From: Alkalispirochaeta americana
Lineage (GTDB): Bacteria > Spirochaetota > Spirochaetia > DSM-27196 > Alkalispirochaetaceae
Reading direction: 5' to 3'
DNA length: 64,000 nucleotides
Assembly: GCF_900156105.1 (NCBI RefSeq)
Contig: NZ_FTMS01000001.1
Coordinates: 1-64,000, forward strand
Shown piece after piece: positions 1-64,000 of this stretch (the first letter of the stretch is position 1; every line of letters begins with the position of its first letter). A program made the translations under genes and the position numbers. The notes beneath the pieces were generated by a model. It made no database searches and was not told the origin of the DNA. It was given only the letters and a program-made list of their open reading frames with translations.

Positions 1-1850
1 CAGGAGTTGGCATTGGTGCCGGTGACGCCCTTGAGACGACGGTGAACACGGTGAGTGCGCGCTCGACCTCCGGGGGCATCTTCCTGCTTGAAACAGACGA
101 TCTGATCGTGGGCGACGCTGGGGTAACGGTGCAGCGGGTGGGTGCCAACGCGGGCGTGACGCCGACAACCGACGCCACACAGAGCGATGTACGCACCACG
201 GCGGACAACGGAGCGATAGTACTACGCACAACCGATGGGTCGATCACGCTGAACGAGGGAACAGCGCCAGCAGGCAACACCGCAGTTGTAACCCACGGCA
301 GCGGGAACGTCCTGCTTCAGGCCCAGGGAACGAATCAGGACATCGCCGTGAATGCGGACGTGCTGAGCACCAGCGGGAACATCAGCGTGCTTGCTACGCG
401 CAACATCGACACAGCAGTGACGGTGGACATTGCGACTGGGGACACCGGCACGATAGACGTTGAGGCGACAGCCGGCAGCGTGACAATGGCTGACAACAGC
501 CGGATCACCACAGAGGAAGGTGATATCCGGGTCCTGGCAGGGCAGGACATCGCAGTAGCTGGTATCGCCACCGACGGAGCAGCTGGCTCGGTATCGCTGA
601 CGGCAACTGCTGGCTCGATTACTGATGCCGGTGATACGAACGTTGATGTGGTGGCGAACCAGCTGCGGATGGTGGCAGGAGTTGGTATTGGTGCCGGTAA
701 CGCCCTTGAGACGACGGTGAACACGGTGAGTGCGCGGGCAGCAGGAGGGGGAATCTTCCTGCTTGAAACCGACGATCTTATTGTGGGCGACACGGCGGTA
801 ACGGTGCAGCGGGTGGGTGCCGATGCGACAAGCGGTGATCTGACCGACGCCACACAGAGCGATGTACGCACCACGGGGGATAATGGGTCGATAGTGCTGC
901 AGACAACGAACGGGTCGATCACGCTTGACGATGGATCTGCAGCGGCAATCGGAGGTGACGACGGCAACAGCGTGGTAGCCCACGGCAGTGGAAATGTGCT
1001 GATCCAGGCGGTTGCCGGTACGGTGACGGGGAATGCCGATATCCGCTCGGGCACGGGCCACATCACGGTGAAGGCTGATAATGACATAGCGCTGAACGCC
1101 GACGTGAATGTCACGACCGGGACGCCGGGAACGGTATCGCTGGACGCGGAAGATGGAGCCTTGACGATGGCCGGGAGCGCTGCGGTGACGGCGACGGGTT
1201 CTTCGGCACGGGTTGCAGCGCAGAATGATATTACGCTGGGGAACGTGAGCGCGGCGGATATCTCGATCATCTCGCAGGCGGGCGCGGTGATAAACGCGAC
1301 TGACAGCACGAAGAACGTGACGGGGACGAACCTGCGCCTCGCGGCAGCTGAATCGATCGGCGCATCCGATCGGCACCTCACCACGGCGACCGACCGGGTG
1401 ACGGCACGATCGACGAGTGGGGACATCTTTATCACCGAGGACGATGGACTGCGGATCGACGCGGTAACGGTTACGGTGACGGAGGTACAACCGGACGCCG
1501 GGACGAGCGACATTGAAGATGTGTCTCAATCCGCCTTGGTGTCGCAGGGTGGTAACGGAGAAGTCAGATTGCAAGTTCTATCCGGCGACCTCGTACAGGA
1601 CTCCGAGAACGGAAACATCGCGACGACGGGAACCGGTGAGATTCACGTAACGGTAGTTGTCGGCAGTATAGAGATGGAAGACGGCGCCGTTACGGAGACG
1701 ACAGACGGTACCATTACCTATGAGGCGGAAGTCAATATAACGGTCGGTGAGTTAATTAGCGCTACCGGGGCCGTTGATATAACGGCAACGACCGGGAGCA
1801 TTCTTGCTCAGCAAACTCTGGATGCGAACCGGGGATTGCGGGAAACTCCC
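1..1850 (+). repeat. In-gene tandem repeat with 675-bp period
   Basis: The segment from position 1 is repeated from 676 with near identity for about 180 bp (the stretch encoding GVGIGAG...LETTVNTVSAR and IFLLETDDLIVGD). A third, strongly diverged copy starts near 1335 (ESIGASD...DRVTARSTSGDIF). The 675-bp period is 225 codons, so unit gain or loss would keep the frame. More copies probably lie upstream of the window. Confidence 0.85.
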
Positions 1851-4800
1851 GTATCGGAAATAACGACTACCGGTGTTATCGATCTGCGGGCCGGATCGAC
1901 GATCGGCCGGGGCGAACCGTCTTCCGACACTGACCCGGACCCCGTAGACGGCCCCTTCCAGATCAAGACCGGCCACACTGCCGTCAACGTGCTGAACGCC
2001 CCGGAGGGTGTCTGGCTTGAAGGTGTCGGCGGCGAAATCGTGATCGGAGACATAATCGGCGATGTGGGGCCTGTCACGCTGACGGTGTTCGATAATCTTG
2101 CCTTTATTCGCCTGACGAAGACTGTTATAACCGACGGGCAGGATATCGTCTTTGGACGCCCGGTCCGGGTCGATGAATCGGGAATTACCGTATCCACGGG
2201 ACCCGGCGGTGGTCATATCGATTTCACCGCAACCCTGGACAGCCTTTCCGGCGAGGGCAACGACCTGACCCTCACGGCGGGAACCGGCGACGTGTTTTTC
2301 CGCGCGGCGGTGGGGCGCGACGGCTCCGGTTTTACTGGTGATGGGGTAGCCGGCTTTAACGAACCCGCCATGGGTTCGATCACCATCAGCAGTGCCGACA
2401 ATGTGCTCATTGGTGCAGGCATGACGACCCGGGTAGGCACAGGCAGTAGCACCGCCGATCTTGCTATTACGCTCTCGGGGACACTGACGATTATTGACAC
2501 CGATGGTGATGAAGACACCGATACCTTTGACGTTGACCTGGGAGGTTCCTTCACACAGACCGATTCTGGCGAAGACGCGACAGTGGAGATTCAGGGAGAC
2601 ATCAGAACTGGTGTAAACGCTGATCCTGATCCTCCGATCGAAGGAACGGTGAGCTTTGATGCGCCGATCACCCTGACCGGACACGTGCGAATCGACACCG
2701 ATGGAGATAGTAGCGACACCGGCGCAACGGTGACCTTCGCCAACAGTGCAACCATTGCAGGCAACGGCAGTACCGAGGATGGAGAGACTGGCGGTCCCTG
2801 GGATCTGCGGATTAACGCGCCCGCGGCTACGGTGAGCTTTGGGCAGAATGCAGGAGCAGAGAACGGTCGTCTTGGGGGTGAGGACGGCGTTTCCCGGCTA
2901 CGTGATATCCAGATTGATGATGCGCAGGAGATGACCTTCAACGGCGAGGTGTTTGCACGATCGTTCACGCAGCTTGCGGCGACGGAAGACACGGGACAGA
3001 CCACCTTTGAGCGAGCCCAGGATTATCGCATAGCAAACTCTGGGTTCAGCTTCGCCGGGCATGGTTTGACTATCAATGACGAGTTGTCGTTGATCGGCGG
3101 TATGTCGGTGGCAAATGCGGGACCCTTTGAGACGAAAGCGGCAAACGGAGGCGATCCTCGTCGTGGTGAAATCATCGCCGATGGCGGGGTTGCCCAGACC
3201 GGAGATGGTGTAAACAGCATCGGGGCCGACATAAAGACTGATGGAACCGACATTGAGGTTACCACTGCAATCACGTTGACCGATGGTATCACGATGACGA
3301 CGGTAGATGGTGCAGGGGAGGGAAATATTTACCTCACCGGCGCGGTAGATGGCACGAGCGAGGGAGGCCAGCCCCTGACGCTTTTGGCCGGCGCGGGTGA
3401 GATTTCCGTTCAAGGAGCGATTGGCGCGGCGACAGAACTTGCCACCCTGATAATCGACGCGATGTCCGTCACGCTGAGCGGGATCGGCGATTCGAGTCAG
3501 CCTGGTGTGGCCGGTGATGTCAACGTAGACGCTCGGGAACGCATAACCCTGGCAGGCTCCGATGTTACGTATTGGACCGGTGGAAGGCAGCGCTACGATG
3601 TGCCGGATGCCGGCATAGGGACTATCCTTGCTGTAGAGAACACGGGGTCCAATCAAACGCTCATCCGGTCCGGTGCCGGCGAAGACGATGGGACCATCCT
3701 GTTCCGGGATCTCTATATCGATTCCCCCGACGCGCAAATCGTCTTTCAACACGAATCAAGCGCGAAAATCTCATTACGAAACCTCTTCTTCTACCGAGGA
3801 ACGGTTGATCTTGGCACTCATAACGTAACGTTGGCAACCGATCGATTCGGTGGCGGGCCAGGCGCCGGCGACGTCGCGATCTTTGGGGAGTTCTACGACG
3901 GTGAAGACCCGGACCGCGCCCCGGACGTGCCGAACAACAATTTCTTTGCCTACCCCGGTTTTGATCTGTTGTACGGAGGTTCAGACCCGGCGTACACACC
4001 TGGCAACGCGGGGTACACCGTCGCGACCGGTGTGTTCGGAACAGATCCAGCCGGAAACTGGGCAGCTTTCGCTGACCTCACCGGTTCCACGATCACCGTA
4101 ACGGGTAACTTTTACGTCAACGGCGCCGGGATGACGGTTTCTGATCCAGCAGGTGAGACCTGGACCCTGACCATCCAGGATAACTCCAGCGCCGACATGA
4201 TCTCGCCGGCTCCCAATCCACGTTTCGGCTCACCCTATGCGGTGGCGTTCAACATGGAAGTCAGTGGGAGCCAGGCAGCCGGAGGCACGGTTTCGGCCGC
4301 GGCGGGACTGCCGGCCGGTCCTCCCGGTTTGCCTTCACCTTACGCGGACGAGCACAATAACGGCGTCCAGGACAGCGGCGGCACGGCAAACTGGGTTTTC
4401 TCGCGCCCGCAGATCACCGCGGCTTATACGATCAGCGACAGGGTGGTCCGGATCGAGTTCAGCGAGCCCCTTGCCAATCAGAACGACGAAATACGCATCG
4501 CGATTGAAGGTAACGACGCGCTGACCTACGCGGATGCCGGTACGCCTGCGGACCCCGGTGGTACCGGTGGCACGCGCATATTTGCCGAAGCCTACCGTGC
4601 GCCGGCAGGACACGTGGTGGGCGATCCCCTGGACGAGAGTCTGCTGAATGCGAGTAACACCACCACCGGTGCAGGCAACCTGGACGTGATCTACGTGCGC
4701 CTCGACGCATCGAGCGAAGCCGTGCACGAGGCCCTCCGCTGGAAGACCGACGCCTCCGGTTCCGCTTCCCCGGATGATCCGGTCAACGCGGGTGCGGGCG

Positions 4801-7271
4801 GCGCAGATAGCACCGACCGGGTCGGCAACGACGCGCTCGACAACATCCCCGATCTCTTTTTCCTGAAAGGGGCCTTTCACGGTGCCGAGGGCCGCACGCC
4901 CGCGCGCAACTACGGTCACAACGCCTTCGATCGTTACGACCAGACCCGGGACCGGGCCGGTCCAGTCCTCTACCGCGTGGAATACGGTCGGGCTGTGCAT
5001 AACAATCCGGCCATCCATCCCTACGACGCCCACAACTACTTTCAGCTGTCCTATTCGGAGCCGGTCAATTTCGGTGACTCTGCGGGACTCACCATCGATG
5101 ACCGCACCGCGAACAATCTGCAGAGCAATACCACCTTTGAAGAGAGCGGGCAGAGGGGCGGCGACATCGTGACTGCCGGTGAGGGCCGGGCGAGCGTTGT
5201 GGGTTACTTCGATTATGATGCGGGGGGCTCCAGGGAGATGGAACGGGGCAGCCGGCCAGGTACTGTATCGGACGGGGAGGCCAACGCATTGTATCGACAT
5301 GACGAGGATAATCCGCTGCCTCGGCCCGAGCACCAGCTGCGTATCTTCCTTTCGGGCTACCTGAATGGAGCAATAGGCAGCGGGCTTTTTCCCGGCTGGC
5401 ACGCGGACGTACCCGATCCGGGCGCCGACGGAGCAACGATTGAGGTTCAGGAAAATGCTTTTATCGAGGACGCGCTCGGAAACCAGGTAAATCACCTCAT
5501 TCATCCGCCGGGTTTCACCGCCGGTCCCGACAACGACGAGTTCCTCCCGGAGTGGGACGTAGACCCGCCCCGGTTCAGCACCTTCAACGTCAGTGGCGAC
5601 GATCTGGTCTTCGAGATCGTGGCGATCACGGACCCCGTGACAAACCTCATCAACCGTCTGGAGTTCCACGTCCTGGACAACAGCCGCATCGACTTTGCAG
5701 GAACCCACCCCGAGGCGGTTCCCGAAGCAGAGCGCTGGGACCCTCGCGACGAGGGCAAGACCGACAGTCAGGGCTTCCCCCTGACCCACACCAATACCCG
5801 TCCCCACGAGGGAATCCGGGAGAGCACCTGGAACCGCGAGGCCTTCACCATCGGCGAGGCCGGGTCCGAAACCTTTCCCGTGGTGCCTCTGGAGATGGTG
5901 AGGGACGTGAACAACTCCCTCTTCGGCGAGGGAATCAACATCCGGGACGACTCCTACTTTGCCCTGCGCATCCCCGAGGGGGGCGGAGATAACAGAAACT
6001 GGGGTCTCCTGACCGACCTGGAGGTTCGCTACAACCACACCGAGGCCTTCACCACCGATCTCGCCGGGAACCTCCTGCCGAGCTTCGGCTTTGATGGAGT
6101 GCCCCCCATGCGCGTGATCCAGCGTGTCCCCCCCCGGATGCAGCTTGTTTTGGGCCGCGCGGGCGGGCGGGACCTCTACGTCAAGTTCAACGAGCCCGTC
6201 ATCGGCCCGGACAATGACCAGATAACCCGCCAGGCCTTCCGGGTTCGCCGCGAAGGAGGGGACTGGGAAACACCTGCAGGGCTCGAGGTGGTCAGGTCCG
6301 GTGATGGCAATTCGGTCTGGGAGGTGCTCCTCCGTCTGGCAGAGCCCGCCCTTGGAGCAAATGACTTTTTTGCCGGCAGGATCGCCCCCAGTGGGACTCC
6401 AGAGCACCCGATCCGGGACCGCTCGGGGAACGCCATGCCCCAGGAGGATACGAGGCGCCTGAGTGATCTGCTCCTGGGCGTGGTGGAGCCCCTGTGGGCA
6501 ACCGATTCTCTGGGGATAAACGACGCGGGCCAGGGAGGCTTTCGCACCCTTCGGGAGTTCGATGGCCACCAGGAACTCTCCCGCACGGATATCACCCTCC
6601 AGGCCAGGCTCCATACCGAGCCCCCCTACGAGGGAATCCCCCTGCGGCTGATTGTCGACGCCGATGTTCCCTCGTCCCGCAAGTGGGGCCCTGAAGGGGC
6701 GACGGGCCGGTTCTGGATGCCCGAGCTCCTGCCCGGCCTGATCGATCCCGGTGTTGAGGGGGGTGTCCCGCCCCACTCGGGAGCGATGGAGATCGTCCCC
6801 TACGACGTGGACGGTGGCTTGCGGACCTTCCGCATTCCCGGTTCATCGGGACCGGTCTCGTCGGGCCAGGAGCTGGAGTTTCTCTTCCGGGCAGGGGGAG
6901 TCGGTGCGGCGCGCCTTCTGAACCCCGAGGATCTGCTCTCGCTTGCGCCCTGGCGGATCGCCCTGGGCACGGGTTTTATCGCCCAGCGCGCCAACGTGAC
7001 AATTCTGAATAACGTGATCTATCCCGAAGCGGGGGAAAGCACCGTCCTGGTCTACGAGCTCTCACGACCGGGGATGGTAACGGTCCAGGTCTTCTCCCTG
7101 GACGGAAGCCTCATCCGGACGCTCCAGCGCGGCCGTCAGGGCCGGGGAACCTTCCGTCTTGCCTGGGACGGACGAAACAACAGCAACCAGATCGTGGCCC
7201 GGGGAATATACTTTATCCGTGTGGTTGCTCCCGGGGTCGACGAGTACCGGAAGGTCCTGATCGCGAAGTGA
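3..7271 (+). CDS. Giant repeat-containing secreted/surface protein, 3' part (5' end outside window)
   Basis: The reading frame is open from the first bases. The sequence at 1-60 matches the repeat boundary at 676-735, so the true start lies upstream and the GTG at 42 is only internal. About 2,420 residues are visible. The N-terminal third is built from Gly/Thr/Asp-rich beta-strand repeats, with two units of about 225 residues and a diverged third, resembling filamentous-haemagglutinin or autotransporter beta-helices. Residues ~1450-2200 contain segments such as VRIEFSEPL and YVKFNEPV that resemble bacterial Ig-like (SbsA/Big_5-type) strands. The last ~75 residues (TVQVFSLDG...IRTL...WDGRNN...GIYFIRV) look like a FlgD-type Ig or sorting-like domain. 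A surface or secreted adhesin or structural role is inferred; no catalytic motif is seen. No transporter partner is adjacent. Confidence 0.8.
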   Translation, partial: GVGIGAGDALETTVNTVSARSTSGGIFLLETDDLIVGDAGVTVQRVGANAGVTPTTDATQSDVRTTADNGAIVLRTTDGSITLNEGTAPAGNTAVVTHGSGNVLLQAQGTNQDIAVNADVLSTSGNISVLATRNIDTAVTVDIATGDTGTIDVEATAGSVTMADNSRITTEEGDIRVLAGQDIAVAGIATDGAAGSVSLTATAGSITDAGDTNVDVVANQLRMVAGVGIGAGNALETTVNTVSARAAGGGIFLLETDDLIVGDTAVTVQRVGADATSGDLTDATQSDVRTTGDNGSIVLQTTNGSITLDDGSAAAIGGDDGNSVVAHGSGNVLIQAVAGTVTGNADIRSGTGHITVKADNDIALNADVNVTTGTPGTVSLDAEDGALTMAGSAAVTATGSSARVAAQNDITLGNVSAADISIISQAGAVINATDSTKNVTGTNLRLAAAESIGASDRHLTTATDRVTARSTSGDIFITEDDGLRIDAVTVTVTEVQPDAGTSDIEDVSQSALVSQGGNGEVRLQVLSGDLVQDSENGNIATTGTGEIHVTVVVGSIEMEDGAVTETTDGTITYEAEVNITVGELISATGAVDITATTGSILAQQTLDANRGLRETPVSEITTTGVIDLRAGSTIGRGEPSSDTDPDPVDGPFQIKTGHTAVNVLNAPEGVWLEGVGGEIVIGDIIGDVGPVTLTVFDNLAFIRLTKTVITDGQDIVFGRPVRVDESGITVSTGPGGGHIDFTATLDSLSGEGNDLTLTAGTGDVFFRAAVGRDGSGFTGDGVAGFNEPAMGSITISSADNVLIGAGMTTRVGTGSSTADLAITLSGTLTIIDTDGDEDTDTFDVDLGGSFTQTDSGEDATVEIQGDIRTGVNADPDPPIEGTVSFDAPITLTGHVRIDTDGDSSDTGATVTFANSATIAGNGSTEDGETGGPWDLRINAPAATVSFGQNAGAENGRLGGEDGVSRLRDIQIDDAQEMTFNGEVFARSFTQLAATEDTGQTTFERAQDYRIANSGFSFAGHGLTINDELSLIGGMSVANAGPFETKAANGGDPRRGEIIADGGVAQTGDGVNSIGADIKTDGTDIEVTTAITLTDGITMTTVDGAGEGNIYLTGAVDGTSEGGQPLTLLAGAGEISVQGAIGAATELATLIIDAMSVTLSGIGDSSQPGVAGDVNVDARERITLAGSDVTYWTGGRQRYDVPDAGIGTILAVENTGSNQTLIRSGAGEDDGTILFRDLYIDSPDAQIVFQHESSAKISLRNLFFYRGTVDLGTHNVTLATDRFGGGPGAGDVAIFGEFYDGEDPDRAPDVPNNNFFAYPGFDLLYGGSDPAYTPGNAGYTVATGVFGTDPAGNWAAFADLTGSTITVTGNFYVNGAGMTVSDPAGETWTLTIQDNSSADMISPAPNPRFGSPYAVAFNMEVSGSQAAGGTVSAAAGLPAGPPGLPSPYADEHNNGVQDSGGTANWVFSRPQITAAYTISDRVVRIEFSEPLANQNDEIRIAIEGNDALTYADAGTPADPGGTGGTRIFAEAYRAPAGHVVGDPLDESLLNASNTTTGAGNLDVIYVRLDASSEAVHEALRWKTDASGSASPDDPVNAGAGGADSTDRVGNDALDNIPDLFFLKGAFHGAEGRTPARNYGHNAFDRYDQTRDRAGPVLYRVEYGRAVHNNPAIHPYDAHNYFQLSYSEPVNFGDSAGLTIDDRTANNLQSNTTFEESGQRGGDIVTAGEGRASVVGYFDYDAGGSREMERGSRPGTVSDGEANALYRHDEDNPLPRPEHQLRIFLSGYLNGAIGSGLFPGWHADVPDPGADGATIEVQENAFIEDALGNQVNHLIHPPGFTAGPDNDEFLPEWDVDPPRFSTFNVSGDDLVFEIVAITDPVTNLINRLEFHVLDNSRIDFAGTHPEAVPEAERWDPRDEGKTDSQGFPLTHTNTRPHEGIRESTWNREAFTIGEAGSETFPVVPLEMVRDVNNSLFGEGINIRDDSYFALRIPEGGGDNRNWGLLTDLEVRYNHTEAFTTDLAGNLLPSFGFDGVPPMRVIQRVPPRMQLVLGRAGGRDLYVKFNEPVIGPDNDQITRQAFRVRREGGDWETPAGLEVVRSGDGNSVWEVLLRLAEPALGANDFFAGRIAPSGTPEHPIRDRSGNAMPQEDTRRLSDLLLGVVEPLWATDSLGINDAGQGGFRTLREFDGHQELSRTDITLQARLHTEPPYEGIPLRLIVDADVPSSRKWGPEGATGRFWMPELLPGLIDPGVEGGVPPHSGAMEIVPYDVDGGLRTFRIPGSSGPVSSGQELEFLFRAGGVGAARLLNPEDLLSLAPWRIALGTGFIAQRANVTILNNVIYPEAGESTVLVYELSRPGMVTVQVFSLDGSLIRTLQRGRQGRGTFRLAWDGRNNSNQIVARGIYFIRVVAPGVDEYRKVLIAK

Positions 7272-7323
7272 TGGCGCGGCGCGTGCACGTCGCCCGCCGT
7301 CGGTGCCGAAGTTGGGCGTCCGG

Positions 7324-8637
7324 TTATTTGGGCGACCAGAAAAGTTCAGGAGCCGCCACCAGCACCGATCCCGCGTCCAGGTAGCGTGGATCGCCGGAGT
7401 CACCGGGCTCCACCACCAGAAAAAAGGCAGTCTCCCCGGGCGGTGCCGGGAAGGGCACCTTCACTCCCGAAAAGGTCCATTCGAGCCGTTGCCACCCGGC
7501 GGCATCGTTCACGGGCAGAACCTTCCTCGTGGCCGTTCCTGCAGGGAGAATCTCGGCCGATCCGGCCTGGACGATTCCCGCCGAGATGAATCGGGCGGGG
7601 AACCGGTTTCTTCCCTCCTCGGGATCGTTCACGGTGGGGTCATTTCTCACGTGCAGACGAAACCGGTAGGTCCCCCCTCCCGTGAGATCGGGGCGCCCCT
7701 CCTGGACGTAGGGCACGGCCAGGACCAGATAGTGGGGCTGCTCCCGGACAAAGCGGATGTTGTCAAAGACTCCCTGGATCTGGTCCTGATCCAGCGAGGT
7801 TGTCACCGAGTTGAAGGAGAAGAACAAGGGAGTCCCCTCGATGCGGTTCAGGGTATTGGGGTTCTCCGGTCGGGCCGGGAGCTTTCCGTCGTCCTCGGTG
7901 AGGGAGGTTCCCGGAAAGGAGTAGATCAGATTATCGCCGGGGGTTTGGGGCTGGAGAAGCCACTTTTGAAGGTGATCATCGGTGTCAACGTTGTTATTCA
8001 GCTCCAGCCGGAACTGATCGTTCTTCAGGCGGTAATCCAGGTGAAAGGCGTAGGATACAGCCTCCCCTTGGGGAACGTCTTGAGGAAATCCGTCTGTCAG
8101 GGCTTCTTCCAGATTTGCGGCGTAGCGGGCGGCGGCTCCGGCGAAGTCCAGCCCCAGCGACCGCTCGCCCCCGATGGGGTCCAGATCAATCCGGTTCGGC
8201 CCCTCCTCCAGGGAGGGGTTCGCTTCCGGAGCAGTCGTCGCGCTCCACCAGTTGCCGCCGGGCAAGCCGGGCAAACTGTCGTCTTCAAAATCACCGTTCC
8301 GAAAAAGGTTGGGAATCTCCAGGCGGTACACCGCCTCGCCGGGGAAGTCCGGTGGCGGATCGACCCCACCCGGATCACCCGGATCGGGGAGCCTCTCCCA
8401 GCGGAGGAAATCCACCGTGCCCCCTGTAGCCTCGGTGAGGCCGGGCATGGGAAACCAGGGCTGGCCTGTGACGAGGTTCTCACCGCCAAAGGTCTGACCT
8501 CCCAGCAGATTAACGCCGGTGTAGTCGCTCCAGTCCGTACCCGTGGTGTCCCAGGGGCACGAAGAGAGCAGGAACAACAGCGCCCCCGCCGCACCGAGCG
8601 CGGCCAGGGAGGCACAGGAACATCGCCGATACATCAC
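7324..8637 (-). CDS. Putative lipoprotein, function unknown
   Basis: The 437-residue product has a basic N-terminus, a hydrophobic stretch and the lipobox-like LLSSC at ~residues 23-27. This indicates signal peptidase II processing and membrane anchoring; spirochaete lipoboxes are often relaxed. The mature part is rich in Pro, Gly, Asp and aromatic residues. Segments such as NLFRNGDFED and a late GWQRLEWTFSGV resemble carbohydrate-binding or jelly-roll folds of extracellular proteins, but I cannot assign a family. It is convergent with the giant surface protein gene, 52 bp away, so a shared surface role is possible but unproven. It follows rhlE on the same strand after a 56-bp gap. Confidence 0.7.
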   Translation of the reverse strand: MMYRRCSCASLAALGAAGALLFLLSSCPWDTTGTDWSDYTGVNLLGGQTFGGENLVTGQPWFPMPGLTEATGGTVDFLRWERLPDPGDPGGVDPPPDFPGEAVYRLEIPNLFRNGDFEDDSLPGLPGGNWWSATTAPEANPSLEEGPNRIDLDPIGGERSLGLDFAGAAARYAANLEEALTDGFPQDVPQGEAVSYAFHLDYRLKNDQFRLELNNNVDTDDHLQKWLLQPQTPGDNLIYSFPGTSLTEDDGKLPARPENPNTLNRIEGTPLFFSFNSVTTSLDQDQIQGVFDNIRFVREQPHYLVLAVPYVQEGRPDLTGGGTYRFRLHVRNDPTVNDPEEGRNRFPARFISAGIVQAGSAEILPAGTATRKVLPVNDAAGWQRLEWTFSGVKVPFPAPPGETAFFLVVEPGDSGDPRYLDAGSVLVAAPELFWSPK

Positions 8638-8693
8638 ACTAGATAATATATCGGCAAAGAAAGAAAAAATCTAACGGTCTTAACTAGACTGTC

Positions 8694-9992
8694 TTAACTG
8701 GCCTGTCGCAGCGGCCGGGCAGCCTGGGGACGTCCCGGGCGGGACCGGGAACCCTGGGGCTTGCGGAAGTTTCTGCCGCCCCTGTTTCCGCCGCCTTGTC
8801 CGGGCCCGCGAGACGGGCGATCCCGGCGGGTCGCTGCCGTGGCAATGGAGGTGGAGTGAAAGGGATGATCGGCAAAAACGGGAATCGCCTTTTTCAGCGC
8901 CCGTTGAATCAGGGAAAGACAGTTCAGCTCCGTCTCGTCGCAGAGCGAGAGAGCGATCCCCGATTTTCCCGCCCGGGCGGTGCGGCCGATACGGTGAACG
9001 TAGCTCTCGGACTCGTTGGGCAGCTCGTAGTTGATCACGTGGTCGATATCCTTCACGTCGATACCCCGGGATGCCACGTCGGTGGCTACCAGCACCTGGA
9101 CCCGCCCCCGATCAAAGTTTGCCAGTGCCCTGGACCGGGCGTTCTGGCTCTTGTCGCCGTGGATATCATCCGAGGGGATCCCGCTCTTGGAGAGGTGCTT
9201 CGCCAGGTCCCGGGCCCGGTGCTTTGTCCGGGTAAAGACCAGGGCGCGGAAGCAGCCCCCCTCGGTGAGGATCATCTTCAGGGCGTCCTTTTTCTCCTCG
9301 CGGGAGACAAAGAGCACCTTCTGGTCGATGTCGGGATCGCTGGAGCGGTCCGATTCAACGCTGATCCGTATCGGATCGTGCAGAAGCTGGTCTGCCAGCT
9401 GGGCAACCGGGCCGGGAACGGTGGCAGAGAAAAAGAGGGCCTGCCGCTTTTCGGGAAGCTCCTGGATAATCCGTTTCACATCGGGGATAAATCCCATATC
9501 GAGCATGCGGTCTGCTTCGTCCAGGACGATCATCTGAATGTCTTTCAGGGTGATGAATCCGCCACCCATAAGATCCAGAAGGCGTCCCGGGGTTGCCACC
9601 GCGATATCCACACCCCGCCGGAGGGCGCTGATTTGAGCAGATTTGCTTACGCCTCCGTAGATCACGGCTGTGCTCATGCGCAGGGGGCGGCCAAAGGTGG
9701 TAAGCACCGTGGCAATTTGTCCCGCCAGTTCCCGGGTGGGCACCAGGATGAGAGCCCGGGGAGCTCCCCGGCGGGGTCTGGTCTGTTCTTCAGCAAGCTG
9801 ACTCAGCAGGGGCAACGCGAAGGCTGCTGTCTTTCCGCTACCGGTCTGGGCCGAGGCAAGAATGTCGCGTCCCTCAAGTACGGGAGGAATGGCCTGGGCC
9901 TGGATGGGGGTAGGGGTGAGAAATTGGTTCGCCTGGAGTGTTTTCTCCAGTCCGCTCTGCAGACCGAGTTCGAGAAATGATTTCTGGTTCAA
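8694..9992 (-). CDS. rhlE: DEAD-box ATP-dependent RNA helicase, RhlE type
   Basis: The protein has 432 residues. All helicase motifs are present in order: Q motif (TPTPIQAQAIPPVL), Walker A AQTGSGKT (~res 45), PTRELAGQ, DEAD (~res 157), SAT, and HRIGRTARAG (~res 330). The C-terminal ~45 residues form a basic Arg/Gly/Pro-rich tail typical of RNA-binding extensions in RhlE-like helicases. It probably remodels RNA in rRNA maturation or mRNA turnover, in the cytoplasm. The start is TTG at 9992, preceded by AAAGGA about 8 nt upstream; no ATG in this frame fits the family N-terminus better. RhlE is chosen over DeaD or SrmB because of the short core and basic tail. Confidence 0.92.
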   Translation of the reverse strand: MNQKSFLELGLQSGLEKTLQANQFLTPTPIQAQAIPPVLEGRDILASAQTGSGKTAAFALPLLSQLAEEQTRPRRGAPRALILVPTRELAGQIATVLTTFGRPLRMSTAVIYGGVSKSAQISALRRGVDIAVATPGRLLDLMGGGFITLKDIQMIVLDEADRMLDMGFIPDVKRIIQELPEKRQALFFSATVPGPVAQLADQLLHDPIRISVESDRSSDPDIDQKVLFVSREEKKDALKMILTEGGCFRALVFTRTKHRARDLAKHLSKSGIPSDDIHGDKSQNARSRALANFDRGRVQVLVATDVASRGIDVKDIDHVINYELPNESESYVHRIGRTARAGKSGIALSLCDETELNCLSLIQRALKKAIPVFADHPFHSTSIATAATRRDRPSRGPGQGGGNRGGRNFRKPQGSRSRPGRPQAARPLRQAS

Positions 9993-10505
9993 AAGTGTGT
10001 CCTTTCGCTCACGGTCTCCTTGCGCTGAGGCCCTCGGTATTGCATGTACCGGGGCGCAACGATGGAGCCGGGCCGAGTAATAATGTGAGAAGATGTGGAC
10101 TGCGCTACGCTTCGCCTGTGATGTGACGGGAAGCCGGTAAACAGGACAACTGATCGCGCCGCTTCAAAGCGACGGGGTTGTATCGTACAGGGAGTCGACA
10201 CAATCTCACCATCGGGCGCGGAGGGATCTCTTCGTTAAACTGGAACCAACAATACCGGAATCGATTCTTCTCGTCAAGACCCCGGCATCGGACCCGCCAG
10301 TGGTCCCGGCATCAGAGCACATCAGAGCAACCGTGACCCCGGCATCAGAGCAACCGTGGCCCCGGCGTCAGACCCACCAGTGGCTCTGGCATCAGACCCA
10401 CCAGTGGCCCTTCGGGGAGTCCTGGTGTCGGCTGTACCCGTGGAGTATCTCCGGGTTATACTCCGGGTATAGTAATGGAGACCATCCGGGAGGTATCTGA
10501 TTATC
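9993..10505. other. Intergenic region between rhlE and the amphi-Trp gene
   Basis: This 513-bp stretch has no convincing gene. It contains the rhlE 5' flank, a degenerate ~24-bp repeat array (10281-10410), and near the amphi-Trp gene two similar elements (CTCCGGGTTATA and CTCCGGGTATAG, 10455-10480) whose TATACT/TATAGT cores could be -10 boxes, without a clear -35. Nothing else is recognisable. Confidence 0.6.
10281..10410. repeat. Degenerate ~24-bp tandem repeat array
   Basis: Five imperfect units start at 10281, 10305, 10338, 10361 and 10386. Each begins CCCGGCATCAGA or a close variant and ends in CCAGTGGC or CCGTGGC; the second unit has an internal partial duplication. Units abut with no spacers, so this is a minisatellite rather than CRISPR. 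It lies ~100 bp upstream of the amphi-Trp gene. Confidence 0.75.
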
Positions 10506-10775
10506 ATGAAAATGAACGTCTTTAAGGGAAAAGAGACCCAAAGCAGAAAAGAGGCGGCCGATTTTCTGAGACAAATCGCCGAGCGGATCGAGGCCGGACG
10601 GATTGTTCTCGGCAGCGGCACTCAGGAAGCGTCCCTGGACATTCCCGAGACGGTGAAACTCGAGGTGGAGATCGATCAAAAGCGGAAAGACTCCCGGGGC
10701 CTCAGGCACAAACTGGAGCTTGAACTCACCTGGTACGAGGGAGATACTTCACATCAAGGGGTAGAAATCCGCTAG
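10506..10775 (+). CDS. Amphi-Trp domain protein
   Basis: This 89-residue protein has the pattern of the small amphi-Trp family: an N-terminal helix (SRKEAADFLRQIAERIEAGRI), a short beta segment around IPETVKLEVEID, and a terminal LELELTWYEGD strand carrying the Trp. The biochemical role of the family is unknown. The ATG at 10506 has GGGAGG about 11 nt upstream. The gene stands alone; the ROK gene begins 137 bp downstream. A hairpin overlaps its stop codon. Confidence 0.75.
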   Translation: MKMNVFKGKETQSRKEAADFLRQIAERIEAGRIVLGSGTQEASLDIPETVKLEVEIDQKRKDSRGLRHKLELELTWYEGDTSHQGVEIR

Positions 10776-10784
10776 CCCCTTGAT
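10753..10784 (+). terminator. Hairpin across the amphi-Trp stop codon
   Basis: ATCAAGGGGTAG (10753-10764) pairs with CTAGCCCCTTGAT (10772-10784) with one bulged base and a ~7-nt loop. There is no U-tract, so it may be an atypical terminator or an mRNA-stabilising stem. Confidence 0.4.
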
Positions 10785-10912
10785 TGTGCCGAGGCGGTGA
10801 ATAATACTCGAGGGGAGCGCTTTCGGGAGAGCCTTTTCGCGAGTGTCTGTACGCAAAGACCTGCTCTGTGGTACCTTGCGTATATTTTTATTCTCAGGAA
10901 GTAACGGACGTT

Positions 10913-12073
10913 ATGGACCATCCCCTACGAAGTTATGATATCAGGCAGAGTAACGAGAAGCTTGTTCTGAAGATGCTCTTTGACCACGCCTCGATCTCCC
11001 AGTCCCACATTGTGCACCAGACGGGGCTCAAGGCCCCCACGGTGTACCGCATCTTCTCAAAACTGGAGAAAGCCGGCTTTATTGAACCCTGCCGAAACGA
11101 AGATGTCCCCGAGGACATGATCCCCCCCGAACGCAAAGGGCGGCGCCCCAGTTTCTACCGCGTTGTCTCCAGCAGCGCCTATGCCCTGGGGGTCGATTTC
11201 TCCAGCCTCGGCGTGGCGGTGATCCTCGTGGATTTTCGCAACAACGTGATCTTCCGGGAAAACCAGGAGTTCGCGGCAGGGCCGGATCGGGGGCAGATTC
11301 TCACGGTGATCGAAAAGATGATTCGCCGGGCTCTGGATAAAACCGGAATCGCCACGGAAGCCATCCTCGGGATCGCTCTGGCTGCCCCGGGAGTGGTCAA
11401 CACCGAGGAGGGCTTTGTCCAGGAGTACCCCAGGATAACCGATCTGGAAAGATTCCCTCTACGGGAGCACTTCGGCGCAATTTTCGGTGTGCCCGTCTTT
11501 GTTCACAACAACGCCGCCGTTATAGCCTCAAGCGCCTTCCGTTACGGTGCTGCCCGCAATTCCGGCAGTCTGCTGGCCCTGCTGGTTCGTTCCGGCATCG
11601 GTGGAGCCTTGATCAATCAGGGGCAGATTTTTCTCAGCGGGGCTTCCACGGCTCTGGAGGTGGGGCGCACCACCCTGGAGGTGGGCTCCTGGGATGATCT
11701 GGCCAAAGACAGGCGTCCTCTGGAAGCCCGGGTTGCCGAGATCCCCCTTTTGCAGCGTCTGCAGGAGCGCTTCCCGCTCTCCAGCTGGACCGAGGCGGGG
11801 CAAGGACTCTCTCTGGAAGAGGTAGAGGATGTCTTGCAGGAGGAACAGCTCCTGTTTGGGGCTGCCCTGCGGAATATGGTGCACCTGCTGAATCCCGAGG
11901 CGTTGCTGGTCATGTCCCGGTTTCGCCTTCTCTCGGATTTCCTCGCCCGGGCCGCCGAGCGTGCCGTGCCGCACAAGAAGGTGATCTCCCTGGTCTACGA
12001 TCCGGTGCAGGCCTGCTACGGTGCAACGGACATCGTCTTTCAGCAGTTTTTTCGGGTGATCCCCGGAGAATAG
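10913..12073 (+). CDS. ROK-family transcriptional regulator
   Basis: From ATG 10913 the protein has 386 residues. An in-frame GTG 45 bp upstream exists, but the ATG has an AGGAAG-like site and begins the conserved helix. Residues ~5-70 form a winged HTH of the NagC/Mlc type (SISQSHIVHQTGLKAPTVYRIFSKLEKAGFI). Residues ~85-380 form a ROK sugar-kinase fold (ALGVDFSSLGVAVILVDF, IALAAPGVVN, VFVHNNAAVIA). The phosphate-binding loop deviates from the usual DxGGT pattern, and the Cys-rich zinc motif of ROK kinases and repressors is not visible, so it is probably a regulator without kinase activity. The ligand is unknown, and no sugar operon is adjacent. Confidence 0.82.
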   Translation: MDHPLRSYDIRQSNEKLVLKMLFDHASISQSHIVHQTGLKAPTVYRIFSKLEKAGFIEPCRNEDVPEDMIPPERKGRRPSFYRVVSSSAYALGVDFSSLGVAVILVDFRNNVIFRENQEFAAGPDRGQILTVIEKMIRRALDKTGIATEAILGIALAAPGVVNTEEGFVQEYPRITDLERFPLREHFGAIFGVPVFVHNNAAVIASSAFRYGAARNSGSLLALLVRSGIGGALINQGQIFLSGASTALEVGRTTLEVGSWDDLAKDRRPLEARVAEIPLLQRLQERFPLSSWTEAGQGLSLEEVEDVLQEEQLLFGAALRNMVHLLNPEALLVMSRFRLLSDFLARAAERAVPHKKVISLVYDPVQACYGATDIVFQQFFRVIPGE

Positions 12074-12087
12074 CGCCTCCCGAGACT

Positions 12088-12115
12088 CCGGGCAGCCCCG
12101 TCAGGGGCCGCCCGG
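12088..12115. terminator. GC-rich hairpin between convergent genes
   Basis: CCGGGCAGCCCC (12088-12099) pairs with GGGGCCGCCCGG (12104-12115): 12 bp with one A/C mismatch and a GTCA loop. It sits between the convergent ROK and RND genes. There is no U-tract on either side, so its termination strength is uncertain. Confidence 0.5.
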
Positions 12116-12128
12116 AACAGCAAAGAGA

Positions 12129-15100
12129 TCAGGCCTTTTGCTTCTTGCCCGGCAAAGGCGGAACGTCCACCTTAAAGAGCAGCGAATACATGGCCGGCAC
12201 GAATCCCAGGGTGAGAATCGTCGAGAAAATCAATCCGAAGATGATAGCGATGGTCATACTCTCCCAGAGCGGACTGCCCCCGAACCACAGCGGCAGAAGC
12301 CCGAAAATCGTGGTCAGCGTGGTGAGCAGGATCGGCCGGATTCGCCGTTGCGAGGCCGTGACAATCGCCTGGTAAGGCTCCAGCCCGTTCTCGTCGATCT
12401 CGATCTTGATCCTGTCCAGCAGAACCACGGCGTTCTTGATCACGATTCCCGCCAGAGAGATAACCCCCAGGAGCGTCATGACCCCGAAGATCGACCTGGT
12501 CACGATCAACCCGAAGACAACCCCGATCAGACCGAAGGGAATCGTCAGAAGGATGATGAAGGTCTTCCGCAAGGAGTTGAACTGGAGAATCAGCAGCAAC
12601 AGCATGATCAGCGCCGATATGGTGAGCTTGTCGAAGATAGCCTTGTTCGCCTCGGTGGTGGCGTCGGCCTCACCGGCGATCTCGTAGTGGTATCCCCCTG
12701 CCCAGCGTGTGCTCTCCTGGGCCAGCCACTCATCCAGATCGTTCGCAATGGCAATCGCGTTAAACCCTTCGTAGGCATCGGCTTGGATCGTCACCGTTCT
12801 GGCCAGATCCCGGCGCATGATTCGCGAGGGAGTCCACTCCAGGTTGAGGTTGGCGATCTGCTGAAGCGGCACGGACCGTCCCGTGGTGCTTGAATAGACC
12901 GAGACAGTCTCCAGCTTTGACACGTGTCCTTCGGGTGCCAGATCTGACCGCAGCGTGATGGGTATTACCTCGTCGGCACCGCGATACTCCGAGACCTGCA
13001 GACCCGTGAGCGCTGTCTGGAGCGAGATCGCCACTTCCTGACTTGTTATCCCCGCCGCCTTGGCCCGGGCCTCGTCGATATCCACAGCGAGTTGTTTTGT
13101 CCAGGGGCCCCAATCGTCGCGTACCCCGTAGATTCCCTCGATAGAGCGCATGCGATCGCGCACCAGATCGGCGTATTCGAAGATACGGTCCTGATCAGAT
13201 CCGGAGATACGAACCTCCACGGCCGCATCCACGGGAGGTCCCTGCACCAGGGGTCGGGCCCGCACCCGCACCTCGGGATGATGTTTCTCGAGATAGGCGT
13301 TGGTCTGGTTTATCACCTCGGGGATATGCCGCTGGTGAGTCAGGTTCACCACCATTACAGCGTATTCCGATCGGGGTGGTTCCGGGGTAAAGGGCAGATA
13401 AAAGCGCGGCGCATCGCCTCCGATGTAGCTGTGCCAGGTTTTAACCGAATCCTCCAGGGGCCCGCCGTAGAAGGCTTCTATCTCTTCCACCAGATCGCGG
13501 GTTCGTTCAAGCCGCGTTCCTGCGGCGTATTCCATCTCCACGGTGATCACCGCCCGGTCGTTGTTGGGAAAGAACTGACGCTCCACCAGCTGGAACGCAT
13601 AGAAAGCCCCCACAAGGCTCACCGTGAGAATCACGATGATCATCACCCGGTGGTGCAGGAAGAAGTGGAGAACCCCCGCGTACCACCGCTGGAAGGGGGT
13701 GTCGAACTCGTCGGCGCCCCCCTCGGGCTGGGCCTTCAGGTATCGCGCCGCCATCATGGGGGTCATGGTGAGCGCAAAAACCCAGGAGAGAAGAAGCGTA
13801 ATCGTGACTCCCCAGAAGACGGGGCTTGCGTACTCACTCAGGGAGTGTTCTGCCAGAAGGGCCGGCAGAAAAGCCGCACAGACGATGAGGGAGCTGATCA
13901 GAAGGGGCGAGCCCAGCTCCTTGGCCGAGCGGATCGCTGCCTCCCGGGGCGAGAGCCCTCCCGCAGAGAGGACCATGGTGGATTCAGCGATAACGATGGA
14001 GTTGTCCACCAGCATCCCCAGGGCGATGATCAGCGAGGCCAGCGAGACCTGGTCGATCCCGATCCCGAAGAGGAGAAAGACAAAGAACGTGGTGAGCATG
14101 GTCACCGGTACCAGGGAGGTCACCACCATGCCCATGCGGAAGCCGATGCTGATCAGCATGACCGCCATGATCGTCACCATGGCCTGAATGAGGTTGATTC
14201 CGAAGTTGTTCACCCGGTCCCGGACGTGATCGGCCTGGATCGCCACAAAATCGAGGTTAATCCCGATGGGCAATTCCTGCTGGTACCGGGCCACCACCTC
14301 TTTTACGTCATCGCCCAGAATATTGATGTTCCCCCCGTCGCGGAGGCTGACGCCCACGGCAACGGCCGGTTTTCCCGTGGTGTGCACGTGGGTCTGGGCC
14401 GGTTCCTGGTATCCCATATGGACGCGGGCAATATCCTGAAGAAAGAGCACCTCTCCCCGGGCAGGCAGGGGAATAAGAAGATTTTGCAACTCTTCCAGGG
14501 ACTCGAAGTTACCCGTGGGGCCCAGGATGATCCGCTCCCATTCCGTGAAGACCTCTCCACCGGGAAGGACGATGTTCTGGGCGCGAATCAGTTCTCTCAA
14601 TTGATAGGGAGTGATGCCGAGCTCTGCCAGGCGCTCGTCGGAGTAATCCACGTAGACACGGCGGTCCTGAACGCCGTGGAGGCTCACCGAGGCCACCTCG
14701 TCGGTGGCGATCACCCGCTCCCGAAGCTCCTTGGCGATCTCCTCCAGTTCCTCGTAGCTCACGCCCTCGCCGCTGACGGTGACGATCGTTCCGAAGACAT
14801 CGCCGAAGCGGTCGTTCACAATGGGGCCGATGATCTGCTCAGGCAGGGATCGCCGGGTGTTGTCCACGGAGATCCGAACCTCATCCCAGATCGGAGGCAT
14901 ATCGGTATACCGTTCCGAGACGTCCACGTAGATGATAGAGACGCCTGTCCGTGATTGCGACCGGACCCGTTCCACCTCGGGGATTTCCTGAATCGATTCT
15001 TCCAGAGGCTTTGATATGAGTTGTTCGATCCGCTGGGGGCTTGCCCCGGGATAATAGGTGACCACCACGGCGGTTCGCACGGTAAACCCGGGGTCCTCCG

Positions 15101-15203
15101 CCTTGGGTGCCTGAATATAGGAGATTACTCCCGCTACGGAAAGGCACAGGAGAATCGCCACGGTAAAGCGGTTTTTCTCAAAGGAGATTTTGGTAATATT
15201 CAC
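12129..15203 (-). CDS. RND-family efflux pump inner-membrane permease
   Basis: The 1024-residue length is typical of AcrB/MexB-like transporters. TM1 is at the N-terminus (FTVAILLCLSVAGVISYI), followed by porter-domain signatures (YYPGASPQRIEQLISKPLEE). The TM4 proton-relay segment GMLVDNSIV lies near residue 400, and the second TM cluster contains IKNAVVLLDRI near residue 930. The VDN form (instead of VDD) and the retained Lys are common in RND branches that are neither AcrB nor CusA. It forms a proton-driven trimer that takes substrate from the periplasm or membrane and hands it to the adaptor and the TolC protein encoded just upstream. Its start overlaps the adaptor stop by 4 bp, so translation is probably coupled. 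The substrate cannot be predicted. Confidence 0.93.
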   Translation of the reverse strand: MNITKISFEKNRFTVAILLCLSVAGVISYIQAPKAEDPGFTVRTAVVVTYYPGASPQRIEQLISKPLEESIQEIPEVERVRSQSRTGVSIIYVDVSERYTDMPPIWDEVRISVDNTRRSLPEQIIGPIVNDRFGDVFGTIVTVSGEGVSYEELEEIAKELRERVIATDEVASVSLHGVQDRRVYVDYSDERLAELGITPYQLRELIRAQNIVLPGGEVFTEWERIILGPTGNFESLEELQNLLIPLPARGEVLFLQDIARVHMGYQEPAQTHVHTTGKPAVAVGVSLRDGGNINILGDDVKEVVARYQQELPIGINLDFVAIQADHVRDRVNNFGINLIQAMVTIMAVMLISIGFRMGMVVTSLVPVTMLTTFFVFLLFGIGIDQVSLASLIIALGMLVDNSIVIAESTMVLSAGGLSPREAAIRSAKELGSPLLISSLIVCAAFLPALLAEHSLSEYASPVFWGVTITLLLSWVFALTMTPMMAARYLKAQPEGGADEFDTPFQRWYAGVLHFFLHHRVMIIVILTVSLVGAFYAFQLVERQFFPNNDRAVITVEMEYAAGTRLERTRDLVEEIEAFYGGPLEDSVKTWHSYIGGDAPRFYLPFTPEPPRSEYAVMVVNLTHQRHIPEVINQTNAYLEKHHPEVRVRARPLVQGPPVDAAVEVRISGSDQDRIFEYADLVRDRMRSIEGIYGVRDDWGPWTKQLAVDIDEARAKAAGITSQEVAISLQTALTGLQVSEYRGADEVIPITLRSDLAPEGHVSKLETVSVYSSTTGRSVPLQQIANLNLEWTPSRIMRRDLARTVTIQADAYEGFNAIAIANDLDEWLAQESTRWAGGYHYEIAGEADATTEANKAIFDKLTISALIMLLLLILQFNSLRKTFIILLTIPFGLIGVVFGLIVTRSIFGVMTLLGVISLAGIVIKNAVVLLDRIKIEIDENGLEPYQAIVTASQRRIRPILLTTLTTIFGLLPLWFGGSPLWESMTIAIIFGLIFSTILTLGFVPAMYSLLFKVDVPPLPGKKQKA

Positions 15204-16336
15204 CGGGTTCCTCCCTCCATCTCGGGCAGGATGCGCACCAGCATATCCTCCGAGAGATGATTCAGCCCCAGAGTTACCACGCGCTGACCCGATTCGACTC
15301 CCTCCAGTATTTCAACCTGGTCCTGGAGCAGTCGGCCGATAGCGATGGGGCTGCGTTTCAGGCGGGCCAGGTCCACTCCGTTTTCGTCCTGCTCGTCGGT
15401 GGGCTCGATCACGTAGAGAAAGTGTCCGTCCCGGTCCTGGGCAACGGCAGAGCTGGGTACGCGCACGGCAGCGCCCTCCCACTGGATGGCCTGGGGAAAC
15501 TGAACCCGCGAGACCATGCCTGCCCGCATCCATTCCGGGGCCTGGTGAAGCCGAACCGTCACGGGGAAGGTTCCCGCTCCGGCAGCAGCACCCCCGCCCA
15601 CGCCTGAAACCGCTCCGGTGAGGACCTCTCCGGGGTAGGCCGAGACGATCACTTCGGCGGGATTGCCCGTGGAAAGGGAGGCCACCACCGAGTCGGGAAC
15701 GGAAAGGGTCACCTCCCAGCGGTCCTGGGAGACGATCATCACAATGGGGTGTCCCACGGCGATGTTCTCGCCGGCGTTTGCCACCCGGGCCGAAACACGG
15801 CCGCTGAAGGGTGAGGTTACCCGGGCGTAGCTCAGCTGGAGATCAGCCAGTTCAAGCTGCCTCTGGGCGCCGTTCACCGCTGCTTCGGCCGATTCTGCCG
15901 TGGCCCGGGCCGAGTCGTAGTCCTGGCGGCTGGCCAGTTCCTGCTGGTAGAGGTTGCGTACCCGGTTGTAGGTGGCTCGGGCTGCCGAGGCCTGGGCCTG
16001 GGCACCTGTGAGTTGCGTTGCCGCGGCATCGCGCTGGAGCTGGAGCGGTTCAGGATCGATCCGGGCAATCAGATCACCCACCTGGACATCGTCTCCCACG
16101 TCTACCAGGATTTCCTGGATCATTCCGGCCACCTTGGGACTCACCCGGGCCTCGCTGCCCGAGCGGGTGCGCCCGACAAAACTGCGGGCCTGGGTCTCAT
16201 GGGCATCCACTACATACTGCCACCGCACGGGTCGGGGAGTTTCGGTAATATCGTTGCCGTTTCCGCTGCACCCGGCCAGTGTGAGCGCCAGGGCCAGGGG
16301 AACAGCGAATACAGTGAGGAGGGAAAACTTCTTCAT
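15200..16336 (-). CDS. RND efflux periplasmic adaptor (membrane fusion protein), lipoprotein
   Basis: The 378-residue product has a lipoprotein signal (LALTLAGCSGNGN, Cys ~res 23). Next come the lipoyl/barrel-sandwich half-motifs (VSPKVAGMIQEILVDVGDDV and VTSPFSGRVSARVANAGENI), separated by an alpha-helical hairpin at res ~95-160. A beta-barrel and membrane-proximal domain end the protein. It links the RND permease to the outer-membrane channel. It overlaps both neighbours by 4 bp, as the middle gene of a three-gene operon. Confidence 0.92.
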   Translation of the reverse strand: MKKFSLLTVFAVPLALALTLAGCSGNGNDITETPRPVRWQYVVDAHETQARSFVGRTRSGSEARVSPKVAGMIQEILVDVGDDVQVGDLIARIDPEPLQLQRDAAATQLTGAQAQASAARATYNRVRNLYQQELASRQDYDSARATAESAEAAVNGAQRQLELADLQLSYARVTSPFSGRVSARVANAGENIAVGHPIVMIVSQDRWEVTLSVPDSVVASLSTGNPAEVIVSAYPGEVLTGAVSGVGGGAAAGAGTFPVTVRLHQAPEWMRAGMVSRVQFPQAIQWEGAAVRVPSSAVAQDRDGHFLYVIEPTDEQDENGVDLARLKRSPIAIGRLLQDQVEILEGVESGQRVVTLGLNHLSEDMLVRILPEMEGGTR

Positions 16337-18750
16337 CGGGATTCTCCTTGTGAAATGGTTTCAAGCAGGGATCTGATCTCGGCTTCTCGTGCCGGAAGGT
16401 GTATCGCGTCGGTTGCACCCAACGCCCTGAGCAGGCGGGTGAACTCCCGCAGATATTCGTAGGTTGCGTCCTGCACCAGCTGTCCTGCTGCGCTGGCCCG
16501 GTTCTGGGTGTCCACCAGCTCGGCCGCCGAGGCAACGCCGGCGTCGTAGGCGCGGGTTGCCAGGGTGAGGGCCTCGGAGGCAGCCTCGTTGGCCTCCCGG
16601 GCGTGGAGCATCGATTCTGCCACGGCGATGGTCCGTACAAAGGCCGAGCGGAGGCGCTGTTCGATCTGGCGGCTCACCGATTCGGTCTCCTTCACCAGTT
16701 CCTCCAGCTCGGCGTCTGTTCTGGCCAGGCTGGCCCGCCTCTGGCCTCCCGAGTAGAGGGGCAGCGAGGCCTGGATTCCTATGGACCAGGAGGTGTCGCC
16801 GGGCATATCAAGGTTGTTTAGCAATCCGGCTGCCAAGGGGTCTGATGGCGTGCCGGGATCCTTCCCGCCCGACCAGTACTCGTGCTCCACCTGGCCCACC
16901 ATGGCCACCGTGGGGGACCAGAAAGAACGGCTTCGCATCTGTCGCTCCCGTGTCCTGGCCGCGATAGCCTGGTTCAGAGCCTGAACCTCGCTGGAAGAAT
17001 CAAAGGAGAAGCGAACGAGATCCTCCTCCAGGCGCTGGAGCGCTCCCAGGTCAGTGACCTCAAAGAAAAGTGCTCCTGCGGGAAGCACCTGGAGAGGATC
17101 CTCCAGGCCCCGTTCCCGGGGGTGCAGGTCTGTTCGCTGCGGCCGGTTCAGCAGGCGGTTTACCTGCATCTGGGCCTGTTGCTCCAGAGAGAGGGCGTCG
17201 GTAAGCTTGCGCCGGGCCAGAGCCAGCTCACTGCGGAAGCGGTAGACGTCATCGGGACCTGCCGCGCCCACCTGGCGGCGGGTCTGGGCCCGGTCCAGGT
17301 GAAACTGGAGCTGATCCACATCGTTCTGGTGAAGCTCCACCAGAGCCTGGGCACGCAGGAGGTCAAAATACGCCAGGGAGACCGCCTCGGCCGTATCCTG
17401 ACGAAACCGCTCGTACTGAAAATCCTGGCTCGAAGAGATCAGCTCCTGGATCTGCAGGTTTGCCCAGGCAGGCTCGCTCCAGAGAACCTGCTGAAATGAG
17501 AGAGCTCCCACAGCAGAGAACTGGTCGGGAAAGAAAAGGCTCTCTGCCCGATCCTCGTCGAGAATGCGAAAGGTAGTAGAGGCGTTCACCTGGGGCAGCA
17601 GGTTGGACCGGGCACCAGCGACGTTGGCATCGCCTGTGGCGAGCCCCGCTTTCCGGGCCGCCAGGTCCAGGTTGTGGTCCAGGGCCGTCTCCACCGCCTC
17701 CTGGAGATTGATCCCCTCAAAACGATCTTCCCGCTGGACAAAGCGGGCCTGGAGCAGAGCTTCCCGCCGGGGAGAAACCCCGGCCCGGCGCAGGGCGTCC
17801 CGATCCAGAAGAAGCATGCCCCGGGCACGCAGGCTCTGGACCCTGCCCAGGCTGGCTCCCCGGTTGATCACCTCCCGGTATTCCGTGGCGGCCCTGGTGG
17901 CAGCGATATCCTGGACGTACTCGCGCAGAACTCCCACGGTAGCCACCTCGTGGGGGCTTCTGCCCAGGGCTGCAAAGGTGGGTATTCCCCGGGTGTGGAG
18001 GCTTCCCATAAGCGACCGGGCCTGGTCTGCCGGAGCATGGGGAAAGGGCAGCACGTAGGCGGCGCTCCCGGGAGCCAGGAGGACCTGGTCAGGGTCAATG
18101 TGTGTCTCGATCGGGACAATCTCTGCCGAGGGATGGTCCAGGCCCTGGAGGGTTTCGGAAAGATTGTCCAGAAGCACCATGTACGGGGCAGGCACCAGAA
18201 TGGAGACATGGTCCACCGGAAAGAGCCGGGCGATGCGGGCCACATCCTCCTGAACACGCAGGGGAAGTTCCACGGCGATGATTCCCGGCGAGAGAGCTCT
18301 GTAGTCGGCCCTGGTGGTGCCACGTACCGCCTGGGGCAATACAAAGGGAGCAACCACCGGCACCTGCCTGGCGGGATTATCCTCTTCCAGATTGATCGCC
18401 GCCTCTCCGGCCAGGACCCCCAGAACGAAAATGATGTCCAGATCCTCCGAGGCTCCCCTCAGATCGGAGATCGTCCGGGTTGCTTCCTCAACGGTCCAGT
18501 CTCCGGTATGGCGGTGATCGGGAGAAACCTCCACGGGCCGGCGCACCGCCGCAGAGAAGGATTCAATAAATCGTTTTTCCAGATCCGGGTTTTCTTCCCA
18601 GGGGCCGTCGAAGACCACGCCGGCCCGGATTGTCTCCGGCATGGCCTCGGCCGCTTGTGCCGAGAGGCTCTCCCCGGCGGCGAACAAGCCCGCGGCCAGG
18701 ATCAGGGCCACACCCCACAGGCGGGGCGCACGTAATAGGTTCCATTTCAT
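16333..18750 (-). CDS. TolC-family outer-membrane efflux protein fused to an N-terminal substrate-binding-protein-like domain
   Basis: At 805 residues it is nearly twice a normal TolC (~430-490). A signal peptide covers ~res 1-35. Residues ~40-330 resemble a two-lobed periplasmic binding protein of the ABC-substrate-binding/LivJ-like fold (TIRAGVVFDGPWEEN, LDIIFVLGVLAGEAAI, VDHVSILVPAPYMVLLDNL, GIPTFAALGRSPHEVATVG). Residues ~350-800 are a duplicated outer-membrane efflux domain (INLQEAVETALDHNLDLAARKAGL, later IGIQASLPLYSGGQRRASLARTDAEL). It is the first gene of the operon. A long leader carries an inverted repeat, and a good ribosome site (GAAGGAG) precedes the ATG. I infer that the extra domain senses or delivers cargo to the channel; this is untested. 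Confidence 0.85.
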   Translation of the reverse strand: MKWNLLRAPRLWGVALILAAGLFAAGESLSAQAAEAMPETIRAGVVFDGPWEENPDLEKRFIESFSAAVRRPVEVSPDHRHTGDWTVEEATRTISDLRGASEDLDIIFVLGVLAGEAAINLEEDNPARQVPVVAPFVLPQAVRGTTRADYRALSPGIIAVELPLRVQEDVARIARLFPVDHVSILVPAPYMVLLDNLSETLQGLDHPSAEIVPIETHIDPDQVLLAPGSAAYVLPFPHAPADQARSLMGSLHTRGIPTFAALGRSPHEVATVGVLREYVQDIAATRAATEYREVINRGASLGRVQSLRARGMLLLDRDALRRAGVSPRREALLQARFVQREDRFEGINLQEAVETALDHNLDLAARKAGLATGDANVAGARSNLLPQVNASTTFRILDEDRAESLFFPDQFSAVGALSFQQVLWSEPAWANLQIQELISSSQDFQYERFRQDTAEAVSLAYFDLLRAQALVELHQNDVDQLQFHLDRAQTRRQVGAAGPDDVYRFRSELALARRKLTDALSLEQQAQMQVNRLLNRPQRTDLHPRERGLEDPLQVLPAGALFFEVTDLGALQRLEEDLVRFSFDSSSEVQALNQAIAARTRERQMRSRSFWSPTVAMVGQVEHEYWSGGKDPGTPSDPLAAGLLNNLDMPGDTSWSIGIQASLPLYSGGQRRASLARTDAELEELVKETESVSRQIEQRLRSAFVRTIAVAESMLHAREANEAASEALTLATRAYDAGVASAAELVDTQNRASAAGQLVQDATYEYLREFTRLLRALGATDAIHLPAREAEIRSLLETISQGESR

Positions 18751-18826
18751 CCTGCTACTCCTTCGTTATGACGCAAACGCGTGAGACCTGAAGATACCCC
18801 CCGGGAGGGGAGCGTTTCTATCGGCG

Positions 18827-18865
18827 GTTTTACGTATTTTCCCCGGAATTCAATATACGTAAAAC
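18827..18865. promoter_or_regulatory. Perfect 11-bp inverted repeat upstream of the efflux operon (candidate operator)
   Basis: GTTTTACGTAT (18827-18837) is followed after 17 nt by its exact complement ATACGTAAAAC (18855-18865). Each arm contains the palindrome TACGTA, and the arm centres are 28 bp apart. The AT-rich element sits in the 205-bp gap between the luxR-type gene and the TolC gene. This fits a dimeric regulator site at the operon promoter. It has no terminator-like tail. Confidence 0.6.
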
Positions 18866-18914
18866 TACGGATTTCTTCAAAAACCTCCCCAGGGGCGCGA
18901 CCGCCGGGGAAAAA

Positions 18915-18966
18915 CACCAGGAAAGACCACCAGGAAAGACCACCAGGAAGGACCATCAGGAAGGAC
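18915..18966. repeat. Four tandem copies of a 13-bp unit across the luxR-type gene's stop codon
   Basis: CACCAGGAAAGAC occurs at 18915 and 18928, CACCAGGAAGGAC at 18941, and CATCAGGAAGGAC at 18954. The minus-strand stop codon (TCA, 18956-18958) lies in the last unit. Because 13 is not a multiple of 3, copy-number change would shift the frame at the C-terminal end. Confidence 0.85.
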
Positions 18967-19885
18967 GGGAGAGAAGCCGGAAAAGCTCGTAGCGGGAACG
19001 GACGCCGCATTTCTTGAAGGTATTCGCCACGTGGGTGTCCACGGTCCGAACGGCGATTCCCAGCTCCTGGGCGATAGCCGCGTTGGTCTTTCCCTCAAAG
19101 AGGTGTTCCAGAATCTCCCGCTCCCGTTTTGTCAGGCCGAAGGTCTCCACAAAGGTCCGGGTCGGCTTTATCTGGGAGTGGGCGGCGCTCTCTTCCCGGA
19201 GCGTGCGGATCACCGCAGCCAGAAGAAGCACGTTGGCACCGATATAGCCCGCCACAAAGATCAGGTCGGCCCGCAAGACCCGAACCTCGGGAAAGGCCAC
19301 GCTGGCAATGAGCCAGTTGGGGATATGGGCCATGGCCAAAAAGGCGAAGGCCGCCCCGAATCCCCGGAAGAACTGTTGCCAGGGCGATTCGGGGAGCCTG
19401 CTTGCGCAGGAAAAGGATCCCAGGGCCACCAGCACGGCAAAGACCGCCAGAGCCATGTGAAGAAAGAACGAGGCCCAGAGCTGGATCCCCGGCACATTCA
19501 GGGCCAGGGGGGACCATTGGAGAAGTGTCACAAAAAACCAGAGCCCCGTCACAACCAGGGCCGTGGCACGCATCACCCGCACCCTGCGGCGCACCCCGGG
19601 CCAGCGGAGAAAGCGTGTCACAAAGCGGATCTGGGCAGCCAGGGTGGCTGCTGCGGCAAGACCAAAGAGCAGATCGCTCAGCACCGTGGGTATCCGGTCC
19701 ACCACCGCCCAGTAGGAGGCCGAAAAGGAAACGGCCGTGATACACAAGTAGCCGGCCAGAATGTTGCGGGTGTATTTCCCCTCGGACTGGGGCGTTACCT
19801 GCCCCAGGATAACCACCGTGAGGAGAAGCCCGAAACCGGCAAAGAGCGCTGCCAGATTGAGGAAGAACCAGATCTCGTTAAGCAT
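18956..19885 (-). CDS. Membrane-anchored LuxR-type transcriptional regulator
   Basis: The 309-residue protein has about seven hydrophobic helices over res ~1-225 (for example FFLNLAALFAGFGLLLTVVIL). A LuxR/FixJ-type HTH follows at ~res 245-305 (GLTKREREILEHLFEGKTNAAIAQELGIAVRTVDTHV...). No receiver or autoinducer-binding domain is visible. Sensing is therefore probably in the membrane, as in other 7TM-HTH regulators. It lies directly upstream of the efflux operon on the same strand, with a candidate operator between, so local control of efflux is likely. A sigma-70-like promoter lies just upstream. Confidence 0.85.
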   Translation of the reverse strand: MLNEIWFFLNLAALFAGFGLLLTVVILGQVTPQSEGKYTRNILAGYLCITAVSFSASYWAVVDRIPTVLSDLLFGLAAAATLAAQIRFVTRFLRWPGVRRRVRVMRATALVVTGLWFFVTLLQWSPLALNVPGIQLWASFFLHMALAVFAVLVALGSFSCASRLPESPWQQFFRGFGAAFAFLAMAHIPNWLIASVAFPEVRVLRADLIFVAGYIGANVLLLAAVIRTLREESAAHSQIKPTRTFVETFGLTKREREILEHLFEGKTNAAIAQELGIAVRTVDTHVANTFKKCGVRSRYELFRLLSRPS

Positions 19886-19925
19886 GGGTGGTGCTCCTGT
19901 ATCGGTGCTCGTCGGTCATCTCCCA

Positions 19926-19955
19926 AAGATAGCACATCGGGCAGGACTCTCACAA
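19926..19955 (-). promoter_or_regulatory. Sigma-70-like promoter of the luxR-type gene
   Basis: On the minus strand TTGTGA (19950-19955) is separated by 18 nt from TATCTT (19926-19931), with an extended -10 TG one base upstream. The predicted transcript starts ~35 nt before the luxR start codon. Confidence 0.5.
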
Positions 19956-19990
19956 ACGCTCGACGAGGTCCGGCCCCTCCGGTATGATGG

Positions 19991-22177
19991 ATGATGATGA
20001 TGCACAACAACGCACCGGGAGTGACTGCGAGTCTGCAGCAGGCCCTGGCAGGCCTCAATCCGGGGCAGCGCGAAGCGGTTCTCCACCAATCGTCTCCCCT
20101 CCTGATCCTTGCCGGTGCAGGTAGCGGAAAAACCCGGGTAATCACCGTCAAGATCGCCTATCAGATCGAGGCGCTGGGCCACGATCCGCGGTCGATCCTG
20201 GCGGTAACCTTCACAAACAAGGCCGCCGGGGAGATGCGGGAGCGTGCTGCGGGGCTGGCGGAACGGGCAGGAGATGTCACGATCCGTACATTCCACAGTT
20301 TCGGTGCCTGGATGCTGCGACGAAACGCCGATGTCGCCGGGCTGCCCCGGGGCTTCTCGATCTACGATGATTCCGATGCGGTCTCGCTCCTCCATTCTCT
20401 TTTCCCCGAGCGGAAACGCCCCGATCTGGCCCGCTACAGCCAGGCCATCAGCCGGGCCAAGGATTACTGCCTCACCCCCGAGGATGATCTCCTGGAGATA
20501 AGCGAAGATCCCGACTTGCCCCGTATCTACGCGGCCTATCAAAAACGTCTGGAAGAAATCGGAAACGTGGATTTCGGTGATCTCATCATGCGCCCCGTGA
20601 AGCTTCTGGAATCGGAACCTGCCGTGGCGCAACGCCTCCAGAGCCGCTTTCGTTCCATTCTGGTAGACGAGTATCAGGATTCCAACGTTGCCCAGTATCG
20701 GCTTCTGCGAGCGCTCTGCGATCAGACCACCTTTGTATGCGTGGTAGGCGACGACGATCAGTCGATTTACCGCTTTCGTGGAGCTGAAGTGCAGAACATC
20801 CTCTCCTTCTCCCGGATCTTTCCCGGGACCAGGGTGGTGAAGCTCGAGCAAAACTATCGTTCCACCGCCCCGATCCTCGATCTGGCCGGTGCCGTGGTGG
20901 CTCGCAACGAAGGCCGCCTGGGCAAGCATCTCTACACCGAACGAACCGAAGGTGATGTACCCCGGCTGATCCTCCTGGGAGACCAGGATCAGGAGGTCTC
21001 CTGGGTGATCGAGCAGGTCAGGTCCTGTCAGAGGGAAGACCGCCCGGGGGTAACGGCGGTTCTCTACCGCACCAACGCCCAGTCCCGACCTTTCGAAACA
21101 GCCTTGCTTCGGGAGGGGATACCCTATCGGATCGTGGGAAGCCTTCGGTTCTACGAGCGGGAAGAGGTAAAAGACGCCGTGGCGTTCCTCCGTTTTCTGG
21201 CAAACCCCCGTGACGAGGTGGGGTTCCGCCGGATCGTGAACAAGCCTGCCCGGGGGATCGGCGCCAAAACGCTGGATCGGCTGCTTCAGCACCAGGGAGT
21301 AGCCCGGGGTGATCTGCGCCGTGCCTGCGAGTACGGCTTGGGAGAGGTGAGCAAAAAGGCTGCACTGGCCCTGAAGGAATTCCTTCAGGTTTTTGACGAG
21401 ATGGAGCGCCGTCTGGAGGGGGATCAGGATGCGGAGTTGACCCCGGCAGGGGAGAAAACTCTGGCCTCTGCGGTGGAGCATCTTCTGGAAATCAGCGGCC
21501 TGAGCCGGTATCATCAGGAGCAGGATCAGATCGCTGGCACGCAGAAGCTCCAGAACCTGGAGGAGCTGGTCAATGCGGCGTCGCTCTATCCGCTCTCCCG
21601 GGAGGGGCTGGTGGAGTTCCTTGAGGCGATCGAGCTGGACAGCTCCCGCGATGTAGCATCCTCCGAGGATGCCCGGGTGGTCCTCATCACCATGCACAAC
21701 ACCAAGGGGCTCGAGTTTGACCGGGTGATCATCACCGGCCTGGAAGAAGGGCTCTTTCCCCGAAACGACGATCCCCGGGAACTGGAAGAAGAACGGCGTC
21801 TCTTCTACGTGGCCGTTACCCGCGCTCACCAGGAGGTGACCCTCACAAGTTGTCGCCGCCGCCGCCTTCACGGTCGCTTCATGGATCTTCTGCCCTCCCG
21901 GTTTCTGGCTGAGATCCCCCGGGATCTGGTGCAGGTAGAGTCCTTTCAGGGCGGGGACAGGGCCTCCCTGCAGGATGGCTCCCCCTGGCAGAAGGGAACA
22001 CCGGTCTATCATGACGACTACGGTTCCGGAATCGTGATACGATCCTGGCAGGCCGGGGCAGAGCGTTGTGTAGAGGTCCGGTTTGAAACAGGCATGACAG
22101 GACAGTTTTTCCCCGCCTACGACAGCTCGCTGGAACGGGTCGCCGGTGCGGAGAACTCCTGGGGAGATTCCTGGTGA
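19991..22177 (+). CDS. UvrD/Rep/PcrA-family superfamily 1 DNA helicase
   Basis: The 728-residue protein has SF1A motifs in order: Q motif (LNPGQREAVLH), Walker A AGAGSGKT (~res 37), TFTNKAAGEMRERA, Walker B DEYQDSNVAQYRLL (~res 230), GDDDQSIYRFRGA, QNYRS, NTKGLEFDRVI and FYVAVTRAH. It is a 3'-5' ATP-driven helicase for repair or replication restart. The last ~60 residues (TPVYHDDYGSGIVIRSWQ...) resemble the Tudor-like C-terminal domain of PcrA. The start is uncertain: four in-frame ATG codons lie at 19991-20002 and no strong ribosome site is seen. A GTGA junction couples it to the next gene. Confidence 0.92.
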   Translation: MMMMHNNAPGVTASLQQALAGLNPGQREAVLHQSSPLLILAGAGSGKTRVITVKIAYQIEALGHDPRSILAVTFTNKAAGEMRERAAGLAERAGDVTIRTFHSFGAWMLRRNADVAGLPRGFSIYDDSDAVSLLHSLFPERKRPDLARYSQAISRAKDYCLTPEDDLLEISEDPDLPRIYAAYQKRLEEIGNVDFGDLIMRPVKLLESEPAVAQRLQSRFRSILVDEYQDSNVAQYRLLRALCDQTTFVCVVGDDDQSIYRFRGAEVQNILSFSRIFPGTRVVKLEQNYRSTAPILDLAGAVVARNEGRLGKHLYTERTEGDVPRLILLGDQDQEVSWVIEQVRSCQREDRPGVTAVLYRTNAQSRPFETALLREGIPYRIVGSLRFYEREEVKDAVAFLRFLANPRDEVGFRRIVNKPARGIGAKTLDRLLQHQGVARGDLRRACEYGLGEVSKKAALALKEFLQVFDEMERRLEGDQDAELTPAGEKTLASAVEHLLEISGLSRYHQEQDQIAGTQKLQNLEELVNAASLYPLSREGLVEFLEAIELDSSRDVASSEDARVVLITMHNTKGLEFDRVIITGLEEGLFPRNDDPRELEEERRLFYVAVTRAHQEVTLTSCRRRRLHGRFMDLLPSRFLAEIPRDLVQVESFQGGDRASLQDGSPWQKGTPVYHDDYGSGIVIRSWQAGAERCVEVRFETGMTGQFFPAYDSSLERVAGAENSWGDSW

Positions 22178-22854
22178 GCGGTGGAGCAGGGCTTTTGCCG
22201 GACGGGCGCCGGGTGCGACGGGCCCGGGGATGGCGTCTCTACGATCAGGCAGGAGAAAGGTACGCCGATTTCTGGCAGGCCGGGGGCAGTGCCTTCCTTG
22301 GCCACCGTCCGGGTTCTCTTGCCCGAACTGTGGCAGCCGAGATTGATCGGGGCCTCTGGGCGCCCCTGCCCACCCCCTGGCAGGCCCGACTGGAGCGGTC
22401 TCTGGCCCGTCTGGCCCAGAGGATCGGGTCCAGACAGCTCTTCCTGCCGGAGGACGGCCTGGCCCGGAGCCTTCCCCGCTGGTACCCGCTCTCGGAGGAA
22501 CCGGCCCCTGAGGAGGCTCTGGTGATATTGCCCTTTCCTGCAGCCCGGGAGGGGGCATCGTCGTTGCTCCAGGCGGGACTGGCCGTGGCATCGGAATTGC
22601 TGCGGCACTATCTCGATTCCCCCGAAGCGCAGGAACGGCTCGATCTGGCGCGGTCCTTGCCGGTTCCCCCGGGATGGAAGCGGGACGGTCTCTACTGGAT
22701 TCCCTCGCCCCAGGCGGTCCTGCCTCGGCACGAGGCGTTGCGTCGCGGGATCCTTCTGCCGCCGACCCCGGGGGAGCGGCTGATCTGCCCCGGTGAGTTG
22801 AGCCGGCGGGAACGAAAGAACTGGGAGGCCCTCTGTGGTTGCTGGACCGGGTGA
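22174..22854 (+). CDS. Truncated class-III-aminotransferase-like protein, function unknown
   Basis: The product has 226 residues. Its first ~90 (GWRLYDQAGERYADFWQAGGSAFLGHRPG...) resemble the N-terminal segment of PLP class III aminotransferases. The last ~50 (HEALRRGILLPPTPGERLICPGELS) resemble their C-terminal segment. The large central domain with the PLP-binding lysine is missing, since the family is normally ~400-450 residues, so aminotransferase activity is unlikely. Its GTG start overlaps the helicase stop and the next gene overlaps its own end, indicating an operon. Its maintenance in a tight operon argues against simple decay. No function is assigned. Confidence 0.65.
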   Translation: MSGGAGLLPDGRRVRRARGWRLYDQAGERYADFWQAGGSAFLGHRPGSLARTVAAEIDRGLWAPLPTPWQARLERSLARLAQRIGSRQLFLPEDGLARSLPRWYPLSEEPAPEEALVILPFPAAREGASSLLQAGLAVASELLRHYLDSPEAQERLDLARSLPVPPGWKRDGLYWIPSPQAVLPRHEALRRGILLPPTPGERLICPGELSRRERKNWEALCGCWTG

Positions 22855-23137
22855 GCTGAGTGTTCTGGTGACGGACCTGGCCCTGACGGGAGTGGGGGTC
22901 TTTCTTGCGATCATGCTCTGGTCCATGACGCGGGAACCGGCCTGGATGCTGGTTATTATCGGAATCATCCTCCGTTGGGGAGATCTGGTCTTCCAAACAC
23001 TGGATAGATTTGGTATCATAGGTGTTGCCGATTTGCGGGTACTGAACCTACCCCTTTTCTGGGTTGTATTGCGTGCTGTCCCGATTGTGTTCATTATTGC
23101 CGGGATCGCTTCAATGATAAAACAGCTGCAGGAATAG
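22835..23137 (+). CDS. Small membrane protein, unknown function
   Basis: The 100-residue product has three predicted hydrophobic segments (TDLALTGVGVFLAIML, PAWMLVIIGIILRWG, FWVVLRAVPIVFIIAGIASM) and a short polar C-terminus. The GTG start lies inside the preceding gene (20-bp overlap), suggesting coupling. No family is recognised. Partner of the next small membrane gene by position only. Confidence 0.6.
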   Translation: MVAGPGELSVLVTDLALTGVGVFLAIMLWSMTREPAWMLVIIGIILRWGDLVFQTLDRFGIIGVADLRVLNLPLFWVVLRAVPIVFIIAGIASMIKQLQE

Positions 23138-23166
23138 GCAGTTCATGTTGTGTGGGAGGTAAGCAC

Positions 23167-23448
23167 GTGGGTGCAATGGTGTTTGGTGTAGCTCTGGTTC
23201 TGTTTGCGGTGTATGCGGTGCTTCCGGCATCGGTGCCCTTCGCCGTACTCAACTGGGGAGAACAGGTTCTGGTGGTCCTGGCGGGGGGCGTACCGATCCT
23301 GGCGTTGTTTATTGGGCTTATCGCGGTTATGATTGGAATCGCCGATATCAAAGACAAGAAAGAAGCAAAAAAGGAAGAAGCGGAAGAAGCGCGGGCAGCT
23401 GCCCGGGAAAAATCCGGGGAAGTATCTCCCGAAACGGATAAATCCTGA
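23167..23448 (+). CDS. Small membrane protein with charged C-terminal tail
   Basis: I chose the GTG at 23167 because GGGAGGT lies 6 nt upstream; a GTG at 23152 is also in frame. The ~93-residue protein has two hydrophobic segments (VFGVALVLFAVYAVL; VLVVLAGGVPILALFIGLIAVMI) and a Lys/Glu/Ala-rich tail likely to be helical (KDKKEAKKEEAEEARAAA). Function unknown. It precedes rplM by 88 bp. Confidence 0.6.
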   Translation: MGAMVFGVALVLFAVYAVLPASVPFAVLNWGEQVLVVLAGGVPILALFIGLIAVMIGIADIKDKKEAKKEEAEEARAAAREKSGEVSPETDKS

Positions 23449-23476
23449 GGTATAGATGGTCTCGCCTGTATCCCGG

Positions 23477-23505
23477 TTGACAAGAATCGCGGTACATGGC
23501 AAGGT
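23477..23505 (+). promoter_or_regulatory. Possible promoter of rplM-rpsI
   Basis: A perfect -35 TTGACA (23477-23482) is followed after 17 nt by CAAGGT (23500-23505). The -10 keeps only the conserved A2 and T6, so this is tentative. It lies ~35 bp upstream of the rplM start. Confidence 0.35.
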
Positions 23506-23536
23506 GAGCGTCCAGTTTTTTCCCCGAGTTGAGAAC

Positions 23537-23983
23537 ATGAAAACGATATTTGTCAAACCGAACGATACAGAACGGAAATGGTACGTGATCGACGCCGCAG
23601 ATCAGCGCTTGGGGCGTGTTGCCGTAGAGGCAGCAAAGTTGCTTCGTGGTAAGCACAAGCCCGAGTTTGCTCCTCACCAGGAAATCGGCGATTACGTGGT
23701 TATCATCAATGCGGACAAGGTCACCGTGACAGGCCGGAAAGCAACCCAGAAAATGTATTACCGCCATAGCGGGTACTTGGGGTCTTTGCGTTCCGAGTCC
23801 TTCCAGAAAATGCTCAAGCGTCGCCCTGAGTATCCCCTGGAGCACGCTGTGCGGGGCATGTTGCCCAAAAACCGCCTGGGACGCAAACTTTTTACCAACC
23901 TTAAGGTGTACGCCGGGGTCGAACACCCCCACACCGCTCAGCAACCGGAGGTCTATACGATCCCCCCGGTAAAGGAGTCGTGA
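23537..23983 (+). CDS. rplM: 50S ribosomal protein L13
   Basis: From ATG 23537 it has 148 residues, close to the bacterial norm of ~142. It begins [20 protein letters not shown] and contains the L13 signatures [23 protein letters not shown] and [18 protein letters not shown]. The upstream in-frame GTG/ATG codons would add an unrelated 27-residue extension and were rejected. L13 is an early assembly protein of the large subunit. It is followed after 4 bp by rpsI, the standard L13-S9 pair. Confidence 0.97.
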
Positions 23984-23987
23984 TCGC

Positions 23988-24374
23988 ATGGATCAGTATG
24001 TAGGAACAGGACGCCGAAAGACGTCAGTTGCCCGGGTGTATTTGCGGCCCGGTTCAGGAAAAGTAACAGTTAATGGCCGTGAAGCGAATGACTACTTTCA
24101 TCGCGCCGAGAACATGGTTGTCTTCAAGCAGCCTCTGGTGGTCACCGAGAAGGAAAGCTTGTTTGACCTCCTGGTAACGGTTCACGGAGGCGGCGAGAGT
24201 GGTCAGGCCGGAGCTATCCGGCACGGTCTTGCCCGGGCTCTGGTCAAATACGACGAGGCTCTGCTGCCAACCCTTCGGGCCAATGGTTTCATGACCCGTG
24301 ATTCCCGTATGGTGGAGCGCAAGAAGTACGGACAACGCGGTGCGCGCCGTCGCTTCCAGTTCTCCAAGCGTTAA
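23988..24374 (+). CDS. rpsI: 30S ribosomal protein S9
   Basis: The 128-residue protein has the S9 signatures [21 protein letters not shown] near the start, [19 protein letters not shown] in the middle, and the basic C-terminal tail [17 protein letters not shown], which reaches the P-site tRNA. It is co-transcribed with rplM. A rho-independent terminator follows 40 bp downstream. Confidence 0.98.
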
Positions 24375-24413
24375 ACACTATCCGCCGGACACTCCGGTTG
24401 TTATCAAAAGGAT

Positions 24414-24453
24414 ACGCCCGCACGCGAACATCGCTGCGGGCGTTTCCGTTTTT
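24414..24453 (+). terminator. Rho-independent terminator of rplM-rpsI
   Basis: ACGCCCGCA (24414-24422) and TGCGGGCGT (24435-24443) form a perfect 9-bp stem with a 12-nt loop, followed by TTCCGTTTTT. Confidence 0.8.
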
Positions 24454-24543
24454 GCAGCGCTATCGCTCAATCCCTCCCCATCGGCAGAGCAAAACCGCTC
24501 AAAACCCCTGATCCGCCTCATTCGCTTCGATATCGCCCGGGAT

Positions 24544-25053
24544 GTGATCTCCCGACATACCGGTCAGCCGGTGCAGGAAGGGCTCTCCCTTGAGATAGAC
24601 CTCCTGAGAGACCTCGCTTTCCGAAGTGGCTTCCTCTTTGCCCCCGCTGTTGCCGTGGACCTTCTGGCCCGGCGCGATCACAGCCAGGCGGAACTGCGGC
24701 GCAAGCTCTCGGCCCGGGGGTTCAGCCAGGACGCCGTGGAGACGGCGCTGCGCAAAGTCCGGGACGCCTCCTGGCAGAGCGATCTCCGGTTCGCCAGCTC
24801 CTGGGTTCGTTCCCGCATGAGCGGCCGGGGTACCAGCAGAAGAGCGCTCCTGGCAGGTCTTGCTTCCCGCGGCGTAGACCGCGAAACAGCCGCAGCGGCC
24901 CTGGAAGAGTATGAGGAGGAGAACCCCGAGTGCTTCAGGCGGTCCCTTCAGCTGACATATGAGCGCCTTGCAGGTCAAAACAAAGAAACTATCATTCGAA
25001 AGCTTCTCAGAAAAGGATTCGAGGTCGTGGAGATCAATAAAATTGTTCGTTGA
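24544..25053 (+). CDS. recX: RecX-family regulatory protein
   Basis: From GTG 24544 it has 169 residues, the usual RecX size. RecX three-helix repeats are visible: AVDLLARRDHSQAELRRKL, then SWQSDLRFASSWVRSRMSGRGTSRRALLAGLASRGVD, then ETIIRKLLRKGFEVVEI. RecX modulates RecA filaments; recA is not in the window. The open frame extends back to 24298 inside rpsI, but that would run through the ribosomal terminator, and GTG 24544 is the only GTG/ATG/TTG in this frame after rpsI. Its stop codon overlaps the -35 box of the next gene's promoter. Confidence 0.8.
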   Translation: MISRHTGQPVQEGLSLEIDLLRDLAFRSGFLFAPAVAVDLLARRDHSQAELRRKLSARGFSQDAVETALRKVRDASWQSDLRFASSWVRSRMSGRGTSRRALLAGLASRGVDRETAAAALEEYEEENPECFRRSLQLTYERLAGQNKETIIRKLLRKGFEVVEINKIVR

Positions 25054-25079
25054 CATTATTGAGTTTTTTATATTATCAT
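25050..25079 (+). promoter_or_regulatory. Strong sigma-70-like promoter of the HTH-REC regulator
   Basis: TTGACA (25050-25055), an 18-nt AT-rich spacer and TATCAT (25074-25079). The -35 overlaps the recX stop codon. AGAGGAAAT precedes the ATG at 25114. Confidence 0.7.
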
Positions 25080-25113
25080 AGTAGGACGATCAGATAGAAA
25101 GAGGAAATAACGT

Positions 25114-25734
25114 ATGGCACGAACAAACAAGAAAGAACGTGTATTTTCGGCACACGAGGTGGCGAACATATGCGGAGTGGTCAATCAGACCGCAATCAAC
25201 TGGATCGACAAGGGACATCTTGAGGCCTACACAACTCCTGGTGGTCAGTACCGCGTCTATGCCGATATCCTGGCAAAGTTTCTCCAGAAGCAGGGAATGC
25301 GCCTCCCCGATGAACTCAAGCAGATTCTGGCCGAGCAGGCCCGGATAGAGCAGGTTCTTATTGTTGACGATGATAACGATTTCAACGATCTGGTGAAGCA
25401 GTTCCTGGACAAGCGCTACCCCGACTACAAGGTGAACCAGGCCTTCGACGGCTACGATGCGGGCAAGGCAATTTCCGAGTTCAAGCCCGATGTGGTTCTT
25501 CTTGACATCAATCTTCCCGGCGTTGACGGTTTCAAGCTCTGTCGCCAGATCAAATCGGACGACAACCTTTCCCGGCCCATAGTAGTCACCATCACCGGTA
25601 TGGCCGACGACGGGACCCGCGAGCGGGCTCTTGAGGCTGGCGCCGATGCCTTCCTGCAAAAACCGATTGACGTAGAGTCCCTCCCTGCCCTCATCGAGGA
25701 GCTTGCCGAAAATCGGGCTACCCGCCGAGCCTAG
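25114..25734 (+). CDS. Response regulator with N-terminal excisionase/MerR-like HTH and C-terminal receiver
   Basis: The protein has 206 residues. Residues ~8-62 form an excisionase-type HTH (FSAHEVANICGVVNQTAINWIDKGHLEAYTTPGGQYRVY). Residues ~80-200 form a receiver domain with acidic pocket VDDDND, phospho-acceptor Asp in LLDINLPGVDG, the conserved Thr region (TITGMA) and Lys in LQKPID. Most response regulators place the receiver first, so the order is reversed here. No histidine kinase is adjacent. A stand-alone receiver gene follows 9 bp downstream, so the two may work in one relay (inferred). Its own strong promoter is present. Confidence 0.85.
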   Translation: MARTNKKERVFSAHEVANICGVVNQTAINWIDKGHLEAYTTPGGQYRVYADILAKFLQKQGMRLPDELKQILAEQARIEQVLIVDDDNDFNDLVKQFLDKRYPDYKVNQAFDGYDAGKAISEFKPDVVLLDINLPGVDGFKLCRQIKSDDNLSRPIVVTITGMADDGTRERALEAGADAFLQKPIDVESLPALIEELAENRATRRA

Positions 25735-25743
25735 GGGGAAACC

Positions 25744-26124
25744 ATGGCAGGGGATGCCCGAGTTCTGCTGGTAGAAGACGATGACACGCTTCGTTTGGAC
25801 CTTCGGGATTATCTCCAGCAGAGGGGCTACCGTGTGCTGGTCGCTTCCGACGGTGTCGGGGCGATCAAGCATCTCCTGGATGAGGAAGTCGATCTGGTGG
25901 TCACGGATTATCGAATGGCCACCTTCGGGGGAGAGTACTGGATTCGGTTCCTTCAGACCTTCTGCCCCACACACCCCGTTCTTGTCACCAGCGCCTTCCT
26001 GAAACACGGCACGGCGGTTCCCTTTCCGATGGTACCCAAACCCTATGCTTTCGCCGATCTTGAACAGCATATTTCGGAGATCCTCGCTGCGGCACTTCCT
26101 GCCGAAGAGGAATCCTCCCGATGA
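25744..26124 (+). CDS. Single-domain response regulator (CheY-like receiver)
   Basis: The 126-residue protein consists of one receiver domain: acidic pair VEDDD (~res 10-14), Asp in VVTDYRMA (~res 54), a Ser/Thr position in LVTSAF (~res 83) and Lys in VPKPYAF (~res 97). There is no output domain, so it probably acts through protein contacts or as a phosphate relay or sink. It follows the HTH-REC gene by 9 bp and precedes acyP by 7 bp, so it is in the same transcript. Confidence 0.85.
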   Translation: MAGDARVLLVEDDDTLRLDLRDYLQQRGYRVLVASDGVGAIKHLLDEEVDLVVTDYRMATFGGEYWIRFLQTFCPTHPVLVTSAFLKHGTAVPFPMVPKPYAFADLEQHISEILAAALPAEEESSR

Positions 26125-26131
26125 GGCCCGC

Positions 26132-26431
26132 ATGAACGGCGATGCCACAACTCACGAAGCCTTTGAGGCGGTGGTCCGGGGCCGGGTGCAGGGAGTGGGC
26201 TTTCGCTACAGCACCCGTCGGGTTGCGCTCCGCCAGGGCCTGGTGGGGTGGGTCATGAACAATTCCGACGGCTCTGTCCAGGTCTACGCCGAAGGGCCGC
26301 CGGAGGCGCTGCAGAAGCTGGAATCCTTCCTCCGGGAGGGGCCTCCTGCAGGAGTTGTCACGGCCTGTTCTATTGTTTCGCGACCGCTTCCTGCGGGAAG
26401 GTTCACCACATTTTCTATTCGGCATGGCTAG
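26132..26431 (+). CDS. acyP: Acylphosphatase
   Basis: From ATG 26132 it has 99 residues, the normal family size. The active-site loop GRVQGVGFRYSTRR supplies the catalytic Arg, and GWVMNNSDGSVQVYAEG supplies the catalytic Asn. It hydrolyses acyl phosphates such as acetyl phosphate or carbamoyl phosphate. It sits downstream of two receiver genes, where acetyl phosphate could matter as a phosphodonor (speculative). Its end overlaps the next gene by 8 bp. Confidence 0.93.
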   Translation: MNGDATTHEAFEAVVRGRVQGVGFRYSTRRVALRQGLVGWVMNNSDGSVQVYAEGPPEALQKLESFLREGPPAGVVTACSIVSRPLPAGRFTTFSIRHG

Positions 26432-26903
26432 GAGCAGATTTGTGAGGCCTCTTTTCACCGCCCTGGTGGTGGTGCTTCTGGGAACAGTGCAAGCCCATGG
26501 GCAGGATTGGCAACTTGCTCCTGCCTACGGAGACCGGCAACTCTCGGCGGGTTTTCTCCCGGATCCACACCTTGTCCGTGTCGTTGCGGGGGGCGATGTC
26601 GATCTCTCGCAGGTGGGGTATCAGGGGTTCATTTCCGAAGCTCCCGACTTTGATCTCTGGTACAAGGCGGGCGATGAAGGGCTCACCATAACCGTGGAGA
26701 ACGCTTCGGGGGGCACGGTGCTTCTGGTGAACGACCCCCGGGGTCACTGGCATTTCAGGAGCAGCTCCGGAGGTTCCCCCCCGCTGATACGCTTCCCGAC
26801 CCCTCCCGAGGGGCTCTACAACATCTGGGTTGGTTCCCTCAGGCGGGGCACGTATCCCTCGGCCTCGCTGGTTATCACAGAGTTCTATCCCTATCCCCGC
26901 TGA
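26424..26903 (+). CDS. Secreted beta-sandwich protein, unknown function
   Basis: The ATG at 26424 overlaps the acyP stop. The 159-residue product has a signal peptide (FVRPLFTALVVVLLGTVQAHG, cleaved near AHG-Q). The mature part looks like a pre-peptidase/PPC-type beta-sandwich: VVAGGDVDLSQV, DFDLWYKAGDEGLTITV, then LYNIWVGSLRRGTYPSASLVITEF. Such domains are often found at the ends of secreted peptidases; here it stands alone. Periplasmic or secreted location is inferred. Confidence 0.65.
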   Translation: MARSRFVRPLFTALVVVLLGTVQAHGQDWQLAPAYGDRQLSAGFLPDPHLVRVVAGGDVDLSQVGYQGFISEAPDFDLWYKAGDEGLTITVENASGGTVLLVNDPRGHWHFRSSSGGSPPLIRFPTPPEGLYNIWVGSLRRGTYPSASLVITEFYPYPR

Positions 26904-26950
26904 TCCGCCCTGATTCCTGCCCTGCCTCGAGTCTGTCGCCTCCAGGCTTC

Positions 26951-26989
26951 TCCCGGGTTCCCTTGGGTTCCCCCGGGTTCCCCGGGGAT
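26951..26989. repeat. Three tandem copies of a 10-bp unit
   Basis: TCCCGGGTTC, CCTTGGGTTC and CCCCGGGTTC occupy 26951-26980, followed by a partial copy. They lie in the 3' gap between the secreted-protein gene and the eno terminator. Confidence 0.6.
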
Positions 26990-27001
26990 AGCGTTAATGC
27001 C

Positions 27002-27035
27002 AAAAAAAAGAGCACGGAACGTGTGTTCCGTGCTC
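27002..27035 (-). terminator. Rho-independent terminator of eno
   Basis: On the minus strand a perfect 11-bp stem (arms 27010-27020 and 27025-27035, GAGCACGGAAC/GTTCCGTGCTC) with a 4-nt loop is followed by eight T (27002-27009). Confidence 0.92.
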
Positions 27036-27075
27036 CCTGGTTCAGACAAAGCTCCTTCAGTCGCCCCGGTGGTCC

Positions 27076-28433
<1,358 letters not shown>

Positions 28434-28483
28434 GGTTAAAACCGGAAGAGGTGCTATTCGCCATCCCGGGGGCGATGTAATGG

Positions 28484-28512
28484 TTGCTCCAAGGCCATCA
28501 TTGGCCTACAAT
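28484..28512 (+). promoter_or_regulatory. Promoter of proS, implying a leaderless or near-leaderless mRNA
   Basis: TTGCTC (28484-28489), a 17-nt spacer and TACAAT (28507-28512). The proS ATG is at 28521, 9 nt after the -10 box, where transcription would start. There is no room for a ribosome-binding site. Confidence 0.55.
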
Positions 28513-28520
28513 TTTCGGAC

Positions 28521-30242
28521 ATGCTGTATTCAAGGCAATTTACAAAAACAGTTCTCTCCGTCCCCAAGGATGTTCGCACGTCGGGGTATCGATATCTCCT
28601 TCAGGCCGGGTACATCCGTTCTCTGGGGCCGGGGCTCTTTTCCTACACTCCTTTGGGAATGAGGGTCCTCCGGAACCTGCAGGGAATAGTCCAGGAAGAG
28701 ATGGAACGCCTGGGAGGTCAGGAGGTTCTGACACCACTGGTGAACCCCCGGGATATCTGGGTTTCCAGCGGGCGCGACAGTCTTATCGAGCAGGAGATGG
28801 TGCGGTTCAACGACAGGAGCGGACGGCGTCTGGTTCTTGCCCCCACCCACGAGGAGGCCATGGTCGAGCTTGTCCGGCAGGGCCTCCGCAGCTATCGGGA
28901 TCTGCCGATCTTCCTCTATCAGTTCCAGACCAAGTTTCGTGACGAGTCACGGCTTCGCAACGGACTGGTGCGGACTCGAGAGTTTCTCATGAAAGACGCC
29001 TATTCCTTCCATCGGAGCTTTGCCGATCTGAATGGATTTTTCCCCAAGGTCCATGCCGCCTACCAGCGCATCTTTTCGCGCTGCCAGGTGCCGGTGATCG
29101 CTGCCCAGGCCGGGGTCGGCTATATGGGGGGCGAGCGAAGCTACGAGTTTCTTATGCCCTGCGACAGCGGCGATGACGATCTGGTCCAATGCGATTCCTG
29201 CGGCTACGCGGCAAACGGTGATGTGGCCTGCGGTGATGTAGATAACGTCCAGAATCCGCCGCTGCCCATGGAGCCCGTGGGCCCCCCCGAGGGCAAGACG
29301 GTACGCACCCTGAACGGGATGCGTCAGGCCCGGGATATCCCCCGGGACCGACTGGCAAAGGCGATGCTCTACAGAACCAGCCATGGCTTGGTCATGGCCG
29401 TTATCCGGGGTGATCACCAGGTGAGCCAGGAGAAGCTGAACCAGGTGATAGCTGAACCGATTCTGGGTCCCGCCGATGGTAAGGATCTGGCCGGGATTAA
29501 CCTCTCGGGGCCCTGGCTTTCGCCGCTGGATCTGCCCGACGAGGCTCAGGAGGCTCTTTCCATCGTGGTGGACGAGAATCTTGCGGCAGGATGCAACCTC
29601 TTTGCGGGGTCCAACAGGCCCGGTGAGTGTTACCGCAATGTGAACTTCGGCCGCGATTTCGGAGCCGATCACGTGGCAGACATTATCCGCATTCCCGAGG
29701 GGGCCCAGTGCCGGCATTGCCTGGACGGGGTGCTGCGCAGGGTGCGGGCCGTGGAGTTGGGGAACATTTTCCGACTCGGCACCTACTACACCGCGGCGAT
29801 GAATCTCTCCGTTCGCGATGAACGGGGCCGACAGATTCACCCTCACATGGGGTGCTACGGCATCGGTATGGGACGGCTCATGTCGGCGATCGTCGAGGCA
29901 AATCACGACGACCGGGGAATTATCTGGCCTTCCGAGGTGGCTCCCTTCTCGGTCTATCTCATGTCTATCGGAAAATCTCTCTCCGTGCGGCGGCTCGCTC
30001 AGGAGTTGTATCAGGAACTCCAGGAGATCACTCTCTACGACGACCGCTACGAGTCGATCAGCCACAAGTTGAAGGATGCGGACCTTCTCGGGATACCCAT
30101 TCGGGTGGTAATATCCCGGGAGTCCGTCACGGACGGGGTAATAGAGGTGGCTCGTCGCTCCGGCACCGAACCCTTGCGGGTTCCCCGGGAGGAGCTTGTT
30201 GCCACTGTGAGGTCCCTGCTATCGGAGGAGTCTCGTGTTTGA
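28521..30242 (+). CDS. proS: Prolyl-tRNA synthetase
   Basis: This is a 573-residue bacterial-type ProRS. It has class II motif 1 (YSRQFTKTVL... GPGLFSYTPLGMRVL), motif 2 (LAPTHEEAMVELVR and YQFQTKFRDESRLRNGLVRTREFLMKDAYSFH), the insertion editing domain around res ~220-380, motif 3 (HMGCYGIGMGRLMSAIVE) and a C-terminal anticodon-binding domain (FSVYLMSIG... LGIPIRVVIS). It charges tRNA-Pro. No Shine-Dalgarno sequence fits the ATG, and the promoter -10 lies just 9 nt before it. The next gene overlaps its stop by 8 bp. Confidence 0.97.
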   Translation: MLYSRQFTKTVLSVPKDVRTSGYRYLLQAGYIRSLGPGLFSYTPLGMRVLRNLQGIVQEEMERLGGQEVLTPLVNPRDIWVSSGRDSLIEQEMVRFNDRSGRRLVLAPTHEEAMVELVRQGLRSYRDLPIFLYQFQTKFRDESRLRNGLVRTREFLMKDAYSFHRSFADLNGFFPKVHAAYQRIFSRCQVPVIAAQAGVGYMGGERSYEFLMPCDSGDDDLVQCDSCGYAANGDVACGDVDNVQNPPLPMEPVGPPEGKTVRTLNGMRQARDIPRDRLAKAMLYRTSHGLVMAVIRGDHQVSQEKLNQVIAEPILGPADGKDLAGINLSGPWLSPLDLPDEAQEALSIVVDENLAAGCNLFAGSNRPGECYRNVNFGRDFGADHVADIIRIPEGAQCRHCLDGVLRRVRAVELGNIFRLGTYYTAAMNLSVRDERGRQIHPHMGCYGIGMGRLMSAIVEANHDDRGIIWPSEVAPFSVYLMSIGKSLSVRRLAQELYQELQEITLYDDRYESISHKLKDADLLGIPIRVVISRESVTDGVIEVARRSGTEPLRVPREELVATVRSLLSEESRV

Positions 30243-31200
30243 ACTGACCGACGAACTGGTCCGGCAGATTATCTTTGCCATGGAAAATCAGAATATCCAC
30301 TATATGCTGGATACGGAACTGGGAGTTTTGGTTCGGGAGGAGCTGGTCCCTCCCGAAGAGCGCCCTCCCCAGGAGGAATCTCCCGAGGAGGAACAGCTTC
30401 TGGAACCTTCGCGACGCTACCAGCCCCTTCCCGGTTGGACCAGTGCCGACGGGTTCTATCTCATGGAGCGGTTTCTCGGCGAACTCCACAATCCCGTGGC
30501 CCGAAACGCGCTTCAGGAGATTCTTCTCAGCGGAAAACGGGTCTTCCGCCGGTTCAAGGACACGATCCGGGAATACCCCGAGGTGGAAAAGCGCTACTAC
30601 CGCTTCAAATTTGTGGAGATGCGCCGCTACGTTCGGGAGTGGTATTCCCGTCTCATGGAACTTGCCGGTCTGGATACCCGGGAACTGGAGGCTGATCAGG
30701 ATCTGGACGATCTGGTCCTGACCGATATCTCCCTGGTTTCATTGGACCAGGCTACGCGGCAGGAGTTGTCACGGCTGTTCTGTTCTCTGGACCAGGAGGC
30801 CTTCACCGAAGCCTATCCCGACCTGCCAGAGGATCTGCGCTTCTACCTCCAACGCAACCGGTTCGGATCTTTTTCGGGCGACCCCGGATGCGAAAAAAGC
30901 AGGATCTTCGGAGCCTTTACTCCCCAGGAAACACTCTGCGGATTCTTGTGGCTCTTCAGGGAGGCCCTGGAAGGAGATGATATTGTCTGGGAGATCCATC
31001 AGCTCTACGTGTATCCCGAGCACCGGGGGCTGGGGGTTGCCTCGTCGCTGCTGGACTGCGCGATAGACCAGGCCAGGGCCGAGGGGGTCTCGCACCTGAT
31101 CTCGCGCCTTCCCGGCACGGCCACGCCCCAGAAGGCGTTGTTGCGCCGGGTTGAGGGAGAACCCCTTCGGCGGGACCATCTTGTTCCGCTCGCCCCCTGA
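30235..31200 (+). CDS. UPF0158-domain / GNAT acetyltransferase fusion protein
   Basis: The GTG start overlaps the end of proS. The protein has 321 residues. Residues ~1-150 resemble the UPF0158 family (GFYLMERFLGEL... NALQEILLSGKRVFRRFKDTIREY... YYRFKFVEMRRYVREWY). Residues ~200-315 are a GNAT N-acetyltransferase with the acetyl-CoA loop region in IHQLYVYPEHRGLGVASSLLDCAIDQARAEG. UPF0158 proteins have no established biochemical role. The fusion suggests the N-terminal module selects the substrate, perhaps a protein or RNA partner; that is inference. Coupling to proS suggests a translation link, untested. Confidence 0.75.
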   Translation: MFELTDELVRQIIFAMENQNIHYMLDTELGVLVREELVPPEERPPQEESPEEEQLLEPSRRYQPLPGWTSADGFYLMERFLGELHNPVARNALQEILLSGKRVFRRFKDTIREYPEVEKRYYRFKFVEMRRYVREWYSRLMELAGLDTRELEADQDLDDLVLTDISLVSLDQATRQELSRLFCSLDQEAFTEAYPDLPEDLRFYLQRNRFGSFSGDPGCEKSRIFGAFTPQETLCGFLWLFREALEGDDIVWEIHQLYVYPEHRGLGVASSLLDCAIDQARAEGVSHLISRLPGTATPQKALLRRVEGEPLRRDHLVPLAP

Positions 31201-31203
31201 TTG

Positions 31204-32139
31204 CTATTGGGGGGAGAGATCGATGCTTGTGGGCTGAACACCCTTCTCGGCCAACCCCTTGAGCGCGACCTGGCGGGTCTGCTCGGCCTGAAGGTGGAGC
31301 CTCTCAAACTCTTTTTCGATAGCGCCGGTGACGGCCCGCTTCGCTTCGTCGCCCCCCTCGGGGAAATTCTGGCGGGCCTTGGCACGGAACTCCTTCGTGC
31401 TGGTTACGGGGCTCACGTTGTAGACCATCACGTCCGTGCCGGGGGTATCCTGCTCCATTGTTCCCGAGGGATTCACCCGCAAGGTGTTGCCTGCGATCCC
31501 CACCATCACCATGTGGTCAAACCCTTTGATATAGGAGTCGGTTTCCAGGAGGATCTGCTTTGTTTCGGGTTGTCCCGGGCGGTAGCGCGTTCCCCCAGGA
31601 AAGAGCAGCACCATATGGCCGGAGTTCTTGAGGCGGATCATCTCCCTCAGGGCGCTTCGGTTGATGCTGCGGCTCCAGGCCCGGGCGTCGTCGTATTCCG
31701 GTGTTCCCTCCAGGGCAGCCAGGGATCGGGCCGGATAGATCACGATTCTCGTGTAGGCCTCGGTAAAGGCCAGGACGAAGCGGCTTTCTTCGTTGAGTTT
31801 TGCCCCTGCCATGGCCACGATTGAGTCCAGGACCTCCTGGCCCTGATCGTAGTTCTGGGCAAGATAAAAAAAGCAGGGTATGTCAAAATTACTGTAATGT
31901 TCCAGAAGGAGAATGCAGGACTCGCCCTTTTGGGCATGGTGAAAGAGCTCCTGCAGGTGCTCGTAGCCGGTTATCCGGCTCCCGGGAAGAACCAGTTTGG
32001 AGATGATCTTTTCCACCAGAACACGGTTGGGTATGTTTGCCGGCTGAAAGACGCACTCCGGGTTTACCGTTTGCTGTTGCCGCGAGTTGCGGATCAGCTG
32101 CTCTGTAATCTGCTTGAACTGCTCGTCAATATGAATCAT
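31204..32139 (-). CDS. Glycerolphosphate acyltransferase-like protein (PlsC/PlsB superfamily)
   Basis: I chose ATG 32139 because GGGAG lies 5 nt upstream; a GTG 12 bp further upstream is possible. The 311-residue protein has the HX4D catalytic motif in LLLEHYSNFDIPCFF (~res 75-90) and the glycerol-phosphate-binding motif LLFPGGTRYRPG (~res 195). It probably acylates a glycerophosphate or related acceptor at the inner membrane face. Two residues differ from the PlsC consensus FPEGTRS. From memory, Borrelia also has an acyltransferase gene next to its flcA homologue (BB0326), so this neighbourhood may be conserved. Confidence 0.78.
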   Translation of the reverse strand: MIHIDEQFKQITEQLIRNSRQQQTVNPECVFQPANIPNRVLVEKIISKLVLPGSRITGYEHLQELFHHAQKGESCILLLEHYSNFDIPCFFYLAQNYDQGQEVLDSIVAMAGAKLNEESRFVLAFTEAYTRIVIYPARSLAALEGTPEYDDARAWSRSINRSALREMIRLKNSGHMVLLFPGGTRYRPGQPETKQILLETDSYIKGFDHMVMVGIAGNTLRVNPSGTMEQDTPGTDVMVYNVSPVTSTKEFRAKARQNFPEGGDEAKRAVTGAIEKEFERLHLQAEQTRQVALKGLAEKGVQPTSIDLSPQ

Positions 32140-32238
32140 TGTTACTCCCACCCTCGATTAAATGTTTCAATCGTAACTACCAAATACAGTAGACCCGGCC
32201 CCTGCCTGTTGTCAACGCGCTTCTGCCGCGAGGGCTGG

Positions 32239-33066
32239 TTAGTTCCGGCGGGAGCGTGCGGGGACCGTCACCGAGGACACCAGGGTGCCGTGCTGTCGGT
32301 CCCGGGCGTAGTTGCGGTGAAAGGGGTCCAGCACACGTTCGCCGTCCACCAGGAAATAGTAATAATGCTGACCCGGGGGCAGGGGAATGCGGACGGAGTA
32401 GAAGGCCGGATCCTCCGGATCCCGCCGCAGGGGGTGACGAAAAGGGTCCCAACCGGAAAAGCTTCCCATCAGGGTTATCCGTGGTTCGTGAAAAGACGAG
32501 GCGCTCACCTGTCTCTGCGTTACTGTCTGGAGCGTCGGGGAGATTCGCTGATCAAAGGAGAAGCGGAAGGTCACCGTTCCGTCGGAGTGGAACCGGGGTG
32601 ATTCCTCACGATAGAGGGGTTGCTCCGGCAGGGAGATCAGTCCCAGGGTAACGCCCCGTGGATCGGTCCGTTTGCCCGGGGCGTGGGGATCTGTGATCCA
32701 TACCCCGTCGACAATGAGTCGGTATTCCAGCGTTTCCTGGCCCCGGGAGTAGGGGTAGGCCAGGTAAAAGAGATCGGAGCGGTCCTGGCGAGCCCGGGCC
32801 GTGAAGGTATGCTTCTGTTCGAAGTTTTCGTGGGCGAAGGCGATGGCCACGTGGCGGGCGTAGCTCTTTTGCTCGTAGGTAAAGATGACAAAATCGTCCA
32901 GCACCCGGGGAGGACCTGCCTCGGTGATGCCGGCAACGCGAAGAAAGGAATCAATCGAGAGCAGCTGTTGTTCCCTCGCAACGACGGTTCCGCCGGCAGA
33001 GCCCCCCCAGGGAGTTCCCGCCCAGGGAAAAAGAAGAAGAAACAAGGCAAACGAAAAAGCTTTCAT
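32239..33066 (-). CDS. Secreted protein with two CBM48/glycogen-binding-like domains
   Basis: The 275-residue product has a signal peptide (AFSFALFLLLFPWAG). Residues ~55-150 (HVAIAFAHENF... TLEYRLIVDGVWITDPHAP) and ~175-270 (ITLMGSFSGWDPFRHPL... PGQHYYYFLVDGERVLDPFHRNY) each have the strand pattern and the W/DG...DP signature of CBM48/AMPK glycogen-binding modules. No catalytic domain is present. Periplasmic location is inferred. It may bind a polysaccharide or be a structural E-set protein; ligand unknown. It is divergent from flcA. Confidence 0.75.
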   Translation of the reverse strand: MKAFSFALFLLLFPWAGTPWGGSAGGTVVAREQQLLSIDSFLRVAGITEAGPPRVLDDFVIFTYEQKSYARHVAIAFAHENFEQKHTFTARARQDRSDLFYLAYPYSRGQETLEYRLIVDGVWITDPHAPGKRTDPRGVTLGLISLPEQPLYREESPRFHSDGTVTFRFSFDQRISPTLQTVTQRQVSASSFHEPRITLMGSFSGWDPFRHPLRRDPEDPAFYSVRIPLPPGQHYYYFLVDGERVLDPFHRNYARDRQHGTLVSSVTVPARSRRN

Positions 33067-33170
33067 GTGTTACTCTCTATCGGTATCTTCCTGGTCCCGC
33101 TTGATGAAGCCCGGGTGAAAATCCCTGCTTGAAAATCAGGAAGAATGCGCCGAAAAGGTATCCAGGAACT

Positions 33171-36100
33171 ATGCCGTCAATTGAGCGAATCGAAGAGTTT
33201 CATGCATCTCTTGCACAGTTAGGCAACGAACCGGAGATCGCTGCGAACCGGGGCGAGATAATCGAGCCACCGGTTCCGCCCAAGTCTGCCCTGGACGATG
33301 ATGATCTGTCGAGCCTTCTGGGCGACGCCTCGGAAGACAGTGAATCCTTTGCCCGCAATCAGGCCGAACGGTCACAAGAGGAAGAGCTTCAGGATACGTC
33401 GGCTCTTCTGGCCGATCTGGATACGCTCTTTGATGACGGGAATGGTACTGACGATGGTGCCCCTGACGGGAAAGGCCCTGATCCAGGCGACAGAACCGAC
33501 GACAGCGATGCCGGGGCCGATGACGATCCCTTTGCAGCTGTGGACTTTGGCGACGACGATATCCCGGGACCTCCTGATTTTTCTTTTGACCCCGACGAGT
33601 CTTTCGATTCAGAAGGGGCTTTTGATTCGGAAGATGCCTTCGATCTTGAAGAGGCCTTCGCATCCGAAGACGCTCCTGATCCTGTGGCCGATGATGAGGA
33701 ATCGCTTTTTGGTGAGGATGATTCTCCAGGCGATGATTTCTTTGGTACCGACGAACCCGGCGACGATCCCCTTGGAGAAATCGAAGACCTCGATTCCCTG
33801 GAAGATGCCGATGGGCCGGGCGACTTCGATTCCCCGGATGACTTTGGTACCGACGAACCCGGCGACGATCCCCTTGGAGAGATTGAAGACCTCGATTCCC
33901 TGGACGATGCCGATGGGCCGGGCGACTTCGATTCCCTGGATGACTTTGAAGCCCCGGACGACTTCGATTCCCCGGAAGACCTGGACTCCCTGGAAGACCT
34001 GGACGAACTCGATGAGACCGAGGAGCTGGATCCGGAGCTGGAAGCGCTCTCCCAGGCCGCTCTGGGAGCTGACCTCCCGGCCGGGGAGGGAGATGATCCC
34101 TTCGCCGATCTCCAGGATTTCCAGGTGGGAGATTCCTTTGACGACGGCTTTGGCTCCCAGGTGGATGCCGAGTTTGGTGATCTGCTGGATTCGGATAGCG
34201 CCGAAGGCGAGACAGATGACCCACAGGCCGCTGGTCCGGAGATGGACCCTGACGAGCTGAGCGATGATCCCTTCGCCGATGACGATGACCCCTTCGATCT
34301 CCCCTCGGTGGATGACGACCTGAGCAGTCTCTCCGACGAGGGCTTCAGTCTGGGAGATTTCGGTGAAGAGTTTGATATCGACGAAGATTCGATCGATGAG
34401 TTCGCCGGTCTCGAGGTGGATGAGGATGTCCTGGACGACGACGGAGAGGACCTGGAGGCGGCTCCCTCGGCCCTGAAAGACCGCCAGTTTTCTGACCAGG
34501 AGTTTTCGGCAATCCAGAAGACCCTGAACTCCCTCCCCTTGAATGTTCGGATTGCCGCAGAGGAGGCGATCGGTTCCGGCAAGGGAGCTGCCCAGGCCGT
34601 GGAAGCTCTCCTGAAGGGGCTGATCCAGGGGGAGAGCCCTTCGGTTCTGGCTGAACGAGTTTCAGACATAACGGGAAAACCCCTTGTTGTCCCCAAGGGC
34701 TACCAGAAGCTCACCGGGGCAGCCTTTGATGCCTACCGGCGATCGGTCCGCTATCGTCTTGTCCACGTGGTGCTTCCCCTGGTGCGGGTGGCGGCCCTGG
34801 CTACCGTGGCAGCCCTTATCCTGGGGTTTTTCGTGCACCGCTTTGTCTACCGGCCGATCCACGCGGGAATGCTCTACCGCCAGGGCTACGCCCACGGCCA
34901 GGAGGATCGCTTCCACCGGGCAAATGAGACCTTCCAGCGCGCCTGGGAACTGCGTCCCCGACGAATCTGGTTTCTCCGCTACGCCCGGCTCTACGCAGAA
35001 AAACGCCAGTACGATCTGGCTGTGGAAAAGTACGACCAGCTTGTTTTCGGCATGGATGCGCAGGATCGGGATTTCCTACGGGGCATGGCCGCCCGGGGCC
35101 TCCTGGCCGAGGTGGTGACGGTGGATTCCCGGGGACGGGGGAAGACCGTCTACGATTTCCTTCGGGTGGATCGCGAGGCGATTCTCGAGCATGGTCTGCT
35201 TCAATCGGAGGTCCTGGCGAATTACGAACGAGCCGACCAGCTCTATGAGATTTTGCTCTACGGCGATGAGTTTGATTACGATGGCTTGATGGGCCGTGGA
35301 GATAACGCCCTGCGCTGGGCCCGGGAAGATTCAAGCCAGTACGAACGGGCTCGCCTGGCCTACGCTGATCTTTTGGCTCGCTATGGCGACATCGATCCCG
35401 TTCTCATGCGGTTTCTGCGGTATTTTGTTCGGACCGATAACCTGGAACGAACCCGTGAACTGGTTCACCTCTTTGAGGTTCAGTCTCCCCGGACCGAGGT
35501 GGATCCCCGAATCTACGCCGAAGCGGCAGGCTATCTTCTGGACAAGGGAATCCGCGCCGATGTCCGGTCCATGCTTGTGCGGGCCATGGGGGTGGAGCGG
35601 GAGACTCCGGAAATCCATTATCACATGGCTCGCTACGCCCGGGAGATGCAGGCTCCCCTGGAGGAACGCCGCGCCCTGGATAACGCCCGCATGACCTTTG
35701 CGGCCGCTGAACCACTCTCGCGAGAGCGATTGCGCCAGCAAATTGATACCGATATCCGAAGCGCCGAGTACTGGTTTGTCCGGGATGAGCTGCTCAAAAC
35801 TGTATCCGATTCTGATGCCGCCCTGGAGCGCTATCAGGAGGCACTCTCGGCAGGGCTCCTGGCCCCCGATCGGGAGCTGGCACGGGTTTTTGCAGTGCGG
35901 GCCGATGTGGAATATTACGCTTCGGGAGATTTTGAGCGCGCCCTGCGTCTCTACGATCGCGCTGCTTCCCAGGGGTATCGGCCCGACGAGGTTGAGTTTA
36001 AACGGGGGTTTATCAACTACGAGTTTGGCCGCTTCGATCGGGCCATGGAACAGTTTCTCGCGATTGGCTCGGGTAACGCCCTGGAGGGAGGCGATAACGT

Positions 36101-36530
36101 TCTCTTCGCCCGGGGAAACACCCTCTTTCAGCGCGGTAACTACGTTGCTGCCGAGGCAACCTATCGCAGTCTCATGGGTCGGCTCCTGATGCGTCGCGAC
36201 CGGATCCAGACGCTCCTGGTGGAGGAAGATTCAGCCCACCGGGGCCTTGTGGAGTATCTCTACCGGGTCAAGAATAACCTGGGCGTCACCCTCCATCGCC
36301 AGACTGAACGGAGTCTCTCCTCGGAGAACCTCCAGGCCGAGGCGCTGGTATTCCTTCAGCAGTCGGCGGAGATCGCCGAGAACTACCTTCGGGATCGCGA
36401 TACGGGGGAACGGGCTCTTGCCCGAAATCTGGCGTACCTCAACGTTCGGGAAATCCTGAACCCCACTCGGGACTACCGGCCCCAGATTTTTCAGCGCTTG
36501 CCCCGGGATATGGAACAGGTGCTCTTTTAG
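33171..36530 (+). CDS. flcA: Large acidic TPR membrane protein, probable periplasmic flagellar collar protein FlcA
   Basis: From ATG 33171 it has 1119 residues; a TTG 42 bp upstream is less likely. Residues ~1-440 are extremely Asp/Glu-rich and low-complexity. A conserved-looking block follows at ~450-530 (FSAIQKTLNSLPLNVRIAAEEAIGSGKGAAQAVEALLKGLI). A single TM helix is at ~533-553 (VVLPLVRVAALATVAALILGFFV). Residues ~565-1110 are TPR-like repeats (MLYRQGYAHGQEDRFHRANETFQRAWELRP and more). This architecture matches my recollection of spirochaetal FlcA (Borrelia BB0326), which scaffolds the flagellar collar at the motor. The assignment rests on architecture, not a search. No other flagellar gene is in the window. 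Its 3' end overlaps the next convergent gene by 4 bp. Confidence 0.6.
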   Translation: MPSIERIEEFHASLAQLGNEPEIAANRGEIIEPPVPPKSALDDDDLSSLLGDASEDSESFARNQAERSQEEELQDTSALLADLDTLFDDGNGTDDGAPDGKGPDPGDRTDDSDAGADDDPFAAVDFGDDDIPGPPDFSFDPDESFDSEGAFDSEDAFDLEEAFASEDAPDPVADDEESLFGEDDSPGDDFFGTDEPGDDPLGEIEDLDSLEDADGPGDFDSPDDFGTDEPGDDPLGEIEDLDSLDDADGPGDFDSLDDFEAPDDFDSPEDLDSLEDLDELDETEELDPELEALSQAALGADLPAGEGDDPFADLQDFQVGDSFDDGFGSQVDAEFGDLLDSDSAEGETDDPQAAGPEMDPDELSDDPFADDDDPFDLPSVDDDLSSLSDEGFSLGDFGEEFDIDEDSIDEFAGLEVDEDVLDDDGEDLEAAPSALKDRQFSDQEFSAIQKTLNSLPLNVRIAAEEAIGSGKGAAQAVEALLKGLIQGESPSVLAERVSDITGKPLVVPKGYQKLTGAAFDAYRRSVRYRLVHVVLPLVRVAALATVAALILGFFVHRFVYRPIHAGMLYRQGYAHGQEDRFHRANETFQRAWELRPRRIWFLRYARLYAEKRQYDLAVEKYDQLVFGMDAQDRDFLRGMAARGLLAEVVTVDSRGRGKTVYDFLRVDREAILEHGLLQSEVLANYERADQLYEILLYGDEFDYDGLMGRGDNALRWAREDSSQYERARLAYADLLARYGDIDPVLMRFLRYFVRTDNLERTRELVHLFEVQSPRTEVDPRIYAEAAGYLLDKGIRADVRSMLVRAMGVERETPEIHYHMARYAREMQAPLEERRALDNARMTFAAAEPLSRERLRQQIDTDIRSAEYWFVRDELLKTVSDSDAALERYQEALSAGLLAPDRELARVFAVRADVEYYASGDFERALRLYDRAASQGYRPDEVEFKRGFINYEFGRFDRAMEQFLAIGSGNALEGGDNVLFARGNTLFQRGNYVAAEATYRSLMGRLLMRRDRIQTLLVEEDSAHRGLVEYLYRVKNNLGVTLHRQTERSLSSENLQAEALVFLQQSAEIAENYLRDRDTGERALARNLAYLNVREILNPTRDYRPQIFQRLPRDMEQVLF
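33741..33944 (+). repeat. 102-bp direct repeat within the acidic region of flcA
   Basis: Two nearly identical 102-bp units (33741-33842 and 33843-33944) encode 34-residue acidic blocks starting FGTDEPGDDPLGEIEDLDS. Codon-level identity indicates a recent duplication. Shorter DFDSPEDL-type repeats follow. Confidence 0.9.
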
Positions 36531-37564
36531 CGGGGCACCAGGGGCAGGGTCTGTTCTTCCGTGAGGGTGAAGGCCGTTCGTTTTTCGTAGTACGAGGCCT
36601 CGTTGATGAAAACCGGCCTCAGCCCTCCCGGTCCCTGGTACGGGATGGTGTTCCCCTGAAAATCAAGAAAAAGCGGATCTCCCGGGGCAAGGATCGAGAA
36701 ATCCCTGCCCTGGAAGTCGGGGTGAATCATGGCGGTGATGGCTCCCCGGTGATCGCGGGGATAATCCTGGTCTCCCGTGAACCGGTAGACCAGGAGTGTC
36801 TCGGGGATTTCCAGGGGGGTGTCCCGGTTCCAGGAGTCCACGGTTTTCACCAGGCTGTTCACGATGCGTTCGTTCATGATCTGGGTATCCCCCCGGACAA
36901 GGCCTTGCGGTATCGGGCCAATCTCCACCTCGATTCCCGAAGTGGTGATCTCGGCAAGGTAGGGGTAGTCTCCGGGGTGGTGTGACGCCGCCGGGCCGCC
37001 TCCGCCGGGCGCCCCGGCTCCGGCGGAAGTATCCCGCAGGGCCTTGCCGCCCGGTGCCGCGAAGTAGCTCAAGACCCGTAGCTGCGGTAGCTCTGCCTGA
37101 ACCGCCGCTGCCAGAAGGCGGGCAAAGAGATCTTCCTCGTTGATAATCACCGTAGGCCCCAGATCGGCCGTGGTGGTGTGAAGATCAATGAGCAACTGGC
37201 AGGCAGGATCGGACCCGCCCTTGGGGCCAAAGCGCTGATTCAGGACACCCGCCCTTTGTCGCTCGTAATCGGGCCAGTCCTGGCAGGAAAGATCCTCTGT
37301 GGCAAAACAGCGGTTCAGATCGAAATCAACGTAACGCCGATTCAGGTGGACCGCTTTGGGGTTTGCGATCACCGGGGTGAGCTGGAAGGTCTCGGGCTGC
37401 TGTGGCCGGGGAAGCAGATCCGGAGAAGGCTCCCGGTCAGGTTCTTCGCCCTGACGCCGTCGCACGCAGGTAACCCCCGTACGTTCGTTTCCGTGAGTTC
37501 CTCCGCAGAGGACTGCGGAATGAACGATGAAGGAAGAGAGAAGAGGGTGTTCGGAGCGTCTCAT
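36527..37564 (-). CDS. Aspartoacylase / succinylglutamate desuccinylase-family zinc hydrolase
   Basis: The 345-residue length is near that of aspartoacylases (~310). Zinc ligands His and Glu are in LCGGTHGNERTG (~res 20-31), the substrate Arg region in VDFDLNRCF (~res 80), and the third zinc His in LLIDLHTTTADLGPT (~res 130). The catalytic Glu is probably in TTSGIEVEIGPIPQG (~res 215). It hydrolyses an N-acyl amino acid such as N-acetyl-aspartate; the exact acyl group is unknown. A ~30-residue insertion (REPSPDLLPRPQQPE) follows the first motif. Its TAA and the flcA TAG overlap on opposite strands. Confidence 0.85.
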   Translation of the reverse strand: MRRSEHPLLSSFIVHSAVLCGGTHGNERTGVTCVRRRQGEEPDREPSPDLLPRPQQPETFQLTPVIANPKAVHLNRRYVDFDLNRCFATEDLSCQDWPDYERQRAGVLNQRFGPKGGSDPACQLLIDLHTTTADLGPTVIINEEDLFARLLAAAVQAELPQLRVLSYFAAPGGKALRDTSAGAGAPGGGGPAASHHPGDYPYLAEITTSGIEVEIGPIPQGLVRGDTQIMNERIVNSLVKTVDSWNRDTPLEIPETLLVYRFTGDQDYPRDHRGAITAMIHPDFQGRDFSILAPGDPLFLDFQGNTIPYQGPGGLRPVFINEASYYEKRTAFTLTEEQTLPLVPR

Positions 37565-37690
37565 GGTATATGATTCTGGCTCAACTTCGGCTCAATGACA
37601 ACTCATTTCTTTGTGTGATTTCTTTTGCACTGCAATAAAGAATTATTCATTTTTAATAGTGCATTAAATTACGATTTATCGTGAAAACAG

Positions 37691-37720
37691 TTGCAAAAAC
37701 ACCGCTCTGCCCGATATAAT
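37691..37720 (+). promoter_or_regulatory. Promoter of the rseC-rnf operon
   Basis: TTGCAA (37691-37696), an 18-nt spacer and a perfect TATAAT (37715-37720). The flanking 37610-37690 is AT-rich, unlike the rest of the window, and contains TTAAT-N5-ATTAA at 37653-37667. An exact 10-bp palindrome CCCGATCGGG (37741-37750) lies in the leader just before the ribosome site. Confidence 0.75.
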
Positions 37721-37757
37721 CGCGCCACACAAGAGTCGATCCCGATCGGGGAAATCT

Positions 37758-38252
37758 ATGGATATAAAAGAATGGGGCTGTCGCGAGGTATCGCGACAGG
37801 GAGTTGTGGCGGCTGTACAAGACACCGTCGCCGATGTCGAGATTCTTCAGCGCAGCGCCTGCGCCGGATGCCACGTGAAAGTCCTCTGTGCTGCCGGAGA
37901 GTCGGCAGTGAAGACGGTCCAGGTTGCTCACCAGGGGAATTTGCGTCCGGGCATGACCGTCAGGGTCTCTCTGGAAGAACGCATCGGCTGGATCGGTGTG
38001 GCTGTGGGGTTTGTGCTCCCCCTGGTTCTGGTGGTGACGGTCCTCTTTTCCCTGAGCCGGGTCGTGCCCCGGGAGGAGCTGGCGGGACTGGTTGCAGTGG
38101 CCTCGCTGGTTCCGTATTACGCTCTTGTCTATGCGTTTCGTGGGTTTTTTGCCCGGATCGTTCATTTTCGGGTTTCCGAGGTGGACACCGGGACGGAGGA
38201 GCAGCGAGGTGGTGCTCCATTCCATATCGTGCGGAAGGAAGGTACGTCGTGA
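37758..38252 (+). CDS. rseC: RseC/SoxR-reducing-system family membrane protein
   Basis: The 164-residue protein has an N-terminal cytoplasmic domain with a Cys cluster (QRSACAGCHVKVLC, ~res 32-45) and then two TM helices (IGVAVGFVLPLVLVVTVLFSL; LAGLVAVASLVPYYALVYAF). It matches the RseC family. Some members work with Rnf/Rsx to keep SoxR reduced, and they are often encoded beside rnf genes. No SoxR is visible in the window, so the role here is probably maturation or electron transfer with Rnf (inferred). It overlaps rnfB by 4 bp and is the first gene after the promoter. Confidence 0.85.
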   Translation: MDIKEWGCREVSRQGVVAAVQDTVADVEILQRSACAGCHVKVLCAAGESAVKTVQVAHQGNLRPGMTVRVSLEERIGWIGVAVGFVLPLVLVVTVLFSLSRVVPREELAGLVAVASLVPYYALVYAFRGFFARIVHFRVSEVDTGTEEQRGGAPFHIVRKEGTS

Positions 38253-39127
38253 GCCAGATGATTCTCTTTTCGGTACTTACTCTTGGTGCCGTGGCCGCGC
38301 TCTTTGCCACAATCTTATACGTGATCTCGCGTGTGTTTGCTGTGGAGGAAGACCCGCGGGTGGCGGAGGTAGCCGAGATGCTGCCTGGGGTGAACTGTGG
38401 AGCCTGCGGATTTCCCGGGTGTCCCGGTATGGCGGAAGCGCTGGTGGCGGCTGCCGACACGGGCGATATTTCTCACATGACCTGTCCCCCCGGGGGTGCA
38501 GAGACGATGAGCAGGATCGGGAGCTATTTCGGGCTCGAGGTCGGGGCTGTAAAGGCCAGCGTTGCCGTTCTTCGCTGTGGCGGAACCCGTGAGTGTGCGC
38601 CGCCCAAGACCGCCTACGATGGTCCCCGTAGTTGCGTTATCGCCCACAGTACCTTTTCCGGTGAAAGCGGGTGTCCCTTCGGGTGTCTGGGCTACGGGGA
38701 TTGCGATGTGGTCTGTCCCTTCGATGCAATCACCATGAACGCCGAGACAGGATTGCCCGAGGTTGATCAGGAGCTATGCACCAGTTGCGGAGCCTGCGTG
38801 AAGGCCTGCCCCCGTTCGCTTTTTCAGATTCGGCCTGTGGGACGCCGGGATCGGCGGGTCTGGATCAACTGCCGCAACCGGGAGCCTGCACTGGTGGCAA
38901 AGAAGAACTGCTCCGTGGCGTGTATCGGGTGCGGCAAGTGCAAGAAAGTTTGTGACACCGTGGTTCAGGCGATCACTGTGGAAAACAGCCTGGCCTTCAT
39001 CGATTCCGACAAGTGCATTGCCTGCGGAAAGTGTGTTGCGGTGTGTCCCACCAAGGCGATCGCTGCAACCTTTGATCCTCCCAAACCCAAGCCCAAGAAA
39101 GCAGAGACGGAGCCCTCCTCCACCTGA
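38249..39127 (+). CDS. rnfB: Rnf complex subunit RnfB, iron-sulfur protein
   Basis: The GTG at 38249 overlaps the rseC stop (GTGA). The 292-residue product has an N-terminal TM helix (ILFSVLTLGAVAALFATILYVI), the 4Fe-4S motif GVNCGACGFPGC (~res 45), then several ferredoxin-type CxxCxxC motifs (CTSCGACVKACP, CIGCGKCKKVC, CIACGKCVAVCP). It is the likely ferredoxin-facing entry point of Rnf. The frame is open upstream to 37691, but that part is antiparallel to rseC codon use and is not coding. A Lys/Pro-rich tail ends the protein. Confidence 0.96.
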   Translation: MSQMILFSVLTLGAVAALFATILYVISRVFAVEEDPRVAEVAEMLPGVNCGACGFPGCPGMAEALVAAADTGDISHMTCPPGGAETMSRIGSYFGLEVGAVKASVAVLRCGGTRECAPPKTAYDGPRSCVIAHSTFSGESGCPFGCLGYGDCDVVCPFDAITMNAETGLPEVDQELCTSCGACVKACPRSLFQIRPVGRRDRRVWINCRNREPALVAKKNCSVACIGCGKCKKVCDTVVQAITVENSLAFIDSDKCIACGKCVAVCPTKAIAATFDPPKPKPKKAETEPSST

Positions 39128-39157
39128 TGGCGGGGGCTGTGCAATTAAGGAGCAAAC

Positions 39158-40537
39158 ATGTCCAGAGTCAAGACCTTTTCCGTCGGCGGGGTTCACCCTC
39201 CGGCGAACAAGCTGACCGGCCACATGGCGATTGCGGAGCTTCCCCCTCCGGCCACGGTGATGATTCCTGTGAGTCAGCACATCGGCAAACCCGCAGAAAT
39301 TGTGGTGGAGCGCGGGGCTCAGGTTCGGGTAGGAACCGTCCTCGCCAAGGCCAGCGGATTTATTTCAGCAGCGATTCACTCCTCGGTTTCGGGGAAGGTG
39401 AAAAAGATCGACACCGTGATCGATGCCCAGGGACACCGCCGCGATGCGGTGATCATCACCGTTGAGGGCGACGAGTGGGATGAAGCGGTGGATACCTCGC
39501 CGGAGCTGGTGGAAGAGATATCCATGGATCGGGGAGCGATCGTCTCCCGAATCAGCGAAGCCGGGATCGTCGGAGCTGGCGGGGCTACCTTCCCCACGGC
39601 GGTGAAGTTCTCCATTCCCGAGGGCCGCACCGTGGATACGCTGCTCATCAACGGCGTAGAGTGCGAACCCTACCTCACGGCTGATCACCGGATGATGCTG
39701 GAGCAGGCCGACGAGCTTATCGTCGGGATCCGTCTGCTCATGCAGGCATCGGGAGCAGCCCGGACGATCATCGGGATCGAGGTGAACAAACCTGACGCGA
39801 TCGAGCTGCTTGAGAAACGACTCAAGGAGAAGGCCTCGGCGGGGAAGATCCCCGAAGGCTTTGTCTCGGTGGTGGCCTTGAAGGAACAGTACCCCCAGGG
39901 TGGAGAAAAGCAGCTCATCGAAGCAACCACGGGCCGGGAAGTTCCCAGCGGAAAGCTCCCTCTGGACGTGAACTGCGTGGTGAGCAACGTGGGAACGGCC
40001 ATTGCCGTGTACCAGGCGGTACAGAAGAACCGTCCCTTTATTGATCGCGTGGTCACCGTTACCGGCAAGGAGCTGGTAGCCCGTGGCGGCGGAGGCAATT
40101 TCCGGGTCCGTCTGGGAACCCCCCTGCGGGACCTGGTGGCCGCAGCCGGTGGGGTCCCCGAGGGAACGGGCAAGATCGTGATGGGCGGACCCATGACGGG
40201 ACGGGCCGTGACAAGCCTGGATGTGCCCATCACCAAAGGATCGGGGGGGCTCATCATGCTCCCGGAAGCGGAGGCTCGCCGCTTTGCGGTGTGCGCCTGC
40301 ATCCGTTGTTCCCGGTGCGTTACAGCCTGCCCCATGGGCCTTGAGCCCTATCTGCTGGAGAAGCTGGTCCAGCGGGAGCGCTTTGAAGAAGCCGAGCAGG
40401 AAGGAATCATGGATTGTATTGAATGCGGTAGTTGCAACTTTGATTGCCCCTCCAACCGGCCCATCCTGGACTGGATGCGCCTGGGGAAAGCAAAAGTGGG
40501 CGAGTTGCGGCGTGCACGAGTGAGGGGGAACCAGTGA
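39158..40537 (+). CDS. rnfC: Rnf complex subunit RnfC, NADH/FMN- and Fe-S-binding
   Basis: The 459-residue protein is preceded by AAGGAG. It has an N-terminal lipoyl-like segment (KPAEIVVERGAQVRVGTVLAKASGFISAAIHS), a Rossmann-like NADH/FMN region (ISEAGIVGAGGATFPTAVKF, INGVECEPYLTADHRMM), a SLBB domain (~res 285-350), and two 4Fe-4S clusters (CIRCSRCVTACPMG, CIECGSCNFDCPSNRP). It exchanges electrons with NAD(H) on the cytoplasmic side. Its stop overlaps the rnfD GTG start. Confidence 0.97.
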   Translation: MSRVKTFSVGGVHPPANKLTGHMAIAELPPPATVMIPVSQHIGKPAEIVVERGAQVRVGTVLAKASGFISAAIHSSVSGKVKKIDTVIDAQGHRRDAVIITVEGDEWDEAVDTSPELVEEISMDRGAIVSRISEAGIVGAGGATFPTAVKFSIPEGRTVDTLLINGVECEPYLTADHRMMLEQADELIVGIRLLMQASGAARTIIGIEVNKPDAIELLEKRLKEKASAGKIPEGFVSVVALKEQYPQGGEKQLIEATTGREVPSGKLPLDVNCVVSNVGTAIAVYQAVQKNRPFIDRVVTVTGKELVARGGGGNFRVRLGTPLRDLVAAAGGVPEGTGKIVMGGPMTGRAVTSLDVPITKGSGGLIMLPEAEARRFAVCACIRCSRCVTACPMGLEPYLLEKLVQRERFEEAEQEGIMDCIECGSCNFDCPSNRPILDWMRLGKAKVGELRRARVRGNQ

Positions 40538-41544
40538 GTACGCAGGTTACAGACCCGAAGGGGCTGGTGGTTGCGCTTCCGCCCCATGAGCGGGCAAACC
40601 AGTCGGTGGCACGGATCATGTGGACCGTAGCCCTGGCACTGGTGCCGACAACGCTGGCGGGAGTGTGGTTTTACGGAATCCGGGCGGTGATTGTTACCGC
40701 CGTGGCTGTTCTTGCGTCGGTAGCCGTGGAGCACCTGATTGTGCGCTACGTCTTCAAGTGGGAGACCACCACCGTTACCGATGGTTCTGCCGTGGTCACG
40801 GGGCTGCTTCTGGCCTTCAACGTTCCTGCCAGCCTTCCCTTGTGGCAGATGGTGATCGGCGCTGTGGTGGCGATTGGTATCGGCAAGATGGCCTTCGGCG
40901 GGATTGGCAACAATCCTTTTAACCCCGCTCTGGTGGGCCGGGCCTTCCTGCTCATCAGTTTCCCCGTGGAGATGAACACCTGGCCCGTTCCGGGAGCGGC
41001 TCGTCTGAGCCTCGATCTCTCGGCTGTCACGGGGGCAACCCCCCTGGGGCTGGTGAAAGACCCCGGTGCGGCGGGGCTCTCCGGTGTGGATCTGCCCTCA
41101 TATCTGGATCTCTTTATCGGGAATATCGGGGGATGTATCGGTGAGGCCAGCGCGCTGGCGGTTATTCTGGGTGGCCTCTTTCTGGTCTGGCGGGGCTACG
41201 TGCCCTGGCAGATGCCCCTGGTTTTCCTTGGAGGCCTCTCCCTGGTAACGGGGATCGCCTGGGTTGTTGATCCCGGTGTCTACATCGACCCCCTCTATCA
41301 CGTCCTGGCCGGCGGGGCCATGCTGGGGGCCTGGTTCATGGTTACCGATATGACGACCTCGCCCATGTCGCTCACAGGGCGGATCATTTTTGCCGCTTCG
41401 GCGGGGGTCCTCACGGGAGTCATCCGCCTTTTCGGCGGCTTTCCCGAGGGTGTAAGTTACTCGATCCTCATCATGAATGCCCTGGTGCCGGTGATCGACC
41501 GCCACGTGAAGCCCCGGAAGTTCGGGTACGGAGGTGAGAAATGA
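40534..41544 (+). CDS. rnfD: Rnf complex subunit RnfD, flavinylated membrane protein
   Basis: From GTG 40534 (GTGA overlap with rnfC) it has 336 residues. It has about nine hydrophobic segments and the flavinylation motif TGATPLG (~res 165), whose Thr would carry covalent FMN. Other family signatures are GIGKMAFGGIGNNPFNPALVGRAF and MVTDMTTSPMSLTGR. It forms part of the ion-translocating membrane core. The longer open frame starting at 40444 lies inside rnfC and is rejected. Confidence 0.96.
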   Translation: MSTQVTDPKGLVVALPPHERANQSVARIMWTVALALVPTTLAGVWFYGIRAVIVTAVAVLASVAVEHLIVRYVFKWETTTVTDGSAVVTGLLLAFNVPASLPLWQMVIGAVVAIGIGKMAFGGIGNNPFNPALVGRAFLLISFPVEMNTWPVPGAARLSLDLSAVTGATPLGLVKDPGAAGLSGVDLPSYLDLFIGNIGGCIGEASALAVILGGLFLVWRGYVPWQMPLVFLGGLSLVTGIAWVVDPGVYIDPLYHVLAGGAMLGAWFMVTDMTTSPMSLTGRIIFAASAGVLTGVIRLFGGFPEGVSYSILIMNALVPVIDRHVKPRKFGYGGEK

Positions 41545-42107
41545 AAAAACTCGAGTCAACGCTTCCGAACATGTTTATTGTTCTTACCCTGATCGCCCTG
41601 GTGTCGGCCTCGGCCCTGGCGGTGACCAATTTCAAGACTGCTCCCATTCTGGAAGAGCTGGCGCGGCAACGCCGGATCCAGGCGGTTGCCCAGGTTGTGC
41701 CCGCCTTTGACAATATCCCCACGGAGGAGTCCTTCTTCTCTGCTGAAAATCCGCAGATCGAGATTTTTCCTGCCACCCGGGAGGGAGAATCCGTAGGGTA
41801 CGCCGTGCAGTCCCTCTCGACAAACGCCTATTCCGGTTCAATCGAGCTGATGGTGGGCTTTGACCGGGAAGGAGCCGTGACGGGGCTGAGCATTCTCCGG
41901 CATCAGGAGACTCCCGGCCTGGGGGCACGGATTACCGAAGAAGAGTTTCGCTCCCGCTTTGTGGGGCTGCGCCCCGCCGAGCAGCCCGTGGCGGTAGTGA
42001 ACGATGGCGGTACGGTGGACGCCATAACGGCGGCCACCATCAGTAGCCGCGCCGTGGCTGAGGCTGTTCAGCGCGGCTGGAAGGCCCTTGAGGGAGGTGC
42101 CCAATGA
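41541..42107 (+). CDS. rnfG: Rnf complex subunit RnfG, periplasmic flavoprotein
   Basis: The 188-residue protein has an N-terminal TM helix ([18 protein letters not shown]) and a periplasmic FMN-binding domain with [26 protein letters not shown]. The flavinylation site reads [10 protein letters not shown], so the usual S/T-G-A-T has Ala in place of Gly; the acceptor Thr is kept. ATGA overlaps join it to both rnfD and rnfE. The flavin transferase ApbE that would modify it is not in the window. Confidence 0.95.
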
Positions 42108-42727
42108 GCGATATCAACATGAAGAAGGAGTTTCTCAAGGGCTTCCTCAAGGAAAACCCCGTCTTTGTTCTGCTTCTGGGAATGTGCCCCACCCTGGGAG
42201 TCACCTCCAGCGCCATGAACGGCCTGGGCATGGGGCTTGCAACCACGGCAGTTCTCCTGGGGAGCAACGTCGTGGTCGCTCTGGTGAAGAACCTCATTCC
42301 CGACAAAGTGCGTATTCCGGCTTTTATCGTGGTTATTGCCAGCTTTGTCACCATAATTGACCTGACGATGGCTGCCTTTCTGCCGCCGCTTCACGAGCAG
42401 CTGGGGCTCTTTATCCCCCTGATCGTGGTGAACTGCGTTATTCTGGGGCGGGCCGAGGCCTTTGCGAGCAAAAACGGTCTGGTCGCCTCGGTGGTGGACG
42501 CCCTGGGTATGGGCTTTGGTTTCACCTTCGCCCTGACCCTTCTGGGGGCGGTTCGGGAAATGCTGGGAGCAGGGGCTCTCTTCGGACTTCCCCTGCCGTT
42601 CCTGAGCGATAACCCGATTCTTCTCTTTGTGATGCCTCCCGGGGCGTTTCTGGCACTGGGATTTCTGATTGCTGCCGTGGAAGCGGTGCGGAAAAAAGCC
42701 GCCGCCCTGTCGGCGGGCAAGGCCTAG
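42104..42727 (+). CDS. rnfE: Rnf complex subunit RnfE, integral membrane protein
   Basis: The 207-residue protein has six hydrophobic helices and family signatures [28 protein letters not shown] near the N-terminus and [20 protein letters not shown] in the middle. In Rnf/Nqr complexes the paired RnfA and RnfE subunits share an intramembrane Fe-S cluster through conserved Cys, consistent with the Cys in MCPTLG and NCVILG. It overlaps rnfG by 4 bp. Confidence 0.96.
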
Positions 42728-42736
42728 GGGGATAGT

Positions 42737-43309
42737 ATGGACTATATGGTAATTATTATCGGGGCGGTCTTGGTAAACAATATCGTCCTTTCACAGTTTC
42801 TCGGGATCTGCCCCTTTCTGGGTGTCAGTTCCCGGGTCTCCACCGCTGTTGGCATGGGGGCTGCCGTTGTCTTTGTCATGACCATGGCAACGATTGCCAC
42901 CTTCCTGATTCAGACGTTGATTCTGGAGCCCCTGGGGCTGGTCTTTCTCCAGACCGTCTCCTTCATTCTGGTGATTGCCAGCCTTGTGCAGCTTGTAGAG
43001 ATCGTGCTGAAGAAGGTGAGCCCTGCTCTCTATCAGGCTCTGGGGGTCTTTCTGCCTCTGATTACCACGAACTGCGCCATTCTTGGTGTGGCGATTATCG
43101 TGGTTGGTCAGGGGTACACCCTGGGGCAGGGCGTGGTATACGCGATCGGCAGTTCTCTGGGGTTTGTCCTGGCCCTCTATGTCTTTGCGGGATTGCGCGA
43201 GAAGATGGATCTCCTGGATATTCCCAAGGCGATGCGTGGTGCTCCTATCTCTCTGGTAACAGCAGGGCTTCTGGCGCTGGCCTTTGGAGGCTTCGCCGGC
43301 TTGGTCTAG
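42737..43309 (+). CDS. rnfA: Rnf complex subunit RnfA, integral membrane protein
   Basis: The 190-residue protein is an RnfE paralogue with six helices. Signatures are VLVNNIVLSQFLGICPFLGVSSRV and LPLITTNCAILGVAI, with the conserved Cys pair expected to ligate the intramembrane cluster. It is the last gene of the operon, 9 bp after rnfE, and is followed by a bidirectional terminator. Confidence 0.97.
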   Translation: MDYMVIIIGAVLVNNIVLSQFLGICPFLGVSSRVSTAVGMGAAVVFVMTMATIATFLIQTLILEPLGLVFLQTVSFILVIASLVQLVEIVLKKVSPALYQALGVFLPLITTNCAILGVAIIVVGQGYTLGQGVVYAIGSSLGFVLALYVFAGLREKMDLLDIPKAMRGAPISLVTAGLLALAFGGFAGLV

Positions 43310-43330
43310 GAAGTTCTCCTTCCACCAAAA

Positions 43331-43365
43331 AAAGCGCCCTCTCTGCGGAGTGGGCGCTTTCTTTT
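43331..43365. terminator. Bidirectional rho-independent terminator
   Basis: AAAGCGCCC (43331-43339) and GGGCGCTTT (43352-43360) form a 9-bp stem with a 12-nt loop. On the plus strand it is followed by CTTTTT and on the minus strand by a run of seven T. It ends the rnf operon and the convergent DHODH-like gene. Confidence 0.92.
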
Positions 43366-43391
43366 TAACCGCGTAATCGGGGTGGTGGGGG

Positions 43392-44366
43392 TTATTCGTG
43401 CCCCACCAGAGCCTTGATATACTGCAACCGTTCGAACGCCTCGGGGGTGGAGCTTTTCTTCTGGCTGAGCTTTCCCCGGAACTGGCCTATGGTGGAGTAG
43501 CCGTGGCGATCCATCCAGGAGGCAATCTCGTCGCGCATTGTTGTCAGATGGCTGTACTGGTTCTGGTAGAGGGTGGAGCAGACCTGAGTCACCTCGGCAC
43601 CTGCCAGAAGGGCTTTTACCGCATCGGCTCCGGTGTGGATTCCCCCGTTCGCTGCCAGCTGGGCCTCGGTCTTTCCGTAGGTCACGGTGAGCCACCGGAG
43701 GGTGAGGGCCAGGTCAGCGGGGATGCTCAAGGGGGAGCCGCTCTGAAGGCGCAGGGTTTCAATGTCTATATCAAGCTGGTAAAAGCGGTTGAAAAGCACC
43801 ACTGCCTGGGCACCGGCCCAGCGCAAGCGATCCACCAAAGCGGGGATAGAGGTGAAGTGCTGGCCAATCTTCACTGCGATGGGAATATTCACCCGGGCCC
43901 GAACCGCTTCCACAGTCCGGATATAGAAATCCAGGATATCGGCCTCGTTGCTTTTATAGTCGTAGGGCATGAGGGAGATGTTCAGTTCCAGGGCGTCGGC
44001 CCCGGCTTGGGCGATCTCGGCCACGTGGTCTTCCCACCAGTTGCGGGTTACGGCGTTGATGCTGGCAATAACAGGGATGTTCACGGAAGCCTTTGCCTCG
44101 TGAATCACCTTGGTATAGCCTTGGATTCCTGCATCGGTTTCCAGTTCCCGAATGTAGTCCAGGGCTTCGGTATGCTCCGCTCCTCCCGATTCATCGTCGA
44201 TGTGAGCCTGGATCTCCTCCTCGAAGAGCGATTTCAGGACAACCGCTCCTGCTCCGGCGGCCTCGCATTGTTTTACCTGTTCCGCTGTGCGGGTCAGACC
44301 GGAACTTGAGACAACCAGGGGGTTCTCCAGCTGGAGCCCCATATACTGTACGCGTAGATCGGCCAT
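43392..44366 (-). CDS. Dihydroorotate dehydrogenase-like FMN protein
   Basis: The 324-residue TIM-barrel protein matches the DHODH-like (PyrD-related) family: LENPLVVSSSGLTRTAEQV, AVVLKSLFEEEI, VIASINA, GADALELNISLMP, IPIAVKIGQHFTSIPALVDRL and ANGGIHTGADAVKALLAGA. The segment that in true class 1 DHODHs reads N-x-S-C-P-N is LELNISLMPYD here, lacking that Cys/Pro, so the substrate may not be dihydroorotate. No other pyrimidine gene is nearby. It follows the Ldh-family gene on the same strand by 36 bp, perhaps one transcript. Confidence 0.82.
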   Translation of the reverse strand: MADLRVQYMGLQLENPLVVSSSGLTRTAEQVKQCEAAGAGAVVLKSLFEEEIQAHIDDESGGAEHTEALDYIRELETDAGIQGYTKVIHEAKASVNIPVIASINAVTRNWWEDHVAEIAQAGADALELNISLMPYDYKSNEADILDFYIRTVEAVRARVNIPIAVKIGQHFTSIPALVDRLRWAGAQAVVLFNRFYQLDIDIETLRLQSGSPLSIPADLALTLRWLTVTYGKTEAQLAANGGIHTGADAVKALLAGAEVTQVCSTLYQNQYSHLTTMRDEIASWMDRHGYSTIGQFRGKLSQKKSSTPEAFERLQYIKALVGHE

Positions 44367-44402
44367 GTAGCTTCCTTCAGATAATGGATAATTTGTTATA
44401 TA

Positions 44403-45476
44403 TTAGACCCTATGGTCCGGGGTGTCAATTATCCCGGGGGGCAAGGGGGCAATCCCCGGGGCATTATCTCCCGGAGGGCCAACGCCCAGGGTTTCGCTCC
44501 ACCCCTCCAGGGCCGCCCAGGTTTCTTCCCTGACGTGGATCTCCTCTCGCGGACCAGGATTCGCCCCGGCTGCGCCGGGAAGGCGTTCTCCCCGGGCTGC
44601 CATCTGTTCCTCCAGCGTCTTGACCCCCCGGGAAAATGATTCCGGGCAGGATCCATCGGGAGCGATGGCGATCACGGTCTGGCTGTGACTGTTGATGCCC
44701 CCCGGCCGCTGGATCGCCGTGGTGGTTTCTCCACCTGCCAGAACCGCCGTGAGGACTTCCTGCATCAGGGCCAGGCCGAAGCCCTTGTGCTCCCCGATGG
44801 GCCGCAGACGCCACCCTTCAAGAGCCTCCCCGGGGTCCGTGGTGGGCGTTTCATCAGGACCCAGAGCCCAGTGGGGCGGGATCGATCCCCCTTCCCGGCG
44901 GAGTGTCTGAAGATGACCGATAGAACTGTAGGCCAGGCATGAATCGAAGAGCAGGGGAGGCGTCCCGGGGGCACCAAATCCCAGGGGATTGTTTCCGATA
45001 ATCGCCTCGGTTCCGCCAGGGCCTGTCATGGTGGGGTCGGTGTTGCTCAGGACCAGGACCAGAGCTCCCCTTTCGGCACCGCGCTGCACGTAGGGGTAGG
45101 CAGCCAGGAAGTGGTTGCTTCGGCGTACCGTGGCCAGGCCGATTCCGTAGTGCCCGGCCCGTTGCAGTGCCCCCTCCAGGGCGTGGCTGCAGCAGAGTTC
45201 TCCCGGGCCGCCGTCGCCGTCGAAGGCCAGAAGCGCCGGCTCATCCCGCAGGACGGTGAAAGAGGGGGCAGGGTTGATCCGGCCGGAATGGAGCAGCTCC
45301 AGCCGGTGGGGAAGATCATGGATATCGTGGTGGCCCAAGCCTCGCCGGGAGGAACGGATGAAAACGTCCGCGATCGTTTCGGCTGACACCAGGTCTGTTC
45401 CGGCAGCCTGCAGAAGCCGGGTGATCCAGGGCCGCAGGATGTCTTGGTGGATGTCCATAGCCCGGCACTCTACCAT
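44403..45476 (-). CDS. Malate/L-lactate dehydrogenase (Ldh_2)-family NAD(P)H oxidoreductase
   Basis: The 357-residue protein belongs to the type 2 malate/lactate/ureidoglycolate dehydrogenase family: SSRRGLGHHDIHDLPHRLELL near res 35, GIGLATVRRSNHFLAAYPYVQRGAERG near res 115 with the catalytic His, and GGTEAIIGNNPLGFGAPG near res 160. The C-terminal EHKGFGLALMQEVLTAVLAGG is typical. The substrate, a 2-hydroxy acid, is unknown. ATG 45476 is preceded by a GGGA site; ATG 45458 is an alternative. It is divergent from trxB. Confidence 0.85.
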   Translation of the reverse strand: MVECRAMDIHQDILRPWITRLLQAAGTDLVSAETIADVFIRSSRRGLGHHDIHDLPHRLELLHSGRINPAPSFTVLRDEPALLAFDGDGGPGELCCSHALEGALQRAGHYGIGLATVRRSNHFLAAYPYVQRGAERGALVLVLSNTDPTMTGPGGTEAIIGNNPLGFGAPGTPPLLFDSCLAYSSIGHLQTLRREGGSIPPHWALGPDETPTTDPGEALEGWRLRPIGEHKGFGLALMQEVLTAVLAGGETTTAIQRPGGINSHSQTVIAIAPDGSCPESFSRGVKTLEEQMAARGERLPGAAGANPGPREEIHVREETWAALEGWSETLGVGPPGDNAPGIAPLPPGIIDTPDHRV

Positions 45477-45513
45477 GTCTTCCCGGCGCTGTTCGACCCT
45501 CTTGGTCAGGTAC

Positions 45514-45543
45514 TGTTGATAGTGTTGATCGGTTGCTGTTGAT
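45514..45543. repeat. Three TGTTGAT repeats upstream of trxB
   Basis: TGTTGAT occurs at 45514, 45523 and 45537 in the 97-bp divergent region. The last copy overlaps the predicted trxB -35 box, so these could be regulator half-sites. Spacing is irregular (9 and 14 bp). Confidence 0.45.
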
Positions 45544-45567
45544 AGGTTTCGAATATTTCCCTACCTT
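45539..45567 (+). promoter_or_regulatory. Possible promoter of trxB
   Basis: TTGATA (45539-45544), a 17-nt spacer and TACCTT (45562-45567). The ATG is at 45574, so the transcript would begin at or near the start codon. AGAGG lies immediately before the ATG, too close for normal use. Confidence 0.4.
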
Positions 45568-45573
45568 AGAGGT

Positions 45574-46590
45574 ATGGCATATTCTTTCAAGGTGGATTCT
45601 CTCCAGGAGTCCAGGACAGAGTCTCTAAAAAAACAGAGCGAACAGGACCGGGTCGAAGAGGTTATTATCGTGGGGTCAGGGCCTGCAGCCCACACCGCAG
45701 CGATCTACGCTGCCAGGGCTGATCTGGAGCCGCTCCTCTTTGAAGGGTTCATGGCGGGCGGGGTCGCTGCGGGGGGGCAGCTGACCACAACTACGGAGGT
45801 GGAGAACTTTCCCGGTTTTCCCCAGGGCATCACCGGGCCGCAGCTCATGGAGGCCATGCGCGACCAGAGCTCCCGTCTGGGTACCCGAATAAAGACCGAG
45901 ACAGTTCAGGAGGTGGATCTCTCGCAGACCCCCTTTCTGGTGAGCACGGGCAGTGCCGCCTATCGGGCCAGAACTCTTATCGTGGCCACGGGGGCCACGG
46001 CACGCCGCCTGGAGTTGCCGGGAGAGGATCAGTACTGGCAACGGGGCGTTTCAGCCTGTGCGGTCTGTGACGGTGCCCTTCCCATTTTTCGCGACAAACC
46101 GCTGGTGGTGATCGGCGGTGGCGATTCTGCCTGCGAGGAGGCCTCGTATCTGGCGAAGTTCGGGAGTTCCGTCACCATGCTGGTACGCCGTGATGTCCTG
46201 CGCGCCTCCCGGGCCATGCAGAAGCGGATTCTGGAGCATCCCCGGATTACGGTCATGTGGAATACCAACGCTCTGGAGCTTCAGGGAGACGGGAAACTCC
46301 TCTCCCATGTGCTGGTTCGGAACAATGTGAGCCAGGAAGAACAGATCCTGCCGGCCAGCGGGCTCTTCTACGCCGTGGGTCACGAGCCGAATACTGCTTT
46401 TCTGGGGGGGCAGGTGGAGCTTGACGAAACGGGCTATATCCTCACCCGGGGGCAGTCCATGGTTACCAGCGTTCCCGGCGTCTTTGCCTGCGGCGACGTG
46501 CAGGACAGGACCTATCGCCAGGCCATAACCGCAGCCGGCACGGGTTGCATGGCCGCCTTGGAGGCTGAACGGTACCTGGCCGGCCAGTAA
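45574..46590 (+). CDS. trxB: Thioredoxin reductase
   Basis: The 338-residue FAD/NADPH flavoprotein has an N-terminal FAD site [21 protein letters not shown], the redox-active CxxC as SACAVCDGA (~res 155), an NADPH site [19 protein letters not shown], and the C-terminal FAD motif [23 protein letters not shown]. It reduces thioredoxin; no thioredoxin gene is in the window. About 25 residues precede the FAD motif, a short hydrophilic extension compared with E. coli TrxB. Confidence 0.94.
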
Positions 46591-46624
46591 GGCGCGGCCA
46601 CAGGCCAGCCCCGGGGAAGATCCG

Positions 46625-47449
46625 CTAGAGGTAGCGCCGGGGTGTCTCGCCGATGATCCCTGCCGTGAGTTCAATGTGATCCCGGGCAGGGCTCACGGAG
46701 AGTTTCGGAAAGAGCACCTCCTCAACCTGGAAAAACCCGACGGACTGGGTCATTTCTATCTCGATGCGGATCGGCTTTTCCCGGCCCGCCGAGAGAGTGA
46801 TCCGTTCCACCGCCGAAGAGGAGTATTTGTGGATATCCCCAACCCGGGCCTCGGTGTTGATCAGCAGGGGTATCCGCGCCCGGCCCTTCTCCATATCACA
46901 GCCGTCGGCGATAAGAATGAGCCCCGCCTCGACGGAGTGGATCCTGATCGTCCCCATATGCCCCACAATGCACTCGGTGATGAGAGAGCGAAGCATCACG
47001 TGGCGCCCCACATCGTCCGGGCAGTACTGGTTCAAATAACGATCCACGATGGGTCTGCCCAGCTCGGTGCTGTAGCGCTCGTGATCCTGGCGCGTTACGG
47101 ACATGCCGATATCGTGGAGGAGCCCCGCCGTGAAGAGGGCAAAAACGCTATCCTCGAAGGAGCCGATCCCCTCCTGCTCAAGACTCATGGGAATACCCGC
47201 CTCCCGGAGCAGGCTGGCAAAGGTCAGGGCGTTCTTCACCACTTTTCTCATGTGCACCGGGCCATGATCGTTAAAACCCAGGCGGCGGATGCTGACGATG
47301 TTGGCGTAGTCCTGGAGGGCCTTGATCTCCTCGTCCTGGAGCATCGCCCGGGCGATGGCTGTCAGAGACGAGGGGACCAGCTCCAGAATGTGCCGGTCCA
47401 GACTCGATTCCTTGGGAGACTTCCCGGAGGGGCGTATTGCGTCGCTCAT
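46625..47449 (-). CDS. HD-domain phosphohydrolase-like protein
   Basis: From ATG 47449 the protein has 274 residues; the longer open frame runs antisense through the ParA start and was rejected. The HD domain spans ~res 70-185: GPVHMRKVVKNAL supplies the first His, LLHDIGMSVTRQDHERYS the HD pair, and ITECIVGH a distal His. A C-terminal beta-rich part (RIPLLINTEARVGDIHKYSSSAVERITL) is not recognised. HD proteins hydrolyse phosphate esters, often nucleotides; the substrate is unknown. It is divergent from the ParA-like gene with a 73-bp gap. Confidence 0.8.
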   Translation of the reverse strand: MSDAIRPSGKSPKESSLDRHILELVPSSLTAIARAMLQDEEIKALQDYANIVSIRRLGFNDHGPVHMRKVVKNALTFASLLREAGIPMSLEQEGIGSFEDSVFALFTAGLLHDIGMSVTRQDHERYSTELGRPIVDRYLNQYCPDDVGRHVMLRSLITECIVGHMGTIRIHSVEAGLILIADGCDMEKGRARIPLLINTEARVGDIHKYSSSAVERITLSAGREKPIRIEIEMTQSVGFFQVEEVLFPKLSVSPARDHIELTAGIIGETPRRYL

Positions 47450-47522
47450 GCCAGAACTGTACCGCTCCTGCCCGTCTTGGTCCACGGGGGGCAGGGCGGG
47501 AATTCTCCGGGGATCGGCTCTC

Positions 47523-49370
47523 ATGGATCGGCTCCTGCGCTCCGATACACAGAAAATGGACGCAGACCTTGTCAGAGAGCTCCGGGAGCGGAGTATTGCT
47601 ATAGGATCGGGAAAAGGGGGTGTGGGAAAATCCACCACGGCCCTCAACATCGCCTTGCTTTTGGCACGGAAACAGCTTCGGGTGGGGCTGGTTGACCTGG
47701 ACCCCCTTTCGAACGTAGCCGTTATTCTGGATCTGCCCGAGGGGGCTCTCCAGAAGGTGCTTTCTCACCACGAGGACCAGGGAAGTCTGGGGAAGTTTGT
47801 TATCCCCTATACGGATTATCTTGATCTGGTGTTTCCCCACCCCGGGTCGGCCAAGGACAAACTCTTTACCCGCTTTGCCCGGCAACTGGTCGAGGCCTAC
47901 GATATTCTCATCTACGATATGCCCGCAGGGATCAGCGTCGAGGAAAACCTGGGGTTTCTCCCGTCTACGGGTTCCCTGGTGGTGGTGACCAACGCCGAAC
48001 CCACGGCCCACGTTTCGGCCGGAGGATACCTGCGGAGCGTCTTTGAGATCGTCCCCGACATGCCGGTGATGATCTGGCACAACCGGTATCAGCCTGCCGG
48101 TGAGAGCGGTTTTGATCCTCGTGCCGTGGCAGCGAATTACAACAAATACGTGGAGCCTGAGCTTCAGATCACCCGACAGGAGGAAGCCCGCCTGAAGGAT
48201 GTGGCTTTTGTTCCTTCCGATCCTGCCCTGAACCTCCTGCAGACCGAGCTTGATCCGACGGTGACCATTCTGAGCAAGTTGCGGGAACTCTTTTCCCTCA
48301 TTCTGGACCAGCAGGTGCGGGACCGGGTCTCTCTTGTTCCCGCCGGGGCCAGGAGTCGAGATCTGATTTCCTATTATATCACCCGGAACCCCGCTCCCGA
48401 GGATACCGCCCGGGCAGTGAGGGATTTGGACACCTTCCTCCTGGGTTTGCTCCAGGGAAGCGCCCGGGAAGCGGTTCGCTCCCTCCTGGCGAGTCTGGGC
48501 GAGACGGCCCGGGAAGGAAATAGTCCGGGCCAGGCGGCCTCCGGGGAATACCGGATACTCTCGGAAAAGCAGGCCGAAGCGGTGGGAGATGTCCTGGGGG
48601 CGTTACGTCGCAGCGAGCTCCATCAGGAGCTTCTGCGGGTTCTGAGGATTCTCGACGAGGCCATAACGGCGATTGTGGAACAGTCCCGGGGATTTCTTCC
48701 GGCGGGCTCCCTCGATCACAGCCGGATTGTGCGCGGTGCCGTACCCCGGCTTCTGCGGCTTCTGGCGCAGGAGGCCGAGATGCTCCCGGGATTCTCCCGG
48801 AACGCTGCCTCGGTGGCACTTTTTCTGATCGCCGCCGACAAGGAGTTTGACGATGCCGAGACGCGGACCCTTCTGCTTCGCCTGGTGCCCGAGCGGCGTT
48901 CTTCCCGGGGAGTTGTCCAGCGCGATCGGTATCGCCAGATCCTGAGGCTCTTGAGCCGGGACAATCACTACCACACCCTCTTTTTCCAGGTGGTGAAGGC
49001 AATTTTCCCCGGTATCACCCGGCGGATCTCTTCCCTGAACCAGGAGTTTTCCCTGGGCCCCCTGCTTCTGCGCGACGACCAGGGAAAGATTAACGCTCCA
49101 GCCTACGTAAAACTGAGCACCCACCTTTTGCACGACACGGTGAACGCCGGGTTGGGAGTGTCGATCAGCGCCACCTACAACGCCGCGAGTCAGGCGATTC
49201 GCCGGGGCGTGGAAGCGATTCTTCAGGAGCGTGGTTGGTCTCAGGGCGGATCAGGAGAGGGGCCTCGTCGGGAGGGATCAGCCCCCCCGACGGGCTCTGT
49301 TGCCGGGCCCGACACCGCTGCGGCCCTCTCGGTCAGTTCTCCAGCCTCGGTCAGTCCTGCTGGAAATTGA
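47523..49370 (+). CDS. ParA/MinD-family P-loop ATPase with long unassigned C-terminal region
   Basis: From ATG 47523 the protein has 615 residues, about twice a normal ParA/MinD. The deviant Walker A SGKGGVGKSTTALNIALLLARK starts near res 24, the switch-I region is LVDLDPLSNVAVIL, and the Walker B is YDILIYDMPAGIS (~res 130). Residues ~265-600 are mainly helical and match no domain I know (for example LRVLRILDEAITAIVEQSRGFLPAG and RRITSLNQEFSLGPLLLRDDQGKI-like strands). It may position a cell structure on the membrane or nucleoid, as MinD/FlhG/ParA relatives do. No ParB is adjacent. It overlaps convergent lemA by 20 bp. Confidence 0.8.
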   Translation: MDRLLRSDTQKMDADLVRELRERSIAIGSGKGGVGKSTTALNIALLLARKQLRVGLVDLDPLSNVAVILDLPEGALQKVLSHHEDQGSLGKFVIPYTDYLDLVFPHPGSAKDKLFTRFARQLVEAYDILIYDMPAGISVEENLGFLPSTGSLVVVTNAEPTAHVSAGGYLRSVFEIVPDMPVMIWHNRYQPAGESGFDPRAVAANYNKYVEPELQITRQEEARLKDVAFVPSDPALNLLQTELDPTVTILSKLRELFSLILDQQVRDRVSLVPAGARSRDLISYYITRNPAPEDTARAVRDLDTFLLGLLQGSAREAVRSLLASLGETAREGNSPGQAASGEYRILSEKQAEAVGDVLGALRRSELHQELLRVLRILDEAITAIVEQSRGFLPAGSLDHSRIVRGAVPRLLRLLAQEAEMLPGFSRNAASVALFLIAADKEFDDAETRTLLLRLVPERRSSRGVVQRDRYRQILRLLSRDNHYHTLFFQVVKAIFPGITRRISSLNQEFSLGPLLLRDDQGKINAPAYVKLSTHLLHDTVNAGLGVSISATYNAASQAIRRGVEAILQERGWSQGGSGEGPRREGSAPPTGSVAGPDTAAALSVSSPASVSPAGN

Positions 49371-49929
49371 CCTGGGGCACGGTGCGGGCGCTCTCGCTGA
49401 TCTCGAAGTATTCCCGCTGGCTCAGACCGAACCGGGGGGCCAGCATTGAGGCGGGGAACGTCCGGATCCGCGTATTGAACCGACGGACCGCCTCGTTGTA
49501 GCGGTTTCGTGCCACGGCGATGCGGTTTTCCGTTCCCGCCAGCTCATCCTGGAGCCGGATGAAGTTCTGGTTTGCCTGAAGCTGGGGATAGTTCTCCACC
49601 ACCACGAGAAGTCTGCTCAGGGCACCCTGGAGTTCCTGGTAGTGCTCTGCCGTCTCGCTCACCGTGGATGCTCCGGCCAGGCGGGCCCGGGCCTGGGCGA
49701 TATCGGAGAAAACCGCCCGTTCGTGTCCGGCGAAGCCCTGTACCGTGGCTACCAGATTGGGGATCAGGTCGCTCCGTCGCTGGAGCTGGTTGTCCACCTC
49801 GGACCAGGCTGCCGAGACCGTTTCATCGGCCACGATCAGGCCGTTCCGCTGGTTGATCATCCACCCCGACACCACCAGGATCACCACCAGGATAATCAGG
49901 ATTTTCTTTGTGCTTTCTGTCATTTTCAT
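49351..49929 (-). CDS. lemA: LemA-family membrane protein
   Basis: The 192-residue protein has one N-terminal TM helix (ILIILVVILVVSGWMI). The LemA helical domain follows: VSAAWSEVDNQLQRRSDLIPNLVATVQGFAGHE, then QLQANQNFIRLQDELAGTENRIAVARNRYNEAVRRFNTRIRTFP. Function is poorly known, though the family often pairs with TPM-domain proteins, as here. It lies 63 bp downstream of the TPM gene. A predicted coiled-coil domain faces the periplasm. Confidence 0.95.
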   Translation of the reverse strand: MKMTESTKKILIILVVILVVSGWMINQRNGLIVADETVSAAWSEVDNQLQRRSDLIPNLVATVQGFAGHERAVFSDIAQARARLAGASTVSETAEHYQELQGALSRLLVVVENYPQLQANQNFIRLQDELAGTENRIAVARNRYNEAVRRFNTRIRTFPASMLAPRFGLSQREYFEISESARTVPQVNFQQD

Positions 49930-49992
49930 GTTGAGTTCGCTTTCCGGGAGCCCCTGGCGGGGCTCCTCCCGAGAGATATATTCACCGGGGAT

Positions 49993-50883
49993 CTAAAACC
50001 CCCGGGAGGCTCCACCGCCACCAAAACCACCGCCGCCGAAACCGCCAAAACCGCCGCCGCCGCCGCGGAATCCTCCGCCAAAGCTGCTGCCATGGAAGGA
50101 TGTGCTGCGATGGTATCCACGGTACTGGCTTCCGAAGCCGCCGCCGTAGAACCCCCGGCGGAAGCGGCCGAACACCAGGGGCCAGAAAATAAAGCGCCCC
50201 CCGCCGAAGAGGAAAAACACCAGAAGCAGCACCAGAACCTGTCCTGCCTCGTTGCCCGAGGAGGCTCCCCGGGCGGGGGCTGCCGCTTCGGTTCTTTCGG
50301 TAGCTGCGCCGACATCGGAGAGGTCTGTTCCCGTCTCCTCGCCGATGATGCCCGCCAGGACCCTGGTTGCTTCCAGAAAACCCTCGCCGTAACGGCCTCG
50401 CTGGAAGGCAGGAACCAGGACCTGGTCGATCACCGCCCCGGCGCGTCCGTCGGGGAGAACCCCTTCCAGGCCGTAGCCCACCTCCAGGCGTATCTGACGT
50501 TCCTCCATGGCCAGGATCAGGATAACCCCCCGATCAGATCCGGCCCCGCCCACACCCCAGGCATCGGCCAGGGCAATTCCAAGATCTCCCACCGTGGCAA
50601 ACCCCAAATCTTCAAAGCTCTTTACCGTCACCAGGGCAATTTCTGCGTCGGTCCGGTCGGCCACGGCCCGGGCGATCAGCTCTATCTGCCGGGCTGCATC
50701 CCGGGGAATAACACCAGCGAAGTCGCTCACGTAGCCCCGGGGCGAGGGAAGGGAACCCCGGGCCTGGGCTTCGAGCACACCGCCGCCGGTGTGAGCGTTG
50801 CCGCCGGGAAAAAAGGCCCCTCCGGAAAGCGACAGAGAGAGCAAGAAAAGACAGGGCAGAGCCCGTCTCCCGAAGATTCTCAT
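49993..50883 (-). CDS. TPM-domain (YgcG-like) membrane protein with Gly-rich tail
   Basis: The 296-residue product has a signal peptide, then a TPM phosphatase-like domain at ~res 45-175 (GYVSDFAGVIPRDAARQIELIARAV, IALVTVKSFEDLGF, RGVILILAMEERQIRLEVGYGLEGVLPDG). A TM helix (QVLVLLLVFFLFGGG) follows and then a Ser/Gly/Phe-rich C-terminus ending in GGG repeats. TPM proteins are found in photosystem repair in plants and with LemA in bacteria; the bacterial role is unclear. Its ATG overlaps the nucleotidyltransferase stop. Confidence 0.9.
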   Translation of the reverse strand: MRIFGRRALPCLFLLSLSLSGGAFFPGGNAHTGGGVLEAQARGSLPSPRGYVSDFAGVIPRDAARQIELIARAVADRTDAEIALVTVKSFEDLGFATVGDLGIALADAWGVGGAGSDRGVILILAMEERQIRLEVGYGLEGVLPDGRAGAVIDQVLVPAFQRGRYGEGFLEATRVLAGIIGEETGTDLSDVGAATERTEAAAPARGASSGNEAGQVLVLLLVFFLFGGGRFIFWPLVFGRFRRGFYGGGFGSQYRGYHRSTSFHGSSFGGGFRGGGGGFGGFGGGGFGGGGASRGF

Positions 50884-51635
50884 CCGTCACCTCCCGATTC
50901 CAGGGTGTTCCTCAGGGAGTCCACGTGCTGCGAGAGGTCCGAGAGTCGTTGATCAAGCTCCCAGCTCAAAGCAACCGGATCGAGCGATCGGTTGTCCCTC
51001 AACTCAAGAAGTTTTCGGAACGGTCCCGGCTCCAGGTCATAGAGGCGGTTCACGGCATCAATCAGCTCCCGGGGTTCTCCGGGGATCGTCTCCTCGCCGG
51101 CAAGACGGACCAGCCCCCGGAAAACCGCCGCCAACGGACCAAACCAGTCCAGCAACTGGGCTCTCACCACCCGCTTGCGCCCCCGCGCGGCCAGCACCAT
51201 CTGACGCAACGATACCAGGTTTCCACGAAGCTGGTGCTCCAGCTGGTGCCGCAGGTTTCTGTCCTGCAGGTTCAAAGCCTCGGTAGGGTCCTCGCCAAAG
51301 ATCGTCCGGTGGGTCTGGCGGATATCGGCGTATTCCAGGGGGAACACATCGGCCGAGGAGAGAAACTCCGTTTTGGTGAGGATCAGGGGGGTGATTCGCT
51401 CGGACCGGAGAAACCGGCGGGCATCGCTGCCGAAGCGCTGGATCTGGGCCCCAGCGGGCTGGTTCAGCAGGATCAGGGCGTTGATATCGGAGACGCCCTT
51501 CTGAAAGGTGCCCCGCACATAGCTTCCGTAGAGGGTAACCGAATCAAGATTATCTCCGAAGGAGGAAGAAAGCCGCTGGGTCAGGGCCTGTTCCATTCCG
51601 TGTTGTATTGTTTCCATGGCCTTAAGATGACTCAT
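50880..51635 (-). CDS. Nucleotidyltransferase-fold protein
   Basis: The 251-residue protein starts at ATG 51635 (ATG 51617 is an alternative). The N-terminal ~100 residues have the Pol-beta-like minimal nucleotidyltransferase motif: LYGSYVRGTFQKGVSDINALILL, in which the second acidic residue of the usual GSxxRG...SDxDL pattern is replaced (SDIN instead of SDID). Catalysis may therefore be altered or lost. The rest is helical with no known signature. It is the first gene of the operon with TPM and LemA, joined by an ATGA overlap. Confidence 0.7.
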   Translation of the reverse strand: MSHLKAMETIQHGMEQALTQRLSSSFGDNLDSVTLYGSYVRGTFQKGVSDINALILLNQPAGAQIQRFGSDARRFLRSERITPLILTKTEFLSSADVFPLEYADIRQTHRTIFGEDPTEALNLQDRNLRHQLEHQLRGNLVSLRQMVLAARGRKRVVRAQLLDWFGPLAAVFRGLVRLAGEETIPGEPRELIDAVNRLYDLEPGPFRKLLELRDNRSLDPVALSWELDQRLSDLSQHVDSLRNTLESGGDG

Positions 51636-51645
51636 GACGGCCCTG

Positions 51646-51705
51646 TTGGCAAGTGATCTGTTGGCAAGTAATCGGCTGACACGTGATCTGCTGACACGTT
51701 TTTCT
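51646..51705. repeat. Four 15-bp tandem units upstream of the nucleotidyltransferase gene
   Basis: TTGGCAAGTGATCTG (51646), TTGGCAAGTAATCGG (51661), CTGACACGTGATCTG (51676) and CTGACACGTTTTTCT (51691) share an exact 15-bp period. The frame is open on the minus strand through these units, so the array could be leader or an N-terminal pentapeptide repeat. Confidence 0.8.
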
Positions 51706-51752
51706 TTCTTCGGGGTGATCAGAAAGGCTCGAAATGTACTATTCTGGGAGAT

Positions 51753-53912
51753 ATGCCGAAGGATACGCAAAACGACGCAGAAGTACACGACGCAGGATCA
51801 GAGCAGGTGAAAATAACAGAGAGGACGGCGATGCGCCAGGGCTTTGTTCCCGGCGACGAATACGCCCTCAGAAACACCCAGGTCCAGCCTCCCCCGGGGG
51901 GCTGGCGGAATCTCACCTCCCAGGAGGTGGAGCGGCTGGTAAAAAACAACAACTACGCTGAAAACTGGGATACCCTGCTGGTAGCGGACCCCTTCGACGC
52001 CGGGCAGATTCGCAACAACCGGTTTTTCGGACTTGTCCGGCTGGGGGCTGTCCGCGATGTGGTCCTGGAGTACCACGACCTGCTCCTGCCTGCGGGTATC
52101 TCCAACAGTCTGATTATCTCCTGCGATATTGGCAACGATGCAGCGCTTCACAACGTCTCCTATATCGCCCACTACATTGTGGGCGACCGGACGATTCTCT
52201 TCAACCTCGACGAGGTCCATACTACAAACTACGCCAAGTTCGGCAACGGCATCGTCAAGGACGGGGAGGCTGAAGATGTTCGCATCTGGCTGGAGGTGAT
52301 GAACGAGGGTGGAGACCGGAAGATCCTGCCCTTTGACGGCATGCTCAGCGCCGACGCCTATCTCTGGGCACGCTACCGCGACGATCGGGCGCTTCAGCAA
52401 CGGCTTGTGGAGATCACCCAGAAGTCCTTTGATTCGCGCCGGGGCTACTACGGAACCATCGGGAACGGTTCGGTGATAAAAAACTCGCGAATCCTGAAAG
52501 ACGTCAAGGTGGGCGACGGCTGCTATATCAAGGGAGCCAACAAGCTCAAGAACCTGACGATCAATTCCTCTCTCCAGGAGCCATCCCAGATCGGCGAGGG
52601 GGTCGAGCTGGTGAACGGAATCATCGGCTACGGCTGCAGTGTCTTCTACGGGTGCAAGGCCGTGCGGTTTATCCTGGGAAACAACTCGGGCCTGAAATAC
52701 GGGGCCCGTCTGATAAACTCTTTCCTGGGAGATAACTCCACCATTTCCTGTTGCGAGGTGCTGAACAACCTGATCTTTCCAGCCCACGAACAGCACCACA
52801 ACAACTCCTTCCTCGTGGCTGCCGTGGTCAAGGGACAAAGCAACATCGCCGCCGGGGCAACCCTGGGGTCCAACCACAACAGCCGGGCCAACGACAACGA
52901 GATCGAAGCGGGGCGGGGCTTCTGGCCCGGCCTTGCCACAAGTCTCAAGCATAGCTCCCGCTTTGCCTCCTTTGTCTTGTTGGCAAAAGCCGATTATCCG
53001 GCAGAACTGAACATTCCCTTTCCCTTCGCCCTGGTCTCCAATAACGTATCCCGGGATCGCCTGGAGATTGCCCCGGCCTTCTGGTGGCGTCACAACATGT
53101 ATGCCCTCCAGCGGAACGGCTGGAAGGTGCGCCACCGGGACCGCCGCCTCTCTCCCGGCCAGGCAATCGAGTTCGATGTGCTGGCCCCGGACACCACCGA
53201 AGAGATCTGCCAGGCCCTGACGATTCTGGAGCCCTGGAAGGACGCCGAAGGCCCCGTGGAAATCTCCCGGGAGGGCCTCTCCGGGGAGAGCTTCGGCTAC
53301 GAACGTTCGCGCCGGCCCGTGGTGGTCCATAACCCCGCAGGGGCTTGCCAGGCCTACCGGGAAATGCTCGTCACCTACGCTGTTACCACGCTCCTTCCTC
53401 TGGCGGAGGAACTGCTTCAGCAGGGCCTGCCCCGGGGCGGTGTCCCGGAAGCGCTGGACGCCGCCGCTGAGGGAGCCGCCCGGGAGTGGGTGAACCTGGG
53501 GGGACAACTTGTGCCGGAGGACGAGGTGAAGCGGTTGCGCCAGGATATCGGCCAGGGCATCCTGGCCGACTGGGACTCGATCCACCAACGATACCAGGAT
53601 CTGTGGAACCGCTACGAAGCCCAAAAGCGCAGCCACGCCGCAGAGTTGCTACGCTTTTGGGGGGGACAGGAAAGGATCGACGAACCCCTCTGGGCCCGGG
53701 CCTGCCGGGAGGCGATCGCCCTTCAGGAGATGATCGCCGAGCGGGTCTATCTTTCCCGTCAGAAGGACGACCTGAACCCCTTCCGCCGCGCTACCTACCG
53801 CTGCGCCGAAGAAATGTACGCCGTGGTGGGGTCGGCCGGGGAAAACTCCTTCGTCCTGCAGGTGCAGGCAGACACAAAAGAGCTGGCCCGCCGCATCGCC
53901 GGGGTAGGGTGA
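51753..53912 (+). CDS. DUF4954-family protein with left-handed beta-helix
   Basis: The 719-residue length is typical of DUF4954. Residues ~95-410 show hexapeptide-type repeats (NDAALHNVSYIAHYIVGDRTILFNLD, GNGSVIKNSRILKDVKVGDGCYIKGANKLKNLTI, GVELVNGIIGYGCSVFYGC) that would form a beta-helix like those of sugar-nucleotide or acyl transferases. A conserved ...AHEQHHNNSFLVAAVVKGQSNIAAGATLGSNHNSR segment may be the active or binding face. The C-terminal ~200 residues are helical. The family's role is unknown; nucleotide-sugar metabolism is a plausible guess. GGGAG precedes the ATG. Confidence 0.85.
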   Translation: MPKDTQNDAEVHDAGSEQVKITERTAMRQGFVPGDEYALRNTQVQPPPGGWRNLTSQEVERLVKNNNYAENWDTLLVADPFDAGQIRNNRFFGLVRLGAVRDVVLEYHDLLLPAGISNSLIISCDIGNDAALHNVSYIAHYIVGDRTILFNLDEVHTTNYAKFGNGIVKDGEAEDVRIWLEVMNEGGDRKILPFDGMLSADAYLWARYRDDRALQQRLVEITQKSFDSRRGYYGTIGNGSVIKNSRILKDVKVGDGCYIKGANKLKNLTINSSLQEPSQIGEGVELVNGIIGYGCSVFYGCKAVRFILGNNSGLKYGARLINSFLGDNSTISCCEVLNNLIFPAHEQHHNNSFLVAAVVKGQSNIAAGATLGSNHNSRANDNEIEAGRGFWPGLATSLKHSSRFASFVLLAKADYPAELNIPFPFALVSNNVSRDRLEIAPAFWWRHNMYALQRNGWKVRHRDRRLSPGQAIEFDVLAPDTTEEICQALTILEPWKDAEGPVEISREGLSGESFGYERSRRPVVVHNPAGACQAYREMLVTYAVTTLLPLAEELLQQGLPRGGVPEALDAAAEGAAREWVNLGGQLVPEDEVKRLRQDIGQGILADWDSIHQRYQDLWNRYEAQKRSHAAELLRFWGGQERIDEPLWARACREAIALQEMIAERVYLSRQKDDLNPFRRATYRCAEEMYAVVGSAGENSFVLQVQADTKELARRIAGVG

Positions 53913-53915
53913 TCG

Positions 53916-55388
53916 CTAGAGAGGATACCCCGTTGCATCGGAAGGATCCGGCACGGGGTGCAACAGAGCCTCTTCGGGATCGGTCAGGACGTTGATCCAC
54001 CGACCCGAGCGAACCCGGTTGATCCCCATGATCAGCTTGCCGATCTCTTCCAGGCCAATGCAGAGATACACCAGGTGTGCAGGCAGACCCAGGAAGAGCC
54101 CCGATATGAAGGCTGCCGGAACCCCCACGAGCCAGAGAAATCCCACGTCTACCCCCAGGGCAAAGGAAGTGTCTCCACCGCCCCGGAGAATTCCCACGAT
54201 CAGGTGGAGGTTCAGCACCTTGGCAACCATCACCAGAGCGAAGGCGCGCATCAGGTTTGTCACCATGGTCCGGACCTCGGGCGTGACGGAAAAGAATCTC
54301 GGCACCAGGGGCGCCACCCCGAAGAACACCACCACTCCCACCAGAGCCGATACCAGGGGCAGTATCTTGAGCAGGGCCAGACCGATTTGCTGCGCCGGGT
54401 TCTCGTCGATGCTGGAGTAGCCCAGCCTGCCCTGGTGGGCACCCTCGCCGATCCGGTTTCCAATGAGAATCGCCGTGGCATTGGCGGAGCCGATAAAGAA
54501 AACCAGCATCAGGCGCCCCACGGTATCGGAGATGGTATAGGCCGCCAGATGCCCCGTACCCATCCGGGCAAAAACCACCGTATAAAGGGTGAACCCGATG
54601 GACCAGAAAATCTCGTTGAAAATAACCGGCGCGGCCCTGCCGAAAAACCGGCGCGCAAAGATCCTGTCAAAACGGAAGAGCTCCCGTGGCGAGGCCGCCA
54701 CAGGGCCTTTTCGGCGGTAGACCACCACGAGGATCACCGCGAGCTCCAGAACGCGCGAGACCGCCGTGGCGATGGCGGCGCCCCGTACTCCCAGAGCGGG
54801 GAAAAAGCCCACCCCGAAAATGAGCAGGTAATTTCCCAGGATATTCAGACAGATCGAGACGGCCGTGGCCAGAAGTGGCAGTCGCGAGTCGCCCACGCTG
54901 CGCAGGGCGTGGGCGTAGCCCATGGTGATCGCCGTAAAGAGGTAACTCATGGCCACGATCCGGAGATACCGGGCTCCTTCGTGGATCACTGCCTGATCGG
55001 GGGTGAAGAGCGAGAGCAGCTGTCGGGGGATCACGACGCCTGCGACAGTGAAGAAAAGCGCTCCCCCGCAACCCAGGGACAGGGAGAGCCCCATGGCCCG
55101 GCGGACGCCCGAGATATCCCGGCTGCCCCAGAACTGGGAAGAGAAGACGGCGCTGCCGCTCCCCACACCAAAGAGAAAGAGCGCCAGAAGGAAAAATATC
55201 TGGTTTCCCAGGGCGATAGCGCCGATCTGGACCTCGCCAAGCTGGCCGATCATGAGGGTGTCGGCCAGATTGAGACTGGTCATGAGCAGATGCTGCAGCG
55301 AGATGGGAATAGCCAGCTTGAGCAGGGCCGGAACAAAAGATAGATCGACCCCCAAGGGGCCTGGGCGGGCAGAGAGAAGTGTCTTCAT
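53916..55388 (-). CDS. MATE-family multidrug/Na+ efflux transporter
   Basis: From ATG 55388 the protein has 490 residues with ~12 TM helices in two pseudo-repeats. Signatures are the first-half LADTLMIGQLGEVQIGAIALGNQIF and the second-half region with NATAILIGNRIGEGA. It belongs to the NorM/DinF-like family and exports cationic compounds using an ion gradient. The open frame extends 47 codons further upstream but lacks a family N-terminus. It is convergent with DUF4954, separated by 3 bp. Confidence 0.93.
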   Translation of the reverse strand: MKTLLSARPGPLGVDLSFVPALLKLAIPISLQHLLMTSLNLADTLMIGQLGEVQIGAIALGNQIFFLLALFLFGVGSGSAVFSSQFWGSRDISGVRRAMGLSLSLGCGGALFFTVAGVVIPRQLLSLFTPDQAVIHEGARYLRIVAMSYLFTAITMGYAHALRSVGDSRLPLLATAVSICLNILGNYLLIFGVGFFPALGVRGAAIATAVSRVLELAVILVVVYRRKGPVAASPRELFRFDRIFARRFFGRAAPVIFNEIFWSIGFTLYTVVFARMGTGHLAAYTISDTVGRLMLVFFIGSANATAILIGNRIGEGAHQGRLGYSSIDENPAQQIGLALLKILPLVSALVGVVVFFGVAPLVPRFFSVTPEVRTMVTNLMRAFALVMVAKVLNLHLIVGILRGGGDTSFALGVDVGFLWLVGVPAAFISGLFLGLPAHLVYLCIGLEEIGKLIMGINRVRSGRWINVLTDPEEALLHPVPDPSDATGYPL

Positions 55389-55536
55389 AGGCGTGTACTC
55401 CCGAAGACTACTCCTCTTTTTGTGCTTGGGCAAGATGGTTGCCGGAACACCTCGGGGTGCTGAGGGCCGATGAAGTCCGGGCCGGGGAAAACCGGGAGGA
55501 AGAGCGCCGAAGGAAATAAAAAATTTCACAAAACGG

Positions 55537-55565
55537 TTGCAGAAAATCAGCTCAGGACCGATAAT
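55537..55565 (+). promoter_or_regulatory. Promoter of the frameshifted beta-barrel gene
   Basis: TTGCAG (55537-55542), a 17-nt spacer and GATAAT (55560-55565). The leader contains TCGGCC-ATG-GGCCGA (55578-55592), a 6-bp inverted repeat, then AAGGAG 12 nt before the ATG. Confidence 0.65.
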
Positions 55566-55618
55566 GAAGAATCCTTCTCGGCCATGGGCCGACAGTTCTT
55601 AAGGAGAATCGACAGATC

Positions 55619-56690
55619 ATGAAACAATGTATGCAAAACAGGCGGTTTTTCGCCTCTCTCCTGGCCGTGGCGCTTCTTCTGGGGGTTGCCGGAGTTCATC
55701 TTTCGGCTGATCACGCCCGAACCCTGCCGGCCCGGGTGTTGCGAACCCACGTTATCCCGATCTATTCCTTCGCCCGGGAGGATTTCAAGGACGACTTCCG
55801 TTTTGATATCGAGAGCGCCTCGGCCGATGTGGATATTTTCTCCATCGGTTTTGCCCTGGAATACGGTATCACCGACTGGATCACCGCGGCGGCCCAGTGG
55901 ACCCCCACGGCGGTGCTCTGGTCAAAGATCGATGCGGATATAAAGCTTCCAGCAGTTCCACCAGCGGGAGAACCCGCTGGCGATCCCCAGGTCGGCACCT
56001 GGTTCGATCTCTTTCTGGGGGCCAAGGTGCAGGTTGTGGGAGAGCGGGCCCCGGTGCGGAGCGACCGCATCAGGTTTGCCCTGGCCCCGGGGGTCAAGAT
56101 CCCCACCTCGGGCGAGATCGACTGGGACGATGAGTGGGACAATGCGAAGGATGGTGACGACTATATCCTCACCGCCCCCGACAGGAACATCTTCGGCTTC
56201 GGGGGCCGCTTCTTTCTGGACTACATCGTCTCGCCCTCGCTCTTCATCAACTTCTACGGCGAGGCGATCTACTACCCCGGCACGGGGAACGCCCCCAGTC
56301 TGCCCGTGCACGCGATTGCTTCCACAGCTAACCTGGACACGGACGACTTCAGCTACGGCTACGATATCACCCTGGAGGTGGAGCCCCACTACATCCATAC
56401 CGCCTCGCCGGGCCTCCAGATCACGGGGAGCCTCCCCGTGACCTTACGAGTTTGCTCCCGAGGTCCGCCACGACGGCACCCGCCTGAGCAAGGTCGAGGG
56501 CAAACCCTTCTCCGCCCTCGACCCAGGCCGTTCCTCGCGGCTCTCGGTGGAACCCACGGTGGAGTTCTTCTTCCGGGGCCTCACGGTGCCCACGGCCCTG
56601 GAGGTGAGCTACCGCCGGTCCATCGCCGGGGAGAACGCCAACGTCCTCAACGCCGTGGTGATCAAGATCAAGAACTACCTCCGTATCTGA
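55619..56690 (+). pseudogene. Outer-membrane beta-barrel-like protein gene with a single-base frameshift
   Basis: A signal peptide (FFASLLAVALLLGVAGVHLSA) is followed by alternating beta strands typical of a small outer-membrane barrel up to codon 275 (VTAAQWTPTAV..., DYIVSPSLFINFYGEAIYYPG). At 56441-56446 (ACCTTA) the frame breaks: the annotated frame becomes a Pro/Arg-rich nonsense tail. Removing one T at 56444/56445 restores VTYEFAPEVRHDGTRLSKVEG... through LEVSYRRSIAGENANVLNAVVI to a TGA at 56688-56690, giving ~356 residues ending in KIKNYLRI, as expected for a barrel. Either a real mutation or a sequencing error. Otherwise the gene is intact with promoter and terminator. Confidence 0.85.
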
Positions 56691-56718
56691 TCCTGCCCCC
56701 TCCCTCCGGTCGCCTTCA

Positions 56719-56745
56719 GGGGCGGCCGGGGTGCCCCCTTTTTCT
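56719..56745 (+). terminator. Probable terminator of the beta-barrel gene
   Basis: GGGGC (56719-56723) and GCCCC (56733-56737) form a short GC stem followed by CTTTTTCTC. It lies 29 bp after the restored stop codon. Confidence 0.6.
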
Positions 56746-56813
56746 CTCATGTGTTAAACTTTCTTGTGTTAAAATAGTTCCATTCTCAGAGTTGCGAACG
56801 GAGTAATATAACC

Positions 56814-57719
56814 ATGACAGGCGATAACAAACCAGAAAGCACGAAACCAGCCGGCACCGCAGGGGCCGTGGCGAGCCTCGGCGCTGCCGCAGAACGCCCG
56901 GATCGGCTCTACGAAGGCTACATCTTCGATCTGGACGGCACAATCTACCTGGGATCGGAGCTCCTGCCGGGGGCGCTCCGGCTGATCCAGGCCCTGCGGA
57001 GCTGGGGAAAGCGGGTGATCTTCCTCTCCAACAACCCCACCCGGGATGTAGACATGTACGTGCAGAAACTTCAGGGAATGGGTCTCGAGGCGGACTCCTC
57101 GGAAATCATCACCACGGTCTTTACCACCACCCAGTGGATTCTGCAAAACGCCCCGGGTGCGGTGGTCTATCCCATCGCCGAGGAGCCCCTGGTACGGGCC
57201 TTCCGCGCGGCGGGGATCACCATCTCCGATGATCCCTCAAAAATCGACATCGTCGTGGCCAGCTACGATCGGGACCTGACCTGGAAAAAACTCCAGATCG
57301 CCTTCGAAGCGATCTGGTATCACCGGCGGGCCAAACTGATCACCACCAACCCCGACCGGTTCTGCCCCTTCCCCCGGGGCCACGGCGAGGTAGACTCCGG
57401 GCCCGTGGTGGCAGCCCTGGAAAACGCCACGGGTCGCCCCCTGGACGTGAACTGCGGCAAGCCCAGTCCGGTGATGCTCCAGACCATCATGACGGCCCTG
57501 GACCTGCCCGTGAAAGAGTGTCTCACCACGGGGGACCGGCTCTACACGGAGATCAAGATGGGAATCGATTCCGGCATGGACACGGCCCTGGTTTTTACCG
57601 GCGAGACCACCCCGGCCATGCTGGAGGAAGAACCCCGGGAGCGGTGGCCCACGTGGCACCTGGAGAGGATCGATCAGCTCCTGCCCCAGCGGTGCTGGGA
57701 GGAGCTGGGCTGGGACTGA
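56814..57719 (+). CDS. HAD-IIA family hydrolase (NagD/phosphoglycolate phosphatase-like)
   Basis: The 301-residue HAD enzyme has the DxDGT nucleophile motif IFDLDGTIYLGSELLPGA (~res 40), motif II VIFLSNNPTRD (~res 68), and the C2-cap residues VVASYDRDLTWKKLQIAF. The last motifs are VNCGKPSPVMLQTIMTAL and TTGDRLYTEIKMGIDSGMDTALVFTGETT. It dephosphorylates small phosphometabolites; the substrate is unknown. A -10 like TAAAAT (56770-56775) lies 38 bp upstream without a clear -35. Its stop directly abuts the convergent GGDEF gene. Confidence 0.92.
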   Translation: MTGDNKPESTKPAGTAGAVASLGAAAERPDRLYEGYIFDLDGTIYLGSELLPGALRLIQALRSWGKRVIFLSNNPTRDVDMYVQKLQGMGLEADSSEIITTVFTTTQWILQNAPGAVVYPIAEEPLVRAFRAAGITISDDPSKIDIVVASYDRDLTWKKLQIAFEAIWYHRRAKLITTNPDRFCPFPRGHGEVDSGPVVAALENATGRPLDVNCGKPSPVMLQTIMTALDLPVKECLTTGDRLYTEIKMGIDSGMDTALVFTGETTPAMLEEEPRERWPTWHLERIDQLLPQRCWEELGWD

Positions 57720-59183
57720 TCACGCCAGATTGACCCGGTCCCGCCCCGCCTCCTTGGCCTGATACATGGCGCGGTCGGCCCGGGTAATAAAAGCGTTCAG
57801 ATCCTCCCTGCGCCGGGGGATACCTCCGGCGACACCGATGCTCACCGAGACGGTCTCCTTCAGCCCCGGCACATGGAGGCGGGCTATCTCCTGCCGAATT
57901 CGCTCGCAGGCGATCCGTGCCGTGGCGGGGCGCGTTCCGGGAAAGAGCAGGACAAACTCCTCGCCTCCATAACGTGCCAGAACGTCGGAGGAGCGGAGTT
58001 GCTCCGTGCAGCAAGCGGCGATCGCCTGGAGCACCCGATCCCCCAGATCGTGGCCGTAGCGATCGTTGACGGCCTTGAAGCGATCCACATCGACCATGGC
58101 AACCGTCAGTGGCTGGCCGCTGCGGGTGGCCGTCTCAAAGAGAAGCCGCCCCTCAATAAGAAGACGGTGACGGTTTGCCAGCCCCGTCAGGGCGTCGGTC
58201 ATGGCCATGGAATAGGTCTTCTCGTGGAGCCGGGCGTTTTCCAGAGCAATCGCAATATGATCGGCGAGGATTGCCGCCAGTTCCACGTGGTGGTCCGTGT
58301 AGACCCCCCGCTCGCGGTGATCGGCCGAGACCAGCCCGATGGCACTGCCGTGGCGTATCAGGGGAATCCCCATCCAGGACTGGATCGTCTCCTCTCCCGA
58401 GGGCTGGATAAAGGCAGGGAAGTCTGTGGTCACATCGAGGGAGATGAACGGTCTCTGCTCCTGGATAGCTCGGGTACTGAGACTTCCCGCTTCGGGGAAG
58501 GGGAACCGCAATCCAACCACCTTCTCGGGGTTCCTGAACCCCGTGCAGCCGATCACCTCCAGTTATGTGTCCTGAAGGATCTGGATCGAGGCCGTCTGGC
58601 AGGGGATGATCTTTCGGGTCTGTTCCAGGATTCGCTGCACCGTATCGTGAATACTCAGGGAGGCTCCGATCACGGCAGCGGCCTCGCGGAGCACCAGAAG
58701 CTCCCGGTTTTTCTGCTGCAGGGCTTCCTCCAGTTCCTTGTGGGCGGTGATATCCGTTTCGGTCCCCACATACAAAAGGGGCGAGCCCTCTTCGGTGGTG
58801 CCCCGGGACTCACCCTTGCTGACAACCCATCGGTAGGTGTCGTCGGGGTTGCGAATGCGGAAGGTTTCTTCAAAGGATCGGCTCTCGCCGGTGTATATCT
58901 TTCGGGCCGCCCGGGCGATCCGGTCCCGGTCCCGGGGATGGAGGCTCTCCAGAAAATTCTGCCAGGCCTCCTGGGGTTCTATTTTTTCTCCCCTGGGCAG
59001 GGGGCGTCCAGGGAAAAAAAGGCCCTCCCCGTAGTGTGTTGCGTGCACCCCCAGGCGGGAGAGGAGTTCCACCAGCTCCGCATCGGCGAACAGGGCCGTC
59101 CAGCGGGGTGCCTGGTCCCGTGGTTGATCACGAGCCTGGCCATGCGTCTGGTCATGCGTCTGGTCACGTGGTTGATAACTCAT
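57720..59183 (-). pseudogene. PAS-GAF-GGDEF sensor diguanylate cyclase gene interrupted by an in-frame TAA
   Basis: Two minus-strand frames are one gene split by TAA at 58563-58565: reading through gives ...ASIQILQDT-stop-LEVIGCTGFRNPEKVV, a normal GAF sequence. CAA (Gln) to TAA would explain it. Upstream part (58563-59183, ~206 aa): a PAS domain (RSFEETFRIRNPDDTYRWVVSKG) and the first GAF segment. Downstream part (57720-58556): the rest of GAF (ESIGLVSADHRERGVYTDHHVELAAILADHIAIALENARL) plus GGDEF with an intact active-site loop RYGGEEFVLLFPG. The GTG at 58554-58556 could start a separate GAF-GGDEF protein. Product would make cyclic di-GMP. Either a true mutation, a sequencing error or rare read-through. 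Confidence 0.85.
59110..59181. repeat. Six 12-bp units at the N-terminus of the sensor gene
   Basis: Units begin at 59110, 59122, 59134, 59146, 59158 and 59170 (two kinds, GCCTGG/GTCTGGTC- and GGTTGAT-type). On the minus strand they encode a tetrapeptide repeat of the form R/H-D/G-Q-T/A/P right after the start codon. Confidence 0.75.
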
Positions 59184-59331
59184 ACCTGAAAAAAGTGTAA
59201 TCTGCCTTCCGGGGTATTTCCAGCGCTTTCCGATCTTGCGTTTCGAGCCACACCATCCCTTGCGGGACAGAACTCTTCCGGGTACCCTGAAGTGCTTTCG
59301 GGTACCTTGAGCAAAACGAAAGGGAGTTATC

Positions 59332-59913
59332 ATGAAACGATTATCGGGACTGATCGTCCTGTTTACTCTGACGGGGCTCGCCGCAGCCGTAGCCGATGCT
59401 GATGGGGTCATAACCCTTCGGAACATCGGGTCCGAGGGATGGCAGGTTACAGATGTCCAGGGCCGGGGCGTCTCGGCCAGCGGGGTTGGCCTGGTTCGGA
59501 TCGGGTTGGAAGTGGGAAACCGCTATCACTTCGACCTGTCCTCGGTGGACAGCGATCTCTTTGCCATGGAAATCCGCGATCGAAGTGGTCGGGTGCTCTT
59601 TTCACAGAAGGACGACGACCCTCCCCAGGGGTGGGAGGAGGCCGCTCCCGTTATTACCGACGAAGGAATCACCTTCACCCTCACGGAAGAGCTCGCCGGG
59701 CGCATCGGAACGTACCGTGCCGTAAGCTATCCCGCCATGGTGGGCTTTCTGCGGGGAGTTGATCCCGCAGCAGTGGAGCGTGCCCGGAGAGACCGCCAGG
59801 AGGCGGCCACCCCCGGTGCAGAGGAGACTCCCGCCCCAGGGGAGCCGTCCCCCGACGCAGACATCCCTGACACCGACGTCGCCCCCGACGCAGAAGCGCC
59901 CGAGGCCTCCTGA
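59332..59913 (+). CDS. Secreted protein with Pro/Asp/Ala-rich tail, unknown function
   Basis: The 193-residue product has a signal peptide (LSGLIVLFTLTGLAAAVADA). A compact beta-rich domain follows at ~res 25-130 (GVITLRNIGSEGWQVTDVQGRGVS, YHFDLSSVDSDLFAMEIRDRSGRVLFSQ). The last ~55 residues are Pro/Asp/Glu/Ala-rich and probably disordered. ATG 59332 has AAAGGGAG upstream. No family is recognised. A direct repeat (CGGGTACC, 59279-59286 and 59299-59306) lies in its leader. It is followed after 20 bp by another unknown gene. Confidence 0.65.
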   Translation: MKRLSGLIVLFTLTGLAAAVADADGVITLRNIGSEGWQVTDVQGRGVSASGVGLVRIGLEVGNRYHFDLSSVDSDLFAMEIRDRSGRVLFSQKDDDPPQGWEEAAPVITDEGITFTLTEELAGRIGTYRAVSYPAMVGFLRGVDPAAVERARRDRQEAATPGAEETPAPGEPSPDADIPDTDVAPDAEAPEAS

Positions 59914-59933
59914 GAATCCCCGGAGAGGACTCA

Positions 59934-60197
59934 ATGGAACTCTATGTGTTACGCGAGCCCGGCCTCGGCCCCCGGGGCTATCTCAGGATACGCTCCGGGG
60001 AAGCCACCTTCACAGCCCTGGAGAAGGCCTCGGTCTACCCCCGGGAGGGGCTGATCGCCCTGGGACAGACCCTGGAGGAACTCTTCCGGCGCCATCCCGG
60101 CCTGCAGGTGAAACGGATCACCGTTGTCGAGGAGGATCATCCCCTTTCCCGGGAAGATCTCCAAACCCTCGGGATCGGGAGCCTTCGGGAGGTTTGA
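59934..60197 (+). CDS. Small hypothetical protein
   Basis: The 87-residue product (ELYVLREPGLGPRGYLRIRSGEATFTALEKASVYPREGL...) looks like a compact alpha/beta protein with no signal peptide or TM helix. GGAGAGGA lies ~6 nt before ATG 59934. It overlaps the 3' end of the convergent AraC gene by 80 bp. No function is recognised. Confidence 0.5.
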   Translation: MELYVLREPGLGPRGYLRIRSGEATFTALEKASVYPREGLIALGQTLEELFRRHPGLQVKRITVVEEDHPLSREDLQTLGIGSLREV

Positions 60198-61101
60198 CCA
60201 TTCTGGTGTCGTAGCCCGTGGGATTCTGGCGGTAGTATTGTTGCCGGTAGGTCCGGGGGCTCATCTGGGCGTAGCGACGGAAGCTCCGCGAAAAGTGGAA
60301 GGGGTTTTGGTACCCCAGTTCCCAGGCTATCTCCTTGATCGAGAGGGTCGTGTCCAGAAGCAGCGACGTGGCCACGTCCATGCGCAATCTCCGGTAGTAT
60401 TGCAGCGGTGAGACCCCCAGGTGCTGCGTGAAGAGCCGGGTCAGGTGTTCCCGGGATATGTCCAGAGAATCGGCTACGGCCTCCATGGAAATTCTCTCCC
60501 TCAGATGCTGTTCGAAAAGACGAATTGCCCGGCTGATATGGACGTTGTAGTCCTCGGGACGGTCCCGGGAAATCCTGCGCTGTCGGGACCAGGGCGCTGG
60601 TTTGTCCCCAGGGCTGATCTCGGCGGCCAGCTCCCATAAAAACGCCTGAAGCAGGTGGGCTGCTGCCTGGCGCCGGGCTGGATGGGGGTGCGCAAAGCCG
60701 TTCTTGCAATCCTCAAAGAGGAGCCGTTGCCGGGCTCCCCCGTCCCGGGGAAAGGCTTGCCTGAAAAGATCATCATCCAGAATTCCCCTCAGCGGGTCTT
60801 CCGAGGCAGGAGTAAAGAGCAGGGCATAATAGGAAACCGGAGTACTCTCCGCTTCGGGCCGGATCGCGTGGCGCTCTCCCGGAGGGGAGAAGAAGAGCCG
60901 TCCCTGGGACAGGACAAAGCGGTCCCGATCCCGTTCAAACCGCCCTTCGCCGCCCAGGAAAAAATGAAGTTCGTACTCGTCGCTGTCGTGGCTATGGTGC
61001 CGGGAATGCCAGGCGAGCAACTCCGGCGAAGAGAGCCGGTACACAAAGACCACGTCTTTTATCTCCACCCTGGGAGCCTCCTGTGTCAAAATATGGTTCA
61101 T
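60118..61101 (-). CDS. AraC-family transcriptional regulator
   Basis: The 327-residue protein has an N-terminal cupin-like sensing domain (~res 15-110, HHSHDSDEYELHFFLGGEGRFERDRDRFVLSQGRLFFSPPGERHAI). The C-terminal double HTH spans ~res 205-300 (ISMEAVADSLDISREHLTRLFTQHLGVSPLQYYRRLRMDVA and SIKEIAWELGYQNPFHFSRSFRRYAQMSPRTYR). It lies divergent from the sugar-kinase gene with an 83-bp gap, so it probably controls that gene in response to a sugar (inferred). The ~30-residue tail past the HTH is not conserved in the family. Confidence 0.9.
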   Translation of the reverse strand: MNHILTQEAPRVEIKDVVFVYRLSSPELLAWHSRHHSHDSDEYELHFFLGGEGRFERDRDRFVLSQGRLFFSPPGERHAIRPEAESTPVSYYALLFTPASEDPLRGILDDDLFRQAFPRDGGARQRLLFEDCKNGFAHPHPARRQAAAHLLQAFLWELAAEISPGDKPAPWSRQRRISRDRPEDYNVHISRAIRLFEQHLRERISMEAVADSLDISREHLTRLFTQHLGVSPLQYYRRLRMDVATSLLLDTTLSIKEIAWELGYQNPFHFSRSFRRYAQMSPRTYRQQYYRQNPTGYDTRMVKPPEGSRSRGFGDLPGKGDDPPRQR

Positions 61102-61184
61102 AGTATCAAAAAAAGGAATGTTTGCATCGCTGGAGTCCGGGTACTATCAGAAGAAGACCCGATCATATCCGGAGGATAGCGACG

Positions 61185-62792
61185 ATGGAACGAGCATTGA
61201 CCCTGGGGATCGATATCAGTACCCAAAGTATTTCCGCTGTAGTTCTGGACCCTCGGGAATCTCCCGCCAGAGCCGTGGCGCACCTGAGCCTTTCCTACCG
61301 GGACGACTCCCGGCTAAACCGCTTCGGAATCCATCGGGAGTCGCTCCTGGTGCCGCCTCGCGTGCCCGGCGAGGCCGATCAGCCGCCGGAGATGTTTCTT
61401 GCAGGGCTGGATGCTCTCCTGGGAGACCTGGCAGCGGCGGGGGTTCGCCTGGGGCAGGTAGGAGCCGTCTCGGTGAGCGCCCAGCAGCACGGCCACGTGT
61501 ATCTCACGGAGGCCGGCCTGGAGGCGATCGCTGCCCTGGGCCGGGGAGGGGAATCCCCTCTGGTGAAGCGCTTCGACGGGGCCTTTTCCTACGGAACGGC
61601 CCCCATATGGCAGACCTCCAATTCCCAACCCCAGGCGGAGGAAATCAGGGACGCCCTGGGAGGCGTGCTCCCCGTGGTGGAACGTTCGGGATCAAACAGC
61701 CCGGCCCGCTTCACCGGGGCAGTAATCCGGCGTACCGCCCAAACCGTTCCTTCCATCTGGGAGAAAACGGCCCGAATCTCCCTGCTGAGCAGTTTCTTTT
61801 CGGCTATCCTTTCGGGAAACCCCGATTGTCCCATAGACTGGGGGAATGGTTCGGGAATGACCCTCATGGATTATCACACACGGCAGTGGTCTCCGGAGCT
61901 TCTCCAGGCAGTAAGCCAGGGCTTGCCGGGCGGGGCTGATGCCCTGAGGGCAAAGCTCCCCGGACTGGCTTCCCCCGTGGCAGAGTCGGGCAGAATCGCC
62001 CGGTATTTCCAGGAGCGGTTTGGATTTTCGCAGGATTGTATTGTAAACGCCGGAAGTGGCGATAACCCCCAGTCCAAGGTGATGATCCGGGGAGATTTGC
62101 TCTCTTTGGGAACCAGTTTCGTCTATATGGTCGATACAGGAACACCCCTGGTGGACCGCAGTGGCTACGCCAACAGTATGTACGACGGTCTGGGAAACCC
62201 CTTCGTCTTTGCCTGCCGAACCAACGGGGCCATGGTCTGGGACCGGCTCAGAGGTATCTACGGAGCTGACCTTGCCCGGGCAGAGGCAGCTCTGGAGAAG
62301 GTCCGGCCCGGGGCGGAAACGATAGTATGGCAACCCTACGCCGAAAGTTATCCCCAGGTTCCCCCGATCGATCTGGAAGAGGCCCGTTCGGGAGGGGGCG
62401 ATTTTTCCCGCCTCTACAGCGGGATTGTCGATTCATCGCTGGTTCTGACCAGGCATTACGCAGGAACTTTCGAGGTGAGTCGGGAACCGCTGGCGCTCAC
62501 GGGGGGGCCCTCGGCGAGCCTTGCCATCAGGCAACGGGTTGCTGCCATCTTCGAGCGTCCTGTGATCGTTCTGGAGAGTTCCGGGGCTGCCCTGGGGAGC
62601 GCCCTGGCAGCATGGCAGACCCTGTGCAACGCCCGGGGGCACAAAGCTGAACTGGATCGTCTGCGGCAGGACCTGGTTCCTTCGGGAGAGATGGTCTATC
62701 CCGATTCAACCATGGCCTCGGCCTACCGGGAGCTGGCCTCGCGACTGATCAGGCGCGCCCCTTTCGCGAGCTCTCCGTCAGCGTCTGGATAA
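61185..62792 (+). CDS. FGGY-family carbohydrate kinase, xylulokinase-like
   Basis: From ATG 61185 (GGAGG 9 nt upstream) the protein has 535 residues, somewhat longer than E. coli XylB (484). It has an N-terminal GIDISTQSISAVVLD phosphate loop, substrate-site segments QQHGHVYLTEAGLEAI and DWGNGSGMTLMDYHTRQWSPELL, and the C-terminal ATP-binding signature TGGPSASLAIRQRVAAIFERPV...ESSGAALGSALAA. It phosphorylates a pentulose or similar sugar; D-xylulose is likely but not certain. It is divergent from an AraC regulator and overlaps the next convergent gene by 44 bp. Confidence 0.88.
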   Translation: MERALTLGIDISTQSISAVVLDPRESPARAVAHLSLSYRDDSRLNRFGIHRESLLVPPRVPGEADQPPEMFLAGLDALLGDLAAAGVRLGQVGAVSVSAQQHGHVYLTEAGLEAIAALGRGGESPLVKRFDGAFSYGTAPIWQTSNSQPQAEEIRDALGGVLPVVERSGSNSPARFTGAVIRRTAQTVPSIWEKTARISLLSSFFSAILSGNPDCPIDWGNGSGMTLMDYHTRQWSPELLQAVSQGLPGGADALRAKLPGLASPVAESGRIARYFQERFGFSQDCIVNAGSGDNPQSKVMIRGDLLSLGTSFVYMVDTGTPLVDRSGYANSMYDGLGNPFVFACRTNGAMVWDRLRGIYGADLARAEAALEKVRPGAETIVWQPYAESYPQVPPIDLEEARSGGGDFSRLYSGIVDSSLVLTRHYAGTFEVSREPLALTGGPSASLAIRQRVAAIFERPVIVLESSGAALGSALAAWQTLCNARGHKAELDRLRQDLVPSGEMVYPDSTMASAYRELASRLIRRAPFASSPSASG

Positions 62793-64000
62793 CCTCACCG
62801 GCGCTGCGTGAGGCCAGAAGCTTTTCCCGGGCCTCTGCCTTGTGGAGTGCCCCGGATATTGCTGCCAGGACCTGCAGATGGGGACTCGCCTCGTGATCGG
62901 GGCTCACCAGGAGAAAAAAGATCGTGCTGGGCTTCCCGTCCAGGGCCTGAAAGTCCACCCCCTCCGGGGCCAGCCCCAGGGCAAGACGAAGCCGGGAGGT
63001 GCCACCGGTCCGGGCATGGGGGATAGCAACCCCCTCCTGCATGCCGGTGCTCATGACAGATTCCCGGGAAAACACGTCTTTTTCGGCGATCCTTCTGTCA
63101 TCCAGGGGATGTTCCCGTTCCATAATATCCAGTAACTCCCGGATGATCCCGTCCTTGGTGGTCGCCGTGAGGCTCAGGGAGATCGCCGGAATCGCAAGGT
63201 ACCGGTTCCAGTCAAAGGTCATGCGTGATATCTCCTCCACCCGGTTTGCCTGCAATTCCGGGGGCGCGGAAAAGTTTTTGAGCCTGGTCACAGTATACTG
63301 CAGATTCACGATGGATTCGTAGACCAGGTTATTGATAAAGGTAACGTCCTTCTTCTGGCTGGTGAAGTGAATCCCCCGGGAGACAGCCTGAAGGACGATG
63401 AAGACCGAGTCCTTGCGGATCTGGTACATCTGCTCGCGGTGGTTTCCCAGGTGAATGAAAAAGCCTTCGTTCCCCAGGGCCGTGAGAACTTCCGAGGTCA
63501 GCATGGTGCTGATCCGGTTGGAGCCAAAGTCAAAACGGGTTATCACCGAATCGTCCCGGGGTGCCTCGAAGGTGGTTCCCCGGGCGGGGTGTTTCAGGGC
63601 TTTTTCCAGGAGCGGAGGCGCCGCAATGGTGGAGACCAGGGTCATGAGCACGGCCACGCCGAAAAGCTCTTGCGAGAGAATGCCACTGCCGATCCCGATA
63701 CCGGCGATGATCAGGACCACCTCTCCCCGGGGGACCATGCCCAGACCGATCCGGAGGCTTCCCAGGTTGGTAAAGCCCAGCAGTCGTGCCGGAAGGGCGC
63801 TGCCCAGAAGTTTTCCTGCCACGCCCCCTGCCAGAGCGTAGACCAGGCCAAAGCCGATTACCTGGGGTGACGAGAAGGCCCGGAGATCCACGAGCATTCC
63901 CATGACCACAAAAAAGATGGGAACAAAAAATCTCTGGAGGGGTTCCATCTGCTCCTGGAGCAGATAATTGATATCGGTGTTGGAGAGGGAAAGGCCCATC
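62749..64000 (-). CDS. CPA2-type Na+/H+ antiporter fused to a PTS IIA domain (C-terminal part; start outside window)
   Basis: The gene runs off the right edge; the Met encoded at 63997-63999 is probably internal, since only the last ~4 TM helices of a normal ~12-TM antiporter are seen (FFVPIFFVVMGMLVDLRAF, GLVYALAGGVAGKLLGSAL, RIGLGMVPRGEVVLIIAGIGIGSGIL). A cytoplasmic linker (~res 140-275) follows. The C-terminal ~140 residues are a PTS EIIA (nitrogen/fructose-type) domain with the phospho-His in GVAIPHARTGG. A phosphotransfer signal could thus regulate ion exchange (inferred). It overlaps the sugar-kinase gene by 44 bp at the 3' ends. Confidence 0.88.
   Translation of the reverse strand, partial: MGLSLSNTDINYLLQEQMEPLQRFFVPIFFVVMGMLVDLRAFSSPQVIGFGLVYALAGGVAGKLLGSALPARLLGFTNLGSLRIGLGMVPRGEVVLIIAGIGIGSGILSQELFGVAVLMTLVSTIAAPPLLEKALKHPARGTTFEAPRDDSVITRFDFGSNRISTMLTSEVLTALGNEGFFIHLGNHREQMYQIRKDSVFIVLQAVSRGIHFTSQKKDVTFINNLVYESIVNLQYTVTRLKNFSAPPELQANRVEEISRMTFDWNRYLAIPAISLSLTATTKDGIIRELLDIMEREHPLDDRRIAEKDVFSRESVMSTGMQEGVAIPHARTGGTSRLRLALGLAPEGVDFQALDGKPSTIFFLLVSPDHEASPHLQVLAAISGALHKAEAREKLLASRSAGEVIQTLTESSRKGRA

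Follow-up and report, generated by a model that had tools for sequence, protein, structure and literature searches.

A tripartite RND exporter and a membrane-anchored transcriptional regulator of the LuxR type are encoded on the minus strand of the Alkalispirochaeta americana DNA analysed here (Table 1). The window, meaning the whole analysed stretch of 64,000 nucleotides, corresponds to positions 1 to 64,000 of contig 1; the genome is 3.3 Mb in size. Coordinates, strands and lengths previously noted for the four genes proved correct on checking against the open reading frames. The permease, an HlyD-type adaptor and an OEP-type outer-membrane channel are encoded together, as in tripartite RND systems. 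The tolC-adaptor and adaptor-permease junctions each show a 4-nt overlap of start and stop codons, and the three genes therefore probably form one transcript. The regulator gene, designated luxR below, lies 205 bp upstream of tolC on the same strand. The adaptor carries the lipobox LAGC near its N-terminus and is therefore probably a lipoprotein. The TM4 motif of RND permeases is usually LVDD; the permease encoded here reads LVDN, with a single Asp, and retains the TM10 Lys. Membership in a named HAE-1 family was not found for this permease, the best NCBIfam model, RND_permease_2, scoring 478 bits against a cut-off of 1250.

Table 1. Genes, domains and upstream elements of the exporter-regulator locus (window coordinates)
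Feature	Coordinates	Strand	Evidence or detail
RND permease (ACR_tran)	12129-15203	minus	Pfam E 6.5e-160
Periplasmic adaptor (HlyD/RND_mfp)	15200-16336	minus	Pfam HlyD; TIGR01730 243.5 bits, exceeds its cut-off
TolC-family outer-membrane factor with N-terminal PBP domain, 805 aa	16333-18750	minus	ORF list, Pfam
TolC channel, two OEP repeats from residue 349	16333-17706	minus	OEP E 1.5e-39; PDB sequence matches 7ng8/TolC/OprM
ABC_sub_bind-like PBP domain of TolC, residues 35-338	17737-18648	minus	Model, Foldseek, hhalign to Sulfuricurvum domain, PF04392 in Sulfuricurvum
Box 2, AAAATACGTAAAACCGCCGATAG; relatives AAAATACGTAGAT...CGAT(A/G)G	18818-18840	minus	
Inverted repeat of the earlier note	18827-18865	.	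Arms GTTTTACGTAT 18827-18837 / ATACGTAAAAC 18855-18865, spacer 17
Best sigma70-like promoter match, TTGAAG-17-TATATT	18852-18880	minus	2 found in region, shuffles mean 0.2
Box 1, CGTAGTTTTACG, inverted repeat CGTA-N4-TACG	18858-18869	minus	
7-TM LuxR/GerE-type regulator, 309 aa	18956-19885	minus	TM1-7 at about residues 9-226; GerE HTH 251-304, E 1.3e-17

The most unusual component is the outer-membrane factor. The earlier note had described it as a duplicated channel domain preceded by a region resembling a periplasmic binding protein (PBP), and both parts of this description hold: Pfam finds the two OEP repeats, and structure prediction followed by a Foldseek search identifies a PBP fold in the N-terminal region. 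The model of residues 35-338, built with AlphaFold2 from a five-sequence alignment (pLDDT 77, pTM 0.80), has the two-lobe class I PBP fold of ABC_sub_bind proteins. Its five best Foldseek matches in the PDB (3LFT, 3LKV and 6HNI/6HNJ; E 9.1e-13 to 1.4e-10, TM 0.60-0.64) are all ABC_sub_bind solute-binding proteins, and generic class I PBPs rank below them. Searches of Pfam, NCBIfam and PDB sequences with these residues gave no real match, and in Pfam neither this domain nor its spirochaete relatives reach the PF04392 cut-off. Matches of the N-terminal domain to protein A were set aside as a repeat artefact. A sequence bridge is provided by an 803-residue protein encoded on a Sulfuricurvum plasmid, which first surfaced at E 0.9 and whose relevance was recognised from its annotation. 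In this protein a PF04392 domain (E 9.8e-10, 38.6 bits against a cut-off of 25.9) precedes two OEP repeats, and hhalign aligns that N-terminal domain with the spirochaete profile over 291 columns (E 1.4e-13). When spirochaete ABC_sub_bind proteins are compared directly with the spirochaete domain, hhalign gives a collinear alignment at a non-significant E of 0.36. Because of the predicted fold and the Sulfuricurvum bridge, we interpret the N-terminal domain as a divergent member of the ABC_sub_bind PBPs.

The proteins of the 3LFT, 3LKV and CD0873 type bind Trp, Phe and Tyr (PMC6816091). In the hhalign alignment to canonical members, which is of low confidence, the GT and TDP loops of canonical ABC_sub_bind proteins read otherwise in the fused domain, and amino-acid binding or the identity of the ligand should therefore not be carried over. 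The conservation pattern bears on whether a ligand is bound at all. The C-terminal ends of the strands, which line the cleft in PBPs, are better conserved than the rest of the domain (0.53 versus 0.46; one of 303 circular shifts reached as high a value) in a test chosen post hoc, after the alignment had been viewed. All six sequences compared retain the DG of a DGP motif that follows strand 1. This cleft-side conservation, post hoc as the test was, favours ligand binding over pure scaffolding. The principal alternative, which we consider somewhat unlikely, is that the domain serves a structural purpose, docking the adaptor or setting the spacing of the channel in the manner of a collar, and is not a ligand sensor. 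The domain would sit where elements of the equatorial domain meet adaptors (PMC8277102), it is far less conserved than the channel (35% versus 60% identity in G418, a relative from the same order) and in Cetobacterium it is about 60 residues shorter, with an alignment gap in the second lobe. Since conservation is low and the Cetobacterium domains are shortened, the domain may be structural in some lineages. Against this as a general explanation stand the concentration of conservation at the cleft-side strand ends and the retention of a full-length domain in four spirochaete genera and Sulfuricurvum.

Directly upstream of tolC, the earlier note had placed a regulator with seven transmembrane segments and a helix-turn-helix (HTH) domain, and the predicted protein agrees with this. 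Hydropathy and the positive-inside charge pattern indicate seven segments with an N-out/C-in topology, seven segments are predicted in all six 7-TM LuxR members examined, and the arrangement of an N-terminal multi-TM domain and a C-terminal GerE HTH is that of a TM-LuxR one-component regulator. The model of the regulator has a pLDDT of 81. A fold search with the 7-TM domain gave no match at E ≤ 0.001; the best structural match reached only E 0.017, and a rhodopsin- or GPCR-like identity was accordingly dropped. More distant 7-TM LuxRs are found in varied settings: two (L043 and L046) adjoin ordinary adaptor-RND pairs, L045 adjoins an adaptor at a contig end and L049 lies near an RND gene; L048, L108 and L109 adjoin a different membrane protein, and L044 and L047 have neither a pump nor that membrane protein adjacent. 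Judged from these neighbourhoods, the 7-TM LuxRs thus appear to be a general sensor family, which is tied to the fused TolC only within this order.

The region between luxR and tolC contains a further candidate link between the two genes. A perfect inverted repeat had been noted here; it is present, and overlaps one half each of two boxes, but only in this species is it perfect, the second arm reading ATACGTAGATC in the sister species. As conservation is limited to the CGTA boxes, the perfect repeat was dropped as an operator, and the conserved feature is a pair of CGTA-containing boxes. The pattern CGTAGTTNTAC ... AATACGTA is common to four genomes; it lies in the luxR-tolC interval, except in G416, where it stands upstream of a tolC that luxR does not adjoin. 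A. alkalica, the sister species, and two genomes belonging to another family have the 13-mer AAAATACGTAGAT in common (none of 300 shuffles). The bipartite pattern occurs once per genome in four of the five genomes of the order that carry the module described below and is missing from the remaining 42, and reversed-pattern controls gave zero matches; the pattern was derived from those same four genomes, so that only its uniqueness and its absence elsewhere count as independent evidence. The CGTA cores are 35 bp apart in Alkalispirochaeta and 46 bp apart in G418 and G416, a difference of one helical turn, as expected if two bound dimers need the same face of the DNA. Box 1 lies inside the spacer of the best sigma70-like promoter match, which can also be read in the sister species and not in G418 or G416. 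Given this position within the only consensus promoter, the regulator may act as a repressor or, like the TM-LuxRs of Eggerthella lenta (PMC9734109), as an activator. Since the box pair occurs once per genome and only in module genomes, the regulatory link of luxR to tolC is strengthened.

The boxes might instead be recognised by another regulator, an unlinked TetR or MarR protein or a global factor. G416 keeps the paired box upstream of tolC although luxR is not adjacent there, and in G411 luxR is still adjacent although no intergenic gap could hold the boxes; both cases speak for such a factor. Nevertheless, none of the 41 genomes in the order without a close luxR contains the pattern, and a 12-bp inverted repeat suits a dimer of GerE-type HTH domains, which makes a different regulator at the boxes unlikely in our estimate.

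The order to which the window belongs contains further fused TolCs in G418, G411 and G416; G376, from another family, has one as well, and so does A. alkalica DSM 8900, whose protein is 90% identical to that of the window. The fused gene is present once in each genome or record examined; where complete, its open frame spans 730-912 aa, compared with mostly 420-600 aa for ordinary paralogues (in G416 the gene is cut off at a contig end). A tree calculated from the channel alone places all eight PBP-fused rows (the window, A. alkalica, G418, G411, G376, Sulfuricurvum and two from Cetobacterium) on one branch with support 98/99. The clade spans Spirochaetota, Campylobacterota and Fusobacteriota, and the channel-only tree, by uniting its members, indicates that the fused channels sampled here arose once. 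Two lines connect the N-terminal domain of Cetobacterium with that of the spirochaetes: the channel tree, and a weak match to Sulfuricurvum in hhalign (E 2.4e-4). The fused channels serve RND or ABC-2 pumps, and their regulatory surroundings vary. In G376 a TetR gene lies downstream of the pump; the Sulfuricurvum gene has TetR upstream and RbbA-type ABC-2 transport genes alongside; in Cetobacterium the channel accompanies an RND pump with two-component genes close by.

Among 46 genomes of the order, five (G000, G334, G418, G411 and G416) carry both a close orthologue of the 7-TM LuxR and the fused TolC, and neither gene is found in any of the others; the five are patchily distributed inside three genera. 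luxR precedes tolC in four of the five; in G416 the genes are apart, with other DNA after luxR and a different divergent gene before tolC. G418 and G411 retain the order luxR-tolC-adaptor-RND, with 35-70% identity, even though the flanking ROK and UvrD genes are gone there. The survey of homologous neighbourhoods that the earlier note had called for thus finds other genera that keep both the PBP domain and the luxR neighbour. Its idea of a self-contained module is partly supported: the PBP fold and this co-occurrence agree with it, but the pairing is not obligatory, in view of the TetR and two-component genes found elsewhere. We conclude that the dedicated regulator-exporter module is real, yet assembled locally, because fused TolCs elsewhere lie near TetR or two-component genes and related 7-TM LuxRs lie beside different pumps or genes unrelated to pumps. 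An ordinary multidrug RND pump, with the PBP domain as a once-acquired passenger and an adjacent member of a general 7-TM family that has no special link to it, would account for fused TolCs without this LuxR and related LuxRs without a fused TolC, but is quite improbable given that the two genes have an identical distribution in the order and that the paired box is conserved.

Taken together, we consider it rather likely that the locus encodes a dedicated tripartite RND exporter with a PBP-fused channel, controlled by a 7-TM one-component LuxR-type regulator. The 7-TM domain would sense a membrane-soluble or periplasmic compound, and the cytoplasmic HTH would act at the paired boxes and set transcription of tolC, adaptor and permease. 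In OprM the N-terminal anchor comes from the equatorial domain, and equatorial loops help to recruit the adaptor (PMC8277102); by analogy, the PBP domains would form a periplasmic collar of three per trimer around the channel's equatorial belt, close to the site of adaptor docking. Each domain would bind a small ligand, either as cargo for local capture or as a gate for assembly or opening of the duct. In the model that we prefer, capture or gating takes place at the duct and depends on the ligand, and the 7-TM regulator sets expression. That the regulator and the PBP domain share one ligand, as the earlier note had proposed, is speculative.

Outer-membrane factors are regarded as passive, substrate-blind ducts, with selectivity placed in the permease and adaptor. 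A solute-binding channel kept as one lineage over three phyla and two kinds of engine would, if true, imply that ligand recognition is possible in the exit duct itself. A wider reading, possible but doubtful, is that of a widespread and apparently undescribed family of RND and ABC-2 exporters in which the channel PBP captures periplasmic cargo or, on binding its ligand, gates the duct and, in Alkalispirochaeta and its relatives, a 7-TM LuxR senses the same compound. A literature search limited to open-licence papers found no description of TolC-PBP fusions or of 7-TM LuxR efflux regulators. The novelty lies mainly in the fused-channel family, which is broader than the regulator-exporter module. 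The system also offers a small, self-contained case for studying one-component 7-TM transcription factors, for whose ligands the soluble PBP domain could serve as bait.

The locus resembles several known systems in part. Like tripartite RND systems with a TolC/OprM-type factor, it combines permease, adaptor and channel in one operon, with ACR_tran and OEP repeats; unlike them, its channel bears an N-terminal PBP domain, and its permease falls far under every NCBIfam HAE cut-off and has diverged from the usual TM4 motif. The lipoproteins SP1069 (3LFT), VC_1101 (3LKV) and CD0873 (6HNI) have the same two-lobe PBP fold; here, by contrast, the domain is fused to an outer-membrane channel in an operon without importer genes. 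CusF of the CusCBA system is likewise a periplasmic binder tied to an RND exporter, but is a separate small metallochaperone, neither a PBP nor fused (PMC8277102). The regulators DadR, HcdR and CadR of Eggerthella lenta are 12-TM LuxRs that activate metabolic genes on specific substrates; such Coriobacteriia proteins also combine a membrane domain with a C-terminal GerE HTH beside their target genes, but have 10-12 TM segments (PMC9734109), whereas the regulator described here has seven and lies beside a transporter instead of an enzyme. Two further counterparts belong to the same fused-channel clade: WP_041667226.1 of Sulfuricurvum kujiense plasmid pSULKU01, with its TetR neighbour and an ABC-2 engine of the RbbA type, and the 'TolC family protein' WP_330112282.1 of Cetobacterium somerae, with two-component neighbours and a shortened N-terminal domain.

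Immediately 5′ of the luxR start, the distant genes for 7TM-LuxR regulators (seven TM helices and a C-terminal GerE HTH) at L043, L045, L046, L047 and L049 share a TATCCGGAGaaTTCCGTAatctgcTATAGT-like sequence, a CGGA-N4-TCCG inverted repeat followed within a few bases by a −10-like hexamer. This repeat looks like an autoregulatory site. Its half-site format is the same as that of box 1, the CGTA-N4-TACG repeat upstream of the window tolC. Four 13-bp tandem copies (CACCAGGAAAGAC) at window 18899-18966 span the luxR 3′ end and the intergenic region; none were seen in A. alkalica.

In G418 and G416, genomes of the same order, the genes that flank luxR encode an aldo/keto-reductase-like protein with a Tat signal and a large MalT-like LuxR regulator, in G416 despite the location of the pump genes elsewhere. 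Directly 3′ of three distant 7TM-LuxRs lies a conserved membrane protein with the N-terminus RPxPFFGIDLxLTWxPLW; regulators of the same family here have an unrelated partner.

Coordinates of features at related loci
Feature	Locus	Position	Remark
luxR flanking genes, G418	L012	8584-11076	
luxR flanking genes, G416	L041	4407-7035	
7TM-LuxR and membrane protein	L048	1-668	
7TM-LuxR and membrane protein	L108	7029-8978	
7TM-LuxR and membrane protein	L109	9189-10136	
Sulfuricurvum PBP-TolC exporter operon	L060	6349-14155	
TATCCGGAGaaTTCCGTAatctgcTATAGT-like sequence	L043	3580-3640	upstream of luxR

A PBP-TolC fusion, annotated solely as 'ABC transporter substrate binding protein', is also contained in a plasmid-borne Sulfuricurvum exporter operon (TetR, HlyD and RbbA-type ABC-2). 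The RND permeases of fused-TolC operons (window 12129-15203, L012, L013, L042, L061 and L062) carry LVDN in TM4, as do other RNDs (L043 and L046). In the fused-TolC operons this motif holds only one acidic residue; in AcrB-type pumps, an Asp pair is expected in TM4.
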